Below, piece by piece: positions 1 through 27,415 of a stretch of DNA of 27,415 bases. The first letter of the stretch is position 1; every line of letters starts with the position of its first letter. The notes under the pieces were generated by a model that worked only from the letters and a program-made list of their open reading frames with translations, was not told the origin of the DNA and did not search any database. The DNA is from Roseburia sp. (GTDB lineage Bacteria > Bacillota_A > Clostridia > Lachnospirales > Lachnospiraceae): positions 1 through 27,415 of the forward strand of contig DXQT01000035.1 in assembly GCA_019411365.1 (NCBI GenBank), in the 5' to 3' direction. The position numbers and the translations under genes were made by a program.

Positions 1-8
1 GAATGAGC

Positions 9-107
9 AGTACCGTTGCGAGTGACACATAGCGAGAGCGTGTCTTGAATGTTTTTGCTGATTTTGAACAATTGAAAGAAGATTATGAAGAGTTTCGCAA
101 ACGCCTA
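9..107 (+). repeat. Dispersed 99-bp repeat, copy 1 (upstream of trxA)
   Basis: This stretch matches 2717-2815 at 92 of 99 positions with no indel. It contains a short stem, GACAC/GTGTC, around 24-44. One frame is open from the stop at 30-32 to the TAA at 114-116, reading like the acidic C-terminus of a protein (…FEQLKEDYEEFRKRLSK). It has no start codon after the stop, and the second copy carries two in-frame stops, so coding is unlikely now. The repeat ends 31 nt before the trxA start. Its identity is unknown to me; it may be a mobile-element remnant or a 5'-UTR element. Confidence 0.8.
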
Positions 108-138
108 TCAAAGTAAATGATAAGAAGGAGAAAAAATT

Positions 139-450
139 ATGGTAAAGAAAATTTCACAGAACGAATTTAACGAAGTAACAGCAAGTGAGGTAGCAGTCAT
201 TGATTTTTCTGCTACATGGTGTGGACCATGTAAAATGTTAGCACCTGTATTGGAGGAGGTTTCCGAGGAATATGCAGGAAAAGTAAACTTTTTCAATGTA
301 GATGTCGATGAGAACCCGGATCTCGCAATGCAGTACAAAATCATGAATATCCCGGCACTTGTCGTATTGAAAAAGGGTGAAAAGGTCGATACACAGGTAG
401 GTTTCGCTCCAAAAGAAAATATTGTAGAATTTATTAAAAAACAGTTATAA
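139..450 (+). CDS. trxA: Thioredoxin
   Basis: This is a cytoplasmic disulfide reductase, re-reduced by thioredoxin reductase (not in this window). The 103-aa length is normal for TrxA. The active site WCGPC is at residues 27-31, the buried Asp at 22 (VIDFSATW) and the cis-proline loop at 71-73 (IPA), so all catalytic elements are intact. The start is fixed by AAGGAG about 9 nt upstream of ATG. It is followed after 46 nt by an OhrR-type redox regulator, which suggests an oxidative-stress context. No promoter is visible inside the window; the sequence immediately upstream is the dispersed repeat. Confidence 0.97.
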   Translation: MVKKISQNEFNEVTASEVAVIDFSATWCGPCKMLAPVLEEVSEEYAGKVNFFNVDVDENPDLAMQYKIMNIPALVVLKKGEKVDTQVGFAPKENIVEFIKKQL

Positions 451-465
451 TAAAAGAAAGCGGCG

Positions 466-479
466 CTTACCACAGTAAG
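466..479. promoter_or_regulatory. Small inverted repeat between trxA and ohrR
   Basis: CTTAC-CACA-GTAAG is a perfect 5-bp inverted repeat 17 nt before the MarR-family start codon. It could be an operator for autoregulation, or a weak RNA hairpin. It does not resemble the classical OhrR operator core (TACAATT-AATTGTA) and has no T-run, so it is not a terminator. Confidence 0.25.
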
Positions 480-496
480 GGCAACAGGATGACAAT

Positions 497-925
497 ATGG
501 AAAAATACGATGCATTGAAATTGGAGAAACAGCTTTGTTTTCCATTGTATGCAGTATCAAAAGAAATTGTAAAAAAGTACAAGCCATATCTGGATGAACT
601 GGATCTGACTTACACACAGTACATTACAATGATGGTCATGTGGGAGCATAAGGAGATGAATGTGAAGGAGCTTGGGGAACATCTGTACCTCGACTCCGGA
701 ACACTCACCCCGGTTTTAAAAAAGCTGGAACAAAAAGGCTGGGTGAAACGAAACCGGGCAAAAGAGGATGAGAGAGTTTTGATCGTCACGCTCACCGCAG
801 AAGGCGAAAAGTTAAGAGATAAAGCAGTGGAAATTCCACAAAAAGTTGGTGGGTGCGTCTGTCTTGATCAGGAAGAGGCAGCATCACTTTATAAAATTTT
901 ATATAAAATATTGGAGAATATGTAA
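497..925 (+). CDS. ohrR: MarR-family regulator, OhrR type (peroxide sensor)
   Basis: This is a 142-aa winged-helix repressor. The N-terminus (QLCFPLYAVSKEI) carries the single reactive cysteine of OhrR proteins at residue 14. The two tyrosines that hydrogen-bond the cysteine in the Bacillus subtilis homologue have counterparts at 28 and 39 (KKYKPY; LTYTQY). The recognition helix LYLDSGTLTPVLKKLEQ and the wing (NRAKEDERVLIVTLT) are typical. A second Cys pair lies near residues 117-119 (GGCVC). Known OhrR proteins sense organic hydroperoxides or hypochlorite and repress ohr, but no ohr gene lies nearby. It follows trxA by 46 nt, so co-transcription is plausible. Family assignment is firm; the target genes are inference. 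Confidence 0.85.
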   Translation: MEKYDALKLEKQLCFPLYAVSKEIVKKYKPYLDELDLTYTQYITMMVMWEHKEMNVKELGEHLYLDSGTLTPVLKKLEQKGWVKRNRAKEDERVLIVTLTAEGEKLRDKAVEIPQKVGGCVCLDQEEAASLYKILYKILENM

Positions 926-1041
926 TTATTTGCAGATTTTCAGATTGATTGCATAGGGCAAAAGAAAATGTTGCGGTAATCATTAACAATTTTAACAGGT
1001 CAGGCGTATTGCCAGACTACATAGAAAAGGAGAAGAGCAGC

Positions 1042-2082
1042 ATGGAAAAAGTGAATTTTGGTGTAACAAAGCGAGGGGAAGAAGCCTCGTTATATGTGTT
1101 GGAGAATAAAAACAACACAACGATTAAGGTGACAGACTATGGTGCAACACTGGTTTCTCTTTTATTTGCGGACAAGGCAGGGGTACAGAAAGACCTTGTA
1201 CTTGGGTATGATAACGTGACCGGATATGAGGAACATACCAGTTACTTTGGGGCGATTATCGGACGAAACGGAAATCGTATCAAAGACAGTCGGTTTACGA
1301 TTAATGGAAAAGAGTACAGGATTGACGAGAATGAGAATCATAATAATCTCCACAGTGGAAAAAACGGGTTTAACACGGTCATCTGGGAAGTGAGAGAACA
1401 CACGGACAATAGCATCACATTTTATCACTACAGTTCAGAGACAGAGCAGAAATTCCCGGGCAACATGGAGATTACCGTTACATACACGATTGCAGATGAT
1501 GATACACTGCATATTGTATATAATGGAAAAGCGGATGCAGATACGGTTATGAACTGCACGAATCATTCCTATTTTAATCTGAATGGTCACGAGAGTGGAA
1601 GTATTGAAGGACAGGTATTGCAGATTTTCGCAGATGCCTATACGCCAGTCGTGGATTCAAGTGCGATTCCGACAGGAGAGATTGCATCGGTGGAGGGAAC
1701 GCCGATGGATTTCCGAACAGAAAAACAGATTGGACAGGATATCAGGGCAGATTTTGAACAGCTTCATTTTACAGGCGGTTACGATCACAATTATGTTCTC
1801 GGCAGACCAGGTGAGAAAAAGATTATGGCAAACGCATACTGCCGGGAGAGTGGAATTGCCTTAGAAGCGGAAACTGACTGCTGTGGTGTACAGTTTTATG
1901 CAGGAAACTTTATCGGAGAGCAGACCGGAAAAGGTGGTGCATCCTATCACGACAGAAGTGCATTTTGTCTGGAGTCCCAGTTTTATCCAAATGCGGTGAA
2001 TGAACCGGATTTTCCGTCACCGGTGGTGAAAGCGGGAGATACCTATCACACGGAGACAAGTTACCGGTTTTATCTGAGATAG
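1042..2082 (+). CDS. galM: Aldose 1-epimerase (galactose mutarotase)
   Basis: This cytoplasmic enzyme interconverts alpha and beta anomers of galactose/glucose before the Leloir pathway. It is 346 aa, the normal length. Expected signatures are present: GRNGNRI near residues 74-80, NNLHSG around 100, the catalytic acid in TNHSYFNLNGH (His175), the Asp in GGYDHNY, and the catalytic base in CLESQFYPNA (Glu311). The reading frame is open upstream to 949, but the start at 1042 is chosen because AGGAG lies 9 nt before it and residues 1-8 (MEKVNFGV) match the family's N-terminus. No other gal gene is adjacent. The 116-nt gap before it holds an imperfect hairpin (GTCaGGC/GCCaGAC, 999-1017) of unknown role. 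Confidence 0.93.
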   Translation: MEKVNFGVTKRGEEASLYVLENKNNTTIKVTDYGATLVSLLFADKAGVQKDLVLGYDNVTGYEEHTSYFGAIIGRNGNRIKDSRFTINGKEYRIDENENHNNLHSGKNGFNTVIWEVREHTDNSITFYHYSSETEQKFPGNMEITVTYTIADDDTLHIVYNGKADADTVMNCTNHSYFNLNGHESGSIEGQVLQIFADAYTPVVDSSAIPTGEIASVEGTPMDFRTEKQIGQDIRADFEQLHFTGGYDHNYVLGRPGEKKIMANAYCRESGIALEAETDCCGVQFYAGNFIGEQTGKGGASYHDRSAFCLESQFYPNAVNEPDFPSPVVKAGDTYHTETSYRFYLR

Positions 2083-2165
2083 GGTTGAAACGATAAACGA
2101 ATCAGGATGAAAGTGCTGATAAATTGCATTGACAGAACAAACAGCCGATTTTGTCAGAAATATAG

Positions 2166-2194
2166 TTGACTTCGGGGGAAAAAAGTGCTATTCT
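2166..2194 (+). promoter_or_regulatory. Sigma-A-type promoter of the proS T-box leader
   Basis: TTGACT (2166-2171), a 17-bp spacer, then TATTCT (2189-2194). This predicts a transcript start near 2201, just before the T-box structure. Position and spacing support it; only the sequence match is seen. Confidence 0.75.
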
Positions 2195-2200
2195 CCAACA

Positions 2201-2560
2201 TAGCATGAAAAGTGATAATTATGAGTGAGTCTATAGCTGATAATTATGTGAAAGCGATGATAAGAGTTAGTACGTTTCCTATGATGTGCAGAGAGAAGGC
2301 GGTCGGTGCGAGCCTTTCATGATGAAAACGGAACCTGTCTTTGAGCGTGAAGTGAACGTGGATATTGTAGCCGCAATCTGCATCAGATGTTGAAAAGCAG
2401 CGCGGATTCATTAATAAGCTTCATCGGGAGCTCCCGTTACAGAGCTGGCATATCGGAGGTTTCCTGTATGCGTGAGAGCGGTTTTACCGAAGTTAGGTGG
2501 TACCACGGACAGATAGTTCGCCCTAAGCTGATATTTTCATATTGGCTTGGGGCTTTTTTA
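2201..2560 (+). promoter_or_regulatory. T-box riboswitch, proline specifier (CCU)
   Basis: This leader senses uncharged tRNA. Visible parts in order are GTTAGTACG (2267-2275), the AGAGAG stretch (2289-2295), an apical-loop motif GGTGCGAGCC (2305-2314), and the specifier region GAA-CCT-GTC with the proline codon CCT at 2334-2336. The T-box itself is AGGTGGTACCACGG (2495-2508), followed by an intrinsic terminator. The bulge TGGT in the T-box is complementary to ACCA, the acceptor end expected of bacterial tRNA-Pro. A CCU specifier agrees with the downstream gene, proS. Uncharged tRNA-Pro is expected to favour the antiterminator and read-through. Confidence 0.93.
2520..2559 (+). terminator. T-box-controlled intrinsic terminator
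   Basis: GCCCTAAGC (2520-2528) pairs with GCTTGGGGC (2545-2553), nine pairs with one G-U, followed by six T. Antiterminator formation by the T-box sequence at 2495-2508 would compete with this stem. Confidence 0.9.
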
Positions 2561-2678
2561 ATGCTTCGAAAATATCTGTATTCAAAAAAATAGACAATTG
2601 CGAAACTCATAACAACCTAAATTGAATTGTGAGAAATTGACAAAAGACATGAAAGACATTGGGGAGCCGCCGGCACTT

Positions 2679-2715
2679 AGAAGGCAGATACAACAGTAAG
2701 TTGTGTCTGGCTTCT
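2679..2715. repeat. Strong hairpin between T-box terminator and proS
   Basis: A 16-bp stem with one mismatch and one G-U pair (AGAAGGCAGATACAAC with GTTGTGTCTGGCTTCT) and a 5-nt loop. It directly abuts repeat copy 2 and has no T-run, so it is not a simple terminator. It lies in the 289 nt between the T-box terminator and proS, a stretch without any gene. Possible roles are RNA processing, stability, or the end of a mobile element. Confidence 0.6.
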
Positions 2716-2716
2716 T

Positions 2717-2815
2717 AGTACCGTTGCGAGCGACACATAGCGAGAGCGTGTCTTGAATGTTTTTGTTAATTTTGAATAATTGAAAGAAGACTAGGATGAG
2801 TTTCGCAAACGCCTA
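2717..2815 (+). repeat. Dispersed 99-bp repeat, copy 2 (upstream of proS)
   Basis: About 93% identical to 9-107 and the same length. The frame open in copy 1 is broken here by TAA and TAG, so the element does not code. It ends 33 nt before the proS ATG, nearly the same spacing as copy 1 to trxA (31 nt). Confidence 0.8.
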
Positions 2816-2848
2816 ATTCAAAAAAACAAGAAAAGGAGAAAGGATTAT

Positions 2849-4576
2849 ATGAAATTAGAAAAATTAGTAGGTGACAGATTTAAGGAAAGACCGGCGGATT
2901 GTCAGGTAGACAGCCACGCACTTATGATCCGTGGTGGTTACATGAAGAATGTGGCAAACGGAATTTACTCTTCTTATATGCCACTCCGCAGAATTACAAG
3001 AAAGATCGAGCAGATCATCCGTGAGGAGATGGATGCGATTGATGGACAGGAAGTACAGTTCCCGGTTGTTATGCCGGCAAGTCTCTGGCAGGAGTCTGGC
3101 AGATACGACAGCATCGGAAAAGAACTTTTACGTTTTACAGACCGAAACGGAGCGCAGATGGTTCTTGGTATGACACATGAGGAGGCAGCCGTTCAGTTAG
3201 TAAGAGAATATGGACAGAGCTATGCAAAATACCCATTCATGATTTATCAGATCCAGACAAAATTCCGTGACGAGGCACGTCCAAGAGCAGGATTGATCCG
3301 TGTGCGTGAGTTTACCATGAAAGATGCTTATTCTTTCCACACAAGTCAGGAAGATTTAGAGCAGTACTATGATAAATGCCACAAAGCATATGAGAGAATC
3401 TATGCAAGAGCAGGTATCCCGGAGGTAGTTTCTGTAAAATCCGATTCCGGTATGATGGGCGGAAATGTTTCCCATGAGTTCATGCTTTTAACTCCAATCG
3501 GAGAGGATTCCATCGTAATCTGTAATGAGTGTGATTACCGTGCCAATATGGAAGCAGCCGAAAATATTGTAGAGAACGAGACAGAGGCTATGCAGGAACT
3601 TACCAAAGTTGCAACACCTGGCATGCATACGATTGAGCAGGTCTGTGAATTCTTACATGCAGATGCAAAGAAATCCATGAAAGCCGTTGTTTACCAGAGA
3701 AATTCCGATGACAAATATATTCTCATTTTTGTGCGTGGTGACCTCGAAATTAATGAGACAAAACTGACCAATTACCTTGGCTGCGATGTTCATCCGGCAG
3801 TGATCACAGAGGAGAGTGGCATTCAGACAGGATTTATCGGACCGGTGAACCAGAATGCAGACTGCATCGTTTTATTTGACCGTTCTTTAAAGGGAACAAC
3901 AAATCTTGTCTGCGGCGCCAATGAAGTGGATTATCATTACACAGGCCTGAATATGGAGCGCGAGTTCCCGGATGCAGAGTATGTTGATCTTGCAAAAGTT
4001 GTGGAGGGCGGTATCTGCCCATGCTGCGGTAAGAAATCACTGACCATTTCCCGTGGTATTGAGGTTGGTAACATCTTCCAGCTCGGAACGAAATACACCA
4101 AGACCATGAACATGACCTATGTGGACAAAGATGGCATAAGCAAAAATCCAATTATGGGTTGCTACGGTATCGGTGTCGGACGTATGGCAGCTTCCATTTG
4201 TGAAGCACATCATGATGATTATGGTCCAATCTGGCCAATGAGCATTGCTCCGTGGCAGGTTCACATCTGTGCGATGAACCTTGATAAAGAGGGTGTCAGG
4301 GAAGTAGCAGATACTTTATATGAGAATTTACAGAATGCCGGTGTGGAAGTGATCTATGATGACCGCTCCGTAAGTGCCGGAAATAAATTCTCCGATGCAG
4401 ACCTTTTAGGGGTTCCGGTTCGTGTTGTTGTGAGCCCACGTAACTTAAAAGAGTCTGTTGTGGAAGTTTCCACTCGTGACAAGAGCCTTATGGAGAAAGT
4501 TCCGGTAGAAAATGCCGAGCAGTATGTAAAAGACCTTGTAGAGAAAATGAAAAAAGAGTGTAATCTGGTAAAATAA
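2849..4576 (+). CDS. proS: Prolyl-tRNA synthetase (bacterial type, with editing domain)
   Basis: It charges tRNA-Pro with proline. At 575 aa it is the long bacterial form. A class II catalytic core (residues about 1-220) holds motif 2 in TKFRDEARPRAGLIRVREFT, followed by the KDAYSFH segment. An inserted YbaK-like editing domain spans roughly 230-390, motif 3 is GCYGIGVGRMAAS, and a C-terminal anticodon-binding domain (IAPWQVHICAMN onwards) follows. Paired cysteines CNEC and CPCC flank the insertion, as is common in this form. AAGGAG precedes the ATG. Expression is controlled by the upstream T-box. The stop codon touches the start of the next gene. Confidence 0.97.
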   Translation: MKLEKLVGDRFKERPADCQVDSHALMIRGGYMKNVANGIYSSYMPLRRITRKIEQIIREEMDAIDGQEVQFPVVMPASLWQESGRYDSIGKELLRFTDRNGAQMVLGMTHEEAAVQLVREYGQSYAKYPFMIYQIQTKFRDEARPRAGLIRVREFTMKDAYSFHTSQEDLEQYYDKCHKAYERIYARAGIPEVVSVKSDSGMMGGNVSHEFMLLTPIGEDSIVICNECDYRANMEAAENIVENETEAMQELTKVATPGMHTIEQVCEFLHADAKKSMKAVVYQRNSDDKYILIFVRGDLEINETKLTNYLGCDVHPAVITEESGIQTGFIGPVNQNADCIVLFDRSLKGTTNLVCGANEVDYHYTGLNMEREFPDAEYVDLAKVVEGGICPCCGKKSLTISRGIEVGNIFQLGTKYTKTMNMTYVDKDGISKNPIMGCYGIGVGRMAASICEAHHDDYGPIWPMSIAPWQVHICAMNLDKEGVREVADTLYENLQNAGVEVIYDDRSVSAGNKFSDADLLGVPVRVVVSPRNLKESVVEVSTRDKSLMEKVPVENAEQYVKDLVEKMKKECNLVK

Positions 4577-6046
4577 ATGGAAAAAATAAACGGAATCCCG
4601 ATGATCCCATTTGGACTTCTTGGCGGTTTCTGTGATCATCTGGAAATCAGAATCACAGGACTGTCGGAGGAAGGTTTTTCGTTTCGTGTACCGGAAAAAA
4701 TAGAAAAAGCGGCGTGCCTTGAGATTTGTTTTTTTGACTTTTCTGCTGACTGTTACCGCAAAGTGCAGTTGGCAGAGAAGGAAAGAGAGATGAAGTTAAC
4801 AGAGGAGACGCCCTTTTTCTTTATCTATTCGGTGTGGACAAAAAACGGGGAATACAGGGAGCAGGTAAAGCGTCTGGTGACAGATTATGACAACTACATA
4901 TCGCTAAAACTCGCAGGAGATGATGCGTATCTTTCAGAAAAAATGGTTGGTTATCCGGCAGAATTGGACGAAGTTTACGCAGAGAGCTTCGAAGAGCAGA
5001 AGAAAGAGTGGTTCAGCGGTGGTGGAGATGGAAGGAAAGATTGTTTTTGTGAGAAAAAAGGGAAAGAGGAAATTTGGAAAAAACAATCGAGCTCTGACGA
5101 TTTCGAAGAAGGACTGGAATTTGAGCTTGCCCTCACGATAGACCGCCCGGAATTATATAACGATTTCCTACAAAAAGACGGGACAACATTTTGTCATGAC
5201 TACTGGAAAAACAATTTTCTGGAGCATCATCCATTGAGTCAGAAGCAAGCAACACGACTCTACATCGGAAATCAGTTCTGCCACAATCTTTTCCCAGAGA
5301 AAAAACAGTTGTTTCAGATGTTGGAGAAAGCATTTGAGAATAAGCTTGCGGTGACGATTGCATTTACTTATGTCCGGGACAATCTGCTGGAAGAGACAGA
5401 AAAACTTTTGCAGGAACTTCAAGTATGGTGTCAAGAGAAAGAGCAGGAAGTAAGTAAGCAACAGGTAGCAACTAAAGAACAGAAGGGCAGCAGGAAACAG
5501 CCGGCAATGGAAATTATTGTAAACGACTGGGCGATGCCTGCACTTTTGCATGGAAAACCACATTTAAAACCAGTGTTGGGAGTTCTGTTAAACAAACGCA
5601 GAAAAGATGTCCGTCTGCCGTATAAACATGGCATCGGCAATCACGTGGATAGTCTGGCAGAAAATAATTTAAATTGTGGATTCTATCAGAATTATTTAAA
5701 GAATACTCTCAATATACAAAGATTTGAATTTGAATCATGTGGATATAAGGTTACAATCCCAGATGGACACCACAGCCTGCATCTTCCTTTTTTTCAGACC
5801 AACGCATCGCAGTATTGTACACTTTATGCCTGTTGCAGATATGGTGATAGGGGAAAACAGGAGTTGCCGGAAAACTGCCCAAATTATTGTGATAAAAAAG
5901 TATTTCTATATCCGAAGCATCTGAAAATGGTGGGAAGGTATAATTCACTGTTTGGATATGATGAGAAAATACTGTGGGATGAAAAACAATTGCAGGATTA
6001 TCTCGAACAGGGGATTGACCGGATTGTTGTGAATGTTTCTTTGTAA
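4577..6046 (+). CDS. U32-like protein with N-terminal PilZ-like region, translationally coupled to proS
   Basis: 489 aa. The ATG follows the proS stop with no gap, so coupling is likely. Residues about 20-60 (ITGLSEEGFSFRVPEKI) faintly resemble a PilZ beta-barrel, without the usual N-terminal Arg pair. Residues about 180-489 read like the U32 (PF01136) TIM-barrel family: RLYIGNQFCHNLFPEKK, TIAFTYVRDNLLEE, EIIVNDWAMPALL, LGVLLNKRRKDVRLP and a terminal Cys set C414, C419/C420, C434, C438. Studied U32 proteins (UbiU/V, TrhP, RlhA) use four cysteines for a 4Fe-4S cluster in hydroxylation of RNA or ubiquinone, so a cluster here is inference. Residues about 150-175 and 295-315 are low-complexity, charged linkers. 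Substrate unknown. Confidence 0.6.
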   Translation: MEKINGIPMIPFGLLGGFCDHLEIRITGLSEEGFSFRVPEKIEKAACLEICFFDFSADCYRKVQLAEKEREMKLTEETPFFFIYSVWTKNGEYREQVKRLVTDYDNYISLKLAGDDAYLSEKMVGYPAELDEVYAESFEEQKKEWFSGGGDGRKDCFCEKKGKEEIWKKQSSSDDFEEGLEFELALTIDRPELYNDFLQKDGTTFCHDYWKNNFLEHHPLSQKQATRLYIGNQFCHNLFPEKKQLFQMLEKAFENKLAVTIAFTYVRDNLLEETEKLLQELQVWCQEKEQEVSKQQVATKEQKGSRKQPAMEIIVNDWAMPALLHGKPHLKPVLGVLLNKRRKDVRLPYKHGIGNHVDSLAENNLNCGFYQNYLKNTLNIQRFEFESCGYKVTIPDGHHSLHLPFFQTNASQYCTLYACCRYGDRGKQELPENCPNYCDKKVFLYPKHLKMVGRYNSLFGYDEKILWDEKQLQDYLEQGIDRIVVNVSL

Positions 6047-6126
6047 TAGTAGGACATTGTCTGGACAGGAATGCATTTTTATATAGAAAACGATTCCGCT
6101 GAAATGCAACAGGGGAGAAAAATACG

Positions 6127-7398
6127 ATGGAGTCTGTTCTTGACCGTGTAATCAAGCAGAACACGGAAAATGTAAATTTATTAAAAACAAAAGATTACAA
6201 TATTTTTTCTGTTTTACAGATACAGTCAAAGGAAGTTCTGATCTGCCGCATGATAGCTGACCTTTTAAATCCGAGAGGGCAGCATGGCGCAGGGGCAGAG
6301 TACTTAAAAATTTTCTTGAGAGATTGTCTTGGAATGGAAAAAATGGATACAAAACTGGCAGATCAGGCAATTGTGACGGCAGAATATGCGATTGATGATG
6401 AGCGGAGAATCGACATTGTAATTGAAATTGGCAGCTATTTTCTTCCGATAGAAGTGAAAATATATGCGGCTGACCAGAAAAGCCAGTGCTTTGATTATTA
6501 TCAGTATGCAAAAAGAAGAGATGCGCAGGCGAAAGTGTATTATCTGACATTGGATGGACACAGACCGGGAAAAGACAGCACATCTTCCGGCAGCCAGTCA
6601 GTACCGGAGGAGGATATCGTCTGTCTCTCATTCCGTGAGCACATTTTAAACTGGCTGAAAGCATGTAAAAGTTGTGAAAATACAGGAATGGTTCCTATTT
6701 TGGAACAGTTTATCCAGAACATAGAACAAATCAGCGGTTATACAAGTGAGAAGGTGAGAAATATGGTAATTGATGAACTGCTTAAGTCGGGTGATTCCCT
6801 AAGAGCAGGGATGCAGATCGCAGATTCCATCAATGCTGCGAAAGCAAAGCTGATTTATCTGGTTTTCGAAGAGTTTGAAAAGCAGTTGGCAGGAGTGGCG
6901 GAAAGAAATCATTGGACGAGAGAGAAAAAAAGCAACTGGTATGAATATAAAGAACAGGCAGATGAATTTTTTTATAAATGGAACACTACCTATCCTGGAA
7001 TCAACTACATTGTAAATGATGCCCAGATGCCGGATGGAAAGCAGCTCTGGTTCCGTGTGGAGGTAGAACATCGTCTGTTCGCCGGATTCTGTGTCTTTGA
7101 TCCGAATGCAGAATCGGAGGAAGGACACGGGGATCAGGTGGATGAATACGATGCTGCAACTGTAAAAGCAGTCGGGCATTATCTGAAAATCAGTGCGGCA
7201 GACCACAAGGACTGGTGGGCAACCAGGTGGTATCTGCCAGCCGGAGAACAGAAGCCAAACGATTCTGTTCCGAACTTTAAAATCATGAATGATGCAGCGA
7301 TTGCACTGGCAGATAAAGAGTGCAGGTCGGAGTTTGTATCATTGTGTGTTCGTAACATTGAGGAGATGGTGGAGAGAGTGCTTGCTATTCCGGAATGA
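6127..7398 (+). CDS. PD-(D/E)XK nuclease-superfamily protein (PDDEXK_4-like)
   Basis: 423 aa, soluble. An N-terminal helical segment (residues 1-65, including LICRMIADLLNPRGQHG, typical of this family) is followed by a nuclease core: ERRIDIVIEI supplies Asp96, PIEVKI supplies Glu109 and Lys111, and Gln117 with FDYYQY follows. The catalytic set D-(x)n-ExK is thus intact. The C-terminal half (about 200-423) has no motif I recognise, with many Trp and Tyr residues. A GGGGAG Shine-Dalgarno lies about 9 nt before ATG. It is followed by two other PD-(D/E)XK proteins. A DNA nuclease role is inferred; many members are found near defence or mobile genes but few have been studied. Confidence 0.75.
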   Translation: MESVLDRVIKQNTENVNLLKTKDYNIFSVLQIQSKEVLICRMIADLLNPRGQHGAGAEYLKIFLRDCLGMEKMDTKLADQAIVTAEYAIDDERRIDIVIEIGSYFLPIEVKIYAADQKSQCFDYYQYAKRRDAQAKVYYLTLDGHRPGKDSTSSGSQSVPEEDIVCLSFREHILNWLKACKSCENTGMVPILEQFIQNIEQISGYTSEKVRNMVIDELLKSGDSLRAGMQIADSINAAKAKLIYLVFEEFEKQLAGVAERNHWTREKKSNWYEYKEQADEFFYKWNTTYPGINYIVNDAQMPDGKQLWFRVEVEHRLFAGFCVFDPNAESEEGHGDQVDEYDAATVKAVGHYLKISAADHKDWWATRWYLPAGEQKPNDSVPNFKIMNDAAIALADKECRSEFVSLCVRNIEEMVERVLAIPE

Positions 7399-7448
7399 AA
7401 AAATTATAATAAAATAAGTATGTAGTGGATTGGAAAGGAGAAGCTGTT

Positions 7449-9149
7449 ATGAACAAACGTAAGAAACTTCCAATTGGAATTGAGAGTTTTGAAGAGATGC
7501 GGAAAGAAGATTTTTATTATGTTGATAAAACGAGATGGATCGAGCAGCTTCTCGCCCAGTGGGGAAAGGTAAATCTTTTTACCCGTCCACGCCGGTTTGG
7601 AAAATCTTTAAATATGAGTATGCTTCAGACATTTTTTGAGGTAGGAGCAGATGCATCACTTTTTGATGGATTGTATATTTCAAAGAATAAAGAAGTCTGC
7701 AAACAGTATCTTGGAAAGTTTCCGGTTGTATCCATCAGTTTGAAAGGCGTGAATGGAAACACTTTCGACGAGGCACGGAGCTGTCTTGTAAAAGTTATCA
7801 ACAGAGAAGCGCGTAGATTGCAGAACTTATCAGAAAGTGAAAAACTGACACAGGTTGATAAGGAACTTTTTGAAAAATTGCTTTCTCAGATGAAGGATGA
7901 TGGAACATTAAGCAGCAGCTTATTGGAACTTTCAGAACTTTTGGAAAAACATTATGAAGAAAAAGTGATCGTTTTGATTGATGAGTATGATGTGCCACTT
8001 GCAAAAGCAAATGAAAATGGCTATTACGATGAGATGGTACTTTTGATCCGTAATTTATTTGAAAATGTGTTAAAGACGAATCACAGTTTGAAGTTTGCTG
8101 TGTTGACAGGATGCCTTCGGGTTGCAAAAGAAAGCATTTTTACAGGATTGAATAATTTTAAAGTTTATTCCATTACGGATGTTGATTTTGATGAAAACTT
8201 TGGCTTTACAGATGATGAAGTAAAAGAGTTGCTTCATTATTATGGTCAGGATACACATTATGAGACGGTAAAAGAATGGTATGATGGGTATCGTTTTGGA
8301 AATGTTGATGTATATTGTCCATGGGATGTGATTAACTATTGCAGTGATCATATTGCAAATCAGGAGTGTGCACCAAAAAATTATTGGGTGAATACAAGCG
8401 GAAATGATGTGATCCATCGCTTTATCAATAGTATTTATGAACCGCAGAAACTCACAAAACTGGAGTTGGAACATCTTGTGAATGGTGGAAGTGTCCAGAA
8501 AGAAATCAGTCAGGAGATGACCTATAAGGAATTGTATTCATCAATCGATAATCTCTGGAGTACCCTTTTTATGACAGGGTATCTGACAAGCCGCAGCAAT
8601 ACGGATGGAAACAGGTATGATCTTGTGATCCCGAATAGAGAAATCAGAAATATTATCACAGAACATATTCTGAAATTATTTAAGGAGAATATTAAGCAGG
8701 ATGGTCAGAAAGTAAACGCTTTTTGTGATGCCTTATTAACAGAGAAAGCGGATGTGGCAGAGAAGCTTTTTTCAGATTACATGCAAAAAACGATCAGTGT
8801 GAGAGATACTTTTGTACAGAAGCCGACAAAAGAAAATTTTTATCATGGAATTTTGCTTGGAATTCTTGGGTTTAAAGAAAACTGGCTTGTGACATCAAAC
8901 AGAGAATCTGGAGATGGATTTAGTGATATCATGATCCAGGTAGGAGATTCTGAGGTCGGGATTGTTATTGAGGTGAAGTATGCCAATGATGGTAATCTGG
9001 AAGCAGAGTGCAAAAAAGCATTGAAACAGATTGATGATACAGGGTATGCAGAAGCGTTGCATCAGGACGGAATCTGTAAAATCTTAAAATATGCGATCGC
9101 ATGTTATAAGAAAACCTGTAAGATTATGTTAGAGGCAGAAAAATGTTAA
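7449..9149 (+). CDS. AAA-ATPase-like protein with C-terminal PD-(D/E)XK domain
   Basis: 566 aa. The start at 7449 is chosen over an in-frame GTG at 7425 because AAGGAG sits 10 nt upstream and MNKRKKLPIGIESFEEMR matches the family start. The N-terminal AAA-ATPase-like domain (PF09820 type) has the P-loop variant RPRRFGKS at residues 46-53, which lacks the leading Gly of classical Walker A, and a Walker B-like segment VIVLIDEYDVPL. The C-terminal DUF1703/PDDEXK_9-type domain has Asp493 (GFSDIMIQ), Glu508 and Lys510 (IEVK) and KKALKQI. The family is abundant and multicopy in gut Firmicutes and Bacteroidetes, and its function is unknown. It is a paralogue of the next gene. Confidence 0.85.
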   Translation: MNKRKKLPIGIESFEEMRKEDFYYVDKTRWIEQLLAQWGKVNLFTRPRRFGKSLNMSMLQTFFEVGADASLFDGLYISKNKEVCKQYLGKFPVVSISLKGVNGNTFDEARSCLVKVINREARRLQNLSESEKLTQVDKELFEKLLSQMKDDGTLSSSLLELSELLEKHYEEKVIVLIDEYDVPLAKANENGYYDEMVLLIRNLFENVLKTNHSLKFAVLTGCLRVAKESIFTGLNNFKVYSITDVDFDENFGFTDDEVKELLHYYGQDTHYETVKEWYDGYRFGNVDVYCPWDVINYCSDHIANQECAPKNYWVNTSGNDVIHRFINSIYEPQKLTKLELEHLVNGGSVQKEISQEMTYKELYSSIDNLWSTLFMTGYLTSRSNTDGNRYDLVIPNREIRNIITEHILKLFKENIKQDGQKVNAFCDALLTEKADVAEKLFSDYMQKTISVRDTFVQKPTKENFYHGILLGILGFKENWLVTSNRESGDGFSDIMIQVGDSEVGIVIEVKYANDGNLEAECKKALKQIDDTGYAEALHQDGICKILKYAIACYKKTCKIMLEAEKC

Positions 9150-9222
9150 AAAATAAAATTTTTACATGGATGACATTGGGTGAAATATCTTTGTTATAAC
9201 ATGGTTCAGAGAGGATTTTTTT

Positions 9223-10809
9223 ATGGGAAGTTATCTTAATCCGGGCAGCACAGCATTTCAGGGAAGTCTGCGGTCACAAATTTATATTGATAAAAGCGGA
9301 CTGATTGAAAAGACGAACACAGTGCTTGGCACAGAGCAGAAATATGTCTGCGTGAGCAGACCAAGACGATTCGGAAAATCTATGGCAGCAAATATGCTTG
9401 CGGCATATTATGACAGAGATTGTGATACGAAGGAATTTTTTGATAAACTTAAAATCAGTCAGTCAGAAGAGTATCTGAAACATTTGAACCAGTATGATGT
9501 GTTAAAAATTAACATGCAGGAATTTTTGAGCGCAACACAGGGCATGGAGGAAATGTTAAGATTACTGCAAAAGAGGCTGATCACAGATTTGAAAAACAGA
9601 TATTCTTCATATGAGATAGAAGATAATCTGGTATTTGCGATGCAGGATGTCTATGCCAACACGCACCATCCGTTCATCATTTTAATTGATGAATGGGATT
9701 GCCTGTTCCGCGAATATCAACAGGATAAAGATGCACAAAAAAAATATCTGGATTTTCTGCGTTTCTGGTTGAAAGACAAAGACTACATTGCTCTTGCATA
9801 CATGACAGGGATACTTCCGATAAAAAAATACGGTTCTCACTCGGCACTGAATATGTTTATGGAGTACTCGATGACCGATCCGGGAGAACTCGCAGAATTT
9901 TTTGGGTTTACGGAAGAAGAAGTTAAGGGATTGTGTGAGGAATATGCCATGAACTTTGAAGAAGTCAAAGCGTGGTATGATGGATATGATCTGATTTCAC
10001 ATAGTCGTTTTGGCGACAAAAGATATTCAATTTATAGCCCGAAATCAGTGGTAGAAGCGATGCTGCGGCACAAATTCGGCACATACTGGAACAGAACAGA
10101 GACCTATGAGGCACTGAAAATATATATTCAGATGAATATGGATGGATTGAAAGATTCAGTGATCCAGATGCTTGCAGGGGAGGGTGTGCGTATTAATACC
10201 GGAACATTCAGCAACGACATGACAACTTTTGCAACAAAGGATGATGTACTGACCTTACTGGTGCACCTTGGTTATCTGACATATAACAGTGAGACAGAGA
10301 AAGTGACCATTCCAAACAAAGAAGTGTCACAGGAATATCTCAATGCAATCAGTACCATGGACTGGCACGAGGTAATGCGTTCGGTTGAAAATTCGCGTAA
10401 GTTAGTGGAAGCATTATGGAATCAGGATGCAAAAGCAGTTGCTGCCGGAATTGAGAATGTCCATGATGAGATTTCAATTCTTCAGTATCATGATGAAAAC
10501 TCATTGAGTTGTACCATTCATCTGGCATTCTATTTTGCAAGAGAATATTATACGATCATCCGGGAACTGCCGACAGGAAAAGGTTTTGCAGATATCTGCA
10601 TGATCCCAAGAAAAATACACGCAGATAAGCCGGCAGTGATTATTGAATTAAAGTGGGATAAGGATGCAGAAGGTGCAATCGCACAAATAAAAGAGAAAAA
10701 GTATGTGAAATCCTTAGAGGATTACAAAGGTAATCTTCTGTTAGCCGGAATTAATTATGATAAAAAGACAAAGACACATACCTGCGTGATTGAGAAAGTG
10801 GAACTTTAA
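9223..10809 (+). CDS. AAA-ATPase-like protein with C-terminal PD-(D/E)XK domain, second paralogue
   Basis: 528 aa. It has the same architecture as the preceding gene, but diverged. RPRRFGKS falls at exactly the same residues (46-53). Walker B-like FIILIDEWDCLF carries Trp where the neighbour has Tyr. The C-terminal nuclease motif has Asp457 (GFADICM), Glu475 and Lys477 (IELKW) and IAQIKEKKY. AGAGAGG precedes the ATG. The 73-nt upstream gap has only a weak promoter-like TATAAC (9195-9200). The stop is 3 nt before the next start, so the downstream U32 gene is probably co-translated. Function unknown; nuclease or ATPase activity is inference from motifs. Confidence 0.83.
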   Translation: MGSYLNPGSTAFQGSLRSQIYIDKSGLIEKTNTVLGTEQKYVCVSRPRRFGKSMAANMLAAYYDRDCDTKEFFDKLKISQSEEYLKHLNQYDVLKINMQEFLSATQGMEEMLRLLQKRLITDLKNRYSSYEIEDNLVFAMQDVYANTHHPFIILIDEWDCLFREYQQDKDAQKKYLDFLRFWLKDKDYIALAYMTGILPIKKYGSHSALNMFMEYSMTDPGELAEFFGFTEEEVKGLCEEYAMNFEEVKAWYDGYDLISHSRFGDKRYSIYSPKSVVEAMLRHKFGTYWNRTETYEALKIYIQMNMDGLKDSVIQMLAGEGVRINTGTFSNDMTTFATKDDVLTLLVHLGYLTYNSETEKVTIPNKEVSQEYLNAISTMDWHEVMRSVENSRKLVEALWNQDAKAVAAGIENVHDEISILQYHDENSLSCTIHLAFYFAREYYTIIRELPTGKGFADICMIPRKIHADKPAVIIELKWDKDAEGAIAQIKEKKYVKSLEDYKGNLLLAGINYDKKTKTHTCVIEKVEL

Positions 10810-10812
10810 CAG

Positions 10813-11790
10813 ATGAAAATTGTCGCAGGTTTAGGAAGTATTGATGAATATGAGACATTTGTAAAAGCGGGGGCGGATGAATTCTTTTGTGGATATGTGC
10901 CGTTTTCCTGGGCGGAAAAGTACGGTGTGATCCATCCATTAAACCGTAGGGAAGTACTTTTTTACAATGTGCAGATTGGTTCCATGAGCGAACTGCAAAT
11001 CCTGAAAAAAATGGTGGACTATTATGGCAAGCCGGTAACATTGACGTTTAATTCCCTCTACTATACAGGGGAGCAGTATCCTGTCATAGCGGAGATCATC
11101 ACACAGTGCATGGCAGCAGGCTTTGAAAATTTTATCATTGCAGACCCGGCACTGATGCTGTACCTCAGACAGCAGAAAATCAACTGCGGAATCCATTTAA
11201 GCGGTGAGACCGCGGAAGTGAACCGGGGAATGTTAGAACAGATGTTACCGTTTGGAATCCGCCGTGTGATTTTTCACAGAAAAAATTCGCTGGAAGATAT
11301 GCAAAGCTGTATTAAAGAGGCAGATTTCCCACATGAATATGAAGCCTTCATTTTGAATGAACTCTGTCATTTTTCCGGGGCATTCTGTAATTCCCTGCAT
11401 TGTGATGAACTGACACATCTTTGCAGAGTACCATATGAACTGGGAAATCTACACAAGAAAGAAGAGACAGATGCTGCGCAAAAAGATGTGGCAGAAACAG
11501 ACAGAATACAGGGAAAAGAGGGGAAGGGACTTCCTTTGGATGAAGATGGTTATCTGACCGGCAGTACCGGCTGTGGGTTCTGCGCACTTTACCGCATGAA
11601 ACAGGTCGGCATTACCCATTTAAAACTGGTCGGTCGTGGCAATTATACCGATTTTATGGAAAAGGATATAAGGCAGTTGCGGAAAGCTCTGGATATTCTG
11701 GAAAACTCCGACAGTGAGGCGCAATATCAGAAGAAAATGAAAGCCTCACTTTTTCCGGATGGATGCAGTCAAAACTGTTATTATCGGTGA
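10813..11790 (+). CDS. Peptidase U32-family protein (short form)
   Basis: 325 aa. Opening MKIVAGLGSIDEYETFVKAGADEFFCGYVP is the U32 (PF01136) barrel start. Further U32 features are FNSLYYTGEQ, FIIADPALM, GIHLSGETAEVNRG and IRRVIFHRK. Cysteines at 185, 192, 197 and 204 (FCNSLHCDELTHLC) and at 254 and 257 (GCGFCALY) could ligate an Fe-S cluster as in the hydroxylase members of the family; the exact ligand set cannot be told from sequence alone. A charged insert lies at about 213-240. It begins 3 nt after the AAA-ATPase-like gene. With the gene at 4577 this makes two U32-like proteins bracketing three nuclease-type genes. True peptidase activity is doubtful for most of the family. Confidence 0.75.
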   Translation: MKIVAGLGSIDEYETFVKAGADEFFCGYVPFSWAEKYGVIHPLNRREVLFYNVQIGSMSELQILKKMVDYYGKPVTLTFNSLYYTGEQYPVIAEIITQCMAAGFENFIIADPALMLYLRQQKINCGIHLSGETAEVNRGMLEQMLPFGIRRVIFHRKNSLEDMQSCIKEADFPHEYEAFILNELCHFSGAFCNSLHCDELTHLCRVPYELGNLHKKEETDAAQKDVAETDRIQGKEGKGLPLDEDGYLTGSTGCGFCALYRMKQVGITHLKLVGRGNYTDFMEKDIRQLRKALDILENSDSEAQYQKKMKASLFPDGCSQNCYYR

Positions 11791-11873
11791 GAAAAGAAGA
11801 TCTGAGGAACATTTTTATATATTTGAACAGATAATTATTAGTTATATCGATAAAATTCATTAATAATAATGAC

Positions 11874-11903
11874 TTTTCAGGAAAAGAGAACCTATGCTAT
11901 ACT
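11874..11903 (+). promoter_or_regulatory. Promoter of the NCS2 permease
   Basis: TTTTCA (11874-11879), 18-bp spacer, TATACT (11898-11903), about 105 nt before the start codon. The leader (about 11910-12011) includes a palindrome CAGACTGTCTG but I cannot fit a known riboswitch. An AT-rich inverted repeat ATTATTA/TAATAAT lies upstream (11834-11867). Confidence 0.45.
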
Positions 11904-12011
11904 GCTATCGGATTATAGGAAAAGCAGGATGAAAATATATGCTGGCAGATAGAAAAAGCCGGTTCATTCAGACTGTCTGTAACAAAAGTAAATATAACAG
12001 GAGTTTAAAAA

Positions 12012-13406
12012 ATGGAAAAAACAAAAGAGTACACATCCCCTTATGAAATGGACGGAAGAATTCCATGGCCGAAAGCGATCGTTTATGGTTTGCAGCATGT
12101 TCTGGCAATGTTTGTCGGAAACCTGACACCGCTGATCGTGATCTGTGGTGCATGCGGTATTGGTGCAGCATCTGATTTTGCATCGGTATATGTCGAATTA
12201 TTACAGAATGCAATGATCATTGCAGGCGTTGTCACATTGGTTCAGCTTTTCGCAATCGGTCCTGTCGGTGGACGTGTTCCGATCATTATGGGAACGAGTT
12301 CCGGTTTTATTGGTGTATTTAAAAGCGTTGCAGGTGTTATGGGCGGCGGAGTGATTGCATATGGCGCGATCATGGGTGCGTCGATCATCGGTGGTCTGTT
12401 TGAGGGCGTGCTTGGATTTTTCTTAAAACCGCTCCGCAGATTTTTCCCTGCTGTGGTGACAGGAACAGTAGTTTTATCGATCGGACTTTCCCTGATCAGT
12501 GTTGGTGTCAGCTCCTTTGGAGGAGGATCTTCTGCGGCTGACTATGGTTCATTGGAAAATTTATTCATCGGTCTTGTTGTGTTGATCATTATTCTTGGGG
12601 TAAAACACTTTGCAAAGGGAATGGCAAGTTCTTCCTCCATCCTGATCGGTATTATTGCAGGATATGTGTTATGTTTTATTATGGGAATGATCCTTCCGAC
12701 AACCGCAGTGAATGCTGACGGAGTGGAATACACCAAGGCATGGGTTTTGAATTTTGATAAAGTGAGAGAAGCTTCCTGGTTTGCATTGCCGAAAGTAATG
12801 CCGGTAAAGCCGATTTTTGATATGCGTGCGATCGTGCCGGTACTGATTATGTTTATCGTGACAGCCGTGGAAACGATCGGTGACATTTCCGGTGTCATGG
12901 AAGGCGGACTTGGCCGTGAGGCAACAGACAAGGAACTTTCCGGAGGCGTTGTGTGTGATGGACTTGGTTCTTCGCTCGCTGCGTTATTTGGCGTACTGCC
13001 AAATACTTCTTTCAGCCAGAATGTCGGACTGGTTACGATGACAAAAGTAGTAAACCGTATGGCACTTGCGTGCGGAGCAGGAGTATTGATCCTCTGCGGA
13101 CTGTTCCCAAAACTTGCAGCATTGATCTCTATTATGCCGCAGAGTGTTCTCGGTGGAGCAGCAGTTATGATGTTTTCTTCTATCGTAGTCAGCGGTATCC
13201 AGCTGATCACAAAGGAAAAACTGACCGGAAGAAATATTACGATCGTATCTGTCGCACTGGGACTTGGTTATGGACTTGGAGCAAACAGTGACATTTTAAG
13301 AATGCTGCCGGATACCATGCAGTTGATCTTCGGTGGTTCCGGAATTGTTCCGGCTGCAATTGTTGCACTGGTCTTAAATATTGTGCTTCCTAAGGATGAG
13401 GCTTAA
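12012..13406 (+). CDS. NCS2-family nucleobase permease, purine/xanthine type
   Basis: A 464-aa integral membrane symporter for nucleobases, with about 12-14 hydrophobic segments. Family features include GLQHVLAMFVGNLTPLIV near the N-terminus, the PNTSFSQNVGLV motif at 330-341 and VETIGDISG around residues 290-298. The FSQNVG form is that of xanthine/urate carriers (PbuX/PucJ/XanP). Uracil carriers have a different motif here (TTYGEN-like), so a purine substrate is favoured. An AGGAG Shine-Dalgarno lies about 7 nt before ATG. It has its own promoter and a strong terminator, so it is probably monocistronic. Exact substrate is not shown. Confidence 0.85.
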   Translation: MEKTKEYTSPYEMDGRIPWPKAIVYGLQHVLAMFVGNLTPLIVICGACGIGAASDFASVYVELLQNAMIIAGVVTLVQLFAIGPVGGRVPIIMGTSSGFIGVFKSVAGVMGGGVIAYGAIMGASIIGGLFEGVLGFFLKPLRRFFPAVVTGTVVLSIGLSLISVGVSSFGGGSSAADYGSLENLFIGLVVLIIILGVKHFAKGMASSSSILIGIIAGYVLCFIMGMILPTTAVNADGVEYTKAWVLNFDKVREASWFALPKVMPVKPIFDMRAIVPVLIMFIVTAVETIGDISGVMEGGLGREATDKELSGGVVCDGLGSSLAALFGVLPNTSFSQNVGLVTMTKVVNRMALACGAGVLILCGLFPKLAALISIMPQSVLGGAAVMMFSSIVVSGIQLITKEKLTGRNITIVSVALGLGYGLGANSDILRMLPDTMQLIFGGSGIVPAAIVALVLNIVLPKDEA

Positions 13407-13423
13407 AAAGTATAGGTAATAAA

Positions 13424-13509
13424 AAAGAGAAATCGTACAGACAAAATATGATGTTCCTGCTCGCATAGCTCGCAAAGGAAATCATATTTCGTCTGTACGA
13501 TTTTTCTTT
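13424..13509 (+). terminator. Very long hairpin terminator (repeat-family member T1)
   Basis: Arms 13424-13458 and 13476-13509 pair over about 33 bp with one bulged G and a 17-nt loop containing GCTCGC-ATA-GCTCGC. A T-run at 13501-13505 ends it. A-rich sequence on the left arm would give a T-run on the other strand too. The stem is far longer than a normal terminator and has a relative at 24847-24968 with matching loop ends. Confidence 0.85.
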
Positions 13510-13533
13510 ATAACAGCAGTATCAGAAATAAAC

Positions 13534-13563
13534 TTGTGGAAGCCTTTAAAAATAGTGTATAAT
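13534..13563 (+). promoter_or_regulatory. Promoter of the jet/muk-like operon
   Basis: TTGTGG (13534-13539), 18-bp spacer, perfect TATAAT (13558-13563), 36 nt before the first start codon. It immediately follows the T1 terminator, so the operon starts here. Confidence 0.7.
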
Positions 13564-13599
13564 AGAAAGACAGAGCTTTAAACAAAGGAATTAAGATAC

Positions 13600-15015
13600 A
13601 TGATTTTAAAGAAGAAAATTCCAAATGATTTTTATAAATTATTCCGCACAAAAAACAGGGAAGCATATATGCAGTTTGTCACAGCCATTTACGAGGAAAA
13701 CAATGAAGTATATGCTTCTCTCGGTCTTACGCAGGAAGAGTGTGCGCTTATTATTGAGAATACGATCGAGAAATCAAAGATCGTGTGGCAGGAAGAGGAC
13801 GATATGGAGGAAGGAGAAACGCCGGATGCATTATTTCCAAGCGATTCTCCTTCCGGCATGTTAAACCACCTGATCCGGTGGGGATGGCTGAAAAGTGATT
13901 TTGATGAGAAACTGAATACCTGTGTGATCTCTTTCCCGGAATACAGCCAGTTGTATGTCGAGTTGTTTAAAAAGCTGCAGAGTGATGATGACAGCCGGGA
14001 AAGAGAGAGCATGCTTTCCATTTACAGTGCGTTGTTTACTTATCATTCTGACAATGAAAAAAACAATGATATTTTAAAAAGCGCACTGCGCACATCCAAA
14101 AGTCTGGGGCAGCTGCTGTCCAACATGCAGGATGGAATGCGTTCTTATTTTGATGAGCTGTCCTCCCAGAAACATTTTATCGGGATTCAGCAGGTGCTTG
14201 TGGAGGAGATCAACAACAGTGACAGCAAAAAATATGCAATCCTCACGACGACGGACAGTTTTTACCGGTACAAGGAGGCAGTGAAAGAACTTATCAGTGA
14301 AATTTTAAACGAAAATGATGAGAAAAAAGCGGTGCTTCTGAAAGAAAAAAATTCTCTCGAAACAGGCACACTATTACAGAAGAGAAATGAGTACAGATTG
14401 CAGTATTGTGAGGATACGAGCAGGATCGTGATGCAGTTGGAGCGGGAATTTGACATGATTGAGCGCAAATACAATAAACTCATTGAGCAGAAAACCGTTT
14501 TTGCAAAGCGTGCGCTGGCCCGCATCCATTACATTTTGCAGGAGGGCGTCAGTGAGGAAGATAACATCATCAAACTGATCAATCTGTTAGACCGCAGTGA
14601 GAAAAAAGATGAGATTTTGGTGGAAATGAGAGAGCGTATCCGTTTTTCTTCGCAGTTTAAAAATATTACAGATAACAGTTTTGCTGGAAGAAGAGACCGC
14701 GGGGACGGAGCATTTGCACCGGTGATGCTGGACGAAGAAATAGACGCAAGGGAACAGCACATGACGGATTTTGTTCCAAAGCCGTTGTATACAAGAAACG
14801 AGTTACAGAGTTTCCGAAGAAAAAATACCGTGGATGGAGTCTTTGTGGCAACAGAAGAGACCGTACAGTCTGTGGAGGATCTGGAAAAACTTCTTTTCCT
14901 CTGGCAGGAAGAGACGGAGGAACGTCTGGCGGAAGATACGGTATCGGTGGACGGCGAGATACGGAGTGAGGACGGACTAACTTATTCGAGACTTGTGATC
15001 GGGCAGAATAAATAA
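13600..15015 (+). CDS. JetA-like (MukF/MksF-type kleisin) subunit
   Basis: 471 aa. Residues 1-165 (IPNDFYKLFRTKNREAYMQFV… LIRWGWLKSDFD) fit the N-terminal winged-helix part of JetA family proteins. The middle (about 175-310) is strongly helical and charged, consistent with the kleisin helical linker. The C-terminus (about 360-471, RNELQSFRRKNTVDG) is a tail without a motif I recognise. In known Wadjet/MksBEF systems this subunit bridges the SMC heads and binds JetB. It is the first gene of the operon: promoter at 13534, AAAGGAA 9 nt before ATG, and only 16 nt to the next gene. Assignment rests on gene order, length and character, and on the definite SMC-like third gene. Confidence 0.75.
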   Translation: MILKKKIPNDFYKLFRTKNREAYMQFVTAIYEENNEVYASLGLTQEECALIIENTIEKSKIVWQEEDDMEEGETPDALFPSDSPSGMLNHLIRWGWLKSDFDEKLNTCVISFPEYSQLYVELFKKLQSDDDSRERESMLSIYSALFTYHSDNEKNNDILKSALRTSKSLGQLLSNMQDGMRSYFDELSSQKHFIGIQQVLVEEINNSDSKKYAILTTTDSFYRYKEAVKELISEILNENDEKKAVLLKEKNSLETGTLLQKRNEYRLQYCEDTSRIVMQLEREFDMIERKYNKLIEQKTVFAKRALARIHYILQEGVSEEDNIIKLINLLDRSEKKDEILVEMRERIRFSSQFKNITDNSFAGRRDRGDGAFAPVMLDEEIDAREQHMTDFVPKPLYTRNELQSFRRKNTVDGVFVATEETVQSVEDLEKLLFLWQEETEERLAEDTVSVDGEIRSEDGLTYSRLVIGQNK

Positions 15016-15031
15016 AATTGCGTTACTATAC

Positions 15032-15679
15032 ATGAAAGAAGGCATTGGAAAAAAGATGTTACAATATATGGAGACTGTCTCACAGGGCGAGGCAGAAAAT
15101 ATCAGAAAAACGATACAGGATTTATTCCGGCAGACATGCATTTTACAGGTGAAATGTGACCCGGCAACTCTGGTACAGCACGACAATCCGAGGTATCAGG
15201 TGTGTCTGCGCCACAGAGAGTTTATCGCGGACTATCTGTCTGTGCTGGACTGCGAGCTTGTGCATGATCCGCAGGAACATATTTTCCGGATCACGGGGGA
15301 TGGCGTTATGACAGAGCGTATGAGCCTTATGACAACGAAGCTGGTCATTCTTTTAAAAATGATTTATCGTGACAAAATCATGGGGGAAGGTCTGCATGCA
15401 ACTACTACAAATCTGGCAGAGATCCGTGAGTATGGAAAAAATACAAACCTTATTACAAGACGTCTCACAGGACAGGAGTGGAACGATGCACTTGTTCTGA
15501 TGAAAACGCATCAGATGATCGAACTGCCGGGTGCCGTTGCCAATCTGGAAGATTTTACCCCGATTTATATTTACAGTACCGTAAACGTGTTCTGCTCTGC
15601 GATGGATATCAACGAGCTGGTGCGCACCTATCAGGACGAGGTGGAAGAACTTCTGACAGAAGAGGAAAAAGAGAATTAG
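15032..15679 (+). CDS. JetB-like (MukE/MksE-type, DUF4194) subunit
   Basis: 215 aa. It matches the MukE-like pattern of two winged helices: LVILLKMIYRDKIMGEG (about 108-124), then TNLITRRLTGQEWNDALVLMKTHQMIELPG, ending in IYIYSTVNVFCSAMD and an acidic tail. In Wadjet this subunit binds the kleisin. Start choice is uncertain: 15032 has no clear Shine-Dalgarno, and in-frame ATGs at 15056 (AGAAGG 13 nt upstream) and 15068 are alternatives that would shorten it by 8 or 12 residues. It lies between jetA- and jetC-like genes with short gaps, so the three proteins are made together. Confidence 0.75.
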   Translation: MKEGIGKKMLQYMETVSQGEAENIRKTIQDLFRQTCILQVKCDPATLVQHDNPRYQVCLRHREFIADYLSVLDCELVHDPQEHIFRITGDGVMTERMSLMTTKLVILLKMIYRDKIMGEGLHATTTNLAEIREYGKNTNLITRRLTGQEWNDALVLMKTHQMIELPGAVANLEDFTPIYIYSTVNVFCSAMDINELVRTYQDEVEELLTEEEKEN

Positions 15680-15704
15680 ATCATTGACAAAAGGAGCAGT
15701 ACAT

Positions 15705-18700
15705 TTGAGCCAGGCAAAGAAAATTTTCACCCGCATGTGTCTGAACAACTGGGGTGGAATTAATCATAAAGTATTAGAATTTAATGAATATGTGAATTTA
15801 TTCAGTGGAAAAAGCGGATCTGGAAAATCGACCGTTATGGATGCAATCCAGGTTATTTTATATGGAAGCTTCAGTCCGAGTTTTTTGAACAAGGCGGCGG
15901 ATGATGCCAAAAACCGCAGAAGTGTCTTAAGCTACCTCCGTGGTGAGCAGAAAGATGGTTCTGCAAACCGTGGAAACTGCGATTTCTGCTCGGTCATTGC
16001 GTTGGAGATCAAGGACACGGGAACGCACATCACTACGTGTGTGGGCATTGCGTTTGAAGTGAGAAGAAATGATTCTGAGATCAAAAAGTTTTCCTATTTC
16101 AGCCATTCCGGAAAGATGCCGGAACCGGGGTATATCACGGAGGAGGGCTTCTGTTATTCCAATCAGGATATCAAAAAGCTGGTAAATGAGAGAGCCGTAT
16201 CGAAGGATAACCGTGGAAAAGGGGATGTCAACCGTATTTACGCTTCCAAGGAAGCTTATCTTGGAACGTTATATGATGTCATTTTAGGTTACATTGATCC
16301 AAACCGTTTTATCACGATGGAAAAGAGTGCAATCGCACTGAAAATGACAAACGGAACAGGACAGTTTATCCGTGATTATATGTTTCCAAAGAGCACGTCA
16401 GACACGATCGGAACGATCAGTGAGCAGTTAGATGCCTACCGCCAGATCAAGGAAAAAATTGAGGATATGCGGAAACGTATCGAACTTTTGACAGACGTAA
16501 AAGAGACCGGGCAGGAGCTGGTGACGCTCCAGACCGATATGATCCGCACAGAGAGTTTTATCCGCTGCATTGATATTGAGGATCTCCGGGCGAAAATAGA
16601 GGCAGCCGAGGAGGACAAAAAAAGAATTGAAGAAGAGCAGGCACAGCTGCAGCAACAGGCAGACACGCTCGCCGAAGAGCGCGGAGAGGTCGAACAGGAG
16701 CTGATACGTGTAAGTGCAGATTTAAAAGCCAGCGATCTTGGAAACAAACAGCAGCAGTTAGAGGAATTAGAGGAAAGAAGCCGTATGCTGATCGATAACA
16801 GCAGACAGTGGCGCAAAATCGTTCAGGGATTGAAACAGTGGGAAGAGGACGAGGTCATCACCGATTATATCAGCAATCCGGTTCTAAATCTCATTGAAAC
16901 AATCGAAAATGGAAATGTGACAGAGGAAAACTGTCAGGAACTGCATTTGAAAATAGAGTCTGCAAAGCAGGATATTGAAAACGAATTTGAAGATTACAGT
17001 GAGCAGAAGCGCGAGACAGGAAAAGAACTGAAAGAAAAGCAGAAGCTTGTGGATGATATGAAAAACAATCGGAAATCCTACAGCGAGAATCTCCGTTCTG
17101 CAAGAAGTTCCCTGGAGCGGAAATTAAGCGACCTTTACGGAAGAACGATAAAAGTCCAGATTCTGGCGGATCTTTTTGATGTGGCAGACGAAGAGTGGAA
17201 AAATGCGGTCGAGGGCCGTATGGGAAGGCTGAAGTTTTCTCTGATCACAGAGCCAAAGTTTGCGCATGATGCGGCGGCGGTCTTTCGTGAGATGAAACAG
17301 TTTGAGGAAGTGGATCTCATTAATTCCAAAGCGATCGCAGACAGCGAGCCGCGTGCCATGGAGAACTCTCTTTATGAGGCGGTTGAGACGAAGGAAGCCT
17401 ATGTGGATGTGTGCCTGAAACGTTACCTCGGTCATATTATCAAGTGTCATTCCGTGGAAGAGTTAGAGCAGGTGAAGGACGGCGTGACACCGGATTGCTA
17501 TTCGTACAGTAATTTTATTTTCCGTCATCTGCGGAAAAAGGATTATACTACAAATGCCTGCATCGGAGAGAAAGTGTCAAAAGCACGTCTGGCAGAGTAC
17601 GAGGCCGATGTGGAGCGGCTTGAAAAACAGTATCAGGAACTGCATTACATGACCGAACGTTTAAAGGCGGCAAGGGATTTTGAAAGCCTGAAAGAAGAAT
17701 CTAAATATTATGTAAACCTTTCCGGCGCGGAAAAAGAGCTTGGAAAAGTCAACAAGAAAAAGACTGCGCTTGAGGAGACAATCCGCACTTTAAAAGAGGG
17801 GCAGTATAAGGAATTACAGCAAAAAGAGCAGAGTTTAAAACAGCAGATGCGTGAGCTTCAGGCTTCAATCGGCGAAAATCAGGGACAGATGAGTGAGAAA
17901 ATACGCCGACACGAAAATCTTTCCGGCGCAAATGACCAGCGTCGTCTGCAGTTAGAGGAGATGCTGCAGGGATACGTGCCAAATGAGGAGATCGAGCAGG
18001 AAGTGCAGGAGCAGTTGAGGAAGCGCTCCGGCCAGTCCTTAAAGAATCAGAAAAACGCAGAACTTGCAGCCCTTTCGGCAGGAGAGCAGGAGAAAGCCGA
18101 GACACTGCGCACCGCCAGAAACCGTTACATTTTTGCTTATCCGTCCAGCCAGTTTAACGGTTCAGAAAAGTCTAATGAAGCCTATGAGAAGCTTCTGGAA
18201 GAATATCAGACGGACTACGAGCCGGCGTATGAAGCGGAATTTGAGAAACAGTGTGATTTTATCTATAAGAGTCTGCGGGAGAATGTGATCGCAACGATTC
18301 ATGGAGATATCAAGGCGGCAAAACGTCATGCATACGAGATCAACCGTTTGCTGCGTGAGACGAACTTCTCCGACAGTACCTATCAGATCAAGATCGAGCC
18401 GGCAAAGAATGAGAATGGACAGTTCTTTGAGATGTTAATGGCAGAGGAATTAGACAGTAAAAATCTGGATAATGCCGGTTTTGATGGTCAGTTGAGCTTT
18501 GGGGAGGACACGTTCTATCAGAAATATGAGCAGAAGATCAAACTCCTCACTGATAAATTCATGCCGCCGAGAGACGAGGACGAGCAGGTGCGCGCAAAGA
18601 AGCGTCAGGAGATGGAGCAATACGCGGACTACCGCAATTATCTCTCCTTCAGCATGTTTGAACAGGTGACAGACGAGCAGGGGAATGTCATTCGTGAAAA

Positions 18701-19085
18701 TTTTGTCGATGATATGGCAGGAAGAGATTCCGGCGGAGAGGGGCAGAACCCGAAATATGTGGCACTTCTGGCAGGTTTTGCAATGCTGTACATGCAGCAG
18801 AGCAACCGGGATTCCAAGATCAAGCTGGTGCTCTTGGACGAGGCATTTTCTAAGATGGATCAGGAGCGAAGTGCTGTCTGCTTAAAATATGCAAGAAAAA
18901 TGGATCTTCAGCTCATTGTCTGTGTGCCGGATGAACGTCTGCAGTCGCTGATCCGCAATGTGGACTGTGTCTACGGATTCAGGCGTCATCAGAACCAGAT
19001 CTCCATGATGCATATTGATAAGGGAGATTATTTAAAACTGATGGAAGGTGAGCATGGACAGGGAGAGCCGGAAACTGTAAAATAG
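15705..19085 (+). CDS. JetC-like (MukB/MksB-type) SMC ATPase
   Basis: 1126 aa from a TTG at 15705, which has AAAGGAG 9 nt upstream. An earlier in-frame TTG at 15684 has no ribosome site and would add 7 residues. Walker A GKSGSGKST is at 35-43 (Lys41), the ABC signature SGGEGQ at 1009-1014 and Walker B KLVLLDEAFSKMD with Asp1045 and catalytic Glu1046, so the ATPase appears competent. Coiled-coil arms span about 265-480 and 620-800 (Gln/Glu/Lys-rich) around a hinge-like globular region at about 490-620 (VADEEWKNAVEGRMGRLKFSL). Known homologues load on DNA and extrude loops; in Wadjet they present plasmid DNA to JetD for cutting. No JetD gene follows: 32 nt later an unrelated dehydrogenase begins. 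Confidence 0.88.
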   Translation: MSQAKKIFTRMCLNNWGGINHKVLEFNEYVNLFSGKSGSGKSTVMDAIQVILYGSFSPSFLNKAADDAKNRRSVLSYLRGEQKDGSANRGNCDFCSVIALEIKDTGTHITTCVGIAFEVRRNDSEIKKFSYFSHSGKMPEPGYITEEGFCYSNQDIKKLVNERAVSKDNRGKGDVNRIYASKEAYLGTLYDVILGYIDPNRFITMEKSAIALKMTNGTGQFIRDYMFPKSTSDTIGTISEQLDAYRQIKEKIEDMRKRIELLTDVKETGQELVTLQTDMIRTESFIRCIDIEDLRAKIEAAEEDKKRIEEEQAQLQQQADTLAEERGEVEQELIRVSADLKASDLGNKQQQLEELEERSRMLIDNSRQWRKIVQGLKQWEEDEVITDYISNPVLNLIETIENGNVTEENCQELHLKIESAKQDIENEFEDYSEQKRETGKELKEKQKLVDDMKNNRKSYSENLRSARSSLERKLSDLYGRTIKVQILADLFDVADEEWKNAVEGRMGRLKFSLITEPKFAHDAAAVFREMKQFEEVDLINSKAIADSEPRAMENSLYEAVETKEAYVDVCLKRYLGHIIKCHSVEELEQVKDGVTPDCYSYSNFIFRHLRKKDYTTNACIGEKVSKARLAEYEADVERLEKQYQELHYMTERLKAARDFESLKEESKYYVNLSGAEKELGKVNKKKTALEETIRTLKEGQYKELQQKEQSLKQQMRELQASIGENQGQMSEKIRRHENLSGANDQRRLQLEEMLQGYVPNEEIEQEVQEQLRKRSGQSLKNQKNAELAALSAGEQEKAETLRTARNRYIFAYPSSQFNGSEKSNEAYEKLLEEYQTDYEPAYEAEFEKQCDFIYKSLRENVIATIHGDIKAAKRHAYEINRLLRETNFSDSTYQIKIEPAKNENGQFFEMLMAEELDSKNLDNAGFDGQLSFGEDTFYQKYEQKIKLLTDKFMPPRDEDEQVRAKKRQEMEQYADYRNYLSFSMFEQVTDEQGNVIRENFVDDMAGRDSGGEGQNPKYVALLAGFAMLYMQQSNRDSKIKLVLLDEAFSKMDQERSAVCLKYARKMDLQLIVCVPDERLQSLIRNVDCVYGFRRHQNQISMMHIDKGDYLKLMEGEHGQGEPETVK

Positions 19086-19117
19086 TGTAAGAAAACCATA
19101 GTCAGGGAGGAGACAGC

Positions 19118-20176
19118 ATGCAGACAGGAAAAGGAATTTTAATACCATCTATATTAAAAGTTGGAAACGGCACTTTGAAGAAAATCGGACAGTATCTTAA
19201 GGCAGAGAATCTGGAACAGGTCGTGATCTTTTTCGGAAACGGACTGATCGACCTGTTTGGCATGGATGTCATGGATTCACTGAAACAGGAAGGAATCACG
19301 GTATTGGAGTACAGCGAGTTGGACACAGTCGATATCGATGATATTATCACGCTGGCATTTGCAATGCCGAATAAGACACAGGCCGTGATCTCAATCGGAG
19401 GGGGAAAAGTGATCGATGCAGGAAAATACGCAGCTTTTTTGCGCAATATTCCATTTATCAGTGTTCCCACTTCAAGTTCCAGTGATGGATTTTCCAGCGC
19501 AAGCGCGTCTCTTCTGGTGCATGGAAAAAGAACTTCCGTTCCGGCAAAGCTGGCATATGGAATTATTGTGGATACGCAGGTCATAAGGACTGCACCGGAT
19601 AAGTTTATCTATTCCGGTATTGGTGATATGATCTCAAAGATCACAGCGCTCTATGACTGGATTTTTGAGGAGAAAAGCGGATATTCAGAAGTGAATGATT
19701 TTGCGGTGATGATCGCAAAAAAGGCGGTGAACAGTTTTGTGAGGACGCCGTATGAGACGATAAAAGATGAACTGTTTTTGAAAGAACTGGTGGATTCGCT
19801 GGCAATGAGCGGAATCGCAAATGAAATTGCAGGAAGCAGTGCGCCGACAAGCGGCAGCGAGCATCTGATTTCCCATGCATTGGATAAAATATTAGAAGTT
19901 CCGCAGCTTCATGGTATCCAGGTCGGCATTGCAACTTATATTATGAGCAAAGTGCAGGATCACCGCTATGTGCGTGTTGAGACCGTACTCCGTGAAACGG
20001 GATTCTTTGACTATGCGGCGACACTTGGCATGAAGCGCGAAGATTTTATAAAAGCGATTGAGATGGCTCCGTCGATCAAACCATTCCGTCATACTTATCT
20101 CCATGAGGAATCATACCGGAAGCTTGCAAAGAAGATTGTTTTGGAGGATGAGGTGCTGCAGAAGGTTTTGGTGTAA
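19118..20176 (+). CDS. Glycerol-1-phosphate dehydrogenase-like protein (AraM/EgsA family)
   Basis: 352 aa, a metal-dependent dehydrogenase of the Fe-ADH superfamily, G1PDH branch. The nucleotide site is GGGKVIDAGKY (about 88-98). FISVPTSSSSDGFSSASASL and KRTSVPAKLAYGIIVDTQVI are near-signature for G1PDH. Metal ligands are expected at Asp in GIGDMISK, His in SGSEHLISHALD and His in LHGIQVGIA. Studied bacterial AraM makes sn-glycerol-1-phosphate from dihydroxyacetone phosphate with Ni2+ and NADH. GGGAGG stands about 9 nt before ATG. It starts 32 nt after the SMC gene in the same direction, in the place where a JetD gene would be expected. Read-through from the operon is likely; a functional link is not shown. 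Confidence 0.85.
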   Translation: MQTGKGILIPSILKVGNGTLKKIGQYLKAENLEQVVIFFGNGLIDLFGMDVMDSLKQEGITVLEYSELDTVDIDDIITLAFAMPNKTQAVISIGGGKVIDAGKYAAFLRNIPFISVPTSSSSDGFSSASASLLVHGKRTSVPAKLAYGIIVDTQVIRTAPDKFIYSGIGDMISKITALYDWIFEEKSGYSEVNDFAVMIAKKAVNSFVRTPYETIKDELFLKELVDSLAMSGIANEIAGSSAPTSGSEHLISHALDKILEVPQLHGIQVGIATYIMSKVQDHRYVRVETVLRETGFFDYAATLGMKREDFIKAIEMAPSIKPFRHTYLHEESYRKLAKKIVLEDEVLQKVLV

Positions 20177-20201
20177 ATAGCATGCTAGAAAGGAAAAACA
20201 A

Positions 20202-20375
20202 ATGAAAAAGAAAAAATTCTACATGGTTACATTGGTCATATGGATCATTTTATTAATCTGTATGCTTCTTATGGATTTTCACATCATATCGGATACGGAA
20301 CCTAATGCCATAATGTATGCCGTGATCATCTTTGGAATGATAAATTCTATTGTCCAAATATTGCGTAAAGAATAA
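20202..20375 (+). CDS. Small two-segment membrane protein (57 aa)
   Basis: The start is supported by AAAGGA about 8 nt before ATG. A Lys-rich N-terminus (MKKKKF) leads into a hydrophobic segment (residues 8-24, MVTLVIWIILLICMLLM). A short loop (HIISDTEPNA) follows, then a second segment (37-54), ending in a basic tail RKE. The layout is an N-in, C-in hairpin. It lies 25 nt after the dehydrogenase and 21 nt before the cupin gene, within the same run of genes. I recognise no family. Confidence 0.65.
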   Translation: MKKKKFYMVTLVIWIILLICMLLMDFHIISDTEPNAIMYAVIIFGMINSIVQILRKE

Positions 20376-20396
20376 AAAGAAAAAGAGGAAACTACA

Positions 20397-20729
20397 ATGA
20401 ATTTTAATTATAACGAGCAGGAATATGAAGAATTCCCAAACTTTAAAGGCGGGGAGAAATCGCTTTACGCCAAAATGTTCCATGATGAGAAGAACCGCAT
20501 TATCTACGGAAAACTGATACCGAGAGCATCCATCGGCGTGCACACGCATGAGACTAACAGTGAGATCATCTATATCACAAAGGGAACAGGCAGAGTTCTT
20601 ATGGATGGGGAATATGAGAAACTGGAAGCGGGTATGTGTCATTATTGTCCGAAGGGACATACCCACAGTCTCATGAATGACAGTGATGCAGAACTTGAAT
20701 TTTTTGCAGTTGTCCCGGAGCAGAACTAG
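20397..20729 (+). CDS. Single-domain cupin protein
   Basis: 110 aa, the size of a single cupin_2 barrel. Cupin motif 1 is HTHETNSEIIYITKGTG (two His and Glu as metal ligands) and motif 2 is CHYCPKGHTHSLMN, supplying the further His. A CHYC cysteine pair next to motif 2 is less usual. The ligand is unknown; relatives bind sugars, small acids or metals. GAGGAA lies about 8 nt upstream of ATG. It sits 21 nt after the small membrane protein and 41 nt before the LysR gene. Confidence 0.85.
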   Translation: MNFNYNEQEYEEFPNFKGGEKSLYAKMFHDEKNRIIYGKLIPRASIGVHTHETNSEIIYITKGTGRVLMDGEYEKLEAGMCHYCPKGHTHSLMNDSDAELEFFAVVPEQN

Positions 20730-20770
20730 CTTTCATGATTGATTGCAAAGGAAGAAAAGGAAGATAGCTT

Positions 20771-21676
20771 ATGACACTTCAACAGTTAAAATATGCGTTG
20801 ACAATCGCCGACTGCGGCTCTATGAATGAGGCGGCAAAACAGCTTTTTATCTCACAGCCAAGTCTGTCAGAGACGATGAAGGAGCTTGAGACAGAGATAG
20901 GATTGGATATTTTTCTGCGTTCAAACCGTGGAATCGTCATCACGCCGGAGGGCGAAGAATTTTTGGGATATGCCAGACAGGTGACAGAGCAGTTCGGGCT
21001 GTTACAGTCCAAGTATATCGATAAAAAAGTAAAAGAGAAATTCAGCGTTTCCACACAGCATTATACGTTTGCGGTGAAAGCGTTTGTGGAGACGGTCAAA
21101 CAGATCGGTATGGAACAGTACGAATTTGCAGTGCATGAGACAACGACCATCAGTGTGATCGAGAATGTAAAAAACTTCAAGAGTGAGATTGGTGTACTCT
21201 ATGAGAATGATTTCAATGAGAAAGTCTTAAATAAAATGTTTAAGGAAAATGGGCTGGAATTTGTGGAGCTGTTTTCCTGCGATACATTTGTATACCTGTG
21301 GTCCGGACATCCGCTGGCAAAACAGGATGTGATCACAATGGAAGAACTGGATGAGTATCCGTGTCTTTCCTTTGACCAGGGAAAAAATAATTCCCTGTAT
21401 CTGGCGGAAGAGATGAAGAGCACCTATGAGTATAGGCGGCTGATCAAGGCAAATGACAGGGCAACACTCTTAAATCTGATGATCGGCCTGAATGCCTACA
21501 CGCTCTGCTCCGGTATTATCTGTGAAGATTTAAACGGTAACGATTATAAAGCAGTTCCGTTAAAGGAAACTGAGAAAATGAGAATCGGATATATCAAACG
21601 AAAAGGCGCAAAAGTCAGTCATATCGGGGAATTATACATTGAAGAATTGAAAAAGTATAAGGAAAAAGTAATGTAG
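20771..21676 (+). CDS. LysR-family transcriptional regulator
   Basis: 301 aa, full length. The N-terminal winged helix-turn-helix is MTLQQLKYALTIADCGSMNEAAKQLFISQPSLSETMKELE with FLRSNRGIVITPEGE. The effector domain runs from about 90 to 295 (FVYLWSGHPLA, YPCLSFDQGKNNS). The Shine-Dalgarno is AAAGGAAG. Downstream on the same strand lies metNIQ, and a palindrome typical of LysR operators lies just after the gene's stop, about 66 bp before the predicted metNIQ transcript start. Control of methionine or related sulfur-compound uptake is therefore inferred. The effector cannot be told from sequence. Confidence 0.9.
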   Translation: MTLQQLKYALTIADCGSMNEAAKQLFISQPSLSETMKELETEIGLDIFLRSNRGIVITPEGEEFLGYARQVTEQFGLLQSKYIDKKVKEKFSVSTQHYTFAVKAFVETVKQIGMEQYEFAVHETTTISVIENVKNFKSEIGVLYENDFNEKVLNKMFKENGLEFVELFSCDTFVYLWSGHPLAKQDVITMEELDEYPCLSFDQGKNNSLYLAEEMKSTYEYRRLIKANDRATLLNLMIGLNAYTLCSGIICEDLNGNDYKAVPLKETEKMRIGYIKRKGAKVSHIGELYIEELKKYKEKVM

Positions 21677-21677
21677 A

Positions 21678-21694
21678 TATAGGTACAACCTATA
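21678..21694. promoter_or_regulatory. Probable LysR-type operator upstream of metNIQ
   Basis: TATAGG-TACAA-CCTATA is a perfect 6-bp inverted repeat, AT-rich at the ends, with T-N11-A spacing available within it. Its centre is about 66 bp before the predicted transcript start (about 21752), the usual place of the LysR recognition site. It begins 2 nt after the lysR stop codon. Confidence 0.55.
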
Positions 21695-21715
21695 ACAGAT
21701 TCAAGGTTTCGCGTA

Positions 21716-21745
21716 TTAACACATTTTAAAAACTCTTGCTATAAT
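21716..21745 (+). promoter_or_regulatory. Promoter of the leader peptide-metNIQ operon
   Basis: TTAACA (21716-21721), 18-bp spacer, TATAAT (21740-21745) preceded by TGC, an extended -10. This is the best promoter match in the window. Transcript start is predicted near 21752, giving a leader of about 343 nt before metN. Confidence 0.8.
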
Positions 21746-21774
21746 GGTCAATGTGAAAGGGAGATGCAAAGCAC

Positions 21775-21843
21775 ATGGATCAGAACAGCAGGAGTTTTGT
21801 ATTTTCAAAAAGCAGAAGAAGCAGAAAGGAGAACCGGGAATGA
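21775..21843 (+). CDS. Possible 22-aa upstream ORF overlapping the Met/Cys leader peptide
   Basis: AAAGGGAG (21756-21763) precedes an ATG that opens a basic 22-residue frame (MDQNSRSFVFSKSRRSRKEN…). Its stop TGA overlaps the next start as ATGA (21840-21843). If translated, it would couple ribosome delivery to the leader peptide. It could also be chance, as an independent Shine-Dalgarno exists for the second frame. Confidence 0.3.
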   Translation: MDQNSRSFVFSKSRRSRKENRE

Positions 21844-21968
21844 GAACAGCTATTTTTCCTGAAAACGGCAGAAGAATGATGTCAGAAATGATGTGCATGT
21901 GCAGATGTATGTGTATGTTTTGTATGTGCTGCGGAAAAGAAAAATGTGCGCCAGATGTTTCGGTTTGA
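21840..21968 (+). CDS. Met/Cys-rich leader peptide of metNIQ (42 aa)
   Basis: The start has a textbook AAAGGAG (21825-21831), 8 nt away. The 42-residue product begins MRTAIFPENGRRMM. Residues 13-31 contain eight Met and seven Cys out of 19 (core MMCMCRCMCMFCMCC), and one more Cys is at 36. It ends 24 nt before an intrinsic terminator that precedes metN. This is the layout of a translation-dependent attenuator: shortage of charged tRNA-Met or tRNA-Cys would stall ribosomes in the run and should favour read-through into the methionine importer. The alternative, a small metal-binding peptide, is less likely given position and composition. A longer frame from 21744 begins inside the -10 box and is rejected. 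Confidence 0.7.
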   Translation: MRTAIFPENGRRMMSEMMCMCRCMCMFCMCCGKEKCAPDVSV

Positions 21969-21992
21969 ATTTTGCTTTTATAGATAGAGCAT

Positions 21993-22035
21993 AATAGACA
22001 GGAATCATCTTCGCGATGGAGCCTGTTATTTTTTT
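21993..22035 (+). terminator. Attenuator terminator before metN
   Basis: ACAGG (21998-22002) pairs with CCTGT (22022-22026), and inside it CATC with GATG closing a TTCGC loop. The base can extend by AAT/ATT with bulges, and seven T follow (22029-22035). It lies between the leader peptide and metN. A candidate competing pairing is TTCCTG (21856-21861) with CAGGAA (21999-22004), which would destroy the outer stem. Confidence 0.7.
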
Positions 22036-22094
22036 GTGTAACAGTCGTAAATAAAAATCAATAGGTTTTTGTTTTTGAAAAGAAAGGATTCGAT

Positions 22095-23138
22095 ATGTCT
22101 GAAATAGAAGTAAAACATTTGTCCAAGACATTTGAACAAAAGGGTGTTCATGTGGATGCCTTAAAGGATATTAACCTCACGATCGGGGCGGGCGATATTT
22201 ACGGGATCATTGGAATGTCCGGTGCAGGAAAAAGTACTTTGGTACGATGCCTGAACTTTTTGGAAAGACCGACCGACGGTCAGGTGTTGATCGAAGGAAA
22301 AGATCTTGGAACTTTAAATGAGAAAGAATTGAGAAAACAGAGAAGCGACATTGCGATGATCTTCCAGCATTTCAATCTTTTGATGCAGAAGAATGTGATC
22401 GACAATATCTGTTTCCCATTACAGATTCAGGGTGTTAAGAAAAAAGAGGCGAGAGCCAAAGCCAGAGAACTGTTAAAGACAGTCGGACTTGAGGAAAAAG
22501 AGAAGGCTTATCCGGCACAGCTCTCCGGTGGACAGAAGCAGCGTGTTGCCATTGCAAGAGCACTTGCATCCAACCCGAAAATACTTCTCTGTGACGAGGC
22601 GACCAGTGCACTTGATCCACAGACGACTGCTTCTATTTTGGAACTTTTGAAAAGCATCAATGAGCAGTTTCAGATCACGATCGTGATCATCACACACCAG
22701 ATGTCCGTGATCCGTGAAATCTGTAACCGGGTAGCGATCATTGAACATGGAGAACTGGTGGAAAACGGTCTGGTAGAAGATATTTTCAGCCATCCAAAGT
22801 CGAAGGCAGCCAGAGAACTGATTTTAAGAGATGTTCCTGAAAACAGTGGAAAAGCAGAGGGTGCAGTTGCAGCCCAGATGGAGAGGATCCAGGGAGATAA
22901 GAAGCTGCGTATTGTATTTACAGAAAATTCCGCATTTGAGCCGGTGATCGCTAATATGATCTTACAGTTTGGAAAACCGGTCAATATTTTAAGGGCAGAT
23001 ACAAAAAATGTCGGCGGTGTAGCCAAAGGCGAAATGATCTTAGGTCTGCCGGATGACAGACATCTTCAGATTGATATGGAACAGTATCTGACAGAACATG
23101 GACTTGAGATTGAGGAGGTGACAGGCGATGTGGAGTAG
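22095..23138 (+). CDS. metN: Methionine ABC transporter, ATP-binding protein
   Basis: A 347-aa cytoplasmic ATPase of the MetNIQ importer. Walker A GMSGAGKST is at 40-48, the Q-loop in IFQHFNLL, the signature LSGGQKQRVAIARAL, Walker B ILLCDEATSALD and the switch His in VIITHQM. The C-terminal NIL/ACT-like domain (about 265-345, LRIVFTENSAFEPVIANMI) is the part that binds methionine in the E. coli homologue and gives trans-inhibition. AAAGGA precedes the ATG. It overlaps metI by 11 nt. The leader carries the Met/Cys peptide and terminator, so expression probably responds to sulfur amino acid supply. Confidence 0.95.
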   Translation: MSEIEVKHLSKTFEQKGVHVDALKDINLTIGAGDIYGIIGMSGAGKSTLVRCLNFLERPTDGQVLIEGKDLGTLNEKELRKQRSDIAMIFQHFNLLMQKNVIDNICFPLQIQGVKKKEARAKARELLKTVGLEEKEKAYPAQLSGGQKQRVAIARALASNPKILLCDEATSALDPQTTASILELLKSINEQFQITIVIITHQMSVIREICNRVAIIEHGELVENGLVEDIFSHPKSKAARELILRDVPENSGKAEGAVAAQMERIQGDKKLRIVFTENSAFEPVIANMILQFGKPVNILRADTKNVGGVAKGEMILGLPDDRHLQIDMEQYLTEHGLEIEEVTGDVE

Positions 23139-23787
23139 TGAAGTGACAAATATGATTATTACCGGTATCTGGGAAACTCTTTATATGACATTAGTATCCA
23201 CATTGGTTGGTTATGTGATCGGACTTCCGATGGGAATTATCCTTACGGTATCAGACAAAGACGGGATTAAACCAAATGCAGTATTATATAAGATTTTAGA
23301 TGTGATCGCAAATATTGTGCGGAGTGTACCTTTTATCATTTTGCTTGTATTGCTGATCCCATTTACAAGATTAGTCGTAGGAAAGAGTTATGGTTCCACG
23401 GCAACAATCGTTCCACTTGTGATCGCAGCAGCACCATATATTGCCAGAATGGTTGAATCTTCTTTAAAAGAAGTAGATGCCGGTGTGATCGAGGCAGCAA
23501 GATCTATGGGAGCATCCAATTTTACAATTATTACAAAAGTAATGTTAGTGGAGGCAAGAACATCCCTTTTAGTGGGAGCAACGATTACATTGGGAACAAT
23601 CTTAGGTTATTCCGCAATGTCAGGAGCAGTTGGCGGCGGCGGTCTTGGTGCTATCGCGATCCGTTATGGATACACCAGATGGCAGACCGATATTATGATC
23701 GTCACAGTTATATTGTTGATTATCTTATTCCAGATATTCCAGACAGTTGGAATGAAACTGGCAGATAAGTTTGATCATAGAAAGTAA
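23128..23787 (+). CDS. metI: Methionine ABC transporter, permease
   Basis: A 219-aa inner-membrane subunit with five hydrophobic segments, the size and form of MetI. The EAA coupling motif is EAARSMGASNFTIITKVML starting at residue 122, followed by the GYSAMSGAVGGGGLGAIAIRYGY stretch typical of MetI. The start overlaps the end of metN with AGGAGG about 9 nt upstream, so translation is coupled. It forms the channel dimer with MetN and receives substrate from MetQ. Confidence 0.95.
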   Translation: MWSSEVTNMIITGIWETLYMTLVSTLVGYVIGLPMGIILTVSDKDGIKPNAVLYKILDVIANIVRSVPFIILLVLLIPFTRLVVGKSYGSTATIVPLVIAAAPYIARMVESSLKEVDAGVIEAARSMGASNFTIITKVMLVEARTSLLVGATITLGTILGYSAMSGAVGGGGLGAIAIRYGYTRWQTDIMIVTVILLIILFQIFQTVGMKLADKFDHRK

Positions 23788-23819
23788 AGAGGAGATATTA
23801 AAAAAGGAGGATTCATTTT

Positions 23820-24731
23820 ATGAAAAAAAGAGTATTATCAAGTATTTTAGCAGGAGTTTTAGCAGTCAGCGTATTTGCCGGATGCGGAAGCAAAACAGAA
23901 GACAACAGCCAGTCAGCAGCAGATAACAGCACAACACCTGCAACAGAAGCAGCCGCAGAAGAGTCTACAGAAGCAGCAGGCGGCACAGTAGAATCAAAAG
24001 GAACAATCACAGTTGCAGCATCTGCAACACCACACGCAGAGATCTTAGCAGCAGCAAAACCTATTTTAGCTGAGCAGGGATGGGACTTAGAGGTTACAGA
24101 GTTTGATGATTATGTATTACCAAACGAAGTTGTAGAGAGTGGCGAGATGGATGCAAACTACTTCCAGCACGTACCATATCTTGACAGTTTCAACGAGGAG
24201 AAGGGAACTCACTTAGTTGAAGTTGGAAAAATCCACTATGAGCCATTCGGAATTTATCCGGGAACAAAGAGCAGCTTAGATGATATCGCAGATGGCGATG
24301 TGATCGCAGTTCCAAACGATACCACAAACGAAGCACGTGCACTTTTATTATTACAGGATAACGGAATCATCACATTAAAAGACGGTGCAGGTTTAGAGGC
24401 AACTGTAAATGATATCGCTGAAAATCCTTACAATGTTGAAATTCAGGAGCTTGCAGCAGAATCCGTAGCAAGAGTTGCAGATGAAGTAGCATACGTTGTA
24501 TTAAATGGTAACTATGCATTACAGGCTGGTTTCTCTGTAGCAAAAGACGCACTTGCATATGAGAAATCTGATTCTGAAGCAGCAAAAACATATGTAAACG
24601 TTATTGTTGTAAAAGAGGGAAATGAGAACAACGAAGGTGTGAAAGCATTAGTTGATGTATTAAAATCCGATGAGATCAAGAAATTCATCAATGACACATA
24701 CGATGGAGCAGTTATTCCTTTCGAGGAGTAA
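23820..24731 (+). CDS. metQ: Methionine-binding lipoprotein (NlpA family)
   Basis: 303 aa. A lipoprotein signal peptide (MKKRVLSSIL…) ends at lipobox VFAGC, so Cys22 is lipidated after signal peptidase II cleavage. A Ser/Thr/Ala/Glu-rich linker (about 25-60) tethers the binding domain to the membrane surface. The NlpA domain follows with TPHAEIL, YVLPNEVVESGEMDANYFQHVPYL and IAVPNDTTNEARALLLL. A strong AAGGAGG lies before ATG, 32 nt after metI. NlpA proteins bind L- or D-methionine and sometimes other small amino acids; the Cys codons in the leader leave cystine or similar substrates open. Confidence 0.95.
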   Translation: MKKRVLSSILAGVLAVSVFAGCGSKTEDNSQSAADNSTTPATEAAAEESTEAAGGTVESKGTITVAASATPHAEILAAAKPILAEQGWDLEVTEFDDYVLPNEVVESGEMDANYFQHVPYLDSFNEEKGTHLVEVGKIHYEPFGIYPGTKSSLDDIADGDVIAVPNDTTNEARALLLLQDNGIITLKDGAGLEATVNDIAENPYNVEIQELAAESVARVADEVAYVVLNGNYALQAGFSVAKDALAYEKSDSEAAKTYVNVIVVKEGNENNEGVKALVDVLKSDEIKKFINDTYDGAVIPFEE

Positions 24732-24765
24732 GGATAATAAACTGGAGTTTCACTAGCATAGTGTC

Positions 24766-25046
24766 GCAGATTTTGTGGTGCTTTCCTAGGGCGTGAAGGG
24801 CAGATATAAGCGTCCTCTCACAAGTTGTGATTTTATAGGTTTATGAAAAGAAAAACGGTATAAACGAAATATTATGTTTCTGTTCGCTGGACATTCCGAT
24901 AAGCCTCTAAAGAGTCTTATCTCCATAGCTCACAAAGAAAATAATATTTGTTTATACCGTTTTTCTTTCATTTACGCTGTGAATGACTTGTGAGAGGACG
25001 CTTATATTTGCCCAATTTACGCTGTGAACTGCACCACAGAATCTGC
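24766..25046. repeat. Nested (Russian-doll) inverted repeats, four concentric stems
   Basis: Outer stem: GCAGATTTTGTGGTGC (24766-24781) with GCACCACAGAATCTGC (25031-25046), 16 bp, one G-U. Second: 24798-24825 with 24986-25013, 28 bp, one G-U. Third: 24847-24881 with 24936-24968, 33 bp with two bulged G. Innermost: GATAAG-C-CTC with GAG-T-CTTATC (24898-24921). ATTTACGCTGTGAA occurs as a 14-bp direct repeat (24970-24983, 25015-25028), each copy following a completed right arm. No gene is seen. The third stem ends in a T-run and probably terminates metNIQ transcription. Confidence 0.85.
24847..24968 (+). terminator. Core hairpin terminator of metNIQ (repeat-family member T2)
   Basis: This is the third stem of the nested structure, ending in CCGTTTTTCTTT. 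It is homologous to 13424-13509: the arms align end to end, differences are compensated in both arms, and the loop ends G[C/T]TCGC and CATAGCTC[G/A]CAA are shared. T2 has an extra internal hairpin in the loop. Confidence 0.75.
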
Positions 25047-25242
25047 AATTTATGTTATGGAACTCACGGTTAGGGGATGGACGCCTATGAGGGAATGGCA
25101 AAAATCAATCTGCATTCTCAAAGTAAATTAATTATAACTTCTGTAAATCAATTTTAACAGAATGAAGTAGGATTGTAAGTGTAATTATGGTAGAATAATG
25201 ATATTAATGAAGTTGTTCAATCGGAAGTTGGAGGAAACTTAT

Positions 25243-25344
25243 ATGTTTGATTTTATTATTAATCTATTTGCTGAAATTGCAGATTTCTTTTTTACTTTTT
25301 GGGCAGACAATGTTATTGATAAGTTTGCGAAAAGAAAAAAGTAA
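25243..25344 (+). CDS. 33-aa amphipathic peptide
   Basis: GGAGG stands 7 nt before ATG, and an extended -10-like TGGTAGAAT (25188-25196) lies upstream. The peptide begins MFDFIINLFAEIADFFF, continues TFWADNVIDKF and ends in a basic AKRKK. A helical wheel would put Phe/Ile/Leu/Trp on one face and Asp/Glu/Asn on the other, so membrane association is likely. Size and build recall type I toxins and modulin-like peptides, but I recognise no family. It lies between the nested repeats and an orphan antitoxin. The flanks (25047-25190 and 25345-25448) are AT-rich with no other gene seen. Confidence 0.6.
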   Translation: MFDFIINLFAEIADFFFTFWADNVIDKFAKRKK

Positions 25345-25448
25345 CTTCCAGTATGTAAGTGCTTGAATAAGTTTATGAAAAAATTAAAATAAGTTGAATT
25401 TATCCTAGAAAAAATATAATATCTGTATGAGTTAATGGAGATGTTCAT

Positions 25449-25676
25449 ATGACAGTAGATACAAACACAATGGTTTCAATTACAGAAGCAAATCAAAACT
25501 TTTCAAAAGTTGCAAGATTAGTAGATGAGCTTGGTTCGGTAGTTATACTTAAGAATAATGCACCAAGATATTTGGTAATAGATTTTAGTAAAGCAGATGA
25601 CAGTGCCATTGCTAGGAATGAAGATGTGCTTGAAATTTCGAAGAGATTACTTGAACAGAATAAAGAAGCTTTTTAA
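25449..25676 (+). CDS. Phd/YefM-family antitoxin, without partner toxin
   Basis: 75 aa. MVSITEANQNFSKVARLVDELGSVVILKNNAPRYLVIDF is the Phd/YefM fold: an N-terminal strand and helix pair that dimerises and binds DNA, followed by a disordered C-terminal arm that normally wraps the toxin (ISKRLLEQNKEAF). A Shine-Dalgarno-like GGAG lies about 10 nt upstream, with TATAAT at 25415-25420. In family operons a RelE- or Doc-type toxin follows directly; here an HsdS remnant follows after 11 nt. It is probably a solitary survivor or a stand-alone regulator. Confidence 0.8.
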   Translation: MTVDTNTMVSITEANQNFSKVARLVDELGSVVILKNNAPRYLVIDFSKADDSAIARNEDVLEISKRLLEQNKEAF

Positions 25677-25687
25677 TTATTATTTCT

Positions 25688-25915
25688 ATGACTTTTGAAG
25701 CTGCAGCTTCGAGTTTTCCTTCAAGTTTTCCTTCGGGCCTTCCTACGGATTTGAATGAGCAACAGCAAATTGTTGATTATTTGGACAGAAAGTGTGGAGC
25801 TATTGACAGAGTATTGGCAGTAAAAAAACAGCAATTAGAGAAATTGGAAATACATGAACGTTCAATGATATATGACTATGTAACAGGGGTTAAGCGTGTG
25901 AAAGGAGCGATTTGA
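25688..25915 (+). pseudogene. hsdS: C-terminal remnant of a type I restriction specificity subunit
   Basis: 75 codons. LNEQQQIVDYLDRKCGAIDRVLAVKKQQLEKLEIHERSMIYDYVTG is the conserved distal helix of HsdS, which pairs with HsdM in type I systems. Both target-recognition domains are gone, and no hsdM or hsdR is present. The frame begins with MTFEAAASSFP, includes a perfect palindrome GAAGCTGCAGCTTC (25697-25710) and three 4-residue repeats, and has no good ribosome site. The fragment ends in TGATG overlap with the next gene. It may be a decayed gene, or a recombination cassette as seen in invertible hsdS loci. Confidence 0.75.
25708..25743 (+). repeat. Three 12-bp tandem repeats in the hsdS remnant
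   Basis: Units TTCGAGTTTTCC, TTCAAGTTTTCC and TTCGGGCCTTCC encode SSFP, SSFP, SGLP within the reading frame. The period of 12 bp keeps the frame, so copy-number change would alter length without a frameshift. Confidence 0.75.
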
Positions 25916-26277
25916 TGAAAGCAATCGAAACGAAGATATTTCATGGAGAAATTCATCAACATTTTAGAGAGAGAAATCTTACTGACCGTGATGAGAAGGA
26001 GAAATTGTCAGTCTTAATTAAGGAATTGAATGGGAATGATGATATTTCAGAAATTGTGGACATGCTTTCTCATAAACCTACTTTAAGAAGTGTCGCTAAC
26101 AATGCCATTAATACAAAGAAAGAATTTGCGACTGAGTTTAGAGAATTCTTTTTGAGAATATTAAGCGATATGCTTGATGATGGAAAGATTGAACTTGATA
26201 GTTATACTCGATTTTATGATGGATGGGAACAGGTATCTGATTTGGTATATACTAAAATAAAAAATACTAAGACATAA
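25915..26277 (+). CDS. Unknown 120-aa protein, coupled to the hsdS remnant
   Basis: The start is the ATG at 25915, overlapping the previous stop (TGATG), with AAAGGAG 8-9 nt upstream. An in-frame TTG just before is less likely. The product is charged and mostly helical: ETKIFHGEIHQHFRERNLTDRDEKEK, then LNGNDDISEIVDMLSHKPTLRSVANNAINTKKEF, then FREFFLRILSDMLDDGKIELDSYTRFYDGWEQ. It has no membrane segment, no Cys and no motif I recognise. Its position between restriction-type genes suggests an accessory protein of the original system; that is inference from context. Confidence 0.65.
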   Translation: MKAIETKIFHGEIHQHFRERNLTDRDEKEKLSVLIKELNGNDDISEIVDMLSHKPTLRSVANNAINTKKEFATEFREFFLRILSDMLDDGKIELDSYTRFYDGWEQVSDLVYTKIKNTKT

Positions 26278-26290
26278 GTAGGTTACGTTT

Positions 26291-27247
26291 ATGAAGACTG
26301 ATATCTTACAAATACACAAGAATTGCTTAGATTTCCTTTTGGACTGGCAAGCAGAACATGATGATTTTTATTTTGTTCCACGAAAGATTAACAATAAGAA
26401 GAGGCTTGAACAGGGAATGTATTTCCGTGGAAATGATGATTATATGGTTCTGACTTTCTGGGATAACGCAGACTCCAAGGAATTTATCTATAATATAAAT
26501 TGGAGTTGTGATTCTGATGGGGTATCTTCAATAGAGTTGTCCTGTAGAGATAATGCAGAGAGAGTTCCCTATGTAGTAGCCGTCAAAGAGTTAATTGAGG
26601 CGCAGGGAAAGGTATTTAAGGAAACAAAGCCAAATAGGTGGAGATATTTTTATCCAGCAGATAGGTATTACCTTGATACTTTGCAAGACTTCATTTTGAA
26701 TGAGAAGCCCATAATAGATAAATATTTGAGCAGCCATGTGGAAAGTGGAATCCCCCTTGCGGATAAAGAGCTGGACGATAAGTATGTGAAAGCACTGCCA
26801 GGGTATAAGGGATATATTGAAACAATCCAGACGGCAAAAAAGACAGGTGCAGTGAAAGTAAAAGCATCTGATTACATAATGACATTCCAACATAATGAGC
26901 TTTCAAATGCGATGGTTAATTATTTGAAGAAGAATGGCTATCAATACGTGAAAGCGGAGGACGATTATGTAGATATTTCTTGCAATGATTCTTCTGGGAA
27001 AAAGATATTCTTTGAATTGAAAACTGCAAAAACAGTAAAAGCAGCTATTAGAGAAGCCATGGGACAGCTATTGGAGTATAATCATTATCCTAACAATAAC
27101 AAGGCTGATAAGCTGATTATTGTTACGGCGCATGAACCAGAAAAAGAAGATATGCAGTATTTATTGGGATTGAGAACTATTTATCATATTCCTGTGTATT
27201 ATCAGCAGTTCGACATGAACAAAAAAAAATTATTGGCAGAGTGTTAG
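26291..27247 (+). CDS. PD-(D/E)XK nuclease-like protein, restriction-locus type
   Basis: 318 aa. The N-terminal part (1-190) is rich in aromatic residues (LDFLLDWQAEHDDFYFVPRK, GMYFRGNDDYMVLTFWDN) without a known domain. The C-terminal part has a nuclease core: DYVDIS with Asp228, FFELKTA with Glu242 and Lys244, then REAMGQLLEYNHY with Gln259, followed by KLIIVTAHEP and IYHIPVYY. The REAxGQLLEY signature is common in nuclease-like proteins beside restriction and defence genes. It lies 13 nt after the 120-aa unknown gene and is probably co-transcribed. The upstream site is a weak GTAGG. The role is unproven; the active site looks complete. Confidence 0.7.
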   Translation: MKTDILQIHKNCLDFLLDWQAEHDDFYFVPRKINNKKRLEQGMYFRGNDDYMVLTFWDNADSKEFIYNINWSCDSDGVSSIELSCRDNAERVPYVVAVKELIEAQGKVFKETKPNRWRYFYPADRYYLDTLQDFILNEKPIIDKYLSSHVESGIPLADKELDDKYVKALPGYKGYIETIQTAKKTGAVKVKASDYIMTFQHNELSNAMVNYLKKNGYQYVKAEDDYVDISCNDSSGKKIFFELKTAKTVKAAIREAMGQLLEYNHYPNNNKADKLIIVTAHEPEKEDMQYLLGLRTIYHIPVYYQQFDMNKKKLLAEC

Positions 27248-27277
27248 AAAATATTCTATTACATCTATCCCCAACCA

Positions 27278-27333
27278 AGAGATTGTAAGAGCTTTTTTGC
27301 AAACAGAACATGCAAAAAATTCTAACAATCTCT
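27278..27333. terminator. Inverted repeat after the last gene
   Basis: AGAGATTGT…TTTTTTGCA (27278-27301) pairs with TGCAAAAAA…ACAATCTCT (27310-27333), loop AACAGAAC, with a small central mismatch. It may end the transcript, but no clean T-run follows the stem (TATTCCTTCC). From 27334 to the end I see no gene, only a possible Shine-Dalgarno (AAGAAAGG) near 27385. Confidence 0.5.
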
Positions 27334-27415
27334 ATTCCTTCCCCTTACATGACACAGTTTATGGCTAATTAAAGGGAACAAAAAGAAAGGAAAAGCACAA
27401 TCCAGACGGTATCAG

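Follow-up and report, generated by a model that had tools for sequence, protein, structure and literature searches.

Our analysis of a 27,415-nucleotide stretch of Roseburia sp. DNA (the window; contig DXQT01000035.1) confirmed that an open reading frame (ORF) rich in Met and Cys codons, followed by an intrinsic terminator, stands before the methionine-importer genes metNIQ. We consider it likely, at a probability of about 0.85, that this leader is a ribosome-mediated transcription attenuator sensing the supply of methionine and cysteine. The core of an earlier note on this DNA, that translation of the Met/Cys codons decides between termination and read-through into metNIQ, is supported by the computed features: an ORF, Shine-Dalgarno sequence and terminator whose architecture is conserved, mutually exclusive RNA pairings across the family of leaders, and codon-level selection on the ORF in one group. 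The mechanism is a known one and the design that of a classical attenuator; the proposed signal, methionine plus cysteine, and the lineage are new.

The leader and terminator before metNIQ

The elements of the locus, in order, are the following.

20771..21676, + strand, LysR-family regulator upstream of the leader, without a Met/Cys leader of its own
21716..21745, + strand, sigma-70-type promoter TTAACA-18-TATAAT with extended -10 (consensus match only)
21816..21840, + strand, segment 1, the leader's ribosome-binding region and protector, able to pair with the leader's 3' end
21825..21831, + strand, Shine-Dalgarno sequence AAAGGAG of the leader ORF
21840..21968, + strand, leader peptide ORF of 42 codons with stop TGA, kept in L031 and, in diverged form, in L032
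21876..21932, + strand, Met/Cys codon run, residues 13-31, the proposed stall region
21947..21980, + strand, segment 2, with the antiterminator 5' strand at 21947-21968 and the part pairing with segment 1 at 21957-21980
21995..22014, + strand, segment 3, the antiterminator 3' strand and also the terminator 5' arm
21997..22035, + strand, intrinsic terminator, stem 21997-22027 and T-run 22029-22035
22095..23138, + strand, metN, methionine ABC transporter ATPase with NIL domain (Pfam, NCBIfam)
23128..23787, + strand, metI, permease (Pfam BPD_transp_1; over the NCBIfam cut-off)
23820..24731, + strand, metQ, NlpA-family lipoprotein (Pfam NlpA lipoprotein)

The leader ORF translates as MRTAIFPENGRRMMSEMMCMCRCMCMFCMCCGKEKCAPDVSV. 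It was found, as the earlier note had described it, as a 42-codon frame led by a Shine-Dalgarno sequence between the promoter and metN, and a recount on the translation returned the same 15 Met or Cys among the 19 residues at positions 13-31. Met and Cys make up 14 of 18 residues at the densest, against 7 of 18 in the window's next small ORF. The promoter had been called strong; it matches the consensus at 11 of 12 positions and carries TG before the -10 element, but promoter-like sites are no commoner in this DNA than in shuffles (2 found against 2.5). The terminator does have the seven T claimed for it, preceded by an A on the 3' side of the stem, but starts 28 nt past the leader stop rather than 24. 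Its stem has a dG of -12.9 kcal/mol (z -2.7; 3 of 200 shuffles equally good), and a simple terminator pattern scan of the window did not list it. The identity of metNIQ was upheld by Pfam matches to the NIL domain, BPD_transp_1 and NlpA lipoprotein, and MetN and MetQ each drew the correct best NCBIfam model at scores below the cut-off.

Is metN also under one of the better-known RNA elements? As the earlier note had supposed, no SAM riboswitch or Met T-box was found there: an Rfam scan gave neither S-box (RF00162) nor T-box (RF00230) at the window metN, and the same search returned none in 20 leader-bearing metN loci and none in 20 other loci, among them the leader-bearing L038 and L059. Across the whole window Rfam matched a single element, a T-box at 2248-2528 (104 bits), 3' of which lies a gene (2849-4576) that is presumably proS. 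A single SAM-I riboswitch is present in 17 of 18 leader-bearing genomes. Downstream of it, the first ORF starts like metK, which we take it to be from its N-terminus, in 14 of these 17 loci; in the remaining 3 no ORF was found. TwoAYGGAY RNAs lie near metN in L034, L038 and L039 (96-141 bits). L038 has two of them, one placed between a Met/Cys leader with its terminator and metN.

Conservation of the leader in Lachnospiraceae

Roseburia inulinivorans DSM 16841 (L031) shares 98% identity with the window in MetN, and the leaders of the two differ by one synonymous change and by two that alter the peptide, of which one turns Cys into Ser. Compared with an uncultured relative (L032), the Met/Cys run has diverged and GCGnnAGATGnTTCGGTTTGA at the end of the ORF is retained, a retention that speaks neither for nor against single base pairs. 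A search of 60 genomes with the window leader peptide gave one clear match, G001. In a sample of 80 metN loci from named genomes, 21 carry a small ORF no more than 700 nt upstream of metN in which 7 or more of 20 residues are Met or Cys, including those of Coprococcus catus (L041), Sporofaciens musculi (L054), Hespellia stercorisuis (L098), Ohessyouella blattaphilus (L083) and L032. Five more loci (L094, L095, L099, L102 and L104) have such an ORF farther upstream, before a gene in which a family-3 solute-binding domain is fused to NlpA/MetQ (SBP-MetQ). Several Roseburia-labelled loci (L033, L034, L036, L037, L039 and L040) have no Met/Cys leader within 700 nt, and the leader therefore comes and goes within the genus.

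For a wider census, a MetN search at E up to 1e-80 covered 250 Lachnospiraceae genomes, almost all from different genera, and found 137 places in 123 of them. Five of these places were already in the sample and 12 were left out, giving 120 metN upstream regions from 119 genera. A region counted as positive if it held an ORF 15-60 codons long that was led by a Shine-Dalgarno sequence, contained 7 or more Met/Cys within 18 residues and had a terminator no more than 160 nt away. Conservation among the metN leaders of relatives, which the earlier note had named as a check on its proposal, was borne out: the sense strand gave positives in 37 of the 119 genera, the antisense strand in none, and the remaining 82 genera have no such leader by these criteria. 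The contrast holds at other thresholds (42 against 0 at 5 Met/Cys, 25 against 0 at 9), and the smaller number of eligible ORFs on the antisense strand (58, against 134 on the sense strand) cannot explain it. Among all 190 residue pairs, Met+Cys ranks first, with at least 8 of 18 residues in 33 of 120 loci and none antisense, ahead of Met+Asn with 23 loci. Taken singly, Met gives 30 sense against 0 antisense, and Cys 7 against 0. Five leaders from other loci (L001, L111, L113, L114 and L116, the last with a terminator judged by eye only) bring the total to 42 of 122 examined genera; many leaders are related, and these counts are partly non-independent. Judged from sequence, the window leader is not a one-off, and its architecture is conserved in many genera.

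We grouped the leaders into three sequence types. Type I, which includes the window, has the run MMMC..MCMMCMM and in most members a terminator core CAGGUA..UACCUG; type II has the motif MCMCCCRMLNSRA and type III the motif MQMNMxMMNGMMMCRM. The type I peptide profile (A1) matches few genomes (8 of 397 in the family and 1 of 243 in a sample of the class), and one peptide profile therefore cannot survey the device. Eight Dorea/Sporofaciens-type leaders have a pS of 0.222 against a pN of 0.076, which indicates that the leader ORF is under purifying selection in this one group; between L059 and L092 synonymous changes are hardly in excess, and other pairs are small. Twenty-two database proteins resemble type II leaders, and the two that are named are both called "hypothetical protein".

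Alternative pairings and a model for a proposed switch

The antiterminator of the window is best drawn as segment 2 with segment 3, 21947-21968 pairing with 21995-22014 (dG -12.9 to -14.6), its 5' strand ending at the leader stop codon. Taken alone, this pairing is little better than chance (15 of 200 shuffles equally good), and the exact pairing in the window is less certain. The family gives more. Pairing all RNA between the Met/Cys run and the terminator against the terminator's 5' arm, in comparison with dinucleotide shuffles, yields for the 37 census leaders a combined p of 7.5e-14, a value that spans related, non-independent leaders; 15 of the 37 are individually below 0.05. When terminators were permuted within each type, none of 5000 permutations was as good for type I (21 leaders) or for type II (13 leaders), and 284 of 5000 were as good for type III (18 leaders), in which the 2:3 pairing is weak. 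L115 and L178 do not fit their own terminators. Left out of these three-type tests, and of those on the 1:2 pairing below, were the census leaders L188, L209, L212 and L237, together with L031, L038, L044, L046, L047, L051, L054 and L107, which are near-duplicates except for L038. In a MAFFT alignment of 16 type I segments the terminator arms came out misaligned, and no count draws on it.

In type II the 2:3 pairing comprises 10 base pairs, CUCCCGGGCA with UGCCCGGGAG. Across 23 leaders picked by peptide motif, 206 of 230 positions form standard pairs, a number reached by 28 of 20000 permutations. Two-sided changes occur at pairs 6 (G-C to A-U in 4 leaders), 7, 8 (in 2) and 10, and five rows pair poorly, at 3 to 7 of 10 (L206, L222, L228, L230 and L282). 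For types I and II as groups, the predicted antiterminator and the terminator are mutually exclusive, and a ribosome completing the leader would cover the antiterminator. The earlier note had drawn a different antiterminator, TTCCTG (21856-21861) with CAGGAA (21999-22004), which fails, the segment 2 pairing being the better supported. TTCCTG is absent from the L031 leader (TTCCAG there) and from that of L032, and, being upstream of the Met/Cys run, it would be left free by stalled and finished ribosomes alike.

Segment 2 has a second partner. In the window, 21816-21840 pairs with 21957-21980 at a dG of -20.2, and this 1:2 duplex belongs to the minimum-energy fold of the whole leader. Under the same permutation scheme, 0 of 5000 were as good for type I, 0 of 5000 for type II and 19 of 5000 for type III. 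In L101 the protector pairing extends through the start codon, and L078 has, by eye, a G-C pair where L101 has A-U. As the 1:2 duplex is stronger than 2:3, stalling may not free segment 2 unless another ribosome occupies the ribosome-binding site. Folding for alternative structures, a further check put forward in the earlier note, gave mutually exclusive pairings conserved across the family.

We also folded leaders as if a ribosome were present, assuming that its footprint blocks the RNA as far as 13 nt beyond the codon in the A site. In the type II leaders L099 and L156, in which the last Cys of the run is codon 17, the terminator probability is 0.00 through codon 17 and 0.98-1.00 from codon 19. 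In the window, most stalls at codons 8-34 are expected to give 12-13 antiterminator pairs as long as the 3' arm has not been made, and a ribosome at codons 40-43 to give none. At equilibrium the terminator wins most stalls, with probabilities of 0.54-0.74 at codons 28-32 (lowest, 0.54, at codon 31) and mostly higher values elsewhere, and the window switch must therefore be kinetic. By the same modeling, L101, L202 and L241 would likewise need a kinetic reading; in the type III leader L202, the stop precedes segment 2, which a terminating ribosome leaves unmasked.

From these features we infer a transcription start, actual translation of the leader, stalling, read-through and the molecules sensed, and we propose the following model. 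The signal would be the charging of elongator tRNA-Met and tRNA-Cys. RNA polymerase would depart from the promoter at 21716-21745, and a ribosome would load at the leader's Shine-Dalgarno sequence. When methionine and cysteine are both ample, the ribosome would reach the stop at 21966-21968, at the end of segment 2, and cover that segment, leaving segment 3 free to form the terminator, and transcription would end near 22035. When either amino acid is short, the ribosome would stall within 21876-21932 and leave segment 2 free to pair with segment 3 once the latter is transcribed; the terminator would then not form, and metNIQ would be transcribed. If the leader were untranslated, the ribosome-binding region (segment 1) would pair with segment 2, giving the terminator by default.

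What else might the small ORF be? It could encode a functional Met/Cys-rich small protein, concerned with metals or redox and made from the operon's leading gene, the terminator behind it being an ordinary internal one. Met/Cys motifs can bind soft metals, and the purifying selection seen in one group would suit such a protein. Yet the order, spacing, length and Met:Cys ratio of the run vary by type while the run itself persists, and what is conserved outside the run falls on RNA pairing segments, CUCCCGGGCA for example lying inside RMLNSRA. The Met share of Met+Cys in the runs, moreover, tracks the downstream gene, at 0.77 in type III (n=17), 0.69 in type I (n=14), 0.48 in type II (n=13) and 0.47 in the leaders of metY (n=7). 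Nor does the window peptide (P0001) match any Pfam or NCBIfam family; the members of A1, A5 and A6 have none either, apart from one chance-like match (E 0.012) in 1 of 17 A5 members. We therefore regard a small-protein function as very improbable.

Control could also be exerted at the promoter by the neighboring LysR protein, the leader and terminator being incidental or setting a basal level only. A LysR gene does lie directly upstream in the window and in several leaderless Roseburia loci, but leaders occur as well where the upstream gene is not LysR (cysK-like in L101 and L107, others in L041 and L098), and terminators with matching antiterminators would be unexpected under such control, which we consider highly unlikely as the sole explanation; LysR control and leader attenuation could coexist as layers. 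Least likely of all, in our estimate, is that the leader governs the translation of metN or the stability of its mRNA rather than premature termination. Met/Cys ORFs adjacent to cysK in L058, L061 and L072 show no terminator, as such coupling would allow; against it, the window has a terminator separating leader from metN, as do all 37 census loci (the scan required one), and the pairing of segment 3 involves the terminator arm rather than the metN ribosome-binding site. Transcription attenuation by the translating ribosome remains our preferred reading.

A possible sulfur amino-acid regulon and its relation to known leaders

Met/Cys leaders are found before other genes too. Type II leaders precede metY-like ORFs, which start like the metY of L271, in 12 loci (L271, L275, L277, L280, L281, L283, L284, L285, L286, L315, L318 and L319). 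Only L271 was run against models, scoring over the cut-off of TIGR01326, and a terminator scan of the L283 and L286 leaders found none. Further type II leaders stand before a Cys/Met PLP enzyme in L268 (best models cystathionine gamma-lyase/synthase, below the NCBIfam cut-offs), before a MetN paralogue in L289 (below cut-off) and before an ORF that is cysK-like by sequence likeness in L321. In L279, a type II leader at 1477-1587 precedes a glycyl radical enzyme like (2S)-3-sulfopropanediol dehydratase, of which the 439 residues available match at 711 bits against a cut-off of 1000 for the full protein; this leader would link sulfonate use with sulfur amino-acid supply. On the reverse strand of L118 there are two Met/Cys leaders (101-226 and 1468-1596), one before metN and one before a LysR homologue, which, unlike the window LysR, thus has its own. 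Beyond Lachnospiraceae, two further families of the order have genomes with leader-like profile matches (L316, L318, L319 and L323); that of L318 is weak, and L320 was not confirmed as a leader. In the profile searches for further leaders, one-by-one inspection covered matches with E up to about 0.01.

Two observations stand beside these. In L099, the gene at 1222-2919 joins a family-3 amino-acid-binding domain and NlpA/MetQ in one lipoprotein, and 3' of it lie metN, metI and polar amino-acid permease genes. The small ORFs before cysK (L058 1760-1843, L061 1695-1820 and L072 1713-1844), in which no terminator was seen, may be under another mode of control.

The Met/Cys leaders probably form a regulon. 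Somewhat more tentatively, we favor a sulfur amino-acid regulon of Lachnospirales in which leader-peptide attenuators would act on metNIQ, SBP-MetQ transporters, metY, cystathionine gamma-synthase/lyase, cysK, the sulfonate-cleaving glycyl radical enzyme and LysR, with a Met:Cys ratio tuned to each gene and a SAM riboswitch reserved for metK alone.

How does this device relate to known ones? The trp and his attenuators of E. coli comprise four segments, with a protector (1:2), an antiterminator (2:3) and a terminator (3:4). The window leader shares this logic with them; there is no sequence relation, and the amino acids and the phylum differ. SAM-I riboswitches and T-boxes resemble it as RNA leaders controlling methionine genes in Firmicutes, but are absent at the leader-bearing metN loci scanned. 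Mycobacterial poly-Cys uORFs reportedly, going by a 2020 title of Canestrari, are leaderless and without a Shine-Dalgarno sequence. The window leader falls outside that class, having a Shine-Dalgarno sequence and a mixed Met+Cys run. In the excerpts available, poly-cysteine uORFs are described before cys operons of mycobacteria and relatives, with no conserved terminator, and the methionine operons of Actinobacteria as having no conserved RNA regulatory structures (PMC1262725). As far as that partial text goes, the likeness lies in runs of Cys codons before sulfur genes, whereas the actinobacterial uORFs are Cys-only and the leaders described here are led by Shine-Dalgarno sequences, mix Met with Cys and have intrinsic terminators.

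The earlier note took leader-peptide attenuation to be mainly proteobacterial. Excerpts of three papers describe Firmicutes cases, namely His leader peptides that replace T-boxes before hisS/hisZ in bacilli (PMC2965389), Rli60 of Listeria, an attenuator for branched-chain amino acids (PMC5864092), and the ilv-leu leader peptide of S. aureus (PMC5794164), so that this part of the claim falls, and the Met+Cys specificity and the Lachnospiraceae setting stand. On the same partial texts, Rli60 and ilv-leu share with the window a short, Shine-Dalgarno-led ORF rich in the regulatory amino acid, a terminator with an antiterminator, and an importer or biosynthesis operon downstream in Firmicutes; they belong to Bacilli and to branched-chain amino acids, whereas the leaders described here concern Met plus Cys and many operons of Lachnospirales. 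The bacilli His leaders are likewise, in the excerpt, regular leader peptides in place of T-boxes in Firmicutes, but concern histidine and aminoacyl-tRNA synthetase genes. The open-access literature, which leaves subscription papers mostly uncovered, yielded no account of leader-peptide attenuation by methionine, none of Met/Cys leaders from Clostridia and none of a Met/Cys leader regulon of such scale.

If the regulon reading is true, methionine-codon attenuators, and a dual-amino-acid sulfur sensor of the leader-peptide type, would be known for the first time. The attenuator itself would add methionine and the combined Met+Cys signal to the short list read by leader-peptide attenuation. The device would be placed in gut Clostridia, and would explain how Lachnospiraceae control sulfur amino-acid uptake with neither S-box nor T-box at metN. 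Does the Met:Cys codon ratio set the response of each operon, and why should SAM be sensed for metK and aminoacyl-tRNA for import?

Elsewhere, the window contains a Wadjet-type JetA, JetB and JetC set at 13600-19085 (774, 387 and 1489 bits, PADLOC); the ORF that follows at 19118-20176 gave no JetD with the PADLOC library. Two further candidate defense proteins are a match to the PDC-S26 model at 6127-7398 (223 bits) and a partial match to PtuA1 at 26291-27247 (52.5 bits).
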